A program made the translations under genes and the position numbers. The notes beneath the pieces were generated by a model that did not search any database, was not told the DNA's origin, and saw only the letters and a list, made by a program, of their open reading frames with translations. Below are positions 1-64,000 of a stretch of DNA of 64,000 bases, piece after piece (position 1 is the stretch's first letter; each line of letters opens with the position of its first letter). The DNA is from Polyangiaceae bacterium (lineage in GTDB: Bacteria; Myxococcota_A; Polyangia; Polyangiales; Polyangiaceae), in the NCBI GenBank assembly GCA_020846005.1, contig JADLEQ010000028.1, forward strand, positions 1 to 64,000, in the 5' to 3' direction.

Positions 1-134
1 CGTCGGCGGGCTTCGCGTCGGCGGGCTTCGCGTCGGCGGGCTTCGCGTCGGCGGGCTTCGCGTCGGCGGGCTTCGCGTCGGCGGGCTTCGCGTCGGCGGG
101 CTTCGCGTCGGCGGGCTTCGCGTCCGCGGGCTTG
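1..134. repeat. 15-bp tandem repeat (ADAKP-coding)
   Basis: Eight perfect copies of the 15-bp unit CGTCGGCGGGCTTCG occupy 1-120, followed by one degenerate copy to about 134. The unit is a multiple of three, so copy-number change would alter protein length without frameshift. The array probably continues beyond the window. Confidence 0.95.
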
Positions 135-214
135 TCTCCGCCGGCGGGCTGAGCGACCGCCGTCCCCGCGCTGGAGAGCGCACACACGAGCCCAAGCAAT
201 CGGAAGAATCGCAT
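1..214 (-). CDS. Secreted ADAKP-repeat protein, N-terminal part (runs off the window)
   Basis: The reading frame begins at an ATG at 214 preceded by a GAGGGA Shine-Dalgarno-like sequence. The first ~21 residues form a signal peptide (MRFFRLLGLV..., hydrophobic core, cleavage probably after AVA), so the product is exported. A short PAGGDKPAD linker leads into identical ADAKP pentapeptides, one per 15-bp DNA unit, which continue past the window edge. The frame was read by hand because the gene is truncated by the window start. Lys/Pro/Ala low-complexity arrays of this type are known as flexible, cell-wall- or DNA-binding-like tails; no enzymatic domain is visible in the part present. Function unknown; secretion is well supported. 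Confidence 0.7.
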   Translation of the reverse strand, partial: MRFFRLLGLVCALSSAGTAVAQPAGGDKPADAKPADAKPADAKPADAKPADAKPADAKPADAKPADAKPAD

Positions 215-578
215 CGGTTCCCTCACGTTGAACATCCCGGACGCGGAGGCAACGAACGTCACCTTGTGCCGGGGGTTATGCTCGGGATCGTGCCCGGCCG
301 CAACCACTTCGTGCGCGCCGTTGGCCGGGCGGCCGGTTTTCGGCCGGGCGGCGATCACGGGGGCCGTCGTCCCCCGGCGCAGCGGGCGACGGCGCGCGCG
401 GTCGCCTTGCGGCGCCGCGGGCCCACCGGCTAGCTTTCGCACGCGCGCGGGCCGCGAGTAGATCCCGACCGGCGCAGGGACGTCCCATGGAGCGTCGTGG
501 CGCGACCTTTCCGACACCCCCCGGCCCGCCCGCCTTGGGCCGCCAGCGGCGTCGGCCCCGCGGGGCGGAGCGCGCCCG
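215..578. other. Intergenic region between divergent genes (364 bp)
   Basis: Separates the divergent secreted-repeat gene and the ECF sigma gene, so it should hold both promoters. It contains a short direct repeat GGCCGGGCGGC near 325-350 and the candidate minus-strand promoter at 275-303. I see no convincing coding frame and no structured RNA; an ECF-type autoregulatory promoter for the sigma gene could not be identified by eye. Confidence 0.5.
275..303 (-). promoter_or_regulatory. Possible sigma70-like promoter of the ADAKP-repeat gene
   Basis: On the minus strand a TTGCGG hexamer (298-303) is separated by 17 nt from CATAAC (275-280), about 60 nt upstream of the ATG at 214. The -10 matches consensus at four of six bases and the -35 at three, so this is only a candidate. 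Confidence 0.25.
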
Positions 579-1199
579 TTGAGAGCCGACGCCCGCAGCG
601 AGGCGACGGACGAGATGCTCATGGTCCGGTACCAGCGGGGCGATCGACACGCCTTCGAGGAGCTCGTCCGCCGGCACGAGCGTGGCCTCTACAACTTCGT
701 CGTGCGCCAGCTCGGCCCGGGCGCGCTGGCGGAGGACCTCACGCAGGACGCCTTCCTGCGGGTGGTGCAGAACGCGGGCGAGTTCAAGCACGAGGCGCGC
801 TTCTCGACGTGGCTCTACACGATCGCCCGCAACCTGTGCATCGACCAGCTCCGCAAGCTCGGCCACCGGCGGCACGCGTCGCTCGACCAGCCGACGGGAG
901 GCGACCATGACGGGCCGCCGCTCGTGGAGCGGGTCGCGGACGCTCGACCGAACGCCGACGTGGAGCGCTCCGCGGCGATGGCTCGGGTGGCGACCACGAT
1001 CGAGCGCGCCATCGACGCGCTGCCGGACGACCAGCGTGAGGTCTTCCTGCTGCGTGAGGTCGCCAACCTGCCCTTCAAGGACATCGCAGAGGTCACGGGA
1101 GCCGGAGAGAACACGGTCAAGAGCCGCATGCGCTACGCGCTCGATCGCCTCCAGAGCGCCCTCGCCGAGTACGAGGAGTACGCCCGTGCGCTGCGTTGA
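579..1199 (+). CDS. ECF-type RNA polymerase sigma factor
   Basis: A 206-residue sigma-70 family protein of extracytoplasmic-function size. Region 2 spans about residues 15-95 (FEELVRRHERGLYNFV, EDLTQDAFLRV, FSTWLYTIARNLCIDQLRK), giving core RNAP and -10 contacts. Region 4 spans about 140-195 (LPDDQREVFLLREV, GENTVKSRMRYALDRL), the -35-binding helix-turn-helix. Start is a TTG at 579 with GCGGAG eight bases upstream; an ATG at 615 is an alternative. The gene directly downstream (30 bp gap) encodes a zinc-finger membrane protein, the standard arrangement for an ECF sigma and its anti-sigma. The signal sensed is unknown. Confidence 0.93.
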   Translation: MRADARSEATDEMLMVRYQRGDRHAFEELVRRHERGLYNFVVRQLGPGALAEDLTQDAFLRVVQNAGEFKHEARFSTWLYTIARNLCIDQLRKLGHRRHASLDQPTGGDHDGPPLVERVADARPNADVERSAAMARVATTIERAIDALPDDQREVFLLREVANLPFKDIAEVTGAGENTVKSRMRYALDRLQSALAEYEEYARALR

Positions 1200-1229
1200 G
1201 CTCGCCGTTGGCCGAGGAGGCGCCCGCTG

Positions 1230-2285
1230 ATGGACTGCGAGAAGTTCGATCGCGTGGTGCTCGACCTGCTGTACGACGAGCTCGACGAGCTGACGACGGC
1301 GGCGGCGCGGCGACACATGGAGCACTGCGCGCGTTGCCGCGGCATCGGCGCTGGGCTGCGCGCCACGCGGGGCGTCGGTGTGCTGCCGTCGATCGAGCCG
1401 CCGCCCGATCTGCGAGACCGCATCCTCGCCGCGGAGCGCCGCGCGAAGCGCGACCTGCCGCTGCGTCGGCGGTTCGGGCGCGCGGTGTCGATCCTGGCCG
1501 ACTACGCCATGCGGCCGCAGGTGGCGATGGCGGCCCTGCTCCTGCTCATGATCGGGTCGAGCCTGCTCTTCGTGCGAGCGCGGCCCGGCGAACGCGACAG
1601 CGTGCGCGTGACGGATCGCGGAGCGCAGGACCTCGAGCGAGAGCCCGTCGCCGCGGCGCCAGCGGCGCCGCTCCCGGCACTCGCCGAGGAGCCGGCCCGC
1701 CGCGAGGGGCGGCGCGAAGCCGCCGAGGGGGCGAAGGCCGGCACCGAGTCCGGCGGGGAGGCTGCCCCCGGAGGGGGCCCGGACGCCTACGACGACGCGA
1801 TGGCCGCGTACCGGGCAGGACGGTGGGCGGACGCCGAGCGGAAGTTCGACGAGGTCGCGGCCTCGGGGGGGAGCAACGCGGCGTCGGCAGCGCTCCTCGC
1901 CGCCCAGGCGGCGCGCGCCGGGCGTGGGTGTAGCGAGGCGGCGGATCGCTTCGCGCGGGTGCACGAGCGCCACCCCGGGACCAGCGCGGGCAACGACGCC
2001 GCGTGGAACGCCGCCGCGTGCTTCCGCACGCTCGGCGAGGTCGAGCGCGCGCGCCGCGCCTATCGTGCGCTCACCGGGGTCCCGGGCTACGCCGAGCGCG
2101 CCGAGCGCGCGCTGGCCGAGCTCGAGGGCCGGAGCGACGCGGGCGCGGGGGAGCCGGTCGCCATCGCGAAGCGAGCGGCGCCGCGCGCCGCCCCGCCCGC
2201 CGCAGACACGCCCGCGCCCTCCGCGGGGGCCGCGCCGCCCGCGCAGGCGCGCGACTCGAAGCCCGCCGCGGTCGACGGCTTCTGA
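1230..2285 (+). CDS. Membrane anti-sigma factor-like protein with zf-HC2 finger and TPR-like C-terminus
   Basis: 351 residues. An N-terminal putative zinc-finger with H29-x3-C33-x2-C36 is the hallmark of zf-HC2 anti-sigma domains. One membrane helix follows at about 98-115 (VAMAALLLLMIGSSLLFV), placing the finger in the cytoplasm. The extracytoplasmic part has a low-complexity linker and then a TPR-like segment (about 187-300, e.g. AMAAYRAGRWADAERKFDEV and a helix pair around ERARRAYRAL), ending in an Ala/Pro-rich tail. Position 30 bp after the ECF sigma gene implies it sequesters that sigma factor until a periplasmic signal acts. Anti-sigma activity is inferred from the finger and the operon; the TPR half suggests a protein-protein sensor. 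Confidence 0.8.
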   Translation: MDCEKFDRVVLDLLYDELDELTTAAARRHMEHCARCRGIGAGLRATRGVGVLPSIEPPPDLRDRILAAERRAKRDLPLRRRFGRAVSILADYAMRPQVAMAALLLLMIGSSLLFVRARPGERDSVRVTDRGAQDLEREPVAAAPAAPLPALAEEPARREGRREAAEGAKAGTESGGEAAPGGGPDAYDDAMAAYRAGRWADAERKFDEVAASGGSNAASAALLAAQAARAGRGCSEAADRFARVHERHPGTSAGNDAAWNAAACFRTLGEVERARRAYRALTGVPGYAERAERALAELEGRSDAGAGEPVAIAKRAAPRAAPPAADTPAPSAGAAPPAQARDSKPAAVDGF

Positions 2286-2312
2286 GCCGCGCCCACCCGG
2301 CTCCGCCGCGCG

Positions 2313-3296
2313 TCAGCCGGCCGGCTCGAGCGAGCGCTCGGCGTTCGTGCCGGCCTCGGCGACGTCGACCGACGCCGTGCCGGCGGGTCGCTCCGCGGGC
2401 CCCTGCGCCTCCCACGCGGGGCGCCCGACCTGCACCGTCCCGAACCGGGGCGCGAACGGCGCGAGGACGTACTGCTTCACGAGGTACCAGGTGAGCCCGC
2501 GCTCGACGAGCCGTGGGTCGATGTGAGGCGCGAGGCGCGCGTGCAGCTCGGGGAGCGTGCTCCAGTGCGCGCCAGCGAGCTCGTGGTGCGCCGCGTGCAG
2601 GCCGTTGTTGAACAACAGGAAGTTCACGAGGCGCCCCGTCCAGCTCCGTGAGTGGTCGTAACGAGACCACGGGTCGGCGTCCACGTGCTGCTCGTAGTTG
2701 AAGAACATGATCGTCCACAGCGCGAACACCGACGGGATGGCCGTGACCAGCAGGAACGTCACGGTACCGGTCGCCCACCCGTGGAGCGCGATGGCGAGCG
2801 CGAGGAGCGCCACGTCGACGCCGAGCCAGAGGGCGTACTCGCCAAGGATCCTGCGGTAGAGCGACGGCTGCCGCTCACGCGCCTTGCGAATGAACTCCCG
2901 GATGGGCTCCGACTGCCAGTACGCGGACACGAAGAAGTAGACCAGCGCCATCGGCAGCGTGTGCCGGCGGGTGAGGCGCCAGGTGATCGTGGCGTCCCCC
3001 GGCCGGTTCACGTACTTGTGGTGGTTCAGGTTGTGCGTCGGGATCCAGGCGAAGGTCGGGTAGCCGTAGAAGAGGCTCAGCCAGTTGCCGAACGCCTCGT
3101 TGGCTCGCTTGCCGGTGAAGGTCGGCGAGTGGTTGTGGTTGTGGGCGATGACGCCGCACGCGAGCGCGAGGTATGCGTGCGCCCAGCACAGCCACGGCGC
3201 GAGCGCGGGGCGGGCGTACGAGAGCGACGCGAGTCCCGGAGCGAGCACGCAGGCCCAGAGGAGCGTGCGCCAATCGGCCGGGTGCCTCAGTCGCAT
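2313..3296 (-). CDS. Membrane fatty acid desaturase family protein
   Basis: 327 residues with the three histidine boxes of the membrane-bound desaturase/hydroxylase family: HNHNH (52-56), HNLNHH (88-93) and HAAHH (234-238), which hold the di-iron centre. Hydrophobic segments flank the boxes at about 12-50, 112-127, 156-180 and 183-200. An ATG at 3296 fits the family's usual length. The reaction is insertion of a double bond or a hydroxyl into an acyl chain at the cytoplasmic membrane; the exact substrate cannot be read from sequence. It lies convergent with the anti-sigma gene (27 bp gap) and 49 bp upstream of the PilZ gene stop on the same strand. Confidence 0.85.
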   Translation of the reverse strand: MRLRHPADWRTLLWACVLAPGLASLSYARPALAPWLCWAHAYLALACGVIAHNHNHSPTFTGKRANEAFGNWLSLFYGYPTFAWIPTHNLNHHKYVNRPGDATITWRLTRRHTLPMALVYFFVSAYWQSEPIREFIRKARERQPSLYRRILGEYALWLGVDVALLALAIALHGWATGTVTFLLVTAIPSVFALWTIMFFNYEQHVDADPWSRYDHSRSWTGRLVNFLLFNNGLHAAHHELAGAHWSTLPELHARLAPHIDPRLVERGLTWYLVKQYVLAPFAPRFGTVQVGRPAWEAQGPAERPAGTASVDVAEAGTNAERSLEPAG

Positions 3297-3345
3297 GACG
3301 CGAGACCCTGGGTCCCGCGCCCCCGGATGGCAACCCCGGGGCGGG

Positions 3346-3738
3346 TCAGTTCTCCGTCGTGTGGACGTACGCGATGGTCCGGATCGTCGCGAGCAGCCTC
3401 GCCCGCGCCGAGGGCTCGAGATCGACGAACCGCACGCCCATCCCCGGGTTCGGGTTGGTGGAGAACGCGCGGACCGGGTTCACCCACTGGACGACGCCGT
3501 CCAGCACGAACGGGTCCGGTGCGCCGGGGGGCGCGAAGCGCAGCGTGAGCCGGGTGCCGACCGCGAGCGGCTCGTTCGTCCGTACGAAGATCCCCACGGC
3601 GGAGATGTTCGAGATCGATGCGTAGACGAACGTCTCCTCCGTCTCGCAGTCGACCGACCAGGTGACCTCGACGCGCTGGGCCGTCCGGCGATCCGCCGGA
3701 GCGTCGGAGGGCATCGGATCGCGCTCGTCGTCCCGCAC
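3346..3738 (-). CDS. PilZ domain protein (probable c-di-GMP receptor)
   Basis: 130 residues forming a single PilZ domain. Both c-di-GMP contact motifs are intact: R18-x3-R22 near the N-terminus and N44-x-S46-x2-G49 (ISNISAVGI). The following strands (GTRLTLRFAPPG, MGVRFVDL) match the PilZ beta-barrel, in the style of the small stand-alone PilZ proteins common in myxobacteria. Start is taken as the GTG at 3738 with GGCGGGA upstream; an ATG at 3714 is possible. Ligand binding is expected from the intact motifs; the output partner is unknown. The gene is followed by the desaturase on the same strand. Confidence 0.88.
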   Translation of the reverse strand: MRDDERDPMPSDAPADRRTAQRVEVTWSVDCETEETFVYASISNISAVGIFVRTNEPLAVGTRLTLRFAPPGAPDPFVLDGVVQWVNPVRAFSTNPNPGMGVRFVDLEPSARARLLATIRTIAYVHTTEN

Positions 3739-3792
3739 GATCCCGCCCTAGCCCCTCGCGCGGGCTCTGTCGAGCGCGAGCGGGGCGGGCGG

Positions 3793-6312
3793 CTACTTCA
3801 CGACCAGCGGCCCTGCGTCCAGGCGGTCCTCGTGGTGCTTCCCGCGCTTCACCTCGAGGCGCTTGTTGCCCATGAAGAGGCCGTAGAAGACCCGGTACTC
3901 GCCGGGGGAGAAGTTCGGCTCGAGCACGAACGGGTGGATGTCCGTCACGTAGTCGCCGACCCTCCAGAGGTGAAAAGGGTAGCGATCCTCGAGCGTCTTG
4001 TGGTCACCGTTGAAGCGTCGCTGGAAGCCGTCGATGTGGATGAACGTCTCCCAGTTCCCGGAGATGGGCGCGACCACCTTGTAGTGGACCCGGAACTGGT
4101 ACCGGGTGCCGGGCCGGACCTCCCCCACGGGGTCGCCCCCGGGCGTGGTCACGTCCCAGCCGATCGCGTCCAGCTGCCCGCCGAAGTTGCCGTCCACCTT
4201 GCGCGTCGGGTTCGGCGGGTCGCTGGAGATCCAGGCGTCGAACGGGTTCCGCGTCGTCTCGCCCTCAGAGAGCGTGTTGGACACCAGCAGGATCTCGCTC
4301 GATCGCGCGTCGAGGACGGCGACGTTGCGCGCGGGGGTCGTGCGACCGCGGTGGAGCGAATTCACTTGCGGCAGATCTTTGGATCGGAGCGCGAGCCAGC
4401 GGCGCCCGCTCGGCGCCGCCATGAGCCAGTCGAAGGCCTCGTTGGCGCCATTGAACGTCGGCACCTCACGGCCGGCGTGGTAGCTCGCCGACCCCGATCC
4501 GACGCCGAGCAGTGCGAGCTCCTCGCCGGGCTTCGCGACGCGCCGGTACGTGTCGAAGACCTCCTTCGGCGAGATCTGCGCAGCGAGCGCGGGGTAGTAG
4601 CCTAGGCTCATCACGAGGCCGAGCCCGGCGAACGCCAGCAGGGCTGCGGTCGCGCGGCCGGGCACCGGGAGCCGACCGCGGGGCGCGTCGAACACCGCGC
4701 GGGCCGCGTCGCGCGCGGCGAGCGCCGCGGCCGGGCCGAGCAGCACGATCAGCGGCAGCGCGATCGCGGCGAGCGGCGCGCGCTGGCGCACGAGCGCCGG
4801 GACGGCCGCGACGCGCGCGACGTCGAGGAGCCCGGCCCCCTGGAGCCACGCAGCGAGCGAGAACGCGACGAGGAGCACCTCGACGACCGCCAGCGAGAAC
4901 AGCAGGTTGCCCCCGAGCGCCGTCCGCAGCGTGCGCGGCCAGCGCAGGTACTCCTCGCGGCTCCAGCGGCGAGCGCCGGGGGCCGGCCGCTCGAGGAACG
5001 CGATGGCGAAGGCGCCGGCAGCGACCAGCGCGCCGAGTCGCACGAGCTTCGACGCCCCATCCGTGAAGCTGGCCGGAAACGTCGCGCCCTCCACGACGAA
5101 CGGGGCGAGCCCCTTCTCGGGGAGGTTCTTGAAGTCCGAGGCGAAGAGCACGAGGAACGCGGCGACGCCGAGCGCGAGGGCGCGCGAGCCCTGGGCGCCC
5201 CGCTGGAAGTCGCGAAGGAAGAGCGCGACCAGCGCGGCGAGCGGCGCGACGGCGACGAACGCGATGCCGCCCGTCACTGGGAGGAGGAGGCCGTGGACCG
5301 CCGTGGCGACGATCGCCGCCACCGCCGCGAGCGCGCGCAGCTCCACCTCCCCAGCCGCCGCGCCCGCGCCGTCGCGCGCCGGCGCCGCGAGACAGCGGCC
5401 CAACGCGAACGGCACCACCGCGCTCCAGGGGAACAGCGCGTGGCCGAGCTGGTGGATCACGCCGTCGTGCGTGGGCAGCACCCGCCGCGGCTCGAGCGCC
5501 GCGCCGACGGCCATGTCGAAGGCCTTGGTGTCGGCGAGACCGGCCAACGTGGCGACCCCGCCCCACGACGCAGCCCCGGCGCCGATCGCCAAGGCGAACG
5601 CGCCGAACGCGCGACCGAGGCGGTCCGGCTCCGGCCGCGCGACGGCCGTGATCCCCCACGCGACGCCGGCGGCGAGGAGGGGCACGGCGACGCCGAGCAG
5701 GACCCCGCGACTGGCGAACCCGATGCCGGCACCTGCCAGCCCGACCGCGAACGCGACGCACCGCCAGACCGGCCGCGCCGCACGATCGAAGATCGCGAGG
5801 CCGAGGCCGGCGATCGCCACGGCGAAGCCGGCCAACGTGACGATGTCGCCCAACATCGTCCGCGCTTGGACGAAATAGAGCGGCGTGGTCGCCAGCACGA
5901 CGGCCGTCATCGCCGCGGAGACCCGATCGGCGAGCCGGGCGACCAGCACGCCGATCGCGAGCACGCCGAGCGCGCCCCAGAGCGCGAGCGGGAGCCGGCC
6001 GGCCCACTCGTGGAGCCCGAGCCAGCGGAAGCCGAGCGCCGCCGAGGTGAACGGGAGCTGCCCGCGGGCGAGCTCTCCCAGCGTGGGGACGGAGTTGACC
6101 GCCCCCTCGACGACGAGGTGGGTCCCTCCGAGGAGGTTCAGCCCGATCCGGCGGGAGAGCTCGGCGAACCGGAGCTCGTGAGGATCCCACAGCCCCGCGC
6201 GGCTGAGCGGGGCGAACAGCGAGACCGCAGAGAGGATCGCCGCCGCCGCCACCCAGCGCGTCGGCGCGGGGACGGGGTCGGGAGGCGGCTCGGCGTCCGG
6301 CGGGGCGGCCAT
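3793..6312 (-). CDS. Membrane glycosyltransferase, family 39 (PMT/ArnT-like)
   Basis: About 839 residues from the ATG at 6312. The first helix is followed by the luminal acidic motif LWDPHELRFAELSRRIG typical of GT39/ArnT-type polyprenyl-phosphate-sugar transferases, then about ten or more hydrophobic helices up to roughly residue 590. The C-terminal ~240 residues are soluble and beta-rich (e.g. GTRYQFRVHYKVV, NWETFIHIDGFQRRF, SPGEYRVFYGLFMG), probably a periplasmic substrate-recognition module. It likely moves a lipid-linked sugar to a lipid or protein acceptor outside the membrane. It is divergent from era (93 bp gap). The frame stays open far upstream over era, but that extension is antisense noise. 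Confidence 0.78.
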   Translation of the reverse strand: MAAPPDAEPPPDPVPAPTRWVAAAAILSAVSLFAPLSRAGLWDPHELRFAELSRRIGLNLLGGTHLVVEGAVNSVPTLGELARGQLPFTSAALGFRWLGLHEWAGRLPLALWGALGVLAIGVLVARLADRVSAAMTAVVLATTPLYFVQARTMLGDIVTLAGFAVAIAGLGLAIFDRAARPVWRCVAFAVGLAGAGIGFASRGVLLGVAVPLLAAGVAWGITAVARPEPDRLGRAFGAFALAIGAGAASWGGVATLAGLADTKAFDMAVGAALEPRRVLPTHDGVIHQLGHALFPWSAVVPFALGRCLAAPARDGAGAAAGEVELRALAAVAAIVATAVHGLLLPVTGGIAFVAVAPLAALVALFLRDFQRGAQGSRALALGVAAFLVLFASDFKNLPEKGLAPFVVEGATFPASFTDGASKLVRLGALVAAGAFAIAFLERPAPGARRWSREEYLRWPRTLRTALGGNLLFSLAVVEVLLVAFSLAAWLQGAGLLDVARVAAVPALVRQRAPLAAIALPLIVLLGPAAALAARDAARAVFDAPRGRLPVPGRATAALLAFAGLGLVMSLGYYPALAAQISPKEVFDTYRRVAKPGEELALLGVGSGSASYHAGREVPTFNGANEAFDWLMAAPSGRRWLALRSKDLPQVNSLHRGRTTPARNVAVLDARSSEILLVSNTLSEGETTRNPFDAWISSDPPNPTRKVDGNFGGQLDAIGWDVTTPGGDPVGEVRPGTRYQFRVHYKVVAPISGNWETFIHIDGFQRRFNGDHKTLEDRYPFHLWRVGDYVTDIHPFVLEPNFSPGEYRVFYGLFMGNKRLEVKRGKHHEDRLDAGPLVVK

Positions 6313-6405
6313 CTGGGCGGCGGACCCTAGCCGGGGCGGCGCGCGGTGACCAGCGGGCGCGTTGGCGCGGGCGGTCGCCCCGGGCGGCGCTATGGTGCGC
6401 GCCCC

Positions 6406-7413
6406 ATGCGCGCCGGTACCCTCGCACTCGTCGGCCACACGAACGCCGGCAAGTCGACGCTGCTGAACGCGCTCGTCGGCGAGCCGCTGGCGGTGGTGTC
6501 GCGTCGCCCAGAGACGACGCGGGACGTCCTGCTCGGAGTGACGTCGACGGACGACTCCGAGCTGTCGCTGCTCGACACGCCCGGGCTGCACCGCCCCCGC
6601 TCCGAGCTGGGCCGCCGGATGAACGCCACCGCGCTCGGCTCCGTGGAGGGCGCGGACGTCGTGGTGCTCCTGGTGGACGCCGCAGAGCGCCTCGCCCGGC
6701 GCGGGTCCGCGCCCGATCTGGACGCCGACGAGCTCGAGCTCCTCCAGCGCGCTCGCCGCACCGCCCGGGTGGTGGTGGCGGTGAACAAGGTCGACCGTCT
6801 CCGCGACAAGACGCGGCTCCTCCCCTTGCTCGCCGCGATCGCTCGCCACGAGCGGGTCGAGGCGGTCGTCCCCCTCTCGGCGCGCGTGCCGGCCGACGCG
6901 GCGCGCCTGCGCGCGGTGCTCGTCCCGCTGCTGCCGGAGGGCCCGGCCGTCCACGATCGCGACACGCTGACGGACCGGCCGCTCCGATGGTTCGTCGCCG
7001 AGTACGTGCGCGAGCAGGTGCTGCTCCAGACGGCCGGCGAGGTTCCGCACGCGACGGCGGTCGGGGTCGACCTCGTCGAGGAGCGGGGCAAGGTGCTCCG
7101 CGCCGTCGCGACCATCCACGTGGAGCGCCCGGGGCAGCGCACCATCCTCGTCGGAGCGGGCGGGCAGCGCATCAAGGCGGTGGGCACCGCCGCCCGGGAG
7201 CGCCTGGAGGCGCTCGCGGGGCGCAAGGTCCACCTTGAGCTGTTCGTCCGCGTGTCTGCTGGCTGGAAGGACGGCCGGCGCGCGCTCGACGATCTCGGCT
7301 ACGCCGCGCCGGCGGGGGCGCCGCCCGCGCCCGGGAGCGGCGCGCCCGGGCGCGCCCGCCCGAAGCCGCGGCCTGGCTCACGCGCCGCCGGCCGCCGGAG
7401 GACGCTCGCGTGA
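6406..7413 (+). CDS. era: GTPase Era
   Basis: 335 residues from the ATG at 6406. G1 is GHTNAGKS (10-17), followed by the effector threonines (ETTRD), G3 DTPG and G4 NKVD. The C-terminal ~110 residues hold the KH domain with the signature [12 protein letters not shown] and the downstream [13 protein letters not shown], which distinguishes Era from other small GTPases. Era binds the 3' end of 16S rRNA and checks 30S maturation. The tail after the KH domain is a Pro/Ala/Arg-rich extension of about 35 residues. Its stop overlaps the GTG of der by four bases (GTGA), implying translational coupling. Confidence 0.95.
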
Positions 7414-8759
7414 CGCGCCCGCTCGTCGCGATCGTCGGCCGCCCGAACGTCGGGAAGAGCACGCTCTTCAACCGCCTCGCGGGCGCGGGGCGCGCCATCG
7501 TCCACGACGCCCCGGGCGTGACGCGAGATCGCAATTACGCCGACGCGTTCCTCCAGGGTCGCGCGCTCACGCTGGTCGACACCGGCGGCCTCGACCTGGA
7601 TCGCGAGGACCCGATGGGCCAGGGGATCCGACGCCAGGCGCTCGCCGCGATCGACGAGGCCGACGTGATCGTCTGCCTTCTGGACGGCACGGCGCCGCCG
7701 ACCCCCGCCGATCGAGACGTGATCGCCCTGCTCCGCAAGAGCGGGCGGCAGGCGATCTTCGCCGCCAACAAGATCGACGGCCCGACGAGCCGGTCGGCGC
7801 TCGACGAGCTGTGGGCGCTCGGCGTGGAGGACATCGTGCCGGTCTCGGCGCTCCACGGCCGTGGGCTGCACGCCCTCGAGCGCGCGGTGGCGGCCCGCGT
7901 ACCGCCGCCAGCCGGCGACGCCCCGGGCGAGGACGGCGTGCCGCGTGTCGCGCTGGTGGGACGACCAAACGCCGGGAAGTCCTCGCTCCTGAACCGCCTG
8001 TCGGGGGAGGAGCGGGCGCTCGTCGACTCCGCGCCGGGTACGACGCGCGACCCCGTCGATGCGCGCGTGGTGGTGGACGGCCGGGAGCTGGTCGTGATCG
8101 ACACCGCCGGGATCCGTCGGCGGCCGCGCGTCGAGCGCGGGGTGGAGTCCCAGAGCGTGATGCGCTCGATCCGCGCCGTCGATCGCGCGAGCGTCGTCGT
8201 ACTGGTGTGCGACGCGACGGCGGGGATCGCGGACCAGGACCAGCGCCTCCTTGGCCTGGCCGCGGAGCGCGGGCGCGCGATCGTGGTCGGCGTGAGCAAG
8301 ATGGACCTCATCGCGCGCGCCGATCGCGAGCGCGTGCTGGCAGCCGCCCGGGAGTCGCTCGCGTTCGCCAAGTGGGCGAGCGTCCTGCCGCTGAGCTCCC
8401 GCACGGGCGCGGGCGTACGGGAGCTGGTCCGCAGGGTGTTCGACGCCTCGGACGAGTTCACGCGCCGCGTCCCGACGGGGGAGCTCAACCGCTTCTTCGA
8501 GGCGGTGGTCGCGCGACGCCCGCCGCCCACGCACCGGGGCCGCGCCCCCCGCATCTACTACGTCACCCAGGCGGAGACGGCCCCGCCCGTCTTCGTCGCG
8601 ATCACGAGCTCCCCCGAGCACGTGAAGGAGTCGTACAGGCGCTTCGTGGTGAACCAGATCCGCGAATCGTTCGGGTTCCGATCGGTGCCGGTCACCCTGC
8701 GCTTCCGCGGCCGAGGCGGGCGCGAGGGCGAGCCCCCGGGGCGACCGGCGCGCGGGTGA
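7410..8759 (+). CDS. der: GTPase Der (EngA)
   Basis: 449 residues with the tandem GTPase arrangement unique to Der: first domain G1 GRPNVGKS near residue 10, DTGG and NKID; second domain G1 GRPNAGKS near 185, DTAG and a G4 that reads SKMD instead of the usual NKxD. A KH-like domain closes the protein ([18 protein letters not shown]). Der assembles the 50S subunit. It starts at GTG 7410 inside the last codons of era, so the two ribosome-assembly GTPases form one coupled unit. The Ser for Asn in the second G4 may weaken guanine specificity in that domain. Confidence 0.95.
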
Positions 8760-8764
8760 GCCGG

Positions 8765-8784
8765 GCGGGGAGCTGACGCCCCGC
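8765..8784. terminator. Possible bidirectional hairpin between convergent genes
   Basis: GCGGGG (8765-8770) and CCCCGC (8779-8784) can pair around an 8-nt loop in the 30-bp gap between the convergent der and COG2509 genes. There is no U-tract, so it is not a canonical intrinsic terminator. Confidence 0.3.
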
Positions 8785-8789
8785 GACGT

Positions 8790-10400
8790 TCAGAGCGGCG
8801 CGGGCGTGATCCCGGACGCCCCGAGGCGCGCCGCGATGAGCGTGGCGGCGCGCATGCCGTCGAGGGCCGCGCTCACGATCCCGCCCGCGTGCCCCGCGCC
8901 CTCGCCGACGGGGAGCAGACCCGCGAGACCGACCGCCTCGAGCGAGGCGGGGTCGCGGAGCATCCGCACCGGACAGCTCGTGCGCGTCTCGACGCCAACG
9001 AGGATTGCGTCCGCCGAGGCATAGCCGCGGAGCTGGCGATCGAAGACGGCGAGCGCGCCACGCAGGCGCTCGCCGACGCGCACGCCGCCGGCGTCGAGCA
9101 CGACGTCGAGGTCGGCCGGGGCGACCCCGGGCACGTAGCTCGTACGCGGCAGGGTGCTCGAGGTGCGGCGCGCGAGGAAGTCCGCGACGCGGACGGCCGG
9201 GGCGCGGAGCGCCCCGCCGCCCGCAGCCCAGGCCGCGCGCTCGATCGCCTCTTGCAGCGCGATCCCGCCCGTCACCGGATCGAGGCCCGCCGCGATCCAG
9301 TCGCCGGGCTCGATCGCTGCGACGACCCCGGCGCAAGCGAAGGGCGAGTCACGCCGGCGCAAGCTCATGCCGTTCACGACCAGCTCCCCCTCCCGCGTGG
9401 ACGCCGGCACGATGAACCCGCCCGGGCACATGCAGAACGAGAAGACGCCCCGCCCCTCGATGTCGGCGGCGAGCCGATACGACGCGCTCGGGAGGCGGGG
9501 GTGACTCGCGAAGCGACCGTACTGGGCCGCGTCGACCAGCCGCTGCGGGTGCTCGGCGCGGACACCCAGCGCGAAGGGCTTCGCGGCGAGCCGTGCCCCC
9601 GCGCGGGCCGCCAGCTCGAGGGTGTCCCGCGCCGAGTGACCGGCAGCGAGCACCACGAGCTCTGCGCCCACCTCGCGACCTCCCGCCAGCGCGACGCCCG
9701 CGACGCGCCGCCCGGCCGCGCCCGCCTCCGTGCGCAGATCGGTCACCCTCGCGCCGAAGTGGAACACGACGCCGACGCCTTCGAGCGTCGCGCGCAGCGC
9801 CGTCACCACGGCGGGGAGCACGTTGCTGCCGATGTGCGGCCGCGCGTCGGTCAGGATGGTGGACGGCGCGCCGTGGGCGACGAGGATCTCGAGCACGTCG
9901 CGCACGGGCCCCCGCTTGTGCGCCCGGGTGTAGAGCTTGCCGTCGCTGTAGGTGCCCGCTCCCCCCTCCCCGAAGCAGTAGTTGCTGTCCGGATCGACGA
10001 CGCCGTGCCGCGTGAGCCCCTTCAGATCCCGCCGACGGGGCTGGACCGGCTTCCCGCGCTCGACGATCGCGCTGGCCACGCCCGCCCTCGCCAGCTGATA
10101 GGCGCAGAAGAGCCCGGCCGGCCCCGCTCCGACGATGACCACCCGCGCGGGGAGCCGCACCTCACGGACCGCGGCGCCGCCGACCTCGGTGGGCGGCGCC
10201 CCGAGGCCGACCACCAGGCGCCAGCGCACCCGGCCGCGGCGGGCGTCGAGCGACCTCTTCCTCACGTGGAGCGGCCCGACGGCGCCGACCGAGCACCCGA
10301 GCGCGCGGGAAACGCGGTGTCGGAGCGCCGCCTCGTCGTCCTCGTCGTCCAGGCCCAGGTCGAGCTGGATCTCGTCGGGGAGCTCGGGATCGGACGCCAT
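8790..10400 (-). CDS. FAD-dependent oxidoreductase, COG2509 type
   Basis: 536 residues from ATG 10400. An N-terminal ~85-residue domain precedes a Rossmann FAD-binding motif GAGPAG (91-96, in VVIVGAGPAGLF). The downstream motifs NYCFGEGGAGTYSDGKLYTR and SFCMCPGGFIVPA are diagnostic of the uncharacterised NAD(FAD)-dependent dehydrogenase family COG2509, and the C-terminal LLPVGEGAGHAGGIVSAA is the second FAD contact. Cytosolic; the physiological substrate is unknown. It is convergent with der and divergent from the HCCA-isomerase-like fusion gene (53 bp gap). Confidence 0.85.
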   Translation of the reverse strand: MASDPELPDEIQLDLGLDDEDDEAALRHRVSRALGCSVGAVGPLHVRKRSLDARRGRVRWRLVVGLGAPPTEVGGAAVREVRLPARVVIVGAGPAGLFCAYQLARAGVASAIVERGKPVQPRRRDLKGLTRHGVVDPDSNYCFGEGGAGTYSDGKLYTRAHKRGPVRDVLEILVAHGAPSTILTDARPHIGSNVLPAVVTALRATLEGVGVVFHFGARVTDLRTEAGAAGRRVAGVALAGGREVGAELVVLAAGHSARDTLELAARAGARLAAKPFALGVRAEHPQRLVDAAQYGRFASHPRLPSASYRLAADIEGRGVFSFCMCPGGFIVPASTREGELVVNGMSLRRRDSPFACAGVVAAIEPGDWIAAGLDPVTGGIALQEAIERAAWAAGGGALRAPAVRVADFLARRTSSTLPRTSYVPGVAPADLDVVLDAGGVRVGERLRGALAVFDRQLRGYASADAILVGVETRTSCPVRMLRDPASLEAVGLAGLLPVGEGAGHAGGIVSAALDGMRAATLIAARLGASGITPAPL

Positions 10401-10453
10401 GGAGCGCGGCGGTACCACAGCCCGGCCACGGCGGCCTGCTACGCTGCGCCGCG

Positions 10454-11677
10454 ATGCCCGTCCTCGAGTTCCACTACGACTTCTCGTGCCCCTACGCCTA
10501 TCTCGCCTCCACCCAGGTGGAGCGCCTCGCCGCCAGGACGGGCGTCGAGCTCGACTGGCGGCCCTTCCTGCTGGGCGGCGTGTTCAACGCGCAAGGCGTG
10601 AACCCGATGCAGACCGCCGCGCCCGCGCGCACGCAGCTCACCGGGCGGGATCTCCACCGCTGGGCAGAGCACCTCGACGTGCCGCTGCGTTTTCCGGCGG
10701 GGCACCCGAACCGGACGGTGACCGCGCTGCGCGCCGCGATCGCGACGGGCGAGCTCTCGCGCGCCTCTCGCGCGCTGTTCGACGCCTACTGGGTCGACGC
10801 GATCGACGTGTCGTCCCCCGAGGCCGTCGCGAGGGTGCTCGACGCGGCGGGCTTGGACGGCGCGGCCGCGGTGCGCGCGGCAGAGTCCGAGGAGGCGAGG
10901 AACGACCTGCGCCGCCGCACGACGGAGGCCCTGGAGCGCGGGATCTTCGGCGCGCCTACGTTCTTTCTGGGTGGGGAAAGGTACTGGGGGCAGGATCGTA
11001 TGGATTTCATCGCGCGCGCGCTCGGCCTCGAGGGGTGGCCGGAGGGCCTGCCGGCGCTCACGGGGCCGCGCGCGGAGGAGTTCGAGCTCTGGTTCGACTT
11101 CTCCAGCCCGTTCGCCTACCTCGCCTCCACGCAGGCCGAGGCGCTCGCGGCGCGAACCGGCGCGCGGCTGCGCTGGCGGCCGTTCGTGCTCGGGGGGCTC
11201 TTCAAGAACATCGGCACCCCCCTCGTCCCGATGCAGACGCTCCCGGCCGCGAAACAGGTCTACCTGGCGGAGGACATGGCCCGGTTCGCCCGCCGCTACG
11301 GCGCGCCCTTCCAGTTCCCGTCCGGGTTCCCGCTGCGGACGGTGCTGGCGCTCCGCCTCGTCCTCGCGGCGCCGGAGCCGAGCCGAGCGCGCCTCATCCA
11401 CGCGATCTATCGCGCCTGCTGGGTCGACGATCGCGATCCGAACGACCCGTCCGTCCTCGGCGCGGCGCTCGCTGAGGCGGGCCTCGATCCGAGCCTGCTC
11501 GGCGCGGCGCAGTCACCGGAGATCAAGCAGGCGCTGCACGACGCGACGAACGAGGCCACGCAGCGTGGCCTCTGCGGCGCGCCGACGTTCGCGGTGGGCG
11601 AGCTCCTCTTCTGGGGGCAGGACCGCATCCCGTTCGTCGAGCGCGCCCTCGCCGGGTGGCGCCCGGCGGTGGGCTGA
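10454..11677 (+). CDS. Tandem two-domain HCCA isomerase/DsbA-like thioredoxin-fold protein
   Basis: 407 residues consisting of two homologous ~200-residue domains of the 2-hydroxychromene-2-carboxylate isomerase / GST-kappa family. Domain 1 begins FHYDFSCPYAYLASTQ (Cys12 at the position that is catalytic Ser in GST-kappa) and ends GAPTFFLGGERYWGQDR. Domain 2 (from about 208) begins WFDFSSPFAYLASTQ (Ser217) and ends GAPTFAVGELLFWGQDR. Family members normally carry one domain, so this is an internal duplication or fusion with divergent catalytic residues. The fold implies glutathione-dependent isomerase or thiol-redox chemistry; the substrate is unknown. The redox theme continues with tpx just downstream (79 bp). 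Confidence 0.82.
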   Translation: MPVLEFHYDFSCPYAYLASTQVERLAARTGVELDWRPFLLGGVFNAQGVNPMQTAAPARTQLTGRDLHRWAEHLDVPLRFPAGHPNRTVTALRAAIATGELSRASRALFDAYWVDAIDVSSPEAVARVLDAAGLDGAAAVRAAESEEARNDLRRRTTEALERGIFGAPTFFLGGERYWGQDRMDFIARALGLEGWPEGLPALTGPRAEEFELWFDFSSPFAYLASTQAEALAARTGARLRWRPFVLGGLFKNIGTPLVPMQTLPAAKQVYLAEDMARFARRYGAPFQFPSGFPLRTVLALRLVLAAPEPSRARLIHAIYRACWVDDRDPNDPSVLGAALAEAGLDPSLLGAAQSPEIKQALHDATNEATQRGLCGAPTFAVGELLFWGQDRIPFVERALAGWRPAVG

Positions 11678-11686
11678 GCGCGTGGC

Positions 11687-11715
11687 TTGACGGTCGGGGA
11701 GCGAGGACCAATGCT
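11687..11715 (+). promoter_or_regulatory. Possible sigma70-type promoter of tpx
   Basis: TTGACG (11687-11692, five of six consensus bases) and AATGCT (11710-11715, three of six) are separated by 17 nt, about 40 bp upstream of the tpx start. An inverted repeat CTCCGCGC/GCGCGGAG lies just after it (about 11714-11742). Confidence 0.3.
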
Positions 11716-11756
11716 CCGCGCCCGCGCGAAGGACGCGCGGAGCCCGAGGAGCAGCC

Positions 11757-12275
11757 ATGTCCGTCATTCGATCCGGCGCCGTGAAGTGGAAGGACGCACC
11801 CACCGACCTCGAGGGGCCCGAGCTCCGCGTGGGCGACCGCGCCCCCGCTGACTTCGCGCTCGTCGGGGCCGACCTCAGCGCGCTGAGCGGGGCCGATCTC
11901 GCGGGCAAGCCCCGGATCCTCTGCGCGGTGCCGTCGCTCGACACGGCCGTCTGCGACCTGGAGATGCGCCGCTTCAACACGGAGGCGGAGAAGATCCCGG
12001 GCGTGAAGGTCGTCTCCATCTCGCTCGACCTCCCCTTCGCGCTCAAGCGCTGGTGCGGCGCCACGGGGAGCGATCGCATCCAGGCTGCCAGCGACTGGAA
12101 GGAGCGCGCCTTCGGCCGCGCCTACGGCGTGTTCGCCCCGTCGAAGGCCCTCCTCGCGCGGGCGGTCTTCGTGATCGGCGCTGACGACACGGTGCGCCAC
12201 GTCGAGTACGTCGCAGACGTCGTGCACGAGCCGAACTACGACGCGGCCCTCGCGGCGGCGCGCGCGCTGGCGTGA
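11757..12275 (+). CDS. tpx: Thiol peroxidase Tpx (atypical 2-Cys peroxiredoxin)
   Basis: 172 residues, the family's usual size. The peroxidatic cysteine is C66 in VPSLDTAVCDLE and the resolving cysteine C100 in LKRWCGATG, with the same 34-residue spacing as in E. coli Tpx. The conserved Thr of the PxxxT/SxxC active site is present (Thr63). It reduces hydrogen peroxide and alkyl hydroperoxides using thioredoxin. A strong AGGAG site precedes the ATG. The pentapeptide-repeat gene starts one base after its stop, so the two are co-transcribed. Confidence 0.95.
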   Translation: MSVIRSGAVKWKDAPTDLEGPELRVGDRAPADFALVGADLSALSGADLAGKPRILCAVPSLDTAVCDLEMRRFNTEAEKIPGVKVVSISLDLPFALKRWCGATGSDRIQAASDWKERAFGRAYGVFAPSKALLARAVFVIGADDTVRHVEYVADVVHEPNYDAALAAARALA

Positions 12276-12276
12276 G

Positions 12277-12918
12277 ATGGCGCGCGAGCGCGACCACGGC
12301 GGCGAGGCCGAGCCGAGCGGGGCGTCCCGCGCCGGCCCGCGCTTCGCCGACGCCGATCTCTCCGGAGCAACCTTCGAGCGGTCCCGCCTCCACCGCGCGC
12401 GGATCGTAGGCTCCACGCTCGACGAGATCTCGCTCGAGGACGTGGCCCTCCCGCGCGCTTCGCTCGTCGACGCCAACGCGTCGGGGCTCTCGATGCGGGA
12501 CATCGACTTCTCGAGCTGCGTGGTCGAGGACGCGACGTTCGTCGACGCGCGGCTCTCGGACGTCGACCTCGCGCGGGTGTCCCTCGTCGACGCCAACCTG
12601 GAGGGCGCTCGCCTCGAGAACGTCAACCTCTCCCGGGTGAAGCTCGTGGACGGCTCGATGGCGGACGCCAGCCTCGAGGACGTGAGCGCGCCGCGTCTCG
12701 CGATCGCCGACGCCGACCTCACGGCCGCTTCGTTCCGAGAGTGCGATCTCGCCGCCTCGAGCTTCGACGACGTGAAGCTCACGGGCGCGCGCTTCGACCG
12801 CGTCGACCTGCGCGACGCCGTGATACGCAACGCGGACGTGCGGGGCCTGACGATCGACGGCGTCCGCGTGGACGAGTTGCTCGCCCGCGCTCGGTCCGAG
12901 CGCGGCGACGGCGGCTGA
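12277..12918 (+). CDS. Pentapeptide-repeat protein
   Basis: 213 residues, of which about 25-200 are A(D/N)LxX pentapeptides (e.g. ADLSGATFERSRLHRARI, VDANLEGARLENVNLSRV), predicting a right-handed quadrilateral beta-helix. LVDA-type pentapeptides recur at 15-25-residue steps, consistent with successive coils. Such proteins include DNA mimics that protect gyrase, but also many of unknown role; no gyrase-specific feature is evident. It follows tpx by one base, which suggests a shared stress-related regulation. Confidence 0.85.
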   Translation: MARERDHGGEAEPSGASRAGPRFADADLSGATFERSRLHRARIVGSTLDEISLEDVALPRASLVDANASGLSMRDIDFSSCVVEDATFVDARLSDVDLARVSLVDANLEGARLENVNLSRVKLVDGSMADASLEDVSAPRLAIADADLTAASFRECDLAASSFDDVKLTGARFDRVDLRDAVIRNADVRGLTIDGVRVDELLARARSERGDGG

Positions 12919-13010
12919 CCCCGGGCTGAATTCCCGCGTGATCTCGCCGGGTTCGCCGCCGCGCGCCGAAGCCGCGTGACGCCGCCGTCGCCCCGGCGTG
13001 TAACCAGCCC

Positions 13011-13862
13011 GTGCCCGGCGAGCCAGCCACCTCGGAGCTGACGGCGATCCTCGCGACGGGGCGCGTCCGGGGCGCCGCCGAGCTCCTCGTTCGCGGCGAG
13101 ACGGAGACGCTGCTCGCGCTGGCGCGGGCGCTGGTGGTGGACGAGGCGGTCGCGGAGGCCATCGTCCAGTCCGCAGTGGAGCGATCCCTCCCGTCGCTTC
13201 GAGACGCGCCCGCCAAGCCGTCGCTGCGCGCGTGGCTGGCCGGCGCGGTCGTGCGCGACGGCGCGCAGCGGCTGCGTGAGCTGGGCGCCGCGCTCTGGGG
13301 CGTCGAGCCCGCGACGGTCGGCGCGGCGGCCGCCGATCTCGCTGCGGACCCGCTGCTCGACGATCCGGTCCTGCTCCGCCGAGCCCTCATCCGCCTGCAG
13401 CCCGGCGACCGCGCGCTCCTCGTGCTCCACCACGGCGCCGGCTTCGGCGTCGAGGAGTGCGGCGCCGCCTTCGCGCTCGGCGCCGCCGCCGCGGAGCAGC
13501 GCCTCGCCCACGCGCGTGGCTGCGTCGCCGGTGCGCTGGAGGAGCTGGCCCGCGCCGACTCGGGACAGGACGGGCCGATGACCCTCCCTGCGCCGCCGCC
13601 GGTGGAGGCGAGCTCGGCGCCCCCTCGCTTCGCGCGCTCCTCGCTCCCCTTCCGCCCGATCGACCCGACGCTCCCGGATCTGGGCGCCGCCGCCGACGAG
13701 TGGGGCGAGGCGACGGCGGTGCGACCGCCGGAGTGGCTGAGCGCCGCGCGGGACGCGATGGCTCGCGACGCGCTCGGCGCCGCCCTCCGCGAGCACTTCG
13801 GCGATCCCCCCGCCGAGCTGGTGACCCGGCTCGAGCGCGCCATCCGCGCGCTCCCCGCCTGA
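13011..13862 (+). CDS. Degenerate sigma-70-like (ECF-fold) protein, hypothetical
   Basis: 283 residues from a GTG at 13011 with no clear Shine-Dalgarno. Residues 40-95 (DEAVAEAIVQSAVERSL, LRAWLAGAVVRDGAQRLREL) follow the pattern of sigma region 2, and 118-180 (LIRLQPGDRALLVLHHGAGFGVEECGAAF split over helices, then AAAAEQRLAHARGCVAGALEEL) follow region 4 with its 'xxR.xLxLxHxxGxxxxE' and 'xxxxRLxxAR' pattern. The key DNA-recognition residues (e.g. the Thr-Val-Lys-Ser of the recognition helix) are replaced by alanines. A ~100-residue tail is Pro/Ala-rich with a short terminal helical part. I infer an ECF-derived regulator that may no longer bind DNA; this is a weak-homology call. Confidence 0.6.
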   Translation: MPGEPATSELTAILATGRVRGAAELLVRGETETLLALARALVVDEAVAEAIVQSAVERSLPSLRDAPAKPSLRAWLAGAVVRDGAQRLRELGAALWGVEPATVGAAAADLAADPLLDDPVLLRRALIRLQPGDRALLVLHHGAGFGVEECGAAFALGAAAAEQRLAHARGCVAGALEELARADSGQDGPMTLPAPPPVEASSAPPRFARSSLPFRPIDPTLPDLGAAADEWGEATAVRPPEWLSAARDAMARDALGAALREHFGDPPAELVTRLERAIRALPA

Positions 13863-13904
13863 GCCGCGGGCCTCGGGCCGAGCCCGAGGAGGAGCCGGCG
13901 CACC

Positions 13905-14570
13905 TCACTCGTGGAAGCGCACGTTCGTCTCCAGCGCCTCGCGTCGCTGGCGGCACCCGTTGGCAGGCGCCTCGGCGTCCTCGTAGCCGATCGAGATGCC
14001 GCAGAGGAGCCGCTGGTCCTCCGGGAGCCCGAGCTCCCTCCGGACGACCTCCGGGTAGTAGCGCAACGACGCCTGGGGACAGCAGCCGACGCCACGACTC
14101 CACAGCGCGAGCACGAACGACTGCAACCACACGCCCACGTCGAGCGCGACGCCGAGCCCGAAGTGCCGTCCCATGGAGACGAACGCGACGTGAGGCGCGT
14201 CGAAGAGCTCGTAGTTCTTGCGGAGCGCCGAGAGGCGGCCGGGGCCGTCGTCCCGCGCCACCCCGAGGCTGCCGTAGAGCTCGACCGCGCAGGCCACCTG
14301 GAGCCTCCGATACTCTCCCGGGAAGGCATCGATGGGATCCTCGGGGTTGCCCAGATCGCCCTGGTCGAAGCGCTCGAGCATCCCGCGGACGACGCGATCC
14401 CTGGCCGCCCCCGAGGCGACGTGGACGCGCCAGGGCTGCACGTTGCAATTCGAGGGCGAGCGCTGGGCGAGCTCCAGCGCCTCGCGCAGGACGGCGCCGG
14501 GTACGGGGCGGTCGCGAACGAACCCGCGGATGGTCCGCCGGGAGCGGACGACCTCGTCGAAGTCGGGCAT
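13905..14570 (-). CDS. Nitroreductase family FMN-dependent oxidoreductase
   Basis: About 221 residues from the ATG at 14570. The FMN-binding start RSRRTIRGFVRDRPVP and the SPSNCNVQPWRVHV segment are standard nitroreductase motifs, and GVGCCPQASLRYYPE and GISIGYEDAEAPANG near the C-terminus complete the fold. A cytosolic NAD(P)H-dependent reductase of nitroaromatics, quinones or similar; substrate unknown. The start was chosen because upstream codons lack family similarity. It is divergent from the PPOX-type flavoprotein gene, only 52 bp away. Confidence 0.88.
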   Translation of the reverse strand: MPDFDEVVRSRRTIRGFVRDRPVPGAVLREALELAQRSPSNCNVQPWRVHVASGAARDRVVRGMLERFDQGDLGNPEDPIDAFPGEYRRLQVACAVELYGSLGVARDDGPGRLSALRKNYELFDAPHVAFVSMGRHFGLGVALDVGVWLQSFVLALWSRGVGCCPQASLRYYPEVVRRELGLPEDQRLLCGISIGYEDAEAPANGCRQRREALETNVRFHE

Positions 14571-14622
14571 GCGGGGGACGTACCATTGCCTCGCGGCGCG
14601 CGCGAACGCATGCCCACTCCGC

Positions 14623-15006
14623 ATGCCGACGCCCCTCGACGCGGAAGAGTACGTCAACCTCGAGAGCTTCAAGCGGGACGGCACCGGCGTCCTGACGCCC
14701 GTCTGGGTGGCCCCGCTGGACGGCAAGCTGGTCATCTTCACCCTGAGCGAGTCCTACAAGGTGAAGCGCATCCGGCGGGACCCCCGCGTGCGGCTCGCTG
14801 CGTGCGACGTGCGGGGCGGGCTGCGCGGCCCGTTCCACGAGGGGAGCTGCCGGATCCTCGAGGCCCCGGACACGATAGCGCAGGCCCACGAGGCGATGCG
14901 GCGCAAGTACGGCTGGAAGATCTCGATCGGCGACTTCTTCTCGCGACTGGTCGGCCGCATGCGAAGGCGCACCTGGCTCGAGGTGACGCTCACCGCACCC
15001 GGCTGA
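14623..15006 (+). CDS. PPOX-class (pyridoxamine oxidase-like) F420/flavin-dependent protein
   Basis: 127 residues of the split-barrel flavin-reductase fold. LESFKRDGTGVLTPVWVAPL, LVIFTLSESYKVKRIRRDPRV and LAACDVRG match the PPOX class of probable F420-dependent enzymes, which are about this length. Start ATG 14623 leaves the conserved core intact. Divergent from the nitroreductase gene; both are flavoproteins, so a shared promoter region is possible. Cofactor (FMN versus F420) cannot be decided here. Confidence 0.75.
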   Translation: MPTPLDAEEYVNLESFKRDGTGVLTPVWVAPLDGKLVIFTLSESYKVKRIRRDPRVRLAACDVRGGLRGPFHEGSCRILEAPDTIAQAHEAMRRKYGWKISIGDFFSRLVGRMRRRTWLEVTLTAPG

Positions 15007-15035
15007 GCGGGCGCCCGCGGCTCGGCGCCGCGGCC

Positions 15036-15560
15036 TCAGGCGGGCTCGACGTCGATGTCGCAGCTCAGCTCGGTGCCCAGCCCGGCGAGCTCGGATCGCA
15101 GGCGCTGTGGGCCGACGCCCGCGGGGACGGTCACGCGGAGTCGCATCCGGAAGACGGCGTCCCCGCTGAACGGCGCGCTCTCCAGCCTCGTCTCGAGCTC
15201 CTCGATGTTGGCGCCGAGTCGGTGGAGCAACTGGCTCGTCCGGTGCACGATGCCGGGCTGATCGAGCGAGTACGTCTCGACCCGGAACGCCAAGCCGGCG
15301 GCGGGAGGCGCCGCGTCGCCGCCCTCGGAGCCGAACGCCACCTGGAGGTCTCGCTCGACCCCCAGCGCCGAGAGCGCCCGCCGCGCCTCCGCGAGGTGCT
15401 CCGCCGACCCCTCGCCGAGGAGCAGCAGCGCGAAGCGCCCGCGCAGGTTCACCATCCGGGAGTCTGCGACGTTGAGCCCCGCGTCGAGGACGCAGCGGCT
15501 GACCTCCTCGACGAGCCCGGGGCGGTCTCGTCCGATGGCGCTGATCACGAGCTCCGGCAT
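15036..15560 (-). CDS. Double-ACT domain protein, GcvR-like
   Basis: 174 residues with two ACT domains: residues 3-80 (LVISAIGRDRPGLVEEVSRC, DSRMVNLRGRFALLLL) and 90-172 (YSLDQPGIVHRTSQLLHRLGANIEELETR). This is the architecture of GcvR, the accessory repressor of the glycine cleavage operon, which binds glycine. The gene lies 24 bp after the stop of gcvP on the same strand, so the two form an operon, supporting a role in glycine sensing. No DNA-binding domain is present, as for GcvR. No GcvA homologue is in the window. Confidence 0.85.
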   Translation of the reverse strand: MPELVISAIGRDRPGLVEEVSRCVLDAGLNVADSRMVNLRGRFALLLLGEGSAEHLAEARRALSALGVERDLQVAFGSEGGDAAPPAAGLAFRVETYSLDQPGIVHRTSQLLHRLGANIEELETRLESAPFSGDAVFRMRLRVTVPAGVGPQRLRSELAGLGTELSCDIDVEPA

Positions 15561-15584
15561 GGTCGACTCCTCTCGGCGGCTGCG

Positions 15585-18467
15585 TCAGCGCGCCGCGTAA
15601 TCCTCGATCGGGGGGCAGGTGCACACCAGCTTGCGATCGCCGGCCGCGTTGTCCACGCGGCCCACGGCGGGCCAGAACTTCCTCTCCCGCGTCGCGCGGG
15701 TGGGGAACGCCGCGACCTCGCGCGAGTACGGGTGAGGCCACTCCGTCGCGCACACGGCCTGTGCCGTGTGCGGCGCGTTCTCGAGCGGGTTGTCGCCGCG
15801 CGGCCAGACGCCCGCCTCGACGGCGCGGATCTCCTCACGGATGCAGCGCATCGCCTCGACGAACCGCTCCAGCTCGTGGAGCGGCTCGCTCTCCGTCGGC
15901 TCGATCATCAACGTCCCCGGGATCGGGAAGCTCATCGTCGGCGCGTGGAAGCCGTAGTCCATGAGCCGCTTCGCCACGTCCTCGACCTCCACGCCGCTCG
16001 TCGCCTTGAACGGGCGAACGTCGAGGATGCACTCGTGCGCGACGCGACCCCGAGCGCCCGCGTACACGACCGCGAACTCCTCTCTGAGCTCGTGCGCGAG
16101 GTAGTTCGCGGCGAGGATCGCCACCGCGGACGCTCGCCGCAGGCCGTCCGGCCCCATCATCCGGATGTACGCCCACGAGATCACGAGGACCGAGGCGCTC
16201 CCCCAGGGCGCGGCCGCAATCGCGCCGCTGCCCGGCGCGCCGTCGCTCGCGGCGATCGGGTGCCGCGGGAGGTAGGGCGCGAGGTGCGGCGCGACTGCGA
16301 TGGGCCCCATCCCGGGCCCGCCCCCGCCGTGCGGGATGGCGAACGTCTTGTGCAGGTTGAGGTGGCACACGTCCGCGCCGTAGTCCCCCGGGCGGCAGAG
16401 GCCGACCTGAGCGTTCATGTTCGCGCCGTCCAGGTAGACCTGGCCCCCGTGCTCGTGGACGATGGCGGTGATCCGCCGGATCGACTCCTCGAACACCCCG
16501 TGGGTGGACGGGTACGTGATCATCAGCGCCGCCAGTCGCGGCGCGTGCTCGCGCGCCAGGCGCTCCAGATCCTCGAGATCGACGTTCCCTCGCGCGTCCG
16601 TGCGGACGACCTTCACCTCGAGCCCGGCCATCACCGCGCTCGCCGGGTTCGTGCCGTGCGCGGACGCTGGGATGAGGCAGACACGACGCTGCGTCTCGCC
16701 GCGGGCGTCGTGGTACGCCCGGATCGTGAGCAGCCCGGCGTACTCTCCCTGCGATCCTGCGTTCGGCTGCAGCGAGACCGCGGAGAACCCGGTGATCTCG
16801 GCGAGCCACCGCTCCAGGTCGGCGAAGAGCGCGCGGTACCCCGCGGCGAGCTCGGGCGGCGCGAACGGGTGCAGCCTCCCGAACTCGGGCCACGTCACCG
16901 GCATCATCTCGGCCGAGGCGTTGAGCTTCATCGTGCACGACCCGAGCGGGATCATGGCGTGGACGAGCGACAGGTCGCGTGACTCGAGCAGCCGCAGGTA
17001 GCGCAGCATCTCCGTCTCCGACCGGTGCGCGTGGAAGACCGGGTGTCCCAGGAACGCCGAAGTCCGCACGAGCCCCGTCGGCAGCGAGTACCCGGCCCGG
17101 GCGACGAGCTCCGCCGCGGCGCCTCGCGGCCGGCCGTCGGCGAACACCTCGAGGAGCGCGTCCACGTCTGCCGTCGTGGTCGTCTCGTCGAGCGCGACGC
17201 CGAGGGAGCCGTCCTCGTACCGGCGGAGCAGGTGACCCCGCTCGAGCGCGCGCTCGTACGCCCGCGCGAGTCGGGCGGCGTCCCCCGTCACCCGCAGGGT
17301 GTCGAAGAAGTGCTCGCTCGCCACGCCGAGACCGACCCCGCGGACCCCGGCGGCGAGCGCCGAGGTGAGCCCGTGCGCTCGGGAGGCGATCGCACGGAGG
17401 CCGTCCGGGCCGTGCCACACCGCGTACCCTCCCGCCACGATCGCGAGGAGCGCCTGCGCCGTGCAGATGTTGCTGGTCGCCTTCTCGCGGCGAATGTGCT
17501 GCTCGCGAGTCTGGAGCGCCATGCGGAGCGCCGGCTTGCCGTGGGCATCCCGTGAGACGCCGATGATCCGCCCCGGGAGCTTGCGCACGAGCTCGGCGCG
17601 CGCCGCGAAGAACGCCGCGTGAGGGCCGCCGAAGCCGAGCGGCACGCCGAAGCGCTGGGCGCTGCCATACGCGAGATCGGCGCCGAGCTCCCCCGGGGCG
17701 GCGAGGAGCGTGAGCGCGAGCAGGTCGGCGCCCAGCGCCACGAGCGCGCCGGCGGCGTGCGCCCGCGCGATCACCTCGCGCGGATCGTGCAGCGCGCCGT
17801 CCGTGTCCGGGTACTGCAGGACGACGCCGAACGGGCGGGTCGCAGGGTCCTGGAAGTCGAAGCGCGCCGGGTCGGCGACGACGACGGGCAGCTCGAGGGC
17901 CTCCGCCCGGGTGCGCACCACCGAGAGCGTCTGCGGATGGCAACGGTCCGAGACGAGCAGGGTCCGCGCGGCAGGATCCGACGCGGCGTCGTACATCACG
18001 TGCATCGCCTCGGCGGCCGCCGTAGCCTCGTCCAGCAGCGACGCGTTGGCGACCGGCAGCGCCGTCAGGTCGCAGACCATCGTCTGGAAGTTGAGGAGCG
18101 CCTCCAGTCGTCCCTGCGAGATCTCCGCCTGGTAGGGGGTGTACTGGGTGTACCAGCCGGGGTTCTCGAGGACGTTGCGCTGCAGGACGGGGGGGGTGAA
18201 GGTGTCGTGGTACCCCATCCCGAGGTGGCTCTTCACGAGGCGGTTACGCGACGCCAGCGCCCGCAGCTCCTCGAGCGCCGCCTGCTCCGACGCCGCCGGC
18301 TCGATCGCGAGGGCTCGGTCGAGGCGGATGTCGGCGGGCACCGTCTGCTCGACCAGCTCCTCGAGCGACGAGAGGCCGAGCGCGGTGAGCATCTTCGCCA
18401 CGTCGGCCTCGCGCGGGCCCACGTGTCGACTGACGAATCCGGGTGAGACGTTCGAGTCCACGGCCAT
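15585..18467 (-). CDS. gcvP: Glycine dehydrogenase (aminomethyl-transferring), P-protein
   Basis: About 960 residues from ATG 18467, the length of the fused (alpha plus beta) P-protein. The N-terminal motif [15 protein letters not shown], the glycine-rich [16 protein letters not shown] and the PLP lysine in [20 protein letters not shown] are all present, as are the [15 protein letters not shown] and HGTNPASA motifs. It decarboxylates glycine and passes the aminomethyl group to lipoylated GcvH. GcvT, GcvH and the lipoamide dehydrogenase are absent from the window, so the system is split. The GcvR-like gene follows 24 bp downstream. Confidence 0.97.
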
Positions 18468-18563
18468 GCCGCGGAGCGGTAGTGCCAAACCGAACCGGGC
18501 GGAAGGTCCATCCGAGCACGGCGTGTCGGGCGCCCGCTCTCCACGCCGGTCGGCCAGGAATCG

Positions 18564-18572
18564 TGCTCTAAT
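18564..18572 (+). promoter_or_regulatory. Possible extended -10 promoter of the membrane spermidine-synthase-like gene
   Basis: TGCTCTAAT at 18564-18572 contains the TG extension and TCTAAT (five of six -10 bases), about 30 bp upstream of the ATG at 18602. No -35 is recognisable at the normal distance. Confidence 0.35.
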
Positions 18573-18601
18573 CGCCGCGTGCTCCGGGACGACCCCTCGT
18601 G

Positions 18602-21040
18602 ATGCCGCCCCCCGGCCGCGGCGGCGTGCGGCTGTTCGCCCTCGGGACGCTCACCGCCTCGACGCTCGCGCTCGAGGTGTTCCTGACCCGCTTGCTCTCG
18701 TACACCGTCCCGACGCTGCTCGTCTACCTCGTGCTCGGCGTCGCGATGGCAGGCTTCGGCCTCGCGAGCGCGTGGCTCACGCGGCGCGGCGCGACCGATC
18801 GCCCGCCTCCCACGCTGGCGGGGTGGAGCGCGGGCTTCTCGATCTCGCTCGTGGTGTGCTCCGCGATCTTCACTCGGCTCTCCCCGTGGCTCACGTGGGA
18901 GCCGTACTACGCGCCGCTCGCCGCGCTGCTGCTCACGATCCCGTTCTTCGCGGTGGGCGTCGCCGTCACCCACGCGCTGGCGTCCGCCGGTCCGGCGCTC
19001 GGCCGCACGTACGCGGCCGACCTCTTCGGCTCCGGGCTCGGCTGCGCGCTGCCGTTCCTGCTCCTCCCGTGGCTCGGCGGTGAGCGGCTGATCGCCGCGC
19101 TGGCGGCGCTGGGCGCCGTCGCGTCCGTGCTCTTCGTCGTCGCCGAGGGCCCGGAGCGCCCGCGGCGCGTCCCCCGGCTCCCGCTCGCCGCGCTGGCGAT
19201 CGGCGGCGGCTCGTTCGTGCTGGCGCCGGCGTGCTTCCCCATCCTCCGCGAGCCGCTCGGTCAGGTCGCCATCATGGAGCGCCACGGGACGACGGCGCGG
19301 TACCGGATGCGCCGGGTCATCGACCGCTGGAACTCCGTCGGTCGCGTGGAGGTGTTCGTCTTCGACGGCGCCCCCGGAGGGGCCGACTACCCGTTCCGGT
19401 TCTACGCGCAGGACGGCACGGCCGGCGCGCTCATCGCGCGGTGGGACGGCCGCGATCGCCTCGCCGATCCACCGGAAGGCCCCGATCCGCGCCTCGTCGC
19501 GCGGATCTGCAGCGACACGCTGTTCGGTCAGGGATGGTATCAGCCGCGGCAGCGGGCGCTCGTGATCGGCATCGGCGGCGGCATCGACCTGCAGTGCGCG
19601 CTCTATCACCGCGCCGCGCACGTCGACGCCGTGGAGATCAACCCGGACACCGTCGCCATCCACCGCGGACAGCTGGCGGCCGAGCTCGGTGGGATCGGCA
19701 CCGACCCACGCGTCCACTGGCACGTGCGCGACGGGCGCAGCTTCGCGCGCGCGGCCGCCCCGGCCAGCTACGACATCGTCCAGCTGAGCGGCGTCGACAC
19801 GAAGCAGCACCTCGCCTCGGGGTCGCTCTCGCTCAGCGAGAACCAGCTCTACACGCGAGAGGCGTTCGACGACTACCTGCGGGCGCTCGCGCCCGGCGGC
19901 CTGCTCTCGATCATCTACTTCGGCGAGCCGGCCCTCCTGCGCCTGGTCGGGACGGCGCTCGACGCGCTCGCGGCGCGTGGAGCCGCAGATCCGACGCGGC
20001 ACCTCCTGGTGCTCGGCAACGCCGAGGTCTACGGCATCCTCGTGCACCGCGAGCCGCTGGACGAAGCGCGACTCGCAGCGTTCCGCGCGCACGTGCAGTT
20101 CACCCACCGGCCGTTCCGTGGCTTCCACGCGCCGTTCCTCGATCCGTTCGGGTACGAGACGTGGAAGCGACCGAAGGTGCTCTACACGCCGGAAGCTGCG
20201 GCGGACCGCCGGATCGCGGACCTCGCCGCCGCCCACCGGAGCGGAGACGTGGCCGCCGTACGCTCTGGGAGCGAGTGGAACGTCGAGCCGGTCACCGACG
20301 ACCGGCCGTTCTTCTTCGACACGGCGCGGTACGACCGCCCCGGCCTGCTCCGTATCAGCCACGTGCAGGCGCTCGGGTCCGCCCTACTCGCCGTGCTCGT
20401 GCTGGCGCTGGCGGGGGCGCTGTGGCCCGTCCGCCGCTTCGCGCGAGGGCTCGGCGGCCGCCGCGTGGCGCGGGCGGGCGCGGTGTTCGCGGGCGTGGGG
20501 CTCGGCTTCCTCGGGATCGAGGTGTGGCTGCTCCACCGCTTCGCCACCTACCTGGGTCACCAGACGTACTCCCTCGGCGCGGTGCTGGGCGTGCTGCTGG
20601 TCGCGGGAGGTGCGGGCTCGTGGCTCGCGCCGCGCTGGATCCCCACGGCCGAGCGGCGCATGACGGCCGGAGCCGCCCTGGTCGTGGCGCTCACGGTGCT
20701 CGTAGCGCTGGTGACGCCCCCCCTGTTCGCGGCGACCGGCGGAGCGAGCCTCGGCGCCCGCACGGCGGTCGCCCTCGGCCTCCTCACGCCGCTCGGCCTG
20801 GCGATGGGCAGCGTCTTTCCGGCGGGGCTCGCCTGGCTCGCGCGCAGCCGCGAGAGCGCGCTCCCCTGGGCGATCGGCGTGAACTTCTTCACGTCCGTGC
20901 TCGCGACGGTCGGCGTGGTCCCGCTCGCCCTCGCGTGCGGGTACCGCGCCGTGCTCGTGGCGGGGATCGCGGCCTACGCGCTAGTCGCGCTCGTGGGCGC
21001 GGGGAGCGCCCGCCACGAGCCGCCCGCGCCGTCGGCGTGA
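18602..21040 (+). CDS. Membrane-embedded spermidine synthase-like protein (SAM Rossmann domain between helices)
   Basis: 812 residues. N-terminal membrane helices (about 12-190) are followed by a SpeE-type nucleotide-binding domain at about 315-450, with the motif [16 protein letters not shown], an acidic residue after [11 protein letters not shown], and VRDGRSFAR / YDIVQLSG. C-terminal helices (about 595-810) resume. The architecture matches the uncharacterised membrane spermidine-synthase family widespread in myxobacteria and planctomycetes. An aminopropyl transfer to a diamine is possible, but the acceptor pocket is not identifiable. Start taken at ATG 18602; a GTG lies one codon earlier. 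Divergent from gcvP. Confidence 0.78.
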
Positions 21041-21101
21041 CGCGGCGGCGGTCCCCGTCGCCAGCCCGCGCGACCGCCCTCGCCGCGCGCCGGGCCAGCG
21101 C

Positions 21102-22103
21102 TCAAGGGAGGGGGCGCGGTCGCTGCGGCGGCCGCGGGCCACGCCGGGCAGCCCGCCGCACCAGCCGGTCGCACAGCTCCCCGAAGCCGACGCCCGCGAC
21201 GGCGGCCGCCTCGGGGAAGAGGCTCGTGGCCGTCATCCCGGGGAGGGCGTTCAGCTCGAGGAGGGTGACTCCGTCCACGCCGCGCGCGGCGTCCACGACG
21301 AAGTCGCACCGGGAGAGATCACGCGCGCCGAGCGCGACGTGCGCCGCCACGGCGACTCGCTGGATGCGCTCCAACAGCCCCGGCTCGAACGGCGCGGGGC
21401 ACACGTGCTCGCTCCCACCCGGGCGATAGCGGGACACGAAGTCGTACCAGTCGGCGGCGAGTGGGCGCACCAGCGTCGGCGGCAGGGCGCGGGGGATCCC
21501 TGCGTCGTCCTCCAGGACGCCACACGTCACCTCGTCCCCGAAGACGAGCGCCTCGACGAGCGCCGCGGCGTCGTCCGCGAGCGCGGCGTCCAGCGCAGCC
21601 ACGAGCGCAGCGTCCGCGTCGTCGACGCCGACGCGCCCGACCCCGATCCCGCTGCCGCCGCTCGCCGGCTTCACGATCACCGCCGGCCCGAGCTCCGCGC
21701 GGACGCGCCGAGCAGCGCCCACGAGGTCCTCTCCGCGCTGCACCACGGCGCCCGCGGCGAGCGGGAGCCCCGCGGCGGCGAACGCGCGCTTGGCCGCGGG
21801 CTTCGACGCCGCCAGCGCCGCCGCGAGCACGCCCGATCCCACGTAGGGCAGGCCCACCACCTCGAGGAGCCCTTGCAGACAGCCGTCCTCGCCGAGCGCG
21901 CCATGCGTCACCGGGAAGGCGACGGCGGCGCCCCGGCCCGCGAGCGCGCGACCGAGCTCAGCGTCCAGCTCGAGGCGCTCGACCCCGTGGCCGGCCCCCT
22001 CCAGCGCGCGCGCGACGGCCGCCGCGGACGCGCGGCTCACCTCGGCCTCGACCGAAGGACCCCCGGCGATCACGATCACCTCGAGGGGCGCGCCCGCGCT
22101 CAC
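21102..22103 (-). CDS. ddl: D-alanine--D-alanine ligase
   Basis: About 333 residues with the ATP-grasp architecture of Ddl. Motifs in order: IVIAGGPSVEAEVS (N-terminal), FPVTHGALGEDGCLQGLLE and PYVGSGVLAAALAASKPAAK (central), VIVKPASGGSGIGVGRV (glycine-rich ATP loop), and TLLELNALPGMTATSLFP (metal-binding Glu/Asn). It joins two D-alanines for peptidoglycan precursor synthesis. GTG at 22103 is preferred because GGAGG precedes it; GTG 22115 in frame is the alternative. It is transcribed after the deaminase gene on the same strand (about 49 bp gap). Confidence 0.92.
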   Translation of the reverse strand: MSAGAPLEVIVIAGGPSVEAEVSRASAAAVARALEGAGHGVERLELDAELGRALAGRGAAVAFPVTHGALGEDGCLQGLLEVVGLPYVGSGVLAAALAASKPAAKRAFAAAGLPLAAGAVVQRGEDLVGAARRVRAELGPAVIVKPASGGSGIGVGRVGVDDADAALVAALDAALADDAAALVEALVFGDEVTCGVLEDDAGIPRALPPTLVRPLAADWYDFVSRYRPGGSEHVCPAPFEPGLLERIQRVAVAAHVALGARDLSRCDFVVDAARGVDGVTLLELNALPGMTATSLFPEAAAVAGVGFGELCDRLVRRAARRGPRPPQRPRPLP

Positions 22104-22152
22104 CCGGCCCTCCACGCCGGCGACCGGCCCAGACGCGCGCGGGGGCCGTGGC

Positions 22153-22590
22153 TCACGCGCTCGGCTCCCCCAGGTGGACGAGCTCGATCCCGAGCCGCTG
22201 GCTCACCTCGAAGATCCGCTGATCGCGGTAGAACTCGCCGAAGACGATGCGCTGCACGCCCGCGTTGGCCACCAGCTTGAAGCAGCTGAAGCACGGCGAC
22301 GCCGTCACGTAGATGTCGGCGCCCTCCACGCGGACGCCGTTGCGGGCCGCCTGGACGATGGCGTTCGCCTCAGCGTGCACCGTCCGCACGCAGTGGCCAT
22401 CCTCCATGAGGTGGCCGTCGTCGTCGCAGTGCGGGAGCCCGCGCACGGAGCCGTTGTACCCGGTCGTGAGGATCATGCGGTCGCGGACGACGACCGCGCC
22501 CACGTGCTTGCGATCGCAGGTGGACCGAGTCGCGACCTCGCGGGCGATCGCCATGAAGTAGTCGTCCCAGCTAGCGCGCGGTCGCGGCAT
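22153..22590 (-). CDS. Deoxycytidylate (dCMP) deaminase family protein
   Basis: 145 residues with the zinc-dependent deaminase signature HAEANAI (His and catalytic Glu) and SPCFSCFK (two zinc cysteines). The N-terminal SWDDYFMAIAREVATRSTCDRKHVGAVVV and GYNGSVRGLPHC are typical of ComEB/dCMP deaminases. It converts dCMP to dUMP for thymidylate synthesis. The frame extends upstream across a 29-bp tandem repeat, but family length argues for the ATG at 22590. Divergent from the envelope-protein pair. Confidence 0.9.
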   Translation of the reverse strand: MPRPRASWDDYFMAIAREVATRSTCDRKHVGAVVVRDRMILTTGYNGSVRGLPHCDDDGHLMEDGHCVRTVHAEANAIVQAARNGVRVEGADIYVTASPCFSCFKLVANAGVQRIVFGEFYRDQRIFEVSQRLGIELVHLGEPSA

Positions 22591-22610
22591 GTGCGTCTCT
22601 CGTCTCCCCC

Positions 22611-22703
22611 GCGCCGACGCGCGGGCGGCCGTGTATAACGCGCCGACGCGCGGGCGGCCGTGTATAGCGCGCCGACGCGCGGGCGGCCGTGCAAGACGCG
22701 CCG
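22611..22703. repeat. 29-bp tandem repeat in a divergent intergenic region
   Basis: Three near-identical 29-bp units at 22611-22639, 22640-22668 and 22669-22697 (units 1-2 differ only near their ends; unit 3 diverges in the last nine bases), followed by a partial copy. Units 1 and 2 contain TATAAC and TATAGC on the plus strand, or TATACA on the minus strand, both -10-like, at the same spacing. They lie just upstream of the dCMP deaminase start (22590). No spacers, so not CRISPR. Confidence 0.85.
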
Positions 22704-22777
22704 CCCGCGCTCGGGCGACACCCGGCCGAGTCCGACGCCGGCTTGACCGCCGTCGGGGTTCGTGGCTTCCTCGCCGC

Positions 22778-23281
22778 GTGAAGATCGCGGCGCGCGGGCG
22801 CAGTTGGATGGGCGGCGTGGTGCTCGCTGGCGTCCTCGCCGCGGCCGGCGCGATCGGCGCCGGCCGGAGCCCCGGCGCCGAGGCGGAGCGGCTGCTGGCC
22901 GCGCTGCCCTCGGCGTCGTCCAGCGCGCGGATCACGAGCGTCCCGGTGGAGCGAGCGCGGGACGCGCTCCGTAGGGCGGCCGAGGCGCGCGCCGCGGGCG
23001 ACGCACCCCACGCGCCTCAGCTCGAGGACCTCGGGCTCGAGTGGGCCCAGGCGGCGAGCGCGCTCTTGCGCGCCGCGCGAGCGGAGGCAGAGGCCGACAC
23101 GGCGGAGCGTGACCTGGCAGACGCCGAGCAGCGCGCGGCGCGGGCTCGCGCGCTCGTCGAGGGCGCTATCTCCCGCAAGAGCCGCGCAGAGGAGGCCATG
23201 CGGCGCGCGGGGTCGCTGGCGTCGCCGAGCGCGGCGCCGCCGCCCCCGGCGTCCGCCGGCGCCCCACGGGGTGAGCCATGA
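22778..23281 (+). CDS. Hypothetical membrane-anchored coiled-coil protein, partner of the OmpA-like lipoprotein
   Basis: About 167 residues from a GTG at 22778 (ATG at 22808 is an alternative). A hydrophobic segment (about 12-31) acts as membrane anchor or signal. The rest is an Ala/Glu/Arg-rich predicted coiled coil (ALRRAAEARAAGD, ALLRAARAEAEADTAERDL), ending in a Pro-rich tail. It resembles the DUF4398-type pieces that accompany OmpA-like lipoproteins. Its stop overlaps the ATG of the next gene (ATGA), so the two are translationally coupled. No enzymatic function visible. Confidence 0.6.
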   Translation: MKIAARGRSWMGGVVLAGVLAAAGAIGAGRSPGAEAERLLAALPSASSSARITSVPVERARDALRRAAEARAAGDAPHAPQLEDLGLEWAQAASALLRAARAEAEADTAERDLADAEQRAARARALVEGAISRKSRAEEAMRRAGSLASPSAAPPPPASAGAPRGEP

Positions 23282-24372
23282 GCCGGCGCCGCCTCGCGCT
23301 CACCACGCTCGTCGTCGGGTTCGCGGTGAGCTGCGCGCCTACGCCCGAGCCGCGCTCGCTGCGCGAGCTGGAGGACGTCCGGAGGAGCGCCCAGGCGCGT
23401 GAGGCGCGCGCGCTGGCGCCGCAAGCGTACGCGCACGCCGAGGAGCTGCGCGCTCGCGGCCGCCGCGCCCTCGAGGACGGAGACACCGCGGCCGCACAAA
23501 TCCTGGGCGAGCAGGCGATCGCTGCGCACGGGCACGCGTTCGCGCTGGCTCGCGTCCTCCGCGCGGAGCGACGGGTCGCACAGGCGAAGGTCGCGCAGCA
23601 GGAGAAGGCGAAGACGTTGCGCGACCTCGAGGCGCAGCTCGCGACACTGACGGCCGACGCCGACGCGCTCGAGCTCCGCGCGGAGGTGCTGCGCGCCTCC
23701 TCGCTCCCCGCGCCGAGCGGCGCCACGGCCCCGGAGCGCGAGGCGGCACGGCTCGCCGCCGCGCGCGCCCTGGTGACGGAGGCGCGGCTCCTGTGCGTCG
23801 CGGCGCGGCTCGTCGGCGGGAAGACCGCCGAGCTCGACGCCGCCGACGCAGCCACCGCGCGGGTCGAGGCGGAGCTCGCGCGCACACCAGCGACGGCCCC
23901 GATCGACGCCGCGCGCGCCGCGCGCACGGCGTGCCTCGCGCGACTCACGGCCGCGCGGCGGCCGGCGACGACCAGCGCCCCCGCGGCCGGCGCGGCCGAC
24001 GCCCTGTTGAGCGAGCTCTCCGCGCTCGCCGACGCGGCGCCGAGCCGCGACGAGCGCGGGGTCGTCGTGGTGCTCCGGCCGTTCGACGCGAAGGGCGCGT
24101 TGTCCCCCGCCGGGCGCGTGCTCGTCGAGTCGCTCGGGCGGGTCGCGCGGACCCGCGCGGGGCTGCCGCTGCTGGTCGTGGTGCACGGCCGCGGCGACGC
24201 AGCCGACGCCGAGCGCGGCGCGGGCGTGGCCCAGGCGCTGCGCGCCGCCGGCGCGGGCAACGTCGAGGTCGCGCTCGCCGGCGATCGGCTCCCGATCGTG
24301 GCGCCCGGCCGCCGCGACTCCGCCACGCGCAACGCGCGGGTGGAGGTCGTGTTCGTCGTGCCGAGCGCGTAG
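23278..24372 (+). CDS. Lipoprotein with DUF4398-like coiled coil and OmpA-like C-terminal domain
   Basis: 364 residues. The N-terminal signal ends in a lipobox-like VSCAP, so Cys20-region lipidation and outer-membrane anchoring are likely. Residues 25-260 are alanine-rich coiled coil (DUF4398-like). The C-terminal ~110 residues (VVVLRPFDAKGALSPAGRVLVESLGR, HGRGDAADAERGAGVAQALR, RNARVEVVFV) follow the OmpA/MotB peptidoglycan-binding pattern in a diverged form. Together with the preceding gene it probably forms a cell-envelope tether. Overlap with the preceding stop indicates co-translation. Confidence 0.72.
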   Translation: MSRRRLALTTLVVGFAVSCAPTPEPRSLRELEDVRRSAQAREARALAPQAYAHAEELRARGRRALEDGDTAAAQILGEQAIAAHGHAFALARVLRAERRVAQAKVAQQEKAKTLRDLEAQLATLTADADALELRAEVLRASSLPAPSGATAPEREAARLAAARALVTEARLLCVAARLVGGKTAELDAADAATARVEAELARTPATAPIDAARAARTACLARLTAARRPATTSAPAAGAADALLSELSALADAAPSRDERGVVVVLRPFDAKGALSPAGRVLVESLGRVARTRAGLPLLVVVHGRGDAADAERGAGVAQALRAAGAGNVEVALAGDRLPIVAPGRRDSATRNARVEVVFVVPSA

Positions 24373-24388
24373 AAGTGTGGAGGCACGC

Positions 24389-25381
24389 TCAGCGCCGCGC
24401 CGCTCCGTCGCCAGGGCGGGCAGCGCCCGGCGACTCCCGCGCGAGCGCCGCCTCGAGGTGAGCGCGCAGCCGCTCGGCGTTCCGCAGCCAGCGGGAACGC
24501 TCGGGGCGCGCAGCCTCAAGCCACGCGTCGAGGTGCTCGCGGGCGAGCTCGAGCAGCGCGCGGCGCTCGGCCGGCGAGGTCGCGTCCCCCGCGAGCCCTA
24601 GCGCCTCCAGGGCCTCGTAGTAGTGGCGATCGTACGCGGGGACGAAGAACACCGACGGCTCGTCCAGCGCGCGACCACCGCTCGCGGGCATGCGCACCGC
24701 CGCGGCCGCGCGGACGGCGGGCAGCGCCGCCGCGAGGTCCCCGCGGCGCTCCAGCGCGATGGCGAGGCCATACCAGGCGAGCGCGAGGTGCACGGGCGTC
24801 TGCGCCAGGCCGAGCGCCGCGCGATACCCCCGCACCGATGCGTCGACGTCGCCCAACACCAGGCTCGTCTCGGCGCGATTCAGCAGGATGTTCGCACGAG
24901 CGTCGGTGCGCCACTCCACCTCGAGGGCGCGATCGTACGCACGGCGCTCGCACCGCGGATCCCCGAGCCTCGCGCAGGCGATCGCCAGGAGGAACCACGC
25001 GCTCGCCTGCCGGGCCACCGGGAGCCTCGGCAGGCTGGCCTCCAGCAGCGCGCGCGCCTCGGCGAAGCGCCGGGGGCGATCGTCGGGGATCGCGTCCGGC
25101 CAACCGAGGAGCAGCTCGGCCATCAACGCGTCGAGCTCGGCGGAGCGCACGCCCTCTCTGCGAGCCAGCTCGACGACGGCGACCGCCGCGCGCTGGAAGC
25201 CAGACTCGAAGCGCCACCGGCGGGCCCGCGCGGCCGCGATGGCGAGCCGCTCCACCGCCTCCGCGGTCCGGCGGGCGCGGTGCGCGTGCGGGTCGCGAGC
25301 GGACTCCCAGGCGTCCGCTCGGGCCGGCGCCGGCGTCACCGCGAGCGCGGCCGACGCGACAGCGACCCCCAGGCGCCTCAC
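24389..25381 (-). CDS. Secreted TPR-type protein
   Basis: About 330 residues from GTG 25381, which overlaps the stop of the preceding gene (GTGA). The N-terminus is a signal peptide (LGVAVASAALAVTPAPARA, cleavage after ARA). The rest is helical, with TPR-like pairs at about 110-230 (e.g. ASAWFLLAIACARLGDPRCE, ILLNRAETSLVLGDVDASV, ALAWYGLAIALERRGD). No catalytic motif. The tail is Pro/Gly-rich. It is the last gene of a hisZ-TPR-TPR set. Function unknown, probably periplasmic scaffold. Confidence 0.7.
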   Translation of the reverse strand: MRRLGVAVASAALAVTPAPARADAWESARDPHAHRARRTAEAVERLAIAAARARRWRFESGFQRAAVAVVELARREGVRSAELDALMAELLLGWPDAIPDDRPRRFAEARALLEASLPRLPVARQASAWFLLAIACARLGDPRCERRAYDRALEVEWRTDARANILLNRAETSLVLGDVDASVRGYRAALGLAQTPVHLALAWYGLAIALERRGDLAAALPAVRAAAAVRMPASGGRALDEPSVFFVPAYDRHYYEALEALGLAGDATSPAERRALLELAREHLDAWLEAARPERSRWLRNAERLRAHLEAALARESPGAARPGDGAARR

Positions 25382-26283
25382 GGTACCCGCCCCGCGGCCC
25401 GGGCGCGCGCGACCTCCGCCCACGGCCCACCGGCGCGCGCCGCCTCGGCCCAGCGCTCGCGAGCGTCGGGGTCGCCCCGCAGCGCTGCGACCACCGCCAC
25501 GAGCGCTGCGCGCTCGGATGGCAGCGACGCGAGTCGGCGACCCCACGGCCGCTCCGGCTCGAGCGCGCGCTCGAGCGTGGGCAGGTCGCTCGCGGTGCGC
25601 ACCGCCCTCCGAGCCTCCGCGCCGCGGCCGGCGCGGTCGAGCGACAGCGCGAGCCCCGCCGCGATCAGGGACACTGATCCAACGGGCGCCCACGCGCGCT
25701 CCGCCTCACGCAGATAGGTGAGCGCCTCGTCCACGGCGGCAGGCCCCTCGGCCAGCGCGACCAACCCGGCCTCGATCATCGCCTCACCTCGACGCCAGCG
25801 CGGAGTGAGCCATGCCGCCCGCGGCGCGAGCCGCCGATACGCGGCGCGCGCGTCCTCGACGCGCCCCACGGCGAGCGCGACGCGGGCCAGATCGAGGAGC
25901 GCGTCCGGCGACTCTTGCGTGAACGCCGCAGCGCGCACCGCGGCGAAGCGCTCCCAGGCGTCGGCGTCCCGCCCGAGCGCGTGCAGCGCCCTCCCCGCGA
26001 GGAGCTGCGGAGACGCCGCGCGAGGGCGGCCGGTCGCGGCCTCGTCCGCGGCGCGGAGGGACTCGGCGGGCGCCGTGGCGAGCCGAGCCTGGGCCGTCGC
26101 GAGCTGGGCGCAGTACCGCACCCGCGACCGATCGGCGGCGCCGAGCCCCGCCGCGCCCCGGCCCGGCGCGCGCGCCGCGCACTCGGGCGGGGGCCCCGCC
26201 CGCGCCGCGACGCCGAGCGCGCCGCCGGGCGGCGAGGCGAGCAGCGAGCCCGCCCAGAGCGCAGCCGCCGCCGTGAGCCCCAC
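25378..26283 (-). CDS. TPR-type protein, probably exported
   Basis: 301 residues from GTG 26283, three bases after the hisZ stop. An N-terminal hydrophobic stretch (LTAAAALWAGSLLA) acts as signal or anchor. Helical repeats follow (LLAGRALHALGRDADAWERF, LARVALAVGRVEDARAAYRRL, AGLALSLDRAGRGAEARRAV), of TPR type. It overlaps the next TPR gene by four bases, so the two are co-translated. Function unknown; the tight coupling to hisZ is positional, not proof of a role in histidine synthesis. Confidence 0.7.
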   Translation of the reverse strand: MGLTAAAALWAGSLLASPPGGALGVAARAGPPPECAARAPGRGAAGLGAADRSRVRYCAQLATAQARLATAPAESLRAADEAATGRPRAASPQLLAGRALHALGRDADAWERFAAVRAAAFTQESPDALLDLARVALAVGRVEDARAAYRRLAPRAAWLTPRWRRGEAMIEAGLVALAEGPAAVDEALTYLREAERAWAPVGSVSLIAAGLALSLDRAGRGAEARRAVRTASDLPTLERALEPERPWGRRLASLPSERAALVAVVAALRGDPDARERWAEAARAGGPWAEVARARAAGRVP

Positions 26284-26286
26284 GCT

Positions 26287-27573
26287 CTAGGCGCCTCCCG
26301 TCCGCGCGACGCCCTCGTCGCGCGCGCGCCCTGTCTGGGCGGCGGCGACCACCGCGGCGTCGTCGACGCACTCGCACCGCGACTCCGGCGACCGCAGCTC
26401 CCACCGCCCGCCACCCGCCTCGGCGGCGAGGTGCGTGAGTTCGCGCCGGTCGAGCGCGACGCCCGCAGGGCCGCCCACTCGCACTGCCGGTACGCCCGCG
26501 GCGCGCAGCGCCGCGAGGAGGCGCTGCGCGGCGCCCGCCTCGGCGAGGACGCCGACGCGCGGGGGGCTCGGCGGCAGCCCACCCTGGTGGCGAGCGGCGC
26601 GCCCGAGCGGGACGAGGTCGAGCGCGAACCCACACGCCGGGCGCGGCGCGCCGAACCGACCGAGGAGCTGGTCGTAGCGCCCGCCGGAGCCCACCCGCTC
26701 CGCGGCGCCCTCGGCGAGCACCCGGAACGTTCCCCCAGTATAGTAGTCGAAATCCCACGCCTCACCGAGGTCCACCCCGAGGCTCGGCGCGATGACGCCA
26801 GCGGCGACCGCGGAGCACAGCGCCCGCAGCTCCGCGAGCGCGTCGCGCGCCGGTGTGGGATCCAGCAGGCGCGCGGCCTCCTCGAGGACCTCGACGTCGC
26901 CGTGGAGCGCGGGGAGCTCCACCAGCGCCTCGCGGACCGCCGTGGGGAGCGCCGCGTCGCGGGCGCGGCGCCCGAGCTCCGTGGCGTCCTTGTGAGCCAA
27001 CGCCTCGACGAGCGCCGCGCGCTGCTCGGCGGTGAGAGGCGCCATGAGCGCGCGGGCGACTCCGGTGTGCGAGAGCTCCACGTGGAACCGCCGGAGCCCC
27101 GCGGCCCGCACGGCGGCGCACGCCGCGCGGATCGTCTCCTCATCCCCCTCGGGAGCGGCGAGCCCGACCAGCTCGATCCCAGCCTGCGGCAGCTGCTGCT
27201 GACGCCGCGCGCGCTCCCGGCGGCGCCTGAGCACCGAGCCCTGGTAGGCGAGCCGCACCGGCCCTTCGCGATCGCCCAGGCGCGTGGCGACCAGGCGCGC
27301 GATCTGGGGCGTCATGTCGGGCCGGAACGCCACGAGCTCCCCCGTCTCCGGCTCGACGAAGCACACCAGCTCGCGCGGGTCGAGCTCACCCAGCCCGCGC
27401 TCCAACACGCGCACGAGCTCCAGCGCCGGCAACCCGACCCGCTGGTACCCGTGGAGCGCGAAGCTCTCCATCACTCTGCCGGCGAGCCACGCCTCGACCG
27501 CGGCCTCGGCCGGCAGCAGGTCGGCCATGCCGGCGGGGAGCGCGTGCAGCGCTGGAGGTCCGGGGTCGGTCAC
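26287..27573 (-). CDS. hisZ: ATP phosphoribosyltransferase regulatory subunit HisZ
   Basis: About 428 residues of the class II aminoacyl-tRNA-synthetase-like fold of HisZ/HisS. Motifs: GMADLLPAEAA at the start, FRPDMTPQIARLVATR (motif 2 region), QQQLPQAGIELVG, and FDYYTGGTFRVLA plus GSGGRYDQLLGRFG. It lacks the C-terminal anticodon domain pattern of a full HisRS, which favours HisZ, needed with short HisG for histidine synthesis step one. HisG is not in the window. Start: GTG 27573 (or GTG 27582 in frame) was chosen because HisZ begins about 15 residues before the GMxDLLP motif. Confidence 0.85.
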   Translation of the reverse strand: MTDPGPPALHALPAGMADLLPAEAAVEAWLAGRVMESFALHGYQRVGLPALELVRVLERGLGELDPRELVCFVEPETGELVAFRPDMTPQIARLVATRLGDREGPVRLAYQGSVLRRRRERARRQQQLPQAGIELVGLAAPEGDEETIRAACAAVRAAGLRRFHVELSHTGVARALMAPLTAEQRAALVEALAHKDATELGRRARDAALPTAVREALVELPALHGDVEVLEEAARLLDPTPARDALAELRALCSAVAAGVIAPSLGVDLGEAWDFDYYTGGTFRVLAEGAAERVGSGGRYDQLLGRFGAPRPACGFALDLVPLGRAARHQGGLPPSPPRVGVLAEAGAAQRLLAALRAAGVPAVRVGGPAGVALDRRELTHLAAEAGGGRWELRSPESRCECVDDAAVVAAAQTGRARDEGVARTGGA

Positions 27574-27642
27574 GGGGGTCACTCTAGCAGCGTCACCGGC
27601 GTCCCCTACCCGCGCGCTTCGCGGCGTGGCAAGGATCCTCGC

Positions 27643-28374
27643 ATGAGCCACGGCCCCTCCGCCGACGCCCCCGAGGTCCGCGAGCGCGGCGCCCCCCGCG
27701 ACGGCGCCCCCCAGCTGCTCGATCGCCGGCTGTTCTTCCAGCTCCTGGTGTTCGAGGCGACCGAGCCCTCGCCGGGTGACGTGCTCGCGAACCTCCGCCG
27801 CGCGCTGGTCGACCGCGGCGTCTCCGCGGTGGTCTACGCGGACGTGGGCGCTCCGGCCGGGTTCGGGCTGCTCTCGATGTCGGAGGATCCGGCGGACTTC
27901 GTGACCCGGGTGCGCGTGGCGTGCCATGGTCTGGGCGGAGGCGTGCGCCAGCGCCACGAGCTCACGATGCTGGGGCGGACGTACTCGACGGGCTACGAGC
28001 AAGATCTCGAGCACTGGTTGCTCGAGCGCCCGAGGCGCACGGTGATGAACGAGGAGTGGCCGTGGGCGATCTGGTACCCGCTCCGACGGACCGGCGCGTT
28101 CGAGCGGCTGGACGCTCCCGAGAAGGGCTCTATCCTGCGCGAGCACGGCACCGTGGGCCGCGCCTACGGCGAGGCCGACCTCGCGCACGACGTGCGCCTC
28201 GCGTGTCATGGCCTCGACGCGAACGACAACGACTTCGTCATCGGGCTCGTCGGGCGCGACCTGCACCCGCTCTCCCACGTCGTGCAGACGATGCGAAAGA
28301 CCCGACAGACCGCCGAGTTCATGCACGACATGGGTCCGTTCTTCGTCGGGCGGGCGGCCTACCGCACCCCGTGA
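27643..28374 (+). CDS. Chlorite dismutase family protein (Cld/HemQ-like)
   Basis: 243 residues from ATG 27643. The C-terminal block HPLSHVVQTMRKTRQTAEFMHD and the following GPFFVGRA are diagnostic of the chlorite dismutase family, and EHGTVGRAYG contains the expected proximal haem histidine (H168). Family members either dismutate chlorite or act in coproheme decarboxylation (HemQ); sequence alone does not decide. The distal residue that distinguishes the two could not be aligned by eye. It overlaps the HAD phosphatase by four bases (GTGA), so the two are co-translated. Divergent from hisZ. Confidence 0.8.
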   Translation: MSHGPSADAPEVRERGAPRDGAPQLLDRRLFFQLLVFEATEPSPGDVLANLRRALVDRGVSAVVYADVGAPAGFGLLSMSEDPADFVTRVRVACHGLGGGVRQRHELTMLGRTYSTGYEQDLEHWLLERPRRTVMNEEWPWAIWYPLRRTGAFERLDAPEKGSILREHGTVGRAYGEADLAHDVRLACHGLDANDNDFVIGLVGRDLHPLSHVVQTMRKTRQTAEFMHDMGPFFVGRAAYRTP

Positions 28375-29054
28375 CGGCGCCGCCGCCCCCCGCCGCCGTC
28401 GTCTTCGATCTGGACGGCACGCTCGTGGACTCGCTGGGCGACATCGTCGCCACGACGCAGTACGCGCTGCGAACGGAGGGTCACGCGACGCCGTCCCCGG
28501 AGACGCTCGCCACTTTCGTCGGCGACGGGGCGCGGCTCCTCTTGGCGCGCGCGAGCGGGCTACCGCCGGAGTCCCCCGAGGTCGACGCGCTCACGCGCAC
28601 CTTCCAGGAGCGGTACGAGGCGCACGCGGTCGACACCACCCGACCGATGCCCGGCGCTCTCGAGGCGCTCGAGGCGCTCGCCGCGCTGCCGCTCGCCGTC
28701 TGCACGAACAAGCCGCGGCGAGCCACGTGGGCCGTCCTGCGCGCGCTCGGGCTCGCAGAGCGGTTCCACGTCGTCGTCGCCGGCGACGAGCTGCCGTGGC
28801 GCAAACCCGACCCGCGGGTCCTCGTGCGCGTGGCGACGGCCCTCGGGCTCGAGCCGGGCGCGCTCGTCATGGTCGGCGACGGCCCGCAGGACATCGAGTG
28901 CGGACGCGCCGCGGGCGCTCGGACGGTCGGCGTGCTGGGGGGCATCGCGCCGGAGGCCCGCATGCTCGCGGCGCGGCCGGACATCGTGCTGCGGACACTC
29001 GGCGAGCTGCCCGCCGTCGTGGACGCCTGGCAGCGCGCAGGCGCGCTCCGCTAG
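28371..29054 (+). CDS. HAD-type phosphoglycolate phosphatase-like hydrolase
   Basis: 227 residues of the Gph/HAD subfamily IA. Motif I is VVFDLDGTLVDS with both catalytic aspartates; motif II is AVCTNKP (threonine); motif III is KPDPRVL; motif IV is MVGDGPQDIECG. It dephosphorylates a small sugar phosphate, probably 2-phosphoglycolate. GTG 28371 overlaps the preceding stop. Its stop shares the palindromic CTAG (29051-29054) with the convergent COG5610-type gene. Substrate is inferred from family only. Confidence 0.85.
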   Translation: MTAPPPPAAVVFDLDGTLVDSLGDIVATTQYALRTEGHATPSPETLATFVGDGARLLLARASGLPPESPEVDALTRTFQERYEAHAVDTTRPMPGALEALEALAALPLAVCTNKPRRATWAVLRALGLAERFHVVVAGDELPWRKPDPRVLVRVATALGLEPGALVMVGDGPQDIECGRAAGARTVGVLGGIAPEARMLAARPDIVLRTLGELPAVVDAWQRAGALR

Positions 29055-31648
29055 GGCGCCGCCTCGCTGAGCGCCCCCGCCGTGGCTCGCGGCACGGCGC
29101 CGGCCGCGGGGCGCGCGTCCTCGCCTCGACGCACGAGCGGGCGGAACACGAGTCGACACGCGAGCCGGCGCCCCGAGCTCCGGTGGGGGCGCGTCGAGAG
29201 GAAGAGCAGCGAGCCCTGGCTGCGGCACCGGAGGACGCCCCCGTCGTAGGTGTCGATCCCGTCGCGCACCAGCTCCGCCGTGACGTCGATCTCCTCGACG
29301 AGGCGCTCGCCCAGGGCCGTCCGCGGCGCGAACAGCTCGCGGACCGGGACGAGGATTGCGCTCTCGAGCTGGAGCCACCCGCAGACGGCGCCTACCTGGA
29401 ACGCCACCTCGTACTCCCCTGCCCCCACGGCGACGACGGCGGCGAAGTAGCCGTCGAAGGTCGGTCGCGCGCGCGCCACCGACGCGCTCACGGCTCCGTC
29501 TCGCGCCAGAAGCACCGGCACGTCGAGCCGCTCGTGCGAGAAGTCGTCCACCGCGACGTCCCAGCCGAACCGGTGCTGCGTGAGCAGCGTGGTCGCGAGC
29601 TCGAAGCCGAACGCGCGCACCTCCATCGGCTGGTTCATCCGACCCTCGAGGAGCGTGTACGCGAGGCCGTGACGACGGAGGCCGACGCGCGCCGCAGCGT
29701 CGTCCACGAGCGGGACGGTGGTGTCGGTCGCGAGGTTCACGTCCAGCTCGAAGCCGCGGAGCGCCGTGATCTCCTCCTGCGTGGGGTAGAAGAGGAGCCG
29801 GCCGAGCTGCCCCAGCGCGTCGATCCGCAGATCCTCGAGCGCGGGCGGGCTCCCGACGGCCTCGAAGAAGCGCTCCGCTTCGCGAACCAGCTCGAGGCAC
29901 GCGGCCTGCACCCTGAGGACGCGGTCGTACTGCTCGCGCGAGATATCGGGCGGCTTGCGGACGGGGGCGCCGTCCGCCGTGTAGTCGATCACGCTGCCGT
30001 GGTCCGCCGTGCAGGCCTGCTCGAGCGCCGCCACGTAGCGCACGAGCGCCGCGATGGCAGCGTCGTCGACCACCGAAGGATCGATGAGCCCGGCGCGCGA
30101 GCGCTCCCACCCCGGCGTCCGCGCGAGCAAGAGGTAGGCGCCCTGCACCTCGATCCCCCACTCCTCCGCGAGCAGCGGCTCGAGGACCATCTGCGCGGTC
30201 CCGGTGTACCCGAGATCGACGAAGAGCAGGCGGTCGCCCTGCGCGAGCCCCACCTCGCGCTCGAGATACGCCCGGAGCCGCGCGCGATACGCGCGAGAGC
30301 GCTCGAGGACGCTGGCGAGGCGCTCCGGGCTCCGGACCAGGCCGCACAGCGCCTCGAAGGGCTGCGCCGCGCCACGCGCCGCGTCGCAGAGCGCGGCGAC
30401 CTCGCCGGGCGTGAAGAGGAGCTGTCGCGCGAGCGACTCGAGCGCCGGCCCCGCCATGCGCGCCAGGTAGCGGTCCACGTCGTCCCGCGTGCGGAACGAC
30501 GCGGCGTAAGCAGCGAAGCGGCTGATCTCGACCGGATGCGTGCCCGCGTCTCCGTAGATGGCGCGATAGGCGAGCATCGGCAGCCAGCCGTCGCGCAGCA
30601 GGAAGAGGAGCTTCGGGGGCTGCCCGCCGGCCGCGGACAGCGTCTCTTGCCGCGCCCGAATCCAGCGCGCGAAGGCGTGCACCACCGGCCCGACGCCGAC
30701 GCGCCCGAGCGCCTCGGCGGGATCGGACACCGCGCTCGCGGCGAGGATCGGCGCGTACGGCGCGGGCTGAGACCGGCTCCGCCGCGGCGCCGGGTGCAGC
30801 AGCGAGCCGGCGGCGACGGCGAGGCGCGACGCCTGGGCGACGTGGCCGGTCGCGTGAGCGAGGTGAACGGCCCGGATCCCGAGGTTCGCGGGCGCGTCGG
30901 CGTCTGCGATCTCGTTGTCCCCGAGGTGCACGACCTGATCGGCGCGCACCGACAGCCGCTCGAGTACGATCCGGAAGAGCCCCGTCGACTTCGACACGCC
31001 GGCATCGGACGAGCAGAACAGCCGGTGGAGCGCGCGGAGGGCCGCCGCCGGCAGCACCCGCTCGAGCAGCGCGCGGAGCTCCTGATGGCCCAGGTACGTG
31101 TCGCTCACGACGACGATCTTCAGCCCGCGATCGCGCGCCTCCTCGATCAGGCGCACGGCCGCCGGGTGCGCGAAGCAGGCGCGGGCCTCCGCCTCGAGCT
31201 CGGCAGCCGCCAGCCGCGCGATCTCGGTGTCGCCCAGGTGCGGGAACGCGGCGCGATAGATCTCGGGGAGCTTGACCTCGGTCCGCCCCGACCGGACCCG
31301 CGCGAGCGCGCGCGCGGTCGCCTCGGCGCGCTGGCGGAGCGCCGCGTTGAAGCCGAGCTCTGCAAACGCCGGTGCGTGCTCCAGATCGTGGAACACATCC
31401 GTCGGGGACGCGCAGCGTCGCCAGATCACGGTGTCGAAGCAGTCGAGCGACAAGACCTTGACGCCCTGGAAGCGCGGAAGGATGGCGCTCAGCTCGGCTG
31501 GCGAGACCCGGAGCACCGCGGGTGGGGACGGCTCCGGGCGCGTGGCAGGCGGCATCATCGCGGGCATCGACGCGAGCGAGTGCACGACGCGTGCCCGCTG
31601 CGGTCGGGCGGCCGTGACCCGACCGGGCGGCGGCGGCAGGGCGCGCAT
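29051..31648 (-). CDS. Large HAD-superfamily protein, COG5610 type
   Basis: 865 residues. The N-terminal ~250 residues are HAD-like: SLDCFDTVIWRR (motif I, Asp), IVVVSDTYLGHQEL (motif II), and HLGDNEIADADAPANLGI (motif IV). This is the predicted HAD hydrolase family COG5610, often next to polysaccharide or glycosylation genes. Residues ~340-620 hold a second conserved block (LFLLRDGWLPMLAYRAIYG, LLFVDLGYTGTAQMVLEPLL), and the last ~200 residues are beta-rich. Start ATG 31648 is tentative; ATG 31567 is possible. It is divergent from a methyltransferase gene and its stop overlaps the HAD phosphatase stop. Function unknown. Confidence 0.72.
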   Translation of the reverse strand: MRALPPPPGRVTAARPQRARVVHSLASMPAMMPPATRPEPSPPAVLRVSPAELSAILPRFQGVKVLSLDCFDTVIWRRCASPTDVFHDLEHAPAFAELGFNAALRQRAEATARALARVRSGRTEVKLPEIYRAAFPHLGDTEIARLAAAELEAEARACFAHPAAVRLIEEARDRGLKIVVVSDTYLGHQELRALLERVLPAAALRALHRLFCSSDAGVSKSTGLFRIVLERLSVRADQVVHLGDNEIADADAPANLGIRAVHLAHATGHVAQASRLAVAAGSLLHPAPRRSRSQPAPYAPILAASAVSDPAEALGRVGVGPVVHAFARWIRARQETLSAAGGQPPKLLFLLRDGWLPMLAYRAIYGDAGTHPVEISRFAAYAASFRTRDDVDRYLARMAGPALESLARQLLFTPGEVAALCDAARGAAQPFEALCGLVRSPERLASVLERSRAYRARLRAYLEREVGLAQGDRLLFVDLGYTGTAQMVLEPLLAEEWGIEVQGAYLLLARTPGWERSRAGLIDPSVVDDAAIAALVRYVAALEQACTADHGSVIDYTADGAPVRKPPDISREQYDRVLRVQAACLELVREAERFFEAVGSPPALEDLRIDALGQLGRLLFYPTQEEITALRGFELDVNLATDTTVPLVDDAAARVGLRRHGLAYTLLEGRMNQPMEVRAFGFELATTLLTQHRFGWDVAVDDFSHERLDVPVLLARDGAVSASVARARPTFDGYFAAVVAVGAGEYEVAFQVGAVCGWLQLESAILVPVRELFAPRTALGERLVEEIDVTAELVRDGIDTYDGGVLRCRSQGSLLFLSTRPHRSSGRRLACRLVFRPLVRRGEDARPAAGAVPRATAGALSEAAP

Positions 31649-31791
31649 GGCTCTTGCACGCGGGCGGCGGTGTCCACCTCGGTCGCCCCTGGCGGTCTGC
31701 TCGCCCCGCGACGCTGCGCAGCGCGAGTTCGACGTGATCGCGCTCCGCGGGGCCGCGCGCGGGCGCGGTCGAGGGGCCAGGGGGAAGGGAG

Positions 31792-32649
31792 ATGAGCGAG
31801 CCGCTGCTGCTCCACTCCCTCGGGGAGTTCGCGTGCCTCACGCTCCCGGCGCTCGAGGCCGCGGGCGCGAGCGTGATCTGTGAGATCGGCGCCGAGCACG
31901 GCGGGAACACCACGCACCTCGGCCGCTGGCTCGGGCCCCGAGGCGGCCGGCTCGTGTCGATCGATCCGTCCCCAGGCGCAGCGTACCTCGACTGGGTTGC
32001 GGCGCACCGCGACCTCGCGCGCCACGTCGCGCTCCCGAGCCTGGAGGCGATCCCACAGGTCGGCGCCCAGGACGCGTGGTTCGTCGACGGCGACCACAAC
32101 TGGTACACTGTCTTCCACGAGCTCGCCGCGATCGAGCGCGTGCAGCGCGCTGCCGGTCGTCCGCTCCTCGCGTTCCTCCACGACGTCGGCTGGCCGTGGG
32201 CGCGGCGGGACCTCTACTACGCCCCGGATCGGATCCCGGAGGATGCGCGGCAGCCGCACTCGTGGGATCTGGGCGTCCGCCTCGGCGCCGCCGCCGCCGC
32301 GCCGGGCGGCTTCCGGGGCTGCGGCGCGTTCGCGGTCGCGCTCCGCGAGGGCGGCCCGCGCAACGGCGTGCTCACGGCGGTGGAGGACTTCGGTGCGGCG
32401 AGCCCGGTCGAGTACTTCTGGGCGAGCGTACCCGGGGTCTTCGGGCTCGGGGTGCTGTTCGATCGCGCTCACCCGGCGGCAGCCGACCTGGCGAACCTGT
32501 TCGGTCCGCTGCACGACCACCCGCTGCTGGCGAAGCTCGAGCGGAGCCGCCTCGCCAACTACCTCACCGTGATCGACTGGCAGGATCGCGCGGCGGTGAC
32601 CAGCGCGGAGCGCGCCGACGGAAGCGAGCCGGCTCGCCGCGCGAGCTGA
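31792..32649 (+). CDS. Class I SAM-dependent methyltransferase family protein
   Basis: 285 residues. A SAM-binding core reads VICEIGAEHGGNTTHLGRWL then RLVSIDPSPG (glycine loop and acidic post-beta2 residue) and DAWFVDGDHNWYT, matching the Methyltransf_24-like family found in glycan and natural-product loci. GGAAGGGAG lies just ahead of the ATG. The acceptor is unknown. It is divergent from the COG5610-type gene (143 bp gap), which also tends to occur in glycan loci, so a surface-glycan connection is plausible but inferred. Confidence 0.72.
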   Translation: MSEPLLLHSLGEFACLTLPALEAAGASVICEIGAEHGGNTTHLGRWLGPRGGRLVSIDPSPGAAYLDWVAAHRDLARHVALPSLEAIPQVGAQDAWFVDGDHNWYTVFHELAAIERVQRAAGRPLLAFLHDVGWPWARRDLYYAPDRIPEDARQPHSWDLGVRLGAAAAAPGGFRGCGAFAVALREGGPRNGVLTAVEDFGAASPVEYFWASVPGVFGLGVLFDRAHPAAADLANLFGPLHDHPLLAKLERSRLANYLTVIDWQDRAAVTSAERADGSEPARRAS

Positions 32650-32665
32650 GCGAGCGGCCCCCGGG

Positions 32666-33406
32666 TCAGGCGTCGCGGAGCGCGTGATAGGCTTGCGAGA
32701 TCTCCGCGAACCGGCGGAGCAGCCGGACGCGATCGGCGGGCGCCGCGGCGCTGTGTCGGTCGGGGTGGAGCTCCGCCGCGAGCCGACGGAAGGCCCGCCG
32801 CACGTCGACTGGCTGGGCGTCGGGAGGCAGTCCGAGGGTGCGCAGCGCGCGCCCCTGCGTCTCGAGGCTCGGGGGCGAGGCTCGCGCCGCGGAGCGCGGG
32901 CGCTCGCGCTCGGCCGCGCCCGCGCGTGCCCGCGCGCGCGGCTTGCCGTGGAGGAACTCCCGTGGGGAGAGCGGCGGCCCCGACGCGCGCGCCGACGCGC
33001 CGGCGACATGGAATCTCAGCGCCGCGTCCCGGAGCGAGAACAGCGCCTCGAGCCTCGCGCGGAGCTGGTGTCGCAGCGCCGCGTCCACCACCGTGGGCGC
33101 GATCCAGCCGGCCTCCACCAGCGCGTCGCCGAGCCGGGCCCCCGGGGTGAACGCGGACGCCGCCCACGCCCGCTGCACGTGCTCCGACGCGACGAAGCCC
33201 TCACGCACGAGGATGTCGCCGAGCCGCGGCGCGGGCGCGGGGGTGTTCACGTCGGCGACGAGTCCCCGGTCGAAGACGATCCGGTGCGTAGAAGACCGCC
33301 CCGACGTCGACTCGACCAGCTCGAGCGTCCCCGTCACGCCTGCGCGGTGCAGCTCGCCGAGCAGATCGCCGAGCGTGGTCGCGCCGAGGCGGCCGGGGAG
33401 TCGCAT
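32666..33406 (-). CDS. DUF4388-like N-terminal domain fused to a J-domain
   Basis: 246 residues. The N-terminus (TTLGDLLGELHRAGVTGTLELVE, IVFDRGLVADV, RLGDILVREGFV, RLGDALVEAGWI) matches the DUF4388-type domain seen in myxobacterial regulatory proteins. The C-terminus, about 187-246, is a J-domain with HPD at 214-216 and flanking helices (ALRTLGLPPDAQPVDVRRAF; RFAEISQAYHALRDA), so it could recruit a DnaK partner. A basic Arg/Ala linker joins them. Start ATG is at 33406. Followed 12 bp upstream on the same strand by the secreted-protein gene. Partner and role unknown. Confidence 0.75.
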   Translation of the reverse strand: MRLPGRLGATTLGDLLGELHRAGVTGTLELVESTSGRSSTHRIVFDRGLVADVNTPAPAPRLGDILVREGFVASEHVQRAWAASAFTPGARLGDALVEAGWIAPTVVDAALRHQLRARLEALFSLRDAALRFHVAGASARASGPPLSPREFLHGKPRARARAGAAERERPRSAARASPPSLETQGRALRTLGLPPDAQPVDVRRAFRRLAAELHPDRHSAAAPADRVRLLRRFAEISQAYHALRDA

Positions 33407-33418
33407 CGCGACGCACCG

Positions 33419-33880
33419 CTACCGCGGCGGGTCCACCCCGGGCAACTTCGCGGCGCCCTCCTCACCCACGATCACCTCGGACGCCACCGTCACCGTCGAC
33501 GCCACACAGCCACGAGCCCCGGCCCCGGGACAGACCACGCCTCGCGCGCGGACCCGGATCGGCCCCCGCCCCATCGCCGTGGCGACCAGCGAGACGGCGA
33601 GGCGGGCTCGCCGCGCGCCGCGCGCCGACTCCTCCCCACCCACGACGCGCGAGCGGAGCGGGCGGGCGAGCTCCGGGGCCTGCACGACCACGGCGTCGGC
33701 CCACACCAGGCGCCCGCGCGGCGTCTCGACCTCGAGCTCGCACCCCACGCGCCCCGGCTGGGCGATCGGAGCGCACGTGAGCCGGGCCTCGAGCGGGGAC
33801 GGCGCCGCGGGGCGTGCCGGCGCGGTGAGCGTCGACGCTGCGCTCACCGCCGCCACGAGCAGCCAGCCGCGACCGCTCAC
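33419..33880 (-). CDS. Secreted hypothetical protein
   Basis: 153 residues from GTG 33880, which overlaps the stop of the lipid-kinase-like gene (GTGA). A signal peptide is evident (GWLLVAAVSAASTLTAPA). The mature part is beta-rich with several cysteines (C36, C47 region, C116 and C125 regions: LTCAPIAQPGRVGCELE, VVCPGAGARGC), suggesting disulfides. No recognised domain. Probably co-transcribed with the lipid-kinase-like gene and the J-domain fusion. Confidence 0.6.
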   Translation of the reverse strand: MSGRGWLLVAAVSAASTLTAPARPAAPSPLEARLTCAPIAQPGRVGCELEVETPRGRLVWADAVVVQAPELARPLRSRVVGGEESARGARRARLAVSLVATAMGRGPIRVRARGVVCPGAGARGCVASTVTVASEVIVGEEGAAKLPGVDPPR

Positions 33881-34974
33881 GTCGAGCTCGGGGGCGAGTA
33901 GTGGTCGACCAATCGGATCGGCTCCGGCGTGAGCCGCAGCTCGACCGCGGCCCGCACGCCCTGGGGATCACCGCCGATCTGGAAGGGCGACTCGGGCGAC
34001 GACTCGATGCGCACCGCCTCGACGAGGTAGTCGAAGGCCACGCTCGGATCGTCGAAGTCACCGCGCCAGATCGCGGGGAAGTTGGCGACCAGGCGCGCGG
34101 AGGTGATGGTCGAGATGCGCAGGTGCATCCGGTCGTCGCGCTCGTCCGCGTACGGGAAGAAGCGGAAGCCGAACCCGAAGTACGGAATGGTCGCGACGCT
34201 CGCGACCCGCGCCGGGCCCTCGTAGATCACCTCCCCCGCCGCGATCTCCGGCCCCTGACTCGCGCCACCGTCCAGCACCCGGCGCGCGGGAGCGCCGAGG
34301 TTCACCACCCTGAAGTGGGGCTGCGGCCGGACGACATAGCTCGGCAACGTGCGGGTAGTGGCCGCCACGGCGTAGCCGAGCGGACCGGCCGCGAAGCGCC
34401 GGAGCGGCGTCCGCGACAGCCGGGCCCGCGTCGCCGAGTAGTCCGCGAGCATCACCGCGTCGGCGCCGAACCCCGCGAACGGCGCGAGATACCCCTCGCA
34501 CTCGACCAGCCGGAGCGATCGGCTCCCCGCCTCGCGCTGGAGCCGCCGGACGTCCGCCTCGAGCTCACGCCCGCCGGCGCCCGCGCCGACGACCCACGCG
34601 AGCGCGTTGCCCGTCCCGAGCTTCAGCAGCCCGAACCGCGGTGTCTGGGCGCCCCGCCGCCGCGCCTCGCCGACCACGTCCGTCACCACGACGGTGAAGG
34701 TGCCGTCGCCCCCTCCCGTCAGGACCGTCCCGTACCCGCGGTCCACGATCACCCGCGCGATGTCCGGGCCGTCCTCGAGGCGCCGCGAGACGAAGACGTC
34801 GCCACCGTCCAGCACCCGGTCCAGCATCGCGATGAGGTCGGCGGTCACGCGCTTGGCGTTGCCGTTCACCACGACCGCGATCCGGTCCTCACGGAGCGGA
34901 CCCGGCGCCGGTCCCGCCGGCGCCTCGATCCGAGGCGCCGGCGCTGCGCGGCGCTCGGCGGGTGACTCCGACAT
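33877..34974 (-). CDS. Diacylglycerol/sphingosine kinase-like lipid kinase family protein
   Basis: About 365 residues from ATG 34974. The DAGK catalytic motif is seen in IAVVVNGNAKRVT and VLTGGGDGTFTVVVTDV (GGDGT signature), with FGLLKLGTGNALAWVVGA (the G-T-x-N-x-A-xx loop). This fold phosphorylates diacylglycerol or related lipids at the membrane. The C-terminal ~190 residues match the second beta-sandwich domain. The frame stays open over obg upstream but that part is antisense to obg. The GGDGT motif supports an active kinase; substrate unknown. Confidence 0.8.
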   Translation of the reverse strand: MSESPAERRAAPAPRIEAPAGPAPGPLREDRIAVVVNGNAKRVTADLIAMLDRVLDGGDVFVSRRLEDGPDIARVIVDRGYGTVLTGGGDGTFTVVVTDVVGEARRRGAQTPRFGLLKLGTGNALAWVVGAGAGGRELEADVRRLQREAGSRSLRLVECEGYLAPFAGFGADAVMLADYSATRARLSRTPLRRFAAGPLGYAVAATTRTLPSYVVRPQPHFRVVNLGAPARRVLDGGASQGPEIAAGEVIYEGPARVASVATIPYFGFGFRFFPYADERDDRMHLRISTITSARLVANFPAIWRGDFDDPSVAFDYLVEAVRIESSPESPFQIGGDPQGVRAAVELRLTPEPIRLVDHYSPPSST

Positions 34975-35064
34975 CTGGCTCCGGCCAGCGTATCGCGCCG
35001 CCCGGCCGGCTGCACCCGCCCGCCTCCTGCTCCGCGGAGCCGACGAGTGCGCTATGAGCCGCCC

Positions 35065-36075
35065 GTGAGGTTCGTCGACGAGTGCACGCTCCGCGCCGAG
35101 GCAGGTGACGGCGGCAGGGGCTGCGTGGCGTTCCGCCGCGAGAAGTTCCAGCCGTTCGGCGGGCCCTCGGGCGGAGACGGCGGGCGCGGCGGGGACGTCG
35201 TGCTCGTCGCCGACCCGGGCCGCAACACGCTGCTGGAGCTGCACCACCTGCGCACCGTGCGGGCCGAGCGCGGCGAGCACGGGCTCGGCAAGGACATGTA
35301 CGGACGCGCGGGCGCGCCGGCCGTCGTCCGGGTGCCGCTCGGCACCATCGTGTACGACGACGATTCGCGCGCGGTGCTCGGCGAGCTCGTCCGTCCCGAC
35401 GACGAGTTGGTCGTCGCGCGCGGGGGGCGCGGAGGGCGCGGCAATCTCCACTTCGCGACGCCCACCGACCGCGCCCCGAGGCGCGCCGACCCAGGGGAGG
35501 CGGGCGAGCGTCGCACGCTCCGGCTCGAGCTGCGCGTCATGGCGGACGTCGGCCTCCTCGGCTTCCCGAACGTCGGCAAGAGCACGTTCGTGAGCGCCGT
35601 CAGCCGGGCTCGCCCGCGGATCGCGGACTACCCGTTCACCACGCTCGAGCCACACCTCGGCGTCGTCGCGGTGGGCGACACGCGGCGCGGGCTCGCCCGG
35701 ACGTTCGTGATCGCCGACATCCCCGGCCTCATCCCGGGCGCGAGCGAGGGCGCCGGGCTCGGCGCGCGATTCCTCCGCCACCTCGAGCGCACCCGGGCGC
35801 TGCTCCACCTGGTCACCGTGTCGGACGAGCCGGGGCGCGAGCCCGTCGCGGACTACCAAGCGCTCCGCCTGGAGCTCGCTCGGTTCGATCCGGGGCTGGC
35901 GCGACGGCCCGAGGTGGTCGCGCTCTCCCAGGCGGATCTCCCCCACGTGCGCGCCGCCTACCCGGACCTCCGCGCGCGCTTCGCCGAGCTCGGCGTCCAG
36001 CTCCGCCTGGTGAGCGCCGCTACGCACGAGGGCCTGGACGACCTGGTCCAGGAGCTCGCCGAGCACGTCATGTGA
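35065..36075 (+). CDS. obg: GTPase Obg/CgtA
   Basis: 336 residues. The Obg glycine-rich domain begins RFVDECTLRAEAGDGGRGCV, FRREKFQPFGGPSGGDGG and RGGRGNLHFATPT; the G-domain shows GFPNVGKSTFVSAVS (G1), DYPFTTLEPHLGVV (switch), DIPGLIPGASEGAGLG (G3). It is a ribosome-assembly and stress GTPase. GTG 35065 gives the normal N-terminus; GTG 35047 is six codons upstream. The protein ends soon after the G domain, so it lacks the C-terminal OCT domain of some Obg proteins. Convergent with dnaB. Confidence 0.95.
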   Translation: MRFVDECTLRAEAGDGGRGCVAFRREKFQPFGGPSGGDGGRGGDVVLVADPGRNTLLELHHLRTVRAERGEHGLGKDMYGRAGAPAVVRVPLGTIVYDDDSRAVLGELVRPDDELVVARGGRGGRGNLHFATPTDRAPRRADPGEAGERRTLRLELRVMADVGLLGFPNVGKSTFVSAVSRARPRIADYPFTTLEPHLGVVAVGDTRRGLARTFVIADIPGLIPGASEGAGLGARFLRHLERTRALLHLVTVSDEPGREPVADYQALRLELARFDPGLARRPEVVALSQADLPHVRAAYPDLRARFAELGVQLRLVSAATHEGLDDLVQELAEHVM

Positions 36076-36105
36076 GCCGAGCCGGCAGGCGTCGAGCGCG
36101 CCACC

Positions 36106-37578
36106 TCACGCGCCGAGCGCGGAGTCGAACGTGTCGAGCTCGCCCTCGCCGTACTCGTGGAGCTCGAGGTTGTCGAAGCGGGTGCACTCCTTCACGAACC
36201 GCACGCGGACGACACCGGTCGGACCATTGCGCTGCTTCGCGATGATGAGCTCGGCGATGCCCTGATCCGGGCTCTCGTCGTGGTAGTAGTCGTCGCGGTA
36301 GATGAAGAGGATGCAGTCGGCGTCCTGCTCGATGGCGCCCGACTCGCGCAGATCGCTGAGCTGGGGGCGCTTGTCCTTCGCGTTGCGGGTCTCCACGCCC
36401 CGGTTCAGCTGGCTGAGGGCCAGCACGGGGACGCTCAGCTCCTTCGCCAGGCGCTTGAGCCCGCGCGAGATCTCGCTGATCTCCTGCTCGCGTGTCGAGG
36501 CGTCCTGCCTCCCCTGCATGAGCTGCAGGTAGTCCACGGCGACCAGCCCGAGCCCACGCGCGGGCGCCTGGCCCTCGGCGCTCCGCGAGATCTCCGCCTG
36601 CAGTCGCCGGACCTTCGCGCGCAGGTCCAGCAGCCCGAGCCCCGGCGTGTCGTCGATCCAGATCGGCAGGCGCGAGAGGCGGCTCGCGGCGTCGGTCAGC
36701 CGGTTCCACTGGTGCTGCAGGCGCCCCGAGCGGAGCTCCTGCATGTCGACGCGCGACTCGCTCGAGAGCATGCGCGCCGCGACCTGGTCGCGCGGCATCT
36801 CCAACGAGAAGAACGCGACGCCCCAACCCGGCTCTTCGACGGCGCCGTCGCCGAACGGATCGTCCTCCGACCGCACGGCGACGCGCCTCGTGCGGGCGAT
36901 GTTCGCCGCCATGTTCAGGACGAGCGAGGTCTTCCCCATCCCGGGGCGCGCCGCGACGATGTAGAGCTCGCCTGGGCGTAGGCCGCTCGTCTTCTGGTCG
37001 AGCGCGGTGAACCCCGTCGGGACGCCGAGCATGCCGTCCGGCCGCGCCTGCGCGGCGCTGAGCTGGGTGAACAGGTCCTGGAGCACCCGCTGGACGGGCT
37101 GGACGTTGCTCGCCTCCGGGATCCGCGCGACGTCGAACACCGCCTGCTCGGCGTCGTCGATGAACGCCTGCACGTCCCCGGCGACCTGATAGCCCTCGGC
37201 CGCGTAGCGCTGGCAGGCTCGGATCAGCTCGCGGAGCCGCCACTTCTCGCGGACGGTGCGCGCGTGCTGCTCGAGGTTCGCCGCGGCGGGCGTCGTCTCC
37301 GTGAGCTGGAACAGGTACGGGACGCCGCCGATGCGATCGAGGAGGCCTCGATCCCGCAGCCAGCCCGCGACGCCCACGGCGTCGGCCGTGCCGCGCGAGG
37401 TGTTGAGGTCGATGACGGCCTCGAACACCCGCTGGTTCGCATCCGAATAGAAGTGCTCTGCGCGCAGCAGCTCCTGCACGCGATCGAAGGCATCGGTCCC
37501 CAACAGCACCGCGCTGAGGACGACGGCCTCCGCCTCGGCGTCGTGCGGCGGGACCCGGGGAACGCCACCTGCAGTCAC
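36106..37578 (-). CDS. dnaB: Replicative DNA helicase DnaB
   Basis: 490 residues from GTG 37578, with GGAG eight bases upstream. The N-terminal domain starts PPHDAEAEAVVLSAVLL; the RecA core has Walker A AARPGMGKTSLVLNM, Walker B LVAVDYLQLMQG, and the arginine-bearing motifs near the C-terminus (QRNGPTGVVRVRFV). It unwinds DNA at the replication fork as a hexamer. Compared with E. coli DnaB, about 19 extra residues lie between the Walker A helix and the FSLEM strand (about 231-250, RSEDDPFGDGAVEEPG). It follows rplI on the same strand (138 bp gap containing hairpins). Confidence 0.96.
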   Translation of the reverse strand: MTAGGVPRVPPHDAEAEAVVLSAVLLGTDAFDRVQELLRAEHFYSDANQRVFEAVIDLNTSRGTADAVGVAGWLRDRGLLDRIGGVPYLFQLTETTPAAANLEQHARTVREKWRLRELIRACQRYAAEGYQVAGDVQAFIDDAEQAVFDVARIPEASNVQPVQRVLQDLFTQLSAAQARPDGMLGVPTGFTALDQKTSGLRPGELYIVAARPGMGKTSLVLNMAANIARTRRVAVRSEDDPFGDGAVEEPGWGVAFFSLEMPRDQVAARMLSSESRVDMQELRSGRLQHQWNRLTDAASRLSRLPIWIDDTPGLGLLDLRAKVRRLQAEISRSAEGQAPARGLGLVAVDYLQLMQGRQDASTREQEISEISRGLKRLAKELSVPVLALSQLNRGVETRNAKDKRPQLSDLRESGAIEQDADCILFIYRDDYYHDESPDQGIAELIIAKQRNGPTGVVRVRFVKECTRFDNLELHEYGEGELDTFDSALGA

Positions 37579-37656
37579 GCGATTGACTCCAGCTTCTCCA
37601 CTCGTCGTCCTCCGGAGACGCAACGCGCCGCACCCCGAAGATCGCGAGACCTCCGG

Positions 37657-37705
37657 GGTGCGAGCGGCGAGTATCGTCGCACCCTGCGGGGCCCACAAGC
37701 CCCGC
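37657..37705 (-). terminator. Two GC hairpins between rplI and dnaB (possible attenuator)
   Basis: After the rplI stop, GCGGGGC/GCCCCGC (37686-37692 and 37699-37705, 6-nt loop) and GGTGCGA/TCGCACC (37657-37663 and 37677-37683, 13-nt loop) form two perfect seven-base stems. No U-tract follows, so they may act as attenuating hairpins instead of a classical terminator. Confidence 0.4.
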
Positions 37706-37716
37706 GGGCGGCGACG

Positions 37717-38172
37717 CTACTTCTTCGTGACGACGACCTTCAGCTCGGCCATCACCTCGGGGTGCAGCCGGATCGGGAGCTGGAACTCCCCGAGCGCGCG
37801 GATCGGCGCAGCGAGGGTGATCTTGCGCCGATCGATCTTGACGCCGGCGCGCTCGTACGCCTCCTCGACATCCTTGGACGTGACGGAGCCGTACATGCGC
37901 TCATCGTCGCCGACGGCGCGGGCCAGGGTGACGGTGACCGCCCCGATCTGCCGCGCCAGCTCGTCGGCCTCGGCACGGGCCTTCGACGCGACCGCGAGCG
38001 CGGCGCGCTTCAGCTCGTCGACGCGCGAGAGGTTCGCGTCTGTCGCCGGGATGGCGAGCCCTCGCGGCAGGAGGAAGTTCCGCGCGTAGCCCGGGCGGAC
38101 CCGCGCGACATCGCCGCTCGAGCCCAAGTTCTTGACGGTCTCCTTGAGAATCACGCGAATCGCCTGTGCCAT
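37717..38172 (-). CDS. rplI: 50S ribosomal protein L9
   Basis: 151 residues from ATG 38172, with GGAGG upstream. MAQAIRVILKETVKNLGSSGDVARVRPGYARNF split by the typical long connecting helix (ANLSRVDELKRAALAVASKARAEAD) to a C-terminal domain (MYGSVTSKDVEEAYERAGVKIDR). Binds 23S rRNA at the L1-side base. Last gene of the rpsF-rpsR-rplI unit; 13 bp after rpsR. Confidence 0.96.
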   Translation of the reverse strand: MAQAIRVILKETVKNLGSSGDVARVRPGYARNFLLPRGLAIPATDANLSRVDELKRAALAVASKARAEADELARQIGAVTVTLARAVGDDERMYGSVTSKDVEEAYERAGVKIDRRKITLAAPIRALGEFQLPIRLHPEVMAELKVVVTKK

Positions 38173-38185
38173 CGCTTGCCTCCGT

Positions 38186-38485
38186 TCAGTTCGAGGTGAA
38201 GGGGAGGAGCGCGATGCTGCGCGCGCGCTTGATCGCCACGCCCACTTCACGCTGGTGCTTCGCGCAGTTCCCGGAGATGCGCCGGGGCACGATCTTCCCG
38301 CGATCCGTCACGAAGTAGCCGAGCCCGTGAGGGTCCTTGTAGTCGATGCTGGGGGCGTCGTCGCCGCAGAACGCGCAGCCGCGCCGACGACCACGGCGAC
38401 CGTCCTCCCGGCCGTCGCGCAGCTCGCGCGAATCACCGAACTCCCTGGACTCGCGCGCCTCGCGCGCTCTGCTCTGCTCTCTCAT
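38186..38485 (-). CDS. rpsR: 30S ribosomal protein S18
   Basis: 99 residues from ATG 38485, overlapping the rpsF stop by four bases (ATGA). The core is [48 protein letters not shown] zinc-ribbon-like CAFCGDD plus the downstream C in NCAKHQ indicates the cysteine-containing (C+) form of S18. The N-terminus carries an Arg/Glu-rich extension of about 35 residues. It forms the platform of the 30S subunit with S6, whose gene is just ahead. Confidence 0.95.
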
Positions 38486-39015
38486 GACTCCTCCTCGGCG
38501 GCCGCGCCGGCGCCCGCGTCTGCCGCTGCTTCCATGACCTCCTCGGCGTCGATCCCTGGGTCCCGCCGACGATCCGGGTCCATCTCGACGAGGCCGAGCC
38601 GCCGCTCGATCGTGTCCTCGGGCTCGGGCTCGGCAGGAGCCTCGATGGCCTCGAACTTCACGGCTTCCGGATCGACGCTCAGCGTGGCCGCGTCCACGTC
38701 CCCGCGGACGAGCACCGTCTGGAACTTGAGCACGTCGTCCAGCATGCGGAGATTGCGCTCGAGCTCGTTGACCGCCTTGCCGCCGCCCACGTACTTCACG
38801 TACACGTAGACGCCGCGGCGGAGCTTGCGCACCGGGTACGCGAGCTGCCGGCGGCCCCAGGTCTCGACCAGCGTGAGGCGCCCCCCCTCGCGGCCGATCG
38901 CCTCCTCGACTCGGCCCGCGACGCGGGCCGCGCTCTCGCGCGCCACGTCGGGGCGCAAGACGTAGATCGTCTCGTATTCGCGTGTCGTCGCCGACGCGCT
39001 GGCTGCTGCTGACAT
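38482..39015 (-). CDS. rpsF: 30S ribosomal protein S6
   Basis: 177 residues, longer than usual because of an acidic, Ala/Glu-rich C-terminal extension of about 60 residues. The core is [45 protein letters not shown] and [25 protein letters not shown] precedes the ATG. S6 pairs with S18 on the 30S platform. First gene of the S6-S18-L9 unit, 57 bp after pth. Confidence 0.95.
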
Positions 39016-39072
39016 CTTCGGATCTCCTCTCGGTCTTTCGGCCCCCCCTCTCGGGGGAGCAAGGAGCGGCCT

Positions 39073-39648
39073 TCAGGCCTTCTTTCGGTTGACTTCGTTC
39101 ATCGCCCGCTCGACGCCGTGACGTATCGCGAACTCTGCCGCCTCCGCGGCACGGGCGATCACCTCGGGGAGGCGGGCCCGTTCCTCGGGGGGCGGCGTGC
39201 CTAGCACGAAGTCTGCCACCGCGCCCGAAAAGGAGGGCGGGGGCCGCCCGATCCCGACCCGGACCCGGGCGTAGGCGTCCGACCCCAGGCGCTGGGTGAT
39301 GGACCGGAGCCCGTTGTGCCCCGCGTGACCGCCGCCGACCTTGAGCCGGACCTCTCCGAACGGGAGGTCGAGCTCGTCGTGGACGACGATGAGCTCCGCC
39401 GGCGTCAGGCGGTGGAACGCGAGGGCGGGCTGCACCGAGTCGCCCGAGGCGTTCATGAACGTCTGCGGGAGCAGGAACAGCACCTGGACCCCGGACACCT
39501 CGCCCAACGAACAGCGGGAGGAGAACTTGGCGCGAAACGGCGGCGCGCCCCAAGAGGACGCGACCCGCTCGACCACCAGGAACCCGACGTTGTGGCGCGT
39601 GGCCTCGTAGCGCGGGCCGGGATTTCCGAGCCCGACGAGCGAGATCAC
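39073..39648 (-). CDS. pth: Peptidyl-tRNA hydrolase
   Basis: 191 residues. [26 protein letters not shown] contains the catalytic histidine region (RHNVGF), and the conserved [32 protein letters not shown] and [11 protein letters not shown] are present. It recycles peptidyl-tRNA. It begins at GTG 39648, overlapping the rplY stop by four bases, so it is coupled to rplY. Confidence 0.96.
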
Positions 39649-40364
39649 TTCTTCTTGTCGGACTTGGCCGCGGGCTTCGCGGCGGCCGCGGCCGGCGCCT
39701 TGCCGGCCGGCGCCTTGCCGGCGGCGGCCTTGGCGTCGGCCGGCGCGGCGGCTGCCGCCGGGGCGCCGGGAGCGCCCTCGCCCTCGCCCTCGCCCTCGGC
39801 ACCTCGCTTCGACTCGCTGACCACGGCAGCGAGCGTCTGCGCGGGGGGGAGGCGGACCACCACCCCGGCCGGGAGCGAGAGCCCCGCCGTCGTCACGGTG
39901 TCGTCGAGGTCGAGCTCCGTCACGTCGTGCGTGAGCTTCACTGGGATGAGCGACGGCAGGCAGGCGACGGGGAGCTTGCGGTAGACCTGCCGCAATGTCC
40001 CGCCCTTCGCGATCCCCTGCGGCTTGCCGGTCAGCTCCAGCGGGACCTCGACCTCGACGGCGCGATCGAGGTGGATCTGCATGAAGTCGACGTGGAGGAG
40101 CTCCCGGCTCACCGGGTGGTACTGGTACTCGCGGACGAGCACGGTGCGGCTGGCGGCCCCCTCCACGGCGAGCTCGATCGGCGTGTTGCGGCCGAGCTCA
40201 CTGCTGATCACCTCGACGAGCTCGCGGGGCGAGACGGCGATCGACTCGGGCGCGAGCTCGGCGCCGTACGCGACGGCGGGGATCTTCCCCTCCGCGCGGA
40301 GCCGGCGGGCGCCGCCCTTGCCTGCGGCAGTGCGTGGGGTGGCTTCGATCTTCCTGAGCTCCAT
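39645..40364 (-). CDS. rplY: 50S ribosomal protein L25 (Ctc/TL5 form)
   Basis: 239 residues of the long general-stress (Ctc/TL5) form. The 5S-rRNA-binding N-terminal domain ([51 protein letters not shown]) is followed by the beta-rich second domain ([15 protein letters not shown]). The C-terminus is a low-complexity tail of (GE) repeats and Ala/Lys repeats ending [10 protein letters not shown]. Preceded by prs (42 bp gap) and overlapping pth. Confidence 0.93.
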
Positions 40365-40407
40365 GGTGGTGTCCTCTCGAGAGTCGGCGGCGGCGCGGGG
40401 GCCGTGG

Positions 40408-41355
40408 TCAGACGAACAGCGAGCTCACCGAGTCGCTGTGGTGGATGCGGCGAATGGCCTCGGCCAGCAGGCGCCCGATGGAAAGGTAGCGGATCTTCTT
40501 GCTCGCGCGAGCTTCCTCGGAGCCGGGGATGGAATTCGTCACGACGACCTCCTCGAGGGGAGAGGCCTCGATGCGCTGGATGGCTGGGCCGCTGAACACG
40601 CCGTGGGTCGCGCAGGCGACGACCCGGCGCGCGCCTCGGTCCATCACCGCGCGCGCTGCGTTGGCGAGCGTGCCGGCGGTGTCGATCATGTCATCGATGA
40701 TGATGCAGTCGCGCCCCTGCACGTCGCCGATGAGGTGCATCACCTCGCTGACGTTCGCGCGCTCGCGACGTTTGTCCACGATCGCGAGGGCTGCATCCAG
40801 CCGCTTCGAGTAGGCACGGGCCCGCTCGACGCCCCCGGCGTCCGGCGACACGAAGACCGCCTGGCTGTCGAACCGCTGCTTGAGATAGTCGTCGAGGAAG
40901 ACGGGCAGCGCGTACAGGTGATCGAACGGAATGTTGAAGAAACCCTGGATCTGACCGGCGTGGAGGTCCACGCACACGACCCGGTTCACCCCCGACGCGA
41001 CGAGCAGATCCGCGACGAGCTTCGAGGTGATCGGGGTGCGGGGCGCGACCTTCCGATCCTGCCGCGCGTACCCGTAGTAGGGCATGACGGCCGTGATCGA
41101 CGACGCCGACGCCCGACGGAGCGCGTCGCACATGATCAGCAGCTCCATCAGGTTGTCGTTGACGGGCGAGCAGGTGGGCTGGACGATGTACGTATCCATC
41201 CCACGGACGTTCTCGCCGATCTCGCAGAACGTCTCGCCGTCGCTGAAGCGCTGAATCCGTACCTGCCCGAGCGGCGTGCCGAGCACCTTCCCGATCTCGA
41301 GGGAGAGCTCGGGGTTGGCGTTTCCGCTGAACAGGCAGACGCGACTGGCGGCCAA
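40408..41355 (-). CDS. prs: Ribose-phosphate pyrophosphokinase
   Basis: About 315 residues from TTG 41355, preferred because GGGAG lies eight bases upstream and it gives the family length; TTG 41406 is the alternative. Motifs: [67 protein letters not shown] and the PRPP loop [15 protein letters not shown]. It makes PRPP for nucleotide, histidine and tryptophan synthesis. Adjacent to rplY/pth, a widespread arrangement. Confidence 0.96.
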
Positions 41356-41522
41356 GGCGACGACTCCCGGAGGGCGGGGCCCCGCGGGGCCGGCGCCCCC
41401 CGACAAGGGGGCCGCCTCTAGCAGCCCGATCCGGCCCAGTCAACGAGCCGTCACCTGGGCGTCGGGGCGCGGGCGCCCGCCGGGCCCGTCTCACCCGTGC
41501 GCCGCAGGCCCAGCCGGGCTAC

Positions 41523-41534
41523 GAACCCGGGTTC
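41523..41534. promoter_or_regulatory. 12-bp perfect palindrome at the start of a hypothetical gene
   Basis: GAACCCGGGTTC lies at 41523-41534, directly before the ATG at 41535, where a Shine-Dalgarno would be expected. A dimeric regulator site is possible, but it could also be chance in this composition. Confidence 0.35.
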
Positions 41535-41987
41535 ATGCTGCTGACGGATGGCCGCTTCGGGGGGCGCGACCCCCACTTGGTGCACGGCCCGAGCGGCTTC
41601 CGCGTGTGGCTCACCGAGCCCACGGGGATGCTCACCCAGGTGGGCGAGCAGACCTCCGCGGACGAGGAGGTCGCCCGGTTCCTCTCAGAGACGGCGTACG
41701 ATCGGGTCCTCGCGAGGCGGCGTGGCTCTGAGCCGCTGCTCTTCCTGCACGACTGGACACGACTGCAAGGCTACTCGTCGCAGGCTCGCTCCGTGATGAC
41801 GACGTGGGCGCTCGCGGTCCGCACGGACGCCGCGCGCATCTCGGTCGCGCTGGCGCCGCAGGCCAAGCTCGTGCGCATGGGGGTCTCGGTCGCGGCGGTG
41901 TCGCTCCAGCTGGTCGGCTTCGAGTTGGAGGTGGTGGAGTCGCTCGAGCGCGTCTTCCGCGAGCTGGGCGTGCGGCCCGCGCCGTGA
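41535..41987 (+). CDS. Hypothetical protein (SpoIIAA/STAS-like size), unrecognised
   Basis: 150 residues from ATG 41535, with no Shine-Dalgarno but a perfect 12-bp palindrome immediately upstream. Predicted alternating helices and strands (SGFRVWLTEPTGMLTQVGE, YDRVLARRRGSEPLLFLHD, TTWALAVRTDAARISVALA, FELEVVESLERVFRELGV) suggest a small alpha/beta fold of STAS-like size; I do not recognise it. No export signal or membrane segment. Divergent from prs (179 bp). Base composition and codon use look like its neighbours. Confidence 0.6.
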   Translation: MLLTDGRFGGRDPHLVHGPSGFRVWLTEPTGMLTQVGEQTSADEEVARFLSETAYDRVLARRRGSEPLLFLHDWTRLQGYSSQARSVMTTWALAVRTDAARISVALAPQAKLVRMGVSVAAVSLQLVGFELEVVESLERVFRELGVRPAP

Positions 41988-42031
41988 CGCCGCGGTGACG
42001 TGCCGGCGCGCGCCGCGCGCGCTGACGCGCC

Positions 42032-42277
42032 TCAGGCCCGGAGCAGCGCGCCGGCGTCCGCCGGGTGCGCGACGGCCCAGCGGTGTGCGGTGTACGCGGC
42101 GATGAAGTGGCAGACCCAGCCGAGCGTCCCCCCGCTGCCGACCCAGAACCCCGGCGTGATCACGAACCAGAAGAGCGCCCGCAAGAACTTGCCGTTGTAG
42201 AGCTGACCCAGCCCCGGCGCGATGAACGAGAGGAGCGCCGCCCAGCCAGCAGAGTTCGAGACGGATCGCGTGCTCAT
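42032..42277 (-). CDS. TM2-domain small membrane protein
   Basis: 81 residues from ATG 42277. The TM2 signature LLSFIAPGLGQLYNGKFLRALFWF is clear, with two membrane helices separated by a short turn (about 12-30 and 38-58) and a polar tail. TM2 proteins are small two-helix membrane proteins of unknown function. It lies just ahead of the kinase gene's 3' end (57 bp). Confidence 0.8.
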   Translation of the reverse strand: MSTRSVSNSAGWAALLSFIAPGLGQLYNGKFLRALFWFVITPGFWVGSGGTLGWVCHFIAAYTAHRWAVAHPADAGALLRA

Positions 42278-42334
42278 GAGGCAGCAAGCTGCGTCGCCCC
42301 AGGGCGCTGTCAACGCTGCCCCCGCGAGCGAGCG

Positions 42335-43855
42335 TCAGCGGTACGGGTTCGACAGGTCGACGGAGTCGTCCTTGACGGCCGGCTTCGCCGGGGCGGCTGG
42401 CTTCTCGGCCGCCGGGCGCGCGGGCGCCGCGCCGCGGGCTCCGCGGTGGGTCGGAGTCGCGGCCTTCTCCTCCGGCGCCGCCGGGGTACCGGACGCGGGC
42501 GGCTGCTCGACCGCGGCGGCCGACGCCGTGATCGCGGGGGACGGCGCTGGAGCCGCCGCCACGGCGGGCTCGACGGGGGCCGGCTGGGGCGGCGGTGGTG
42601 TCGCGGCGACCGGCGGCGCGCCGGCCCCGCCGCCGGCGGCGAGCACCGCGAGCACGAGGCCGAGCGCCGCGGCCGCGCCGAGGCCGATCGCCAGACCCTT
42701 GCGCGAACGCTGGGGAGGCGAGGCGTCGCCCTCCGGCGCTGCGGGGCGCGGGCTGGCTACGGTGACGCCCGCGGCGGAGACCGTGCTCGACGGCGGAGCC
42801 GACGCGTACCCGTGCGCGCCCGCGACCTCGGGGACGGCGACCTGGCTCGGCTCGCTCCGCGCGAGCCAGGCGCGCACCGCGTCGCGCGCCTGTGAAATCT
42901 CCTGGCCAAGGACCTCGGTGACGTACGCCGCGACGTCGCGCTGGGAGGAGATCGTCTTCGACGCGGTCGCGGCTTCCTCGAGGGCGTCGGCAAACTCTCG
43001 ACAAGACTGGAAGCGCTTCTCGATGTCGCGGTCGAGCGCCTTCATCGCGACGGCGCTGAGTCGCAGGCTGATCTCGGGGACGATCTGGGTCAGCCGCGGG
43101 ATCGGCTCCGAGACGACACGCGACAGGGTCGCCGCCTCGTTCTCCGCCTTGAAGAGGCGGCGCCCCGCCAGCACCTCCCAGAGCACGATCCCCGCGGAGA
43201 ACACGTCCGCCCGGCGGTCCACATCCGGGCTCCCTGCGGCCTGCTCCGGCGCCATGTAGGCGATCTTGCCCTTGAGCTGCCCGACCCGAGTGGCGCTCAG
43301 CCGGGACTCTGCGCGCGCGACGCCGAAGTCCGTGATGCGGGTGAGGCCGTCCACTCCGACCAAGACGTTCTGCGGAGACACGTCACGGTGCACGAGCTCG
43401 ACGAGCCGCCCCTCGTGATCGTGCAGTTCGTGCGCGGCGTGGAGACCCGCCAAGGTATCGACGAGGACGCGGACTCCGATCGACGCGGGGACCCGCCCGC
43501 CCACCGTCGCCGCGCGCGCGAGCAGCCGCGCGAGGGTGTCGCCCTCGATGTACTCCATCACGATGTAGTACCCGCGGTCGCTCGCGCCGACCTCGAGGAT
43601 CGGCACCACGTTCGGGTGGTGGATCTGCGCCGCGAGCCGCGCCTCGTCGAGGAACATGTCGACGAATTCCTGCTCTCCGGCGAGGTGCGGGTGCAGGCGC
43701 TTGATCGCCACGAAGCGCTGGAAGCCGCCCATCCCGGACAGGCGCGCGAGGAAAACCGTCGCCATCCCGCCGGACGCGATCTCCGCGACCAGCTCGTAGC
43801 GATCGAGGCGCTGCTTTCCCTCGGGGCCGACGTCGAGCAGCTTCGCGGCGGGCAC
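42335..43855 (-). CDS. Serine/threonine protein kinase with membrane anchor
   Basis: 506 residues with an active-looking Hanks-type kinase: glycine loop IASGGMATV (26-34), AIKRL lysine K52, Glu71 of helix C, HRDVSPQNVLV (H156-D158, N163), DFGVA (D176-G178), and the APE segment KIAYMAPEQAAG. A linker leads to one membrane helix at about 392-412 (GLAIGLGAAAALGLVLAVLAA) and a Pro/Ala-rich extracytoplasmic tail with no known domain. This is the myxobacterial PPK type. GTG 43855 directly follows the stop of the preceding gene (TAGGTG), so translation is coupled. Targets unknown. Confidence 0.92.
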   Translation of the reverse strand: MPAAKLLDVGPEGKQRLDRYELVAEIASGGMATVFLARLSGMGGFQRFVAIKRLHPHLAGEQEFVDMFLDEARLAAQIHHPNVVPILEVGASDRGYYIVMEYIEGDTLARLLARAATVGGRVPASIGVRVLVDTLAGLHAAHELHDHEGRLVELVHRDVSPQNVLVGVDGLTRITDFGVARAESRLSATRVGQLKGKIAYMAPEQAAGSPDVDRRADVFSAGIVLWEVLAGRRLFKAENEAATLSRVVSEPIPRLTQIVPEISLRLSAVAMKALDRDIEKRFQSCREFADALEEAATASKTISSQRDVAAYVTEVLGQEISQARDAVRAWLARSEPSQVAVPEVAGAHGYASAPPSSTVSAAGVTVASPRPAAPEGDASPPQRSRKGLAIGLGAAAALGLVLAVLAAGGGAGAPPVAATPPPPQPAPVEPAVAAAPAPSPAITASAAAVEQPPASGTPAAPEEKAATPTHRGARGAAPARPAAEKPAAPAKPAVKDDSVDLSNPYR

Positions 43856-44938
43856 CTAGAAGCTCCCCTCCGCGCCGACGATGCCCTGCGCCGAGTCGAC
43901 CGCAGCCCACGGCGAGATGCGGCGCTGCGCGGCCTGGGGACGGCGCGGTGACGCGGCCGCGGCCGGCGGCGGCGCCTCCGTGCCCCAGTCGGTCGCGAAC
44001 AGCCCGATGACCAGCGTGAGCGCGCCCACGCCGCCCGTCACGATCGCGAGGAGGTTCGTGCGATCCTGCTTCTCCACGCCACGCTGGTACTCGGGGCAGT
44101 TCGTGCCCAGGCCGGCGCAGCGCTCCCGGACGGTGTCCGCGCCCGGATCGTTCTGCGTGTCGATCCCGCTCCACGCGGTGATCCCGCCGGCGACCACCGT
44201 GAGGCCGACGCCCGCCCAGAACACCCCCGGGGGGAGCCCACCACCCGCGTCCCCGGCGTCGCGACGACTCCGGGACGGCTCGCCGGCCGCGGGCCGCGCT
44301 GCGCTCGGCTTCGCCTCGGTCGGTGAGGGCTCCCGCGCCGGCTTCTCCGGGATCGGCGGGGCGGTGAACGCGAGCTCGCTCGAGCCCGCCTTCTTCGCCT
44401 CTACGGGCTGCGCGGCGGTGCGCCCCTCGCTCCACTCCGCGCGCACGTTGTGTGCCCCGGGCTGGAGCCACAGCTCGCGGGAGGTCGCCGCGGCCCCGTG
44501 GACGAGCTTGTTGTCGAGCACCAGATCGCAGGGGGAATCGCAGCGGACCTGGACGCGGTGCAGCTCCTTCTCGGCACGCGCGAGCACCGCGCGCGCGACC
44601 TTCTCGAAGCTCGCCTCCCCCGGGTGGCGCGCGAGCCCGAGCGCGGCGAGCGTGGCCGCGCGCTCAAGCTGGCCCGCCTTGTCGCGTGATCGGATGGCGT
44701 TCTCGAGCGCGGTCACCGCCGGCGCGCGGCTGTCCGCCTTCTCGAAGTGCTCCGCGGCCTCGACGAACTCCTCCGCCTTGAAGGCCTTTCGACCGAGATC
44801 GAACTCCTCCGCCGCGGCGGCGAGATCATCCTTCGACGGGGACGCCGCCTGGGCATCCACCTCGGACGGAAAGCTGGCGGTCACCGTTGCTGCGGCGAGC
44901 GCACCTGCGACGAGCAAGGCGACCCTCTTCGGATGCAT
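43856..44938 (-). CDS. Secreted/membrane TPR-PEGA-like protein, kinase operon partner
   Basis: 360 residues from ATG 44938. A signal peptide (VALLVAGALAAATVTASF, cleavage near VDAQA) precedes a TPR-like helical pair (RKAFKAEEFVEAAEHFEKAD; NAIRSRDKAGQLERAATLAALGLA). A PEGA-like beta region follows (VQVRCDSPCDLVLDNKLV; LWLQPGAHNVRAEW), then two hydrophobic segments near 250-270 and 295-313, and a Pro-rich tail. Such exported scaffolds commonly precede myxobacterial kinases and may supply the signal. The kinase start abuts its stop. Confidence 0.7.
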   Translation of the reverse strand: MHPKRVALLVAGALAAATVTASFPSEVDAQAASPSKDDLAAAAEEFDLGRKAFKAEEFVEAAEHFEKADSRAPAVTALENAIRSRDKAGQLERAATLAALGLARHPGEASFEKVARAVLARAEKELHRVQVRCDSPCDLVLDNKLVHGAAATSRELWLQPGAHNVRAEWSEGRTAAQPVEAKKAGSSELAFTAPPIPEKPAREPSPTEAKPSAARPAAGEPSRSRRDAGDAGGGLPPGVFWAGVGLTVVAGGITAWSGIDTQNDPGADTVRERCAGLGTNCPEYQRGVEKQDRTNLLAIVTGGVGALTLVIGLFATDWGTEAPPPAAAASPRRPQAAQRRISPWAAVDSAQGIVGAEGSF

Positions 44939-45218
44939 GACCGATCCATAGAGTACAACGGGCCGCCACCCCGGGCGAGGGAATCGACGCGCTCCAGCCC
45001 CACGGTCGCCACATGACGCGGCGCGTTGTCGCGGCGGGGGGAGCTCCGGGGCGCGCGCGCGGCACGCCCGGGCGAGGGGCGCCGTCGTCGCGCGCCCCGG
45101 CGGGTACTCGCTCCCGGTCGAGCCTCGCAGGTCCCCGCACGCGCGCCTGGCGGCCTCGCGCGGCCCCGGGTGCGCCGCGGCGCCTCCCCCAGCGAGCCGG
45201 CGGGGCGGGCGCCGGCGC
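44939..45218. other. Intergenic region (280 bp) upstream of the kinase operon
   Basis: Lies between the E2 stop (45219) and the TPR/kinase operon start (44938), all minus strand. It should contain the operon promoter. Apart from very high GC and short GC hairpin-forming stretches I see no coding frame, RNA gene or convincing promoter. Confidence 0.4.
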
Positions 45219-46622
45219 TCAGGTCATCTCGATCAGGAGGCGATCGGGGCTCTCGAGGAGGTCGATGATCGTCCGCGCGAAGGCCGCGCCGATGTGACCA
45301 TCGATGACCCGGTGATCGAACGACAGGCTCAGCAGCATCACGTCGCCGGGGACGATCTGGTCGCCGCGGACGACGGGGCGACGCTTCATCTCGTGGACGC
45401 CGAGGATGGCCACCTCGGGGTAGTTCACGATGGGGGTCGCGAAGAGCCCGCCGAGCTTTCCCAGCGACGTGATGGTGAAGGAGGACCCGCCGAGGTCCTC
45501 CTTGCCGAGCTTGCCGTCCCGAGCCAGCGCAGCGAGTCGATCGATGTCGCGCGCGACGTCCAGCACGCTCTTGCGGTCGGCGTCCCGCACCACCGGTACG
45601 GTGAGCCCCGCGTCGGTCGCGGCCGCGATGCCGATGTCGTAGGAGGAGCGGAGCACCAACTCCTGCTTCGCGTCGTCGACCAGGCAATTGAGGGCCGGGT
45701 GCTGCCGGAGCGCCGCGACCGCCGCCTTCACGATGAACGGCAGGTAGGACAGCTTCACCCCGGCGCGCTCCGCGTGCTGCTTGGAGCGGTCGCGCAGCGC
45801 GACGAGGCCGGTGCAGTCGCACTCGTCGACGTAGGTGAAGTGCGCAGCGGTGTGCTTCGAACGCGCCATGTTCTCGAAGATCCGCTTGCGCAGGCCACGG
45901 ATCGGCACCCGCTGCTCTCGCGGGCGCGCCGGCACCGGCGCCGCCGCCGGCGCGCTCACGACCGAGGGCGCCTCCGGCTCGGGGCGGACCGTGATCGCCT
46001 CGTGGCGCGTGTCCGCCATCGCGATGGTCGGCGCGGGCGGCGCCGTCGGGATCACCGCCTGTGCGCCGCGCGCCGCGAAGCGCTCCACGTCCTCGCGCGT
46101 GACGCGGCCTCCCTCGCCGGTCGGTCGGACCCGCTCGATCGGCACACCGAGCTCGCGCGCGAGCTTCCGCGTAGCCGGCGCGGCGAGCGGCTTCTCGTTG
46201 CGGTAGCCGTCGTCCGCGCTCGCGACCGGCGCCGGCGGCCGGGGCCGCGGACTCCCCATGCCCGGGAGCGACTCTCGGATGTCACCCACGGCGCTCGCGA
46301 CGACCTCGCCCGGGGGCTTCTCCGGCGCGCCGGCGGAGGCCGTCGTCGCGGGCACCGGCGCCGCCGACGCCCCGGCGGCGCCCCCGACCTCGAGCACCAC
46401 CAGGACCTTGCCGACGGCGACGACCTCGCCCTCCTTCGCCCGGAGCTCCGCGACCCGCCCGGCCTTGGGCGCCCCGATGGTGACCGTCGCCTTGTCGGTC
46501 ATCACCTCGACCATCTCTTGGTCTTCGCGGACCTGATCTCCGGCCTTCACTAGCCAGCTCACGATCTCGCCCTCGGTGACGCCCTCGCCGATGTCGGGGA
46601 GCTTGAACTCGTAGGTCGCCAT
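45219..46622 (-). CDS. Dihydrolipoamide acyltransferase E2 (2-oxoacid dehydrogenase)
   Basis: 467 residues. One lipoyl domain (about 1-80) with lipoyl lysine K44 in MTDKATVTIG, a linker, the peripheral subunit-binding domain (about 152-190, TRKLARELGVPIERVRPTGEG) and the catalytic core ending with the active-site histidine in DHRVIDGHIGAAFA. It transfers the acyl group from the lipoyl arm to CoA. The E1alpha gene pattern points to the branched-chain (BCKDH) type, but pyruvate specificity cannot be excluded. E3 is absent from the window. LipA, which makes lipoate, is encoded 3 kb upstream on the same strand. Confidence 0.93.
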   Translation of the reverse strand: MATYEFKLPDIGEGVTEGEIVSWLVKAGDQVREDQEMVEVMTDKATVTIGAPKAGRVAELRAKEGEVVAVGKVLVVLEVGGAAGASAAPVPATTASAGAPEKPPGEVVASAVGDIRESLPGMGSPRPRPPAPVASADDGYRNEKPLAAPATRKLARELGVPIERVRPTGEGGRVTREDVERFAARGAQAVIPTAPPAPTIAMADTRHEAITVRPEPEAPSVVSAPAAAPVPARPREQRVPIRGLRKRIFENMARSKHTAAHFTYVDECDCTGLVALRDRSKQHAERAGVKLSYLPFIVKAAVAALRQHPALNCLVDDAKQELVLRSSYDIGIAAATDAGLTVPVVRDADRKSVLDVARDIDRLAALARDGKLGKEDLGGSSFTITSLGKLGGLFATPIVNYPEVAILGVHEMKRRPVVRGDQIVPGDVMLLSLSFDHRVIDGHIGAAFARTIIDLLESPDRLLIEMT

Positions 46623-46714
46623 GGTCGCGGATTCCTTTCGCCTGGATCTCGTTCAACGGCCTCGTGGCCGGCGCGGATCGCACCCGCCATCCTGTCGGAC
46701 GGCTGGGCGCGACA

Positions 46715-47689
46715 TCAAGCCCTCGCCGTCTCGAGCAGCGCCGGGAGGATGCGGTGGGAGAGCGGGAGGTACTCCATCTCCAGCGTGTACGGGAAGGGCG
46801 TGTCGAAGCCGGTCACGCGACGCGGCGGCGCCTGGAGGTGAAAGAACACCCGCTCGACGACCAGGCTCACCAGCTCCGCGCCGAAGCCGCACGTGCGCGG
46901 CGCCTCGTGCACGACGACGAGTCGGCCCGTCTTCTCCACGCTCGCCTCGATCGCCCGGATGTCCACCGGCCACAGCGTCCGCAGATCGATCACCTCGCAG
47001 TCGACCCCCTCCTGCGCGGCCCGCTCCGCGGCGTCGAGCGCCTCGTAGAGCATCGCGCCGTACGCGATGACCGTGACGTCGCGCCCCTCGCGCGCCACGC
47101 TCGCCGACTCGAGCGGCACCGTGTACTCGCCCTCCGGGACGTCGCCCTTCGCCGCGCGGTAGATCCGCTTGGGCTCGAAGTAGAGGACCGGGTCCGGATC
47201 CGCGAGGGCCGCGAGGAGCATGCCCTTCGCGTCGTACGGGTTCGACGGGCACACGACCTTCAGCCCGGCGACGTGGATGAAGTGCGCCTCGGGGTGCTGC
47301 GAGTGGTAGTGGCCGCCGCGGATGCCGCCACCCACCGGTGTCCGGATCACCATCTTGCACGGGTACTCGCCCCCCGAGCGGTACCGGTACTTCGCGAGCT
47401 CGCTCACGATCTGGTCGTAGGCGGGCCAGATGAAGTCGGCGAACTGGATCTCCGGCACGGGCACCATCCCGTAGAGCGCCATCCCGATCGCGGCGCCCAC
47501 GATCCCGCCCTCGCTGAGCGGCGTGTCGATCACGCGATCGTCGCCGAATTCGTCGTAGAGGCCGGCGGTCACCCGGAACACGCCGCCGACCTTCCCTACG
47601 TCCTCGCCGAGGACGACGATGCGATCGTCCTTCTTCATCGCGACGCGCAGCGCGTCGTTGATGGCCTGAACCATGTTCATCTGAGGCAT
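46715..47689 (-). CDS. 2-oxoacid dehydrogenase E1 beta subunit
   Basis: 324 residues of the transketolase-like E1beta fold. NMVQAINDALRVAM, VLGEDVGKVGGVFRVT, DTPLSEGGIVGAAIGMA and QFADFIWPAYDQI are standard. It pairs with the adjacent E1alpha in the ThDP-dependent decarboxylation of a branched-chain or pyruvate-type 2-oxoacid. Spacing to E1alpha is about 31 bp, to E2 about 92 bp, all minus strand, so E1alpha-E1beta-E2 is one operon. Confidence 0.92.
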   Translation of the reverse strand: MPQMNMVQAINDALRVAMKKDDRIVVLGEDVGKVGGVFRVTAGLYDEFGDDRVIDTPLSEGGIVGAAIGMALYGMVPVPEIQFADFIWPAYDQIVSELAKYRYRSGGEYPCKMVIRTPVGGGIRGGHYHSQHPEAHFIHVAGLKVVCPSNPYDAKGMLLAALADPDPVLYFEPKRIYRAAKGDVPEGEYTVPLESASVAREGRDVTVIAYGAMLYEALDAAERAAQEGVDCEVIDLRTLWPVDIRAIEASVEKTGRLVVVHEAPRTCGFGAELVSLVVERVFFHLQAPPRRVTGFDTPFPYTLEMEYLPLSHRILPALLETARA

Positions 47690-47720
47690 CGGATCTCCAA
47701 CGGTGAGAAGCGGGCGAAGG

Positions 47721-48833
47721 TCAGTGCGCGGACGGCGCGCGCGGGCCGCGCAAGAGCTCGGCGCGTTGCTCGACGAGGTGCCAGGGGGGATCGGCGAAGA
47801 CGTCCTCGAAGAGCGTCTCCAGCTGGGGCGGAGCCGTCTTCTCGGCGACGGCGATGGCCTCCCGCACTTGGCGGTCGGCCTCGGCGCGGAGGGTGTCTTC
47901 GTCCGACTCGGACCACACGCCGAGGCGCCCGAGGTGACGGCGGAACCTCTCGATCGGGTCCCGCTCGAGCCACGGATCGACCTCCTTCTTGTCGCGGTAG
48001 CGGTTCGGGTCGTCGCTGGTGGAGTGCCCGCCCACACGGTACGTGAGCGCCTCGATCAGCGTAGCCCCCTCCCCCCGGGCGGCGCGCTCCACCGCGCGTC
48101 GCGTGACGGCGATCACGGCCAGCACGTCGTTGCCGTCCACGCGAACGCCCGGGACGCCGTAGGCGATCCCCTTGCCGGCGAACGTCCGGGAGGCGGTCTG
48201 GCGCTCGACGGGCACGCTGATGGCCCAGCCGTTGTTCCGGCAGAAGAACACCGTGGGCGTGCGGAAGACTCCCGCGAAGTTCATCGCGACGTGAAATTCG
48301 TTCGAGGACGTGGAGCCGTCCCCGAAGTAGACGAGGGCGACGGCGTCGTCCTTGCGGAGCCGCGCCGCCCAGGCGAAGCCGACCGCCTGGCTCATCTGGG
48401 TGCCGATGGGCGAGCTGATGCTTCCCCACCGGGCCTGCCGGCACGTGTAGTGGTCCGGCATCTGGCGCCCCTTCACCAGATCGTTGGCGTTGCCGAACAT
48501 GTTGTCGATGAACCGCTGGAGCGGCAGCCCGCGGAGCAGCGCGGCGCCGAACTCGCGGTAGCAGGGGAAGCCCCAGTCGCGCTCGCGGAGCGCGAACGCC
48601 GAGCCCAGGATCGCCGCCTCCTCACCGAGAGAGCCGATGTGGAACCCGATCCGACCCTGGCGCTGGAGCGTGACGAGTCGCTCGTCGATCACCCGAGTGC
48701 GCACCATCGCCGAGTAGAGCTTGCGCAGCTCCTCCGTCGACAATCCCGGATCGACAGCCGGGTCCGGCGTGCCGTCGTCGCGGAGCACGCGGACGATCTC
48801 GTCGTGGGTCTCGGTGAGGGGCTGAGAGTCCAT
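47721..48833 (-). CDS. 2-oxoacid dehydrogenase E1 alpha subunit (branched-chain-like)
   Basis: 370 residues with the ThDP motif YFGDGSTSSNEFHVAMNFAG (GDG...N) and the RSG-type C-terminal features. GSISSPIGTQMSQAVGFA and YRVGGHSTSDDPNRYRDKK match the branched-chain 2-oxoacid dehydrogenase E1alpha better than pyruvate E1alpha (HSTSDD motif). It decarboxylates the keto acid and transfers the acyl group to lipoyl E2. In myxobacteria this complex feeds iso-fatty-acid primers; that role is inferred. First gene of the operon. Confidence 0.9.
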   Translation of the reverse strand: MDSQPLTETHDEIVRVLRDDGTPDPAVDPGLSTEELRKLYSAMVRTRVIDERLVTLQRQGRIGFHIGSLGEEAAILGSAFALRERDWGFPCYREFGAALLRGLPLQRFIDNMFGNANDLVKGRQMPDHYTCRQARWGSISSPIGTQMSQAVGFAWAARLRKDDAVALVYFGDGSTSSNEFHVAMNFAGVFRTPTVFFCRNNGWAISVPVERQTASRTFAGKGIAYGVPGVRVDGNDVLAVIAVTRRAVERAARGEGATLIEALTYRVGGHSTSDDPNRYRDKKEVDPWLERDPIERFRRHLGRLGVWSESDEDTLRAEADRQVREAIAVAEKTAPPQLETLFEDVFADPPWHLVEQRAELLRGPRAPSAH

Positions 48834-48917
48834 CGGGGCGCGCGAGCCTAGTCCAACACCCGCCGACGGGAACCCCGAGTTGGCGGCTTGACGCGCCGCG
48901 GCGGGCGCTCGGCTCCG

Positions 48918-49493
48918 CTAGTCCGCGACCGCCCGGCCCGCCTCGGCCAGGGCCTGCTCCACCTCGGCCGGCGACAGCGCGAAGCCCTCGGCCAGGCGGT
49001 CGAGCACGGAGCGCTCGACCTCGCTCACACCCCCGGACACGTGCGCGAGGAGGCTCGCGACGCGCAGCACCTCCTTCGCGTGGTCGGCTCGCGTGACCAG
49101 CCGAACGACCATCGAGATGCGCTTGTCGAGTCCATCCTCGCCGAGCTGCTCCTCGAGATCCGCGAGGAGCGCGTCCACCTGGGGCGCCGCGACGCGGCCC
49201 TCGCAGGCCGCGAGCACCACGTGCTGAAACGCCGCGCGCTCGGTCACGTCGAACTCACCGTCGGCGTTCGCGACGAGGTACGCGCTCTCGACGACCGCCT
49301 CGAACAGCGCGGCGGCGAACGGGTCGAAGCCCGTCGGGCGGGTCACCTCGTCCGACTCGTCGTCCGTGGGCTTCGATCCGTAGACCCGAGCCGCCGCGGA
49401 GAGGATGGAGGTGCTCACGCCTGGCTCGGCGTACGAGGGCGGCGCGCCGAGCTGCTTCGCGACTCGCTCGAGGAGCGTCGGGAGGGGCTGCAT
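48918..49493 (-). CDS. TerB-like tellurite-resistance family protein
   Basis: 191 residues with the TerB helical core at about 60-190 (ALFEAVVESAYLVANADGEFDVTERAAFQHV, DHAKEVLRVASLLAHVSGGVSEVERSVLDRLAEGFAL). TerB-like proteins are helical, acidic, possibly metal-binding; many have no link to tellurite. The N-terminal ~55 residues are an unassigned extension. ATG 49493 chosen by length. Lies 85 bp after lipA and 84 bp before E1alpha on the same strand. Confidence 0.72.
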   Translation of the reverse strand: MQPLPTLLERVAKQLGAPPSYAEPGVSTSILSAAARVYGSKPTDDESDEVTRPTGFDPFAAALFEAVVESAYLVANADGEFDVTERAAFQHVVLAACEGRVAAPQVDALLADLEEQLGEDGLDKRISMVVRLVTRADHAKEVLRVASLLAHVSGGVSEVERSVLDRLAEGFALSPAEVEQALAEAGRAVAD

Positions 49494-49578
49494 GGGGGCA
49501 CGCGAGGCTACCCGGAATCCGCCGCCGTGTCAGCGCGACCGCCCCTCCAGCCGGCACGACGAGCCACGCCGCAGAGCG

Positions 49579-50523
49579 TCAACGCCGCGCCAGGCGACTG
49601 GCCGGCACCAGCGCCGGGCCGCTCTCCGCCCGGGGCGCCTCGCCGCACCCGGCCTGCAGGAACGCCTCGGCCGCGTGGTAGCTCGACCGCACCAGCGGCC
49701 CGGCGGCGACATACCGGAGCCCGAGCGCTTCGCCGCGATCGGCGAACTCACGGAACCGCTCGGGCTCCACATAGCGGGCGACCGGCGCGTGCCGCGGCGT
49801 CGGCCGGAGGTACTGGCCGATCGTCACGACGTGGACGCCGGCGGCGGCCAGATCCGCGAGCGTCTCGAACACTTCGTCGTCCGTCTCGCCGATGCCCACC
49901 ATGAGCGAGCTCTTCACGAAGCGGGCCACGCCGGCGCGGCTCGCGTGGGCCAGAACCGCGAGCGAGCGCTCGTACCCGGCGCGCGCGTCGCGGATCGTCG
50001 GGGTGAGGGAGCGCACGACCTCCACGTTGTGCGCGAAGACGTCCGGGCGCGAGGCGAGCACGACGTCGACATCGTGGAGCCGACCCGCGAAATCTCCGAC
50101 CAGCGTCTCGACGAGCAGACCGGGCGACTCGGCGTGCAGCCGCTCGACCGTGCGCGCGACGTGCGCGGCGCCGCCGTCGAGCAGATCGTCCCGGTTCACC
50201 ATGGTGAGCACGACGTACCTGAGCCCGCCCTGGGCCGCGGAGCGCGCCACGTGGTCGGGCTCCCTGGGATCGACGCCGCCGCGAGGGTGGCCGGTCGTCA
50301 CGGCGCAGAACCTGCACGCGCGAGTGCACGTGTGGCCCAGCAGCATGACCGTCGCCGTCCCCTGGGACCAGCACTCGCCGAGGTTGGGGCAGCGCGCCTC
50401 GCGGCACACCGTGACGAGCTCGAGCGCGCGGAGCCGCGACTCGAGCTCGACGTAGGCGGCGCCGGACGGGGCCTTGACCTTCAGCCAGGGCGGCTTGGCG
50501 GCGGGCGGCGTCAACCCTGGCAT
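49579..50523 (-). CDS. lipA: Lipoyl synthase
   Basis: 314 residues. The auxiliary cluster motif C40-x4-C45-x5-C51 ([12 protein letters not shown]) and the radical SAM motif C66-x3-C70-x2-C73 (CTRACRFC) are both intact, as is the RSSYHA serine motif near the C-terminus. It inserts two sulfurs into octanoyl-protein to make lipoate. The start overlaps the 3' end of mtnA by 13 bp. The 2-oxoacid dehydrogenase operon and gcvP in this window depend on its product. Confidence 0.96.
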
Positions 50524-51572
50524 GCGATGGACTCCGCGGGATCCGCCGCGCCGCGCTCCGTGAAGATCGCGGTGACGAGCCGCGCCGGCGTCACGTCGAA
50601 GCTAGGGTTCCAGACCGCGACGCCGGCCGGGACGTGCTGGACCGCGCCCGCGTGCGTGACCTCCGAGCTTCGCCGCTCCTCGATCGGGATCGCGGCGCCG
50701 GTCGGCGTCTCGAGATCGACGGTGCTGAACGGGGCCGCCACGTAGAACGGGCGATCGTGCATGCGCGCCAGGCAGGCCACGCCGTAAGTCCCGATCTTGT
50801 TGGCCACATCCCCGTTCCGCGCGATCCGATCGGCGCCGACGACCACCAGGTCGATGCGCCCCGCGGCGAAGCGGGCCCCCGCCATCGAGTCCGTGATCAC
50901 CGTCACGGGGATCCCGTCGCGCGCCAGCTCCCACGCAGTCAGCCGCGCCCCCTGGAGGACCGGGCGGGTCTCGTCGGCGAGCACACGGATCTGCTTGCCG
51001 GCCTCGATCGCCGCGCGGATCACGCCCAGCGCCGTCCCGTAGCCGCCGGTCGCCAGCGCGCCGGCGTTGCAGTGCGTGAGCACCGTGGCGCCGTCGGGGA
51101 CGCGCTCGGCGCCCAGCCGCCCGAGGGTGCGGTTGGCCTCCACGTCCGCGCGGTGGATCGCGCGGGCCTCCGCTGCGAAGCGCTCGCGCCGCTCGGCGGC
51201 GCTCGCGCGACCGAGCTCGCGCGCGAGGGACCGCATGCGATCTACCGCCCAGCGCAGGTTCACCGCCGTGGGGCGCGCGTCCACCAAGAGCCGCGCCGCG
51301 GGCTCCAGGGCCTGCGCGAAGTCGACCGCGCTCGCCGCCTCCCGGGCCGCGAGCACCATCGCGTAGCCCGCCGCGACGCCGATGGCGGGGGCGCCGCGCA
51401 CCACGAGCTCGCGGATCGCCTCGGCCGCGGCGCCCACGTCGCGGATCTCGACGTACGTCTCCTCGACCGGGAGGCGCCGCTGGTCGAGCAGCAGCAGCGT
51501 GGTGTCGTCGAGCGAGAGCTCGGCTGCGGAGTAGTGCGCCTGGCTGAGCGGGCTCGGATGCGGGAGGATCAC
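50511..51572 (-). CDS. mtnA: Methylthioribose-1-phosphate isomerase (MtnA)
   Basis: 353 residues from GTG 51572 with AGGAG six bases upstream. [36 protein letters not shown] and [20 protein letters not shown] are diagnostic; the conserved Cys and Asp of the isomerase active site are present. It converts methylthioribose-1-phosphate to methylthioribulose-1-phosphate in methionine salvage. The related eIF2B family is excluded by the MtnA-specific motifs. Overlaps lipA by 13 bp. Confidence 0.92.
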
Positions 51573-51648
51573 GCGGGCTCCTGGGAGGCGCCGCCCACGC
51601 CGCGCAGGGCGGGCAGCGGAGAGCGGCTGGGGCGGCGCGAGCGAACCA

Positions 51649-53088
51649 TCAGGACGCCGGCTTGTCGAGGCGCTCGGTGAGGAGCCGGGTGACGAGGCGT
51701 GGGTCGGCGGCGCCGCGCGTGCGCTGCATCGCCTGCCCGACGAACCAGCCGAGGACGCCCCTCTGGCCCTTGCGATACGCCGCGACCTGCCGCTCCGCGC
51801 CCGCGATGAGCTCGTCGCAGAGCGCGGCGAGCGCCGCCTCGTCCGCGACGACCCGCAGCCCGCGCCCCTCGGCGATCGCGCGAGGTGACGCATCGGTCCC
51901 CTCGACCTCGAGCTGCAGATCCTTCGCCTGCTTCCCGCTCAACACCCCCTCCTCGACCAGCGCGAGGAGCTCCGTCACCTGCTCGGGCGTCACGCGGAAG
52001 GTCGCGGCGAGGCCGTCGATCTCGGCGCCGCGGAGCACCTCGGTCGGGATCCAGGCCGCAGCGCGCCGCGCGTCGGCCCCGAGCGCGAGCGCACGCTGGA
52101 AGAACTCCGCGATCCGGGGGTGGCTCGCCAGCGTGCGGGCGGCAGCGGCGGGCACGCCGAGCCCCTCCGTCCACCGCGCCCGGAGCGCGGCCGGCGACTC
52201 CCCGAGGCCGGCGCGCGCCGCCTCCAGGAGCGCCTCGTCCACCCGCAGCGGGGGCAGGTCGGGATCCGGGAAGTAGCGGTAGTCGTGCGCCTCCTCTTTG
52301 CCGCGCAGGGACGCCGTGCGATCGGCCTCCGGATCGTAGCTGCGCGTCTCGGCGTCGACCGCCGCGCCCGCCTCGAGGAGCGCCACCTGGCGCCGCGCCT
52401 CGGCCTCGATCGCCCGCTGGACGAAGCGGAACGAGTTCAGGTTCTTGAGCTCGACGCGCGTCCCGAGCGTGTCGCTGCCTTGGCGTCGGACGGAGACGTT
52501 GGCGTCGCAGCGGAAGCTCCCCGACTCCAGGTTCCCGTCGTTCACTCCCTGGAAGACGAGCACGTCGCGCAGCGCGCGCAGGTACGTCGCCGCCTCCTCG
52601 CCCGAGCGCAGATCCGGCGCGCTCACGATCTCCGCGAGGGGGACCCCGGCGCGGTTCAGGTCGACGAGGGAGTCGCCGCCGTGGCCGTGCACGCTCTTGC
52701 CGGCGTCCTCCTCGAGGTGGAGCCTCTGCAGGGTCACCCGGCGAGGCCCCGCGCTCGTCTCGAGGTCGAGCTGGCCGCCGGTCGCGAGCGGCCGCTCGAA
52801 CTGGCTGATTTGATACCCCTTGGGCAGATCCGGGTAGAAGTAGCTCTTGCGCGCGAACACGCTCTCCTCGTGCACCGTGAGGCCGAGCGCGAGCGCCGCC
52901 CGGACACCGAGCACGATCGCCTCGCGGTTCGCCGCGGGCAGAGCGCCGGGCAGCCCGAGGCAGACCGCGCAGACCTGGACGTTCGGCGGCGCGCCCGCCG
53001 AGGTCGGACAGCCGCAGAACAACTTGGTGCGGGTCAGGAGCTGCGCGTGCACCTCGAGGCCCACCACCGTCTCCCAGCGCGCGCTCAT
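51649..53088 (-). CDS. gatB: Aspartyl/glutamyl-tRNA amidotransferase subunit B
   Basis: 479 residues. [28 protein letters not shown] with the zinc-ribbon cysteines, [21 protein letters not shown] and [14 protein letters not shown] are GatB hallmarks; the C-terminal YqeY-like helical tail is complete. With GatA and GatC (not in the window) it amidates Glu-tRNA(Gln)/Asp-tRNA(Asn). It sits 22 bp after nuoI and 76 bp before mtnA. Confidence 0.95.
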
Positions 53089-53110
53089 GCCTCCGCCGCC
53101 GGCGCGGCCC

Positions 53111-53788
53111 TCAGTGGTGCTTCAGCCGAGTCACACCCGGGTGCGTCGGATCCCCTGGCTCGTGCCGCGGGTTGTCGCTCTCGAACGAGCCGTCCCGGCC
53201 CGGGATGCTCATCAGCAGGTCCTTCTCGTAGATGAACTGCTCGCGCGAGTCGTACGGCGCCGGGTGCATGCCCGTATCCATCCGGATGGCGTCACACGGG
53301 CACGCCTCCACGCAGAACCCACAGAAGACGCAGCGGATCTCGTCGATGACGAAGCGGGCGGGGAAGCGCTCGTACCCGCGGCGCGCGTCCCCCTCCGGGT
53401 ACTCCGCGGGCTCGATGTGGATGCACTGCGCGGGGCAGGCGGTCGAGCAGCACAGGCACGCGACGCAGCGCGGGGAGCCGTCCACGCGGTGCGTGAGCCG
53501 ATGGACCCCGCGATAGCGCTCCGGGTAGGGGCGCTTCTGCTCTGGGTACGAGAGGGTGTTGATCCCGTCGTCGATCGCCTCGAGCACCGGGTCGTTCCGC
53601 TGCCCGAGGGCCAGCTCCTTCGTGTTCACGAAGAAGTGCTTCATCGTGAGGCCGAGGCCCTCGAGGATGGTGGGCACGTAGCTCTGCACCGCAGCCGTGC
53701 GCTCGGGGCGGCGGACCGGGGCGCCCACGACCTTGCGTGGGCCAAGCGGAGCGCTGGAGGACCGAGGCTCTTGGGGGGCGCGCGTCAT
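53111..53788 (-). CDS. nuoI: NADH-quinone oxidoreductase subunit I (NuoI)
   Basis: 225 residues from ATG 53788 with GAGGAT upstream. Two [4Fe-4S] motifs are intact: CVACLCCSTACPAQCI and CVFCGFCVEACPCDAI, passing electrons through the peripheral arm of complex I. Last nuo gene in the cluster; gatB follows instead of nuoJ. Confidence 0.94.
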   Translation of the reverse strand: MTRAPQEPRSSSAPLGPRKVVGAPVRRPERTAAVQSYVPTILEGLGLTMKHFFVNTKELALGQRNDPVLEAIDDGINTLSYPEQKRPYPERYRGVHRLTHRVDGSPRCVACLCCSTACPAQCIHIEPAEYPEGDARRGYERFPARFVIDEIRCVFCGFCVEACPCDAIRMDTGMHPAPYDSREQFIYEKDLLMSIPGRDGSFESDNPRHEPGDPTHPGVTRLKHH

Positions 53789-53802
53789 GTCGAGATCCTC
53801 AC

Positions 53803-55581
53803 TCAAGCCTGCATGGTTGCGCTGCGCGTACCGCCACGGGATGCCGCGTAGCGGGCCGCCGAGGTCTCCAGGAACCGGCGCTTGCGGGCCGGCGACAGCA
53901 GCAACCGGAAGAAGGCGATGGCGCCGACGAGGCCGAGCGCCGCGACGAGGGCGTGGGTCGCGTCGCCGAGCGTCCTCAGCGCCGACTGGACGGTGCCGCT
54001 CGCCTGCTGGAGCGCGAGCACCACGAGCGCCGTCACCAGGATGTTGAGCAGCGACGCCGGCAGCAGCTTGCGCCAGCCGAGCTGCATGAGCTGATCGTAA
54101 CGGAAGCGCGGCAGCGTCCAGCGGATCGTGAGCTGGACCCAGCACATGCCGACAACCTTGAGCACGAACCCGAGGAACCCGAGCAGGATGACGACCGCGT
54201 GGGGCAGCGGCTGACTGAACAGCACGCTGCCGCCCACGGCCACGTGCAGCCCCGCGCGGTCGAGGAACGGGACGTGCCAGCCGCCGAGGAACAGCACGAC
54301 CACGAGCGCGCTGGCGGTCACGATGGCGACGTACTCCGCGAAGAAGAACATCGCGAACTTCATCCCCGAGTACTCGGTGTAGTACCCGGCCACGATCTCG
54401 CTCTCACCCTCCGGCATGTCGAACGGGATGCGCTTCGACTCGGCGATGGCCGCGGTGAGGAAGAGCACGAAGGCGAAGGGCTGCACGAAGATCCCCCACC
54501 CGTGCTCGACCTGCCAGCGGACCATCTCGTCGAGCCGGACGGTGCCGTAGATCATGATGCAGCCGACGATCGTCAGCCCGAGCGTGACCTCGTAGCTCAC
54601 CATCTGGCTCGCGGCGCGGAGGCCGCCGAGGAGGCTGAACTTGTTGTTGCTCGCCCACCCCGCGAGCGCCGCGCCGACGATGCCGGTGCCCGCGAGCGCG
54701 AAGAAGTAGAGGATGCCGACGTTCAGGTCGAGCGCCTGGAGCTTCACCGCGCCCTCGCTGCAGACTCCGTCTCGCGGCACGTAGGCGGCGAGGCGACCGA
54801 GGTCGAGGGTGTCGTTCGCGCCGACGCCGAAGCAGAGGGTGTCGCCGAAGGGGACCACCGCCATGACGACCAGCGCCGGGAAGAGCGAGATCATCGGCGC
54901 CAACCCGTGGAGGAACTTGTCCGCGTTGGGGGGGACGAAATCCTCCTTGAAGACGCTCTTCAGGCCGTCGGCGGCGGGGTGGAGGAGCCCCGCCACGCGG
55001 AGCCCGACCGTGTCGCCGCGCAGGTGCACGATCGTGTAGACCGCGCCGCCGAGCACCGCGCCGGCCAGGAGGAACGCCCCCGCGCCGTAGCCGAAGTCGC
55101 GCAGCGTCCGCCCGATCTCCGTCCCGCGGAGCGATAGCCCGAGGAGCGCGGTGACGCCGTGCGCCGCGAACCCGAGGTAGACGAACTTGCGGGGATCGCC
55201 GGCGGACGCCACCCAGGCATCGAACGAGCTCCGCACGCCTCGCGTCCGCACCGCCCCGCCGATCCCGAGGAGCGTGAGCCAGCCGACGAGGATGAAGAGC
55301 TGGCTCAGCACCACCGCCCGCGCCGTGCGGCCGCCCGCGTCCGGAGGCGCGACGAGCTGCAGGGCGATGACGGCGCCAGCCACGAGCACGGCGGGCGCGC
55401 CGACCAGCGCCTTCACGACGTGGGCCGGGAGGAACGCCACCGCGCGGTTCGGCCCGATCGAGTCCTGGATCACGGCGCGCTGCCGGCGATCGGCCCAGGT
55501 GAGCAGGCCCGCGATGTTCAGCCCCAGCATCACCACGACGGTGAACGCTTTGAGCAGCGCGAGCAGGATGAGCGTTCCCAT
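53803..55581 (-). CDS. nuoH: NADH-quinone oxidoreductase subunit H (NuoH) with large insertion
   Basis: 592 residues, against about 320-420 for typical NuoH. The conserved loop starts TWADRRQRAVIQDSIGPNRA (about 28-47) and resumes VGLRVAGLLHPAADGLKSVF (about 192-211), which in the family are directly joined. Residues about 48-191 are inserted, with roughly four predicted helices (about 50-78, 88-110, 131-152, 164-187). The remainder, including FKEDFVPPNADKFL, MVSYEVTLGLTIVG and ESKRIPFDMPEGESEI, is normal. It forms the quinone-site/proton channel junction of complex I. Overlaps nuoG by one base. Confidence 0.88.
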   Translation of the reverse strand: MGTLILLALLKAFTVVVMLGLNIAGLLTWADRRQRAVIQDSIGPNRAVAFLPAHVVKALVGAPAVLVAGAVIALQLVAPPDAGGRTARAVVLSQLFILVGWLTLLGIGGAVRTRGVRSSFDAWVASAGDPRKFVYLGFAAHGVTALLGLSLRGTEIGRTLRDFGYGAGAFLLAGAVLGGAVYTIVHLRGDTVGLRVAGLLHPAADGLKSVFKEDFVPPNADKFLHGLAPMISLFPALVVMAVVPFGDTLCFGVGANDTLDLGRLAAYVPRDGVCSEGAVKLQALDLNVGILYFFALAGTGIVGAALAGWASNNKFSLLGGLRAASQMVSYEVTLGLTIVGCIMIYGTVRLDEMVRWQVEHGWGIFVQPFAFVLFLTAAIAESKRIPFDMPEGESEIVAGYYTEYSGMKFAMFFFAEYVAIVTASALVVVLFLGGWHVPFLDRAGLHVAVGGSVLFSQPLPHAVVILLGFLGFVLKVVGMCWVQLTIRWTLPRFRYDQLMQLGWRKLLPASLLNILVTALVVLALQQASGTVQSALRTLGDATHALVAALGLVGAIAFFRLLLSPARKRRFLETSAARYAASRGGTRSATMQA

Positions 55582-57182
55582 CAGCGGGCCTCCAACGCCG
55601 GGGCGTCGGCGACGATGGCGCCGGCCTCGTTGTCCATGGCGCGCCGCACGTCCGCGAGCCTCCGCCAGTTCATCGCGTGACCGAGGCCACGGCCCACGGC
55701 CGCCACCACGCGCCAGGCGGGGTGGGCGTCTCCCTGGATCCCGATGGCCTTCTCGCTCCGCTGCGCGAGACCTGCGGCGTTCACGAACGTGCCCTCGCTC
55801 TCCGCCCAGCTCGCGATGGGGAGCACCACGCCCGCGGCGCCGACCAACGGCCCCTGCCAGGCGGCGAGCGCAATCAGCTGCTCGGCGGTCTCCAGGCAGC
55901 CCGCGAGGGCCGGATCCCCGAGCTCCGCGCCCAGCGCGAGCACATGCGTCACCTTGCCGGATTCGATGTCCGCCGCCAGCTCGGCCGGCGCGCGAGGGTC
56001 GAGCGTGGAGGCGACCGCGCGGGCGCCTGCGGCGTTCGGGTTGCGATCTTCGTGCCGGAGGACGCCGTCCGCCGCCCCGCCTGCGCGCCCGGCGAGGTAC
56101 AGGTTCCCCGTGCCGATCCAGCGCCGCGCGAGCTCGACCATCGCGAAGTTGTCCTCGTTCGAGCACTGGGCGGACAGCACGACGCCCATCCGCTCCGGCG
56201 CGACGCCCCTCAATCGCTTTGCCGCCTCGAGCACCGCCGGATCGAGCTCGCTCGGCTGGCCGTCGACGTACGCCTCGAGGACCCTACCCTCGTGGACGCG
56301 CCGGTAGTCCAGCATGCCCTCATCGCACATCCACCACCGGTTGACGGCCGCGTTCTCGCGCGGCCGATGGCGGAACACCGTGTGGGAGCGCGGATCGTAG
56401 TCGAGCCAGGCGTTGCAGCCCGTCGCGCAGCCCTGGCAGACCGCCGCGGCGCTCCGGAGGAACCACACGCGCGCCTTGAAGCGGAAATCGACGGCCGTGA
56501 GCGCGCCCACCGGGCACACGTACTCGGTCATCAACGTGTAGCCGTGATCCAGCTCGCGCCCCGGCGCGACCACGATCTCGTTGAGGTTCCCGCGCTCGCG
56601 CACGCTCAGCACTGGGTCCTTGGCCACCTCGGCGCTGAACCGCACGCAGCGCGTGCAGATGATGCAGCGCTCTGCGTCGTAGACGATCGTGGGCCCGAAG
56701 CGCACGGCCTTCGGCTTGTGCACCGGCTCGTCGCGCATGCGCTTCGACTTGGCCTGGTGCTCGAGCCAGTAGTCCTGCAGGCGGCACTCGCCCGCCTGGT
56801 CGCAGATCGGGCAGTCGACGGGGTGGTTCAGCAGGAGGAGCTCCTGCACCGCGCTCCGCGCCTTCGTGACGTGCTCGCTCGTCGCCGAGCGGACCTCCAT
56901 CCCCTCCGCCACCGGCTGCTGGCACCCGGGGACGAGCTTCGGCTTGCGCTCCTTGACGTACTCACCGAGCGCCGGGTCCCACCGCAGCACGTCCAGCATG
57001 AGCGCGCCGCGCCCCGGGGGAGGAAGGAGCTCGACCAGACACATGCGGCAGTTCGCAGCGACGCTGAGCCCGGGGTGCCAGCAGTAGTGCGGGACGTCGA
57101 CCCCGGCGCGGTGCGCGGCGCGGAGCACGGTGTCCCCCGGCTCGAAGGGGATGTCCTGGTCGTCGAGCTTGAACGTCGGCAT
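55581..57182 (-). CDS. nuoG: NADH-quinone oxidoreductase subunit G-like (NuoG), short form
   Basis: 533 residues, shorter than the ~900 of E. coli NuoG. The N-terminal [2Fe-2S] domain has C34, C45, C48 and C87; the His-Cys motif HPVDCPICDQAGEC and the [4Fe-4S] CIICTRCVRF...CPVGAL follow. A further cluster, CQGCATGCN with the later C in WWMCDEG, is N7/molybdopterin-like. The molybdopterin-fold domain is truncated. It carries electrons within the peripheral arm. NuoE and NuoF, which normally precede it, are absent: only 44 bp separate it from nuoD. Confidence 0.88.
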   Translation of the reverse strand: MPTFKLDDQDIPFEPGDTVLRAAHRAGVDVPHYCWHPGLSVAANCRMCLVELLPPPGRGALMLDVLRWDPALGEYVKERKPKLVPGCQQPVAEGMEVRSATSEHVTKARSAVQELLLLNHPVDCPICDQAGECRLQDYWLEHQAKSKRMRDEPVHKPKAVRFGPTIVYDAERCIICTRCVRFSAEVAKDPVLSVRERGNLNEIVVAPGRELDHGYTLMTEYVCPVGALTAVDFRFKARVWFLRSAAAVCQGCATGCNAWLDYDPRSHTVFRHRPRENAAVNRWWMCDEGMLDYRRVHEGRVLEAYVDGQPSELDPAVLEAAKRLRGVAPERMGVVLSAQCSNEDNFAMVELARRWIGTGNLYLAGRAGGAADGVLRHEDRNPNAAGARAVASTLDPRAPAELAADIESGKVTHVLALGAELGDPALAGCLETAEQLIALAAWQGPLVGAAGVVLPIASWAESEGTFVNAAGLAQRSEKAIGIQGDAHPAWRVVAAVGRGLGHAMNWRRLADVRRAMDNEAGAIVADAPALEAR

Positions 57183-57226
57183 CGATCCCTAGGCTCCTCC
57201 GCGCACGGCGCGGCGCCGCTCCGGCT

Positions 57227-58441
57227 TCATCGGTCGCACTCCCCGCCGATCATGTTGAGCGAGCCGAAGCACGGGACCACGTCAGCGAGCATGTGCCCGG
57301 TGATCAGGTGCTCGAGGCCGCCCGTGACGTAGAAGCACGGCGGCCGGATGCGGACCCGCCACGGCGTCCCGCTGCCGTCGCTCACGAGGTAGAAGCCCAT
57401 CTCGCCGTTCCCGCCCTCGGTGTACGAGTAGACCTCGCCCGCCGGGAGCTTGAGGCCCTCCATCACGATCTTGAAGTGGCGGATCGTGCCCTCGATCGTC
57501 GAGTACACGTCCCCCTTCTCGGGCAGGACGACCCGCGGATCGTCGACGTTGACGGGGCCGTCGTCCGGCATGCGACGGACGCACTGCGCGAGGATGCGCG
57601 CGCTCTGCTTGATCTCCTCGATGCGGACCAGGAAGCGATCGAGGCAGTCGCCGCGCGTGCCCACCGGCACCTCGAACTCCACCTCACCGTAGCGGAGGTA
57701 GGGCGCGGCCCGCCGCACGTCGTACGGGACGCCGCAGGCGCGGAGCGCGGGGCCCGTCCAGCCGAGGCTGATCGCGTCTTCCGTGCGGATCACTCCCACG
57801 TTCTCCAGACGATCCAGGAAGATGCGGTTGCCGTAGAGCAGGCGCTCCACCTCGCCCAAGACCTGGAGGATGTGCTCGACGGCGGCGGTGACGTGCGGCT
57901 TGAAGTCGGCCGTCGGCGGCTTCGCCATCCCCCCCACACGACCGAAGCTGTGGGTGAGGCGCGCGCCCGTCTCCTCCTCGAGGATCTCCCACACCATCTC
58001 GCGGCACTTCATCATCCACAAGAACGGGGTGAAGGCACCGAGCTCCATCGCCATGGCGCCGTCGCACGTCAGGTGGTCGCTGATGCGGGCGAGCTCGCCC
58101 AGCGCCATCCGGTACCACTGGCACCGCTCGGGGACCTCGACGCCAAGCAGCTTCTCGCAGGCGAGCGAGAAGCCGACGTTGTTCAGCATCGGCGAGACGT
58201 AATTGCAGCGATCGACGTAGGGGTAGCACTGCGTCCACGTGCCCCGCTCGCACATCTTCTCGAAGCCGCGGTGGAGGTAGCCGACCTGCACGTCGCAGCG
58301 CGCGATGCTCTCGCCGGAGAGTTCCATGACCACGCGGACCGTCCCGTGCATGGCGGGGTGCGACGGGCCGACGTTGATGAGCATCGGCTCGACGGGGAGC
58401 TCGACCTCAGAGCCTTCGAGATCGCGATCCAGCGCTTCCAT
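57227..58441 (-). CDS. nuoD: NADH-quinone oxidoreductase subunit D (NuoD)
   Basis: 404 residues from ATG 58441. INVGPSHPAMHGTVRVVMEL, GYLHRGFEKMCE, YVDRCNYVSPMLNNV and HSFGRVGGMAKPPTADF are standard; the quinone-site residues lie in a normal context. 49-kDa-type subunit lining the quinone chamber. ATG overlaps the nuoC stop by one base (TGATG). Confidence 0.95.
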   Translation of the reverse strand: MEALDRDLEGSEVELPVEPMLINVGPSHPAMHGTVRVVMELSGESIARCDVQVGYLHRGFEKMCERGTWTQCYPYVDRCNYVSPMLNNVGFSLACEKLLGVEVPERCQWYRMALGELARISDHLTCDGAMAMELGAFTPFLWMMKCREMVWEILEEETGARLTHSFGRVGGMAKPPTADFKPHVTAAVEHILQVLGEVERLLYGNRIFLDRLENVGVIRTEDAISLGWTGPALRACGVPYDVRRAAPYLRYGEVEFEVPVGTRGDCLDRFLVRIEEIKQSARILAQCVRRMPDDGPVNVDDPRVVLPEKGDVYSTIEGTIRHFKIVMEGLKLPAGEVYSYTEGGNGEMGFYLVSDGSGTPWRVRIRPPCFYVTGGLEHLITGHMLADVVPCFGSLNMIGGECDR

Positions 58442-59070
58442 CACCGAACCTCGCGCGCGGCCGGGTCCACCAACGGCGGACCGATGAGGGCGTCGTCCTC
58501 CCCTGCCGGGTGGGCGTGCGTCTGCCGCCCGAAGCTCATCCCCTCGGAGGACCCGAACGGCTCGATCTTGTCGATGTCCGGCACCTCCCGATAGGGGACG
58601 AGCGGCTGGGCGCGCTCGGCGGGGTAGTCCTTGCGGAGCGGATGACCGACGAATTCCGGGTAGAGCAGGATGCGCCGGAGATCCGGGTGGCCAACGAACC
58701 GGACGCCGAACATGTCCCAGCACTCGCGCTCCGCCCAGCTCGCGGCGGCCCACAAATCCGACACCGACGCGATCTCGGCCCCCTCGCCCGACGCCGCGCC
58801 GACGCGCGCCTTGATCCGCAGCCGGTGCCCTCGTTCCAACGAGTGGAGGTGCGCGACGACCTCGAACCGCGGCTCGCGGTCCGGGTGGTCCACGGCGGTG
58901 AGGTCCACGAGCATCGACATCTGCGCGCGCGGATCGTCGCGGAGGAAGGCGGCGACCGCGTGCCACGCCTCGGCCCGGACGAGGGCGGTGTCGTCGCCCA
59001 CCTGGGAGTGGACGGCGAGGAGGTCGTCCGGGAAGTGTCGCCGGAGCAGGTCGAGGAGCGCTTTCGCCAT
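58441..59070 (-). CDS. nuoC: NADH-quinone oxidoreductase subunit C (NuoC)
   Basis: 209 residues from ATG 59070. WAERECWDMFGVRFVGHPDLRRILL split at the conserved ERECWDMFG motif, followed by GHPLRKDYPA, which is diagnostic of the 30-kDa subunit. A short His/Pro-containing C-terminal extension follows. Overlaps nuoD by one base; 19 bp after nuoB. Confidence 0.94.
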   Translation of the reverse strand: MAKALLDLLRRHFPDDLLAVHSQVGDDTALVRAEAWHAVAAFLRDDPRAQMSMLVDLTAVDHPDREPRFEVVAHLHSLERGHRLRIKARVGAASGEGAEIASVSDLWAAASWAERECWDMFGVRFVGHPDLRRILLYPEFVGHPLRKDYPAERAQPLVPYREVPDIDKIEPFGSSEGMSFGRQTHAHPAGEDDALIGPPLVDPAAREVR

Positions 59071-59089
59071 GGTGGTCGCGTGGCTCCGA

Positions 59090-59698
59090 TCAGGGGCGGG
59101 AGACGCGGGAGCGCCGCAGCTGGACGAGGCCGGCCGTCGGGTCGACGGCGGGATCCTGGCGCGGCTTGACGACACCCGGCCGCGAGTCGCCTCGTTGGAT
59201 CTTGTCCTGGAGGAGCAGGAGGCCATCGAGGACGCCCTCGGGCCGGGGCGGGCAGCCCGGCACGTAGATGTCGCACGGGACGATCTTGTCGATCCCCGGG
59301 ACGCAGGCGTAGTTGTCGTAGAACCCGCCGACGCTGGCGCACGTGCCGAAGGCGAGCACCCACTTCGGGTCGGCCATCTGCTCGTAGATGCGCTTGAGCA
59401 CCGGCGCCTGGCGCTGCGTGATCGTGCCGACGACCCACAGCAGATCGGCCTGGCGCGGCGAGAAGCGCGGCGCCTCGGAGCCGAACCTGGAGAAGTCGTA
59501 GCGAGGCCCCGAGACGCTCATGAACTCCATCCCGCAGCACGCGGTGACGAAGGGGTACATGAAGAGCGAGTACTTCTGCGCCCAATGCAGGAGGTCCTCG
59601 AAGCGCGTCGTCGCGAAGCCCGGGCCCTGCCCCGTCTCGATGGCTCGCTCGAGGGCCGCGGTGTCGCCCCCCGCGCCGCCGCGCTTCAGCTCTCCCAC
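59090..59698 (-). CDS. nuoB: NADH-quinone oxidoreductase subunit B (NuoB)
   Basis: 202 residues from GTG 59698, which lies inside the end of nuoA (13-bp overlap) with GGGAG upstream. The N2 cluster ligands are C54 and C55 (TACCGMEFM), C120 (FGTCASVGG) and C149 (VPGCPPRPEG). It carries the terminal iron-sulfur cluster that reduces quinone. Confidence 0.95.
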   Translation of the reverse strand: MGELKRGGAGGDTAALERAIETGQGPGFATTRFEDLLHWAQKYSLFMYPFVTACCGMEFMSVSGPRYDFSRFGSEAPRFSPRQADLLWVVGTITQRQAPVLKRIYEQMADPKWVLAFGTCASVGGFYDNYACVPGIDKIVPCDIYVPGCPPRPEGVLDGLLLLQDKIQRGDSRPGVVKPRQDPAVDPTAGLVQLRRSRVSRP

Positions 59699-60054
59699 TC
59701 GAGCGCTCCCTTCTTCCAGCAGTAGGCGAGCGCCACCAAGAGCGCGGCGATGAACGCCAGCATGGTGAGGAAGCCCGTCCACCCGAGGCCCTTGAAGAGC
59801 ACGGCCCACGGGTAGATGAACACCGCCTCGATGTCGAAGACCACGAACAGGATGGCCGTGAGGTAGAACTTCACGCTCATCCGGACCCCGCGCGCGCCAT
59901 CGGAGTCGTTGCCGCACTCGTAGGGCTGGAGCTTCTCCGGGTTCGGGTTCTTCGGCCCGAGGTAGTGCCCTCCGAGCCAGAAGACCGCCACGATCGCCGC
60001 GCCGACGGCGAAGACGAGGAACATCGGCAGGTAGACTTGGACCAGCTCGGACAC
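59686..60054 (-). CDS. nuoA: NADH-quinone oxidoreductase subunit A (NuoA)
   Basis: 122 residues with three membrane helices (about 8-30, 62-82, 88-108) and the conserved loop NPNPEKLQPYECGND...KFYLTAILFVVFDIEAVF split across it. Start is a GTG at 60054. It is the first gene of nuoABCD-G-H-I; a TTGACA/TTGACT-containing region lies just upstream. Confidence 0.94.
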   Translation of the reverse strand: MSELVQVYLPMFLVFAVGAAIVAVFWLGGHYLGPKNPNPEKLQPYECGNDSDGARGVRMSVKFYLTAILFVVFDIEAVFIYPWAVLFKGLGWTGFLTMLAFIAALLVALAYCWKKGALEWES

Positions 60055-60060
60055 GGTGCT

Positions 60061-60127
60061 CGGTCGCCCGACCGGAGGGAATTTCGTCGGGCTTCGGGGA
60101 CTTAGTCAACCGGCCCAGGGGTGTCAA
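60061..60127 (-). promoter_or_regulatory. Candidate promoter region of the nuo operon
   Basis: On the minus strand, TTGACT (60104-60109) is separated by 17 nt from CGAAAT (60081-60086); a perfect TTGACA also occurs at 60122-60127. A 14-bp inverted repeat CGGTCG/CGACCG (60061-60074) lies seven bases before the nuoA GTG and could be an operator or hairpin. The assignment is by eye. Confidence 0.4.
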
Positions 60128-60164
60128 ACGGCGCCGGGCCGAGGCCCCGTCGCGCCCGCCCAGG

Positions 60165-61280
60165 CTAGTCGGCTCGCTCCACCAGGGCCCGCCAGCGCTG
60201 GAGGGCGGGGCCGAGACGCTCGGCGATGCGGGCCTCCCACGGCTCGACCGCCGCGTCGGGAGCGCCGGCGGCGCGCGCCTCCGCGACGGCGCCCAGCGCC
60301 GCGAGGCCCCGGCTGCGCCGGACGAACGCCTCGGCGAGGAGCGGCCAGAGCTCCGCCTCCGGGCCCCCCAACCTGAGGGCCCGGCGCAGCGGACCGATGG
60401 CCTCGCCTGCGCGCTCGTCGGCCAGCATCGCCCGGCCGAGACGAGCGTAGATGTCGTGCGAGGCGGGGCCGTCGCCGGCATACTGCACGGCGAGCCGGAG
60501 CACCTCCTCGCCCTTCTCCACCTCGGCGAGCGCGACGCAGGCGCTGCCGAGGAGGCCGAGCCCGCGCGCGATGACCGCCCGCGCCTCGGCTGCGAGCCCC
60601 TGGCCGTCCGGCGTGCGCAGGTAGATGGCGAGGGGCGCCGGCCAGGCGCCGAGCAGCTCGAGGATCCGGACGTGATCGCCCCGCTCCGCCGCCCGCTCGG
60701 CCTCCGCCACGCGGGCCAGGTCGATCGACCCCCGCGCGCCGCGCGCCGCGCGATCGAGCTCCTCGCGCACGTGGGTGCGGAGCCGCGCGCGGAACTGCTC
60801 GAGCGAGAACGTCTTCTCGATGCCGTCGTGCACCACGCGGATGACGGAGCGCTCCGGCTCGATGGCGAGCTCGCCCAGGCTGTAGCCGTAGATCGGGGCG
60901 AGCAACAGGTAGCGGACGCCGACGTGGAGCTGCAGCGCCTCGAGATCCGTCGGGCGGGTCGGCGGAGGGCCGGGCGGATCGTCGGCGACGAGCGCGGCGA
61001 CGAGCCGCCGGCGGAAGTCGGCGAGCGTGAGCCGCTGCGTGTCCTCGGGAGTGCTCTCCGTCTCGGGGCCGCCGACCACGAAGTCGACGAGGGTGTTGTC
61101 CGGGTTGCGGCGATCCACGGTCAGCGCCGTGATGCGCGCGCCCGCGATCATCGCGAAGGCGAAGAACCGCGACCCGACGATGTCGCAGAGCGCCTGGAAG
61201 CTGCCGATCCCTTCGCCGACGCGCTCGAACCAGCCGTCGGTACGGATCGGATCGAGCGACAGGACGAGAGTGGAGCTCAT
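60165..61280 (-). CDS. TPR-containing hypothetical protein
   Basis: 371 residues from ATG 61280. The N-terminal half is a mixed alpha/beta region without recognised domain (SSTLVLSLDP..., FRRRLVAALVAD). The C-terminal half (about 220-355) has TPR-like helices (EAERAAERGDHVRILELLG, YARLGRAMLADERAGEAIG, ALGAVAEARAAGAP). No signal peptide, so probably cytosolic. It lies upstream of nuoA on the same strand (110 bp gap) and downstream of a glycosyltransferase. Function unknown. Confidence 0.65.
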   Translation of the reverse strand: MSSTLVLSLDPIRTDGWFERVGEGIGSFQALCDIVGSRFFAFAMIAGARITALTVDRRNPDNTLVDFVVGGPETESTPEDTQRLTLADFRRRLVAALVADDPPGPPPTRPTDLEALQLHVGVRYLLLAPIYGYSLGELAIEPERSVIRVVHDGIEKTFSLEQFRARLRTHVREELDRAARGARGSIDLARVAEAERAAERGDHVRILELLGAWPAPLAIYLRTPDGQGLAAEARAVIARGLGLLGSACVALAEVEKGEEVLRLAVQYAGDGPASHDIYARLGRAMLADERAGEAIGPLRRALRLGGPEAELWPLLAEAFVRRSRGLAALGAVAEARAAGAPDAAVEPWEARIAERLGPALQRWRALVERAD

Positions 61281-61383
61281 GAGCGCGCGACCGGGCGGCC
61301 ACGCGAGGATCGCACGGGTGCGCCCAGCGGGGAAGGGCAGCGCCGCTCCGGGGTGAGAATCGTTCGCGCGCCGCGGGGAGGTT

Positions 61384-63021
61384 CTAACGGGGAGCCGCGC
61401 CGCCCGAGCGCCGGACGAACACCTCGGCCTGGCGCCCGCGGCCCTTCTTCTTCCCAACCGACCGGTAGTCGCGCGCGAGGAGCGCCGCGAGCTCGGGCAC
61501 CTTGCGGATCCCGAAGCCGCCGAACGATCCGACGATGTCGAGGATCACCGGCGGCGCGTTCTGCTCGAGATCCTGCACCGCGAGCCGGCGCGCGTCCCGC
61601 GCTACCCAGGCGGGCTCCGGGCGCTCCCAGAAGGGCGGCACCACGCCGGCGAGGTACACCGAGAAGACGTACCTGGACGCGGGACGCCGCTGGCACTCCA
61701 CGTGGAGGTCGGGCTCGAAGCCCCAGACGAAGAGGGAATCCCCTGGCGCGGAGTGGAGCTCCACCACGTCGCAGAGGGGATCCCGCGTGAGGCGGGCCCA
61801 GTGCCCGCGCCCGCGCTCGCGCTCGCGGAGCCACACGCGATCCACCGCCGCGCCGAGCGTCACGCCGCCGACCAGCGCGACGAACACCCAGCGAGCGAGC
61901 TGCCGGCCGATGCGCGTGCCGCCATCGAACGCCGGGGCGAGCGAGAGGCCGCTCGCGAGCGCGATGAGCGGCAGCGGGAGCATCCAATAGTGAGGCCAGA
62001 ACCGGCGCGTCTGCGCCACGGAGGCGACCGCGACCATCGCGCCCAGCCCGGCGCAGACGAGCAACCCCTGGGCGCGGAGCGCCACGAGGACCGCGCGGAG
62101 CGAGCGCGACCGCGCTCGGCGCAGGGCGAGCGCGAGGCTCCCGGCGGCGGAGCAGGCCGCGGCGACCCAGACGACCTTGTCCGCCCCGTCGGTGAACCAC
62201 GTCCACATCGCGCGATGCCCCTTCTTGTCCGCGTAGGGGTCCATGTACGTCACCAGGTTGTAGGTGACCGTCCAGTACCAGAGCGTGTCGAGCTCGCCCG
62301 CCGCGGCGTAGCGCGCCAGGATCAGCGCCGGCACCAGCGCCCACCCGCCGAGGAACGCGGCGATCGCCGCGAGCCGCGACCGCCACGGGCCGCCCTCGGC
62401 GGCGAGGGCCACGAGCAGCCAGACCAGAGCCGGCGCCACGAGGAGCGCGGCCGTCTGCTTGCTGGCCGCCGCCAGCGCGCAGCACAGCCCGCTGGCGAAG
62501 TAGGCGGCCGTCCGCCGCGGGCCGGGGCGGCAGCGCAGCACGCCGACGGCGAGGACCGCGTAGCCGAGCGCGACGAGGGGCCCGGCGAGCACCTCGCCCT
62601 GCATCGCGATCCCGGCGTCCGGGTGGAGGTACATGCAGTGCACCCAGGCGTGCAGCACGCCGGCGATCGCGCCCCCGAGCGGCGAGCGGACGGCCCACCC
62701 GCCGAGGCACAGCGCGCCGAGCGCCAACGCCGCGCAGAGCCACGTGGCGACGCGGAGCCCGACCCACCCGTGGAGCCCGAAGATCCACTGGCACAGCCCG
62801 AGGAACCAGTACAGCACGGGGCCGCGCTGGCTCACCGCGTCGACGTACGGGAGCCAGCGCCCGTGCGCGAGCGCCAGCGCGAAGGCGCCCATGTACCCTT
62901 CATCCGTGCTCACCGGCGCTGGCGCGCGAAGCAGGAACCAGCCCTGGACGCCGAGCCCGAGCGCGCCGGCGCACGCCGCGAGGACGATGGCCGGGACGTT
63001 GCGCCGTGAGCGAGCCGCCAT
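61384..63021 (-). CDS. Multi-pass membrane glycosyltransferase (GT39/ArnT-like)
   Basis: 545 residues with about ten predicted membrane helices. The first luminal loop has STDEGYMGAFALALAHGRWL, the acidic DE motif of polyprenyl-phosphate-dependent glycosyltransferases, and YVDAVSQRGPVLYW. The C-terminal ~120 residues are soluble (PLCDVVELHSAPGDSLFVWGFEPDL). Likely acts on a lipid-linked sugar outside the membrane. Divergent from mutY (87 bp gap). Confidence 0.75.
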   Translation of the reverse strand: MAARSRRNVPAIVLAACAGALGLGVQGWFLLRAPAPVSTDEGYMGAFALALAHGRWLPYVDAVSQRGPVLYWFLGLCQWIFGLHGWVGLRVATWLCAALALGALCLGGWAVRSPLGGAIAGVLHAWVHCMYLHPDAGIAMQGEVLAGPLVALGYAVLAVGVLRCRPGPRRTAAYFASGLCCALAAASKQTAALLVAPALVWLLVALAAEGGPWRSRLAAIAAFLGGWALVPALILARYAAAGELDTLWYWTVTYNLVTYMDPYADKKGHRAMWTWFTDGADKVVWVAAACSAAGSLALALRRARSRSLRAVLVALRAQGLLVCAGLGAMVAVASVAQTRRFWPHYWMLPLPLIALASGLSLAPAFDGGTRIGRQLARWVFVALVGGVTLGAAVDRVWLRERERGRGHWARLTRDPLCDVVELHSAPGDSLFVWGFEPDLHVECQRRPASRYVFSVYLAGVVPPFWERPEPAWVARDARRLAVQDLEQNAPPVILDIVGSFGGFGIRKVPELAALLARDYRSVGKKKGRGRQAEVFVRRSGGAAPR

Positions 63022-63108
63022 GGGGCGACCCTACCAACACCGTGGCGCCCAGCAATGGAAGGGCCCCGGCGCAGGCCGCGCGTGCCGCGCGCTGGTACCC
63101 TGTCCCCG

Positions 63109-64000
63109 GTGAGCCCTCACCCCGATCCGATGCCGTCGGCGGCGCGCCTCGCGCGGCGCCTCGAGGACTGGTACCGCGCGTGTTCGCGCGACCTGCCGTG
63201 GCGTCGCCACGCGGATCCGTACGCGATCTGGGTGAGCGAGGTGATGCTGCAGCAGACGCGCGTGCAGACGGTGCGGCCGTACTACCTGCGCTGGATGGCG
63301 CGCTTCCCCGACGTGGGCGCGCTCGCTTCGGCACCGGAGGATGCCGTGCTCCGCCTGTGGGAGGGGCTCGGGTACTACTCGCGCGCGCGCCGCTTGCACG
63401 CCGGAGCCCGGGTCGTGCTCGCGCGCCACGGCGGAGAGCTGCCGCGCACGGCAGCGGGGCTGCTCGAACTGCCGGGCGTGGGTCCGTACACGGCGGGCGC
63501 CGTGGCGAGCCTCGCGTTCGGGGAGCGCGTCGCCGCGGTGGACGGCAACGTCGTGCGCGTCGTGGCGCGCCTGCGCGGGATCGACGCCACCGGCGCGGCG
63601 CTCGCTGCCGCGGTCCACACCGTCGCGAGCGCGCTCGTGCGGGCGGCCCGCGCGCCCGACGCGCTGAACCAGGCGCTGATGGAGCTCGGGGCGACGCTCT
63701 GCACGCCGCGCGGCCCGCGCTGCGGCGAGTGCCCCGCGCGCAGCGGCTGCGTCGCCCGCGCGAGCGGCCGCACGGCGGAGCTGCCGCGCCCGGCGGCGCG
63801 CCCGGCGCCGATCCTCGTCCACGCGGTCGCGGCGCTGGCCCGACGCGGGAGCCGGGTCCTCGTCGGCCGCCTCGGCGCCGACGCGCCGCGATGGGCCGGC
63901 CTGTGGACGTTCCCCACGGCAGAGGTGCGCCCGAACGAGGCGCCGGCCACCGCCGTGGAGCGGGCGGCCCTGGCCTGCGGCGCGCGCGTGGCGGGCGTTC
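63109..64000 (+). CDS. mutY: A/G-specific adenine glycosylase MutY, N-terminal part (runs off the window)
   Basis: The frame from GTG 63109 (ATG 63130 possible) reads through to the window end without a stop, so it is incomplete. The HhH-GPD domain is clear: catalytic Glu in WVSEVMLQQTRVQTV, the helix-hairpin-helix ELPGVGPYTAGAVASL and the aspartate in AVDGNVVRVVARL. The [4Fe-4S] loop follows as C-x6-C-x2-C-x5-C (CTPRGPRCGECPARSGC). The visible end (GLWTFPTAEV) is the start of the NUDIX-like domain. It removes adenine mispaired with 8-oxoguanine. Confidence 0.95.
   Translation, partial: MSPHPDPMPSAARLARRLEDWYRACSRDLPWRRHADPYAIWVSEVMLQQTRVQTVRPYYLRWMARFPDVGALASAPEDAVLRLWEGLGYYSRARRLHAGARVVLARHGGELPRTAAGLLELPGVGPYTAGAVASLAFGERVAAVDGNVVRVVARLRGIDATGAALAAAVHTVASALVRAARAPDALNQALMELGATLCTPRGPRCGECPARSGCVARASGRTAELPRPAARPAPILVHAVAALARRGSRVLVGRLGADAPRWAGLWTFPTAEVRPNEAPATAVERAALACGARVAGV

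Follow-up and report, generated by a model that had tools for sequence, protein, structure and literature searches.

Few parts of complex I are as strongly conserved as the loop that connects the first transmembrane helix (TM1) of its subunit NuoH to the first amphipathic helix (AH1). This loop lines the entrance for quinone and is a site of human disease mutations. In the E. coli complex, NuoH TMH1 and part of the loop following it are disordered (PMC8357420). In mitochondria, transmembrane (TM) accessory subunits surround ND1 at the heel of the complex, with NDUFA1 filling the groove between TMH1 and TMH7 and NDUFA13 standing where Thermus Nqo8 has its ninth TM helix (PMC8762328); the Euglena subunit NDUEG6 has a helix next to the quinone entrance that is ordered only during turnover (PMC10884005). 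Here we describe a NuoH from a Polyangiaceae bacterium that shares with the NuoH/ND1/Nqo8/NdhA family (PF00146) its fold, the quinone-site loop motifs, the acidic TM5-6 loop and the operon context, but that has about 148 extra residues, with four predicted TM helices, between TM1 and AH1, where the ordinary spacing is 11 residues. We found no account of a four-helix NuoH insert in the open-access literature, and for that literature the statement of a first-pass annotation of this DNA that no example has been described stands.

The window, the whole stretch of 64,000 nucleotides analyzed here, lies on contig C28 (JADLEQ010000028.1) of a 5.7 Mb genome that is 99% complete. It carries nuoA-B-C-D-G-H-I on the minus strand with gatB next, and nuoE-F-J-K-L-M-N are found on contig C35 (genes read from the sequence, with nuoF and nuoJ identified by Pfam); thus, a complete complex I is encoded. 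In the list of open reading frames nuoH is a single open frame running from 55581 to 53803, whose ATG start shares one base with the nuoG stop. The local nuo gene order is shared by two relatives, of which one carries the insert and the other does not. The genes to which we refer below are:

59686..60054, minus strand: nuoA, the first nuo gene of the A-B-C-D-G-H-I cluster (open reading frame list)
55581..57182, minus strand: nuoG, overlapping the nuoH start by one base (open reading frame list; identified by reading the sequence)
53803..55581, minus strand: nuoH, complex I subunit NuoH/ND1, 592 aa (PF00146 at 330 bits against a cut-off of 27; fold match to solved NuoH/ND1)
53111..53805, minus strand: nuoI, downstream of nuoH and followed by gatB, its 5′ limit approximate (open reading frame list; same order in relatives)

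The identity of the protein is clear from several lines of evidence. The PF00146 match covers residues 196-518, and the NCBIfam model NF004741 matches residues 192-522 at 290.4 bits, which is under its naming cut-off of 305; the protein is filed neither under this nor under other NuoH equivalog models, being below the annotation threshold. Solved NuoH/ND1/NdhA chains superpose on the NuoH model with Z about 32-38 and rmsd 2.1-4.2 over 295-336 residues, aligning on either flank of the insert. TM1 and the quinone-site motif DRRQ..IQDSIGPNR lie at residues 31-46, and NuoH resumes with GLLHPAADGLKSVFKEDF at 197. In the columns of the NuoH alignment the quinone-site loop motifs, namely GPNR, the amphipathic helix and the PFDMPEGESE-EYSG loop, are kept, with the exception of S41. 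At this position (55459..55461) Ser replaces a nearly invariant Arg (QDR.GPN); the residue is Cys in one other NuoH (L014) and Arg in a genome of the same genus (G001). The matching residue of E. coli NuoH, R46, sits just ahead of the insertion site and is needed for activity, the R46A variant showing under 5% (PMC9696053).

The first-pass annotation claimed an insertion of about 145 residues after IQDSIGPNRA, and alignment with ordinary NuoH confirms it at residues 48-191. GPNR ends at residue 46 and GLLHPAADG starts at 197, leaving about 150 residues between them as opposed to about 11 in ordinary NuoH. Measured from GP to the AH1 core, the spacing is 158 residues; it is 11 in some 50 NuoH from Bacteroidota and elsewhere, a baseline obtained by a one-protein scan of genome contigs that returned mostly Bacteroidota NuoH. 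The accompanying claim that GLLHP normally follows GPNR directly needs a correction: the local baseline is a 20-residue hairpin, so that the junction is not quite direct even in relatives lacking the insert. The insert is in frame and free of stops. Recent foreign DNA as its source is unsupported, since its GC3 is about equal to that of the core. The features within the gene, in the direction of translation, are:

55009..55440, minus strand: inserted block, NuoH residues 48-191 (alignment with ordinary and 20-residue-loop NuoH)
55426..55437, minus strand: first β strand of the clamp, residues 49-52, ending in invariant P52 (AlphaFold2 DSSP)
55351..55425, minus strand: predicted insert helix A, residues 53-77, with invariant P63 (AlphaFold2, pLDDT about 90 or more over most of it)
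55240..55338, minus strand: predicted insert helix B, residues 82-114, with invariant W101 (AlphaFold2; conservation)
55207..55227, minus strand: short helix, residues 119-125, in the K/R-rich B-C loop, predicted cytosolic (AlphaFold2; loop charge)
55132..55191, minus strand: predicted insert helix C, residues 131-150, with invariant R131, G137 and H141 (AlphaFold2; conservation in 37 distinct sequences)
55027..55119, minus strand: predicted insert helix D, residues 155-185 (AlphaFold2)
55000..55011, minus strand: second β strand of the clamp, residues 191-194 (AlphaFold2)
54949..54999, minus strand: resumed NuoH with the first amphipathic helix (GLLHPAADGLKSVF), residues 195-211 (alignment to NuoH structures, AlphaFold2)
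53896..53997, minus strand: predicted extra C-terminal TM helix, residues 529-562, outside the insert (AlphaFold2)

The insert is modeled by AlphaFold2 with a pLDDT mostly of about 90 or more within full NuoH and of 92.2 alone, and is predicted to consist of two short strands bearing four TM helices. The roughly four membrane helices proposed at first pass are thus recovered in two AlphaFold2 runs, and the loop charges agree with them: the B-C loop has on average 4.8 K+R and the remaining loops 1.2 and 0.9, as the positive-inside rule predicts for an insert whose two ends and B-C loop lie in the cytosol. As the end of TM1 and the start of AH1 are both cytosolic, the four added helices would stand in the membrane next to TM1. 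The location at the quinone entrance, likewise asserted at first pass, follows from the homologous position of the insert between TM1 and AH1.

Searches for relatives of the insert itself returned no match among PDB sequences at E≤10, and its fold found nothing convincing (Foldseek E of 0.5 or worse; best VIA-align Z of 6.6 at rmsd 8.6). Pfam recovered no coherent family among the inserts, only scattered weak matches in one to three members; on the strength of these searches a fusion with a known domain was rejected. Profile searches found no standalone paralog or second copy in the same genome. An internal duplication (helices A-B versus C-D) and a derivation by copying from the core helices of NuoH or from NuoA, NuoJ or NuoK were likewise rejected for want of profile similarity.

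Eight residues (R46, P52, P63, W101, G115, R131, G137 and H141) are invariant in all 37 distinct inserts, with A47 and P130, just ahead of helix C, present in 36. Sequences are on average 32% identical over the insert and 64% over the core. The closest pair shows few non-synonymous changes, with a dN/dS of about 0.04 across the insert and 0.03 across the core. In more distant pairs, in which dS is near saturation, the insert is less constrained than the core, and in most pairs it evolves two to three times faster. Judged from these substitution patterns, the insert is under purifying selection. The original reading of a structural elaboration and not decay is accordingly supported: the protein retains the NuoH fold and a highly conserved core, and its insert, with invariant residues of its own, is under purifying selection.

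A profile (A1) built from 24 inserts matches 64 of the 108 Polyangiaceae genomes, distributed over 30 of 48 genera, so that many soil myxobacteria of this family carry it. When the insert region alone was searched across a phylum-wide sample of 282 Myxococcota genomes, 11 matches were obtained, all from Polyangiaceae and none from outside the family; a protein search retrieved Polyangiaceae and Polyangia bacterium sequences with the same insert. Relatives without the insert have a 20-residue spacing in the form of a hairpin (e.g., NRAVLKIGKFELRVAGLLH), and a phylum-wide search with this form gave near-continuous matches outside Polyangiales among the matches listed. The hairpin in these relatives places the insert at its tip, with the AlphaFold2 strands 49-52 and 191-194 flanking the helices. 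The Polyangiales 20-residue-hairpin NuoH is the same protein, with the same operon and flanking strands, but with a hairpin tip devoid of membrane helices.

In a tree of the NuoH core, 13 Polyangiaceae with the 20-residue hairpin form a supported group, and testing does not reject an arrangement with all carriers in one clade (p-AU 0.57); the tree is compatible with one gain followed by losses as well as with several gains. The Polyangiaceae genome G018 has a 77-residue insert and adjoins the four-helix carrier L189 in the tree (support 94/86), which suggests that its two middle helices were lost, leaving a two-helix remnant. Other Polyangiales families have inserts of 88-111 residues, plus one of 197, at the same NuoH site. 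The 88-111-residue forms share the [LMV]P motif after the first strand and hydrophobic stretches, and their length and hydrophobicity suggest two helices. However, they are shorter than the four-helix insert and show no detectable homology with it beyond the flanks; only the flanking strand and GLLHP align, and homology between them was rejected. The presence of such apparently unrelated inserts marks this site as an insertion hotspot. The longest loop seen, that of 197 residues (L035 of G058, Polyangiales), has a near relative (L028) in which it measures 102.

The insert is therewith well established as a feature of the known protein NuoH; what we offer for its role is a proposal. We posit, with about even odds of being right, that it is an accessory membrane module peculiar to this lineage and built into NuoH, sitting at the complex I heel and anchoring TM1 and AH1 around the quinone entrance. 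The 20-residue hairpin would have come first, with the four-helix domain arising later at its tip. Starting and finishing on the cytosolic side, the insert would embed its bundle in the heel membrane next to TM1 and to the site where quinone enters. There it would most likely serve as an anchor for AH1 and for TM1, which is otherwise mobile, shape the surroundings of the entrance for lipid and quinone, and present the conserved basic loop (G115, P130-R131) to the peripheral arm. It would then be an in-cis counterpart of the eukaryotic heel subunits NDUFA1, NDUFA3 and NDUFA13 or of Euglena NDUEG6. These likewise add TM helices around ND1 close to where quinone enters, a likeness to the insert that is positional and inferred, but they are separate polypeptides, whereas the helices described here lie inside the NuoH chain. 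No sequence homology was found between them, with neither a PDB sequence match at E≤10 nor a fold match at E≤0.001. By analogy, the insert may work like the heel accessory subunits without belonging to them. Thermus Nqo8 also has a helix added within the ND1 subunit, its ninth TM helix (PMC8762328); however, this is a C-terminal addition, comparable to the predicted extra helix at the C-terminus of the present NuoH, while the insert is in the quinone-site loop. Against a heel module stand the faster evolution of the insert relative to the core in most pairs, the related genera that manage without it, and the other families' inserts, whose lack of detectable homology allows for several origins without a common function.

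The main rival to the heel-module reading is constructive neutral elaboration, whereby the hairpin tip tolerates hydrophobic hairpins whose helices are kept by packing on NuoH with no functional gain. Such a history fits the several families whose inserts of 88-197 residues at this site look unrelated, the absence of the insert from a well supported sister clade, its faster evolution relative to the core and a gene order that is unchanged without it. However, neutrality does not readily account for eight residues that are invariant across many genera, a mid-membrane His among them, or for the low dN/dS of the closest pair, and we hold it to be possible but doubtful. Somewhat less probable, in our estimate, is that the insert is a new functional membrane domain in the quinone-entry loop, a gate or a quinone/lipid-binding module built on H141, W101, P63 and R131 that alters quinone access, with the same loop used independently in sister families.

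We think it improbable that the insert is a functional site in which the mid-membrane H141, with W101 and P63, binds quinone, lipid or a cofactor or helps to transfer protons where quinone enters. All three residues are invariant and well inside predicted helices, and from its conservation such a role for H141 is possible; but there is neither a cofactor motif nor a fold relative, a single invariant His within the insert precludes a bis-His haem, and the residues for quinone and protons are present in the core independently of the insert. Slightly more improbable still is that the insert serves for docking a partner, be it from a respiratory supercomplex or a membrane protein particular to this lineage: the inferred position at the membrane end of the complex and the conserved basic cytosolic loop would suit it, but in a comparison of the nuo clusters a carrier has gained no partner gene relative to a non-carrier. 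An assembly or frameshift artefact, raised at first pass, has a negligible probability given the 24 aligned homologous inserts from independent genomes and the matches in 64 of the family's genomes, which together give in-frame inserts in dozens of genomes, some of them finished; the lack of stops, the core-like GC3 and the few non-synonymous changes in the closest pair also exclude it.

Returning to the heel module, the empty site, the shortened form and the apparently unrelated inserts of relatives constitute a natural experiment on the attachment of accessory domains at the complex I heel, and the same set of forms bears on whether the surroundings tune TM1 mobility and quinone access. Carriers have finished genomes, including single contigs of 11,388,132 and 16,040,666 bases, which makes the role of the insert experimentally accessible. 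If the insert were a new functional domain and the same loop were reused in sister families, which we regard as unlikely, the loop would be an evolvable entry point for in-cis complex I accessory domains.

Several further peculiarities were noted. In genome G019 the insert-bearing NuoH is split across contigs C520 and C411 (L059 and L060), the assembly break falling inside the insert. The NuoH of the window has a long periplasmic TM2-TM3 loop (residues 250-284) with two cysteines, C250 and C274; examples without the insert also show a long NuoH C-terminal part and cysteines in the TM2-TM3 loop. The same genome encodes an ordinary 324-aa NuoH with the 11-residue spacing in a second complex I-like cluster on contig C43, as well as a weaker, more distant NuoH homolog on contig C3. 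By match counts, which phylogeny confounds, a second ordinary NuoH seems common in insert carriers (roughly half) and rare in non-carriers. Other membrane subunits of the same complex I are also enlarged: NuoM has 622 aa, and NuoL (L195:5560-8313, minus strand, contig C35), at 917 aa, has a His-rich loop and a tail of about 150 residues past its last TM helix.
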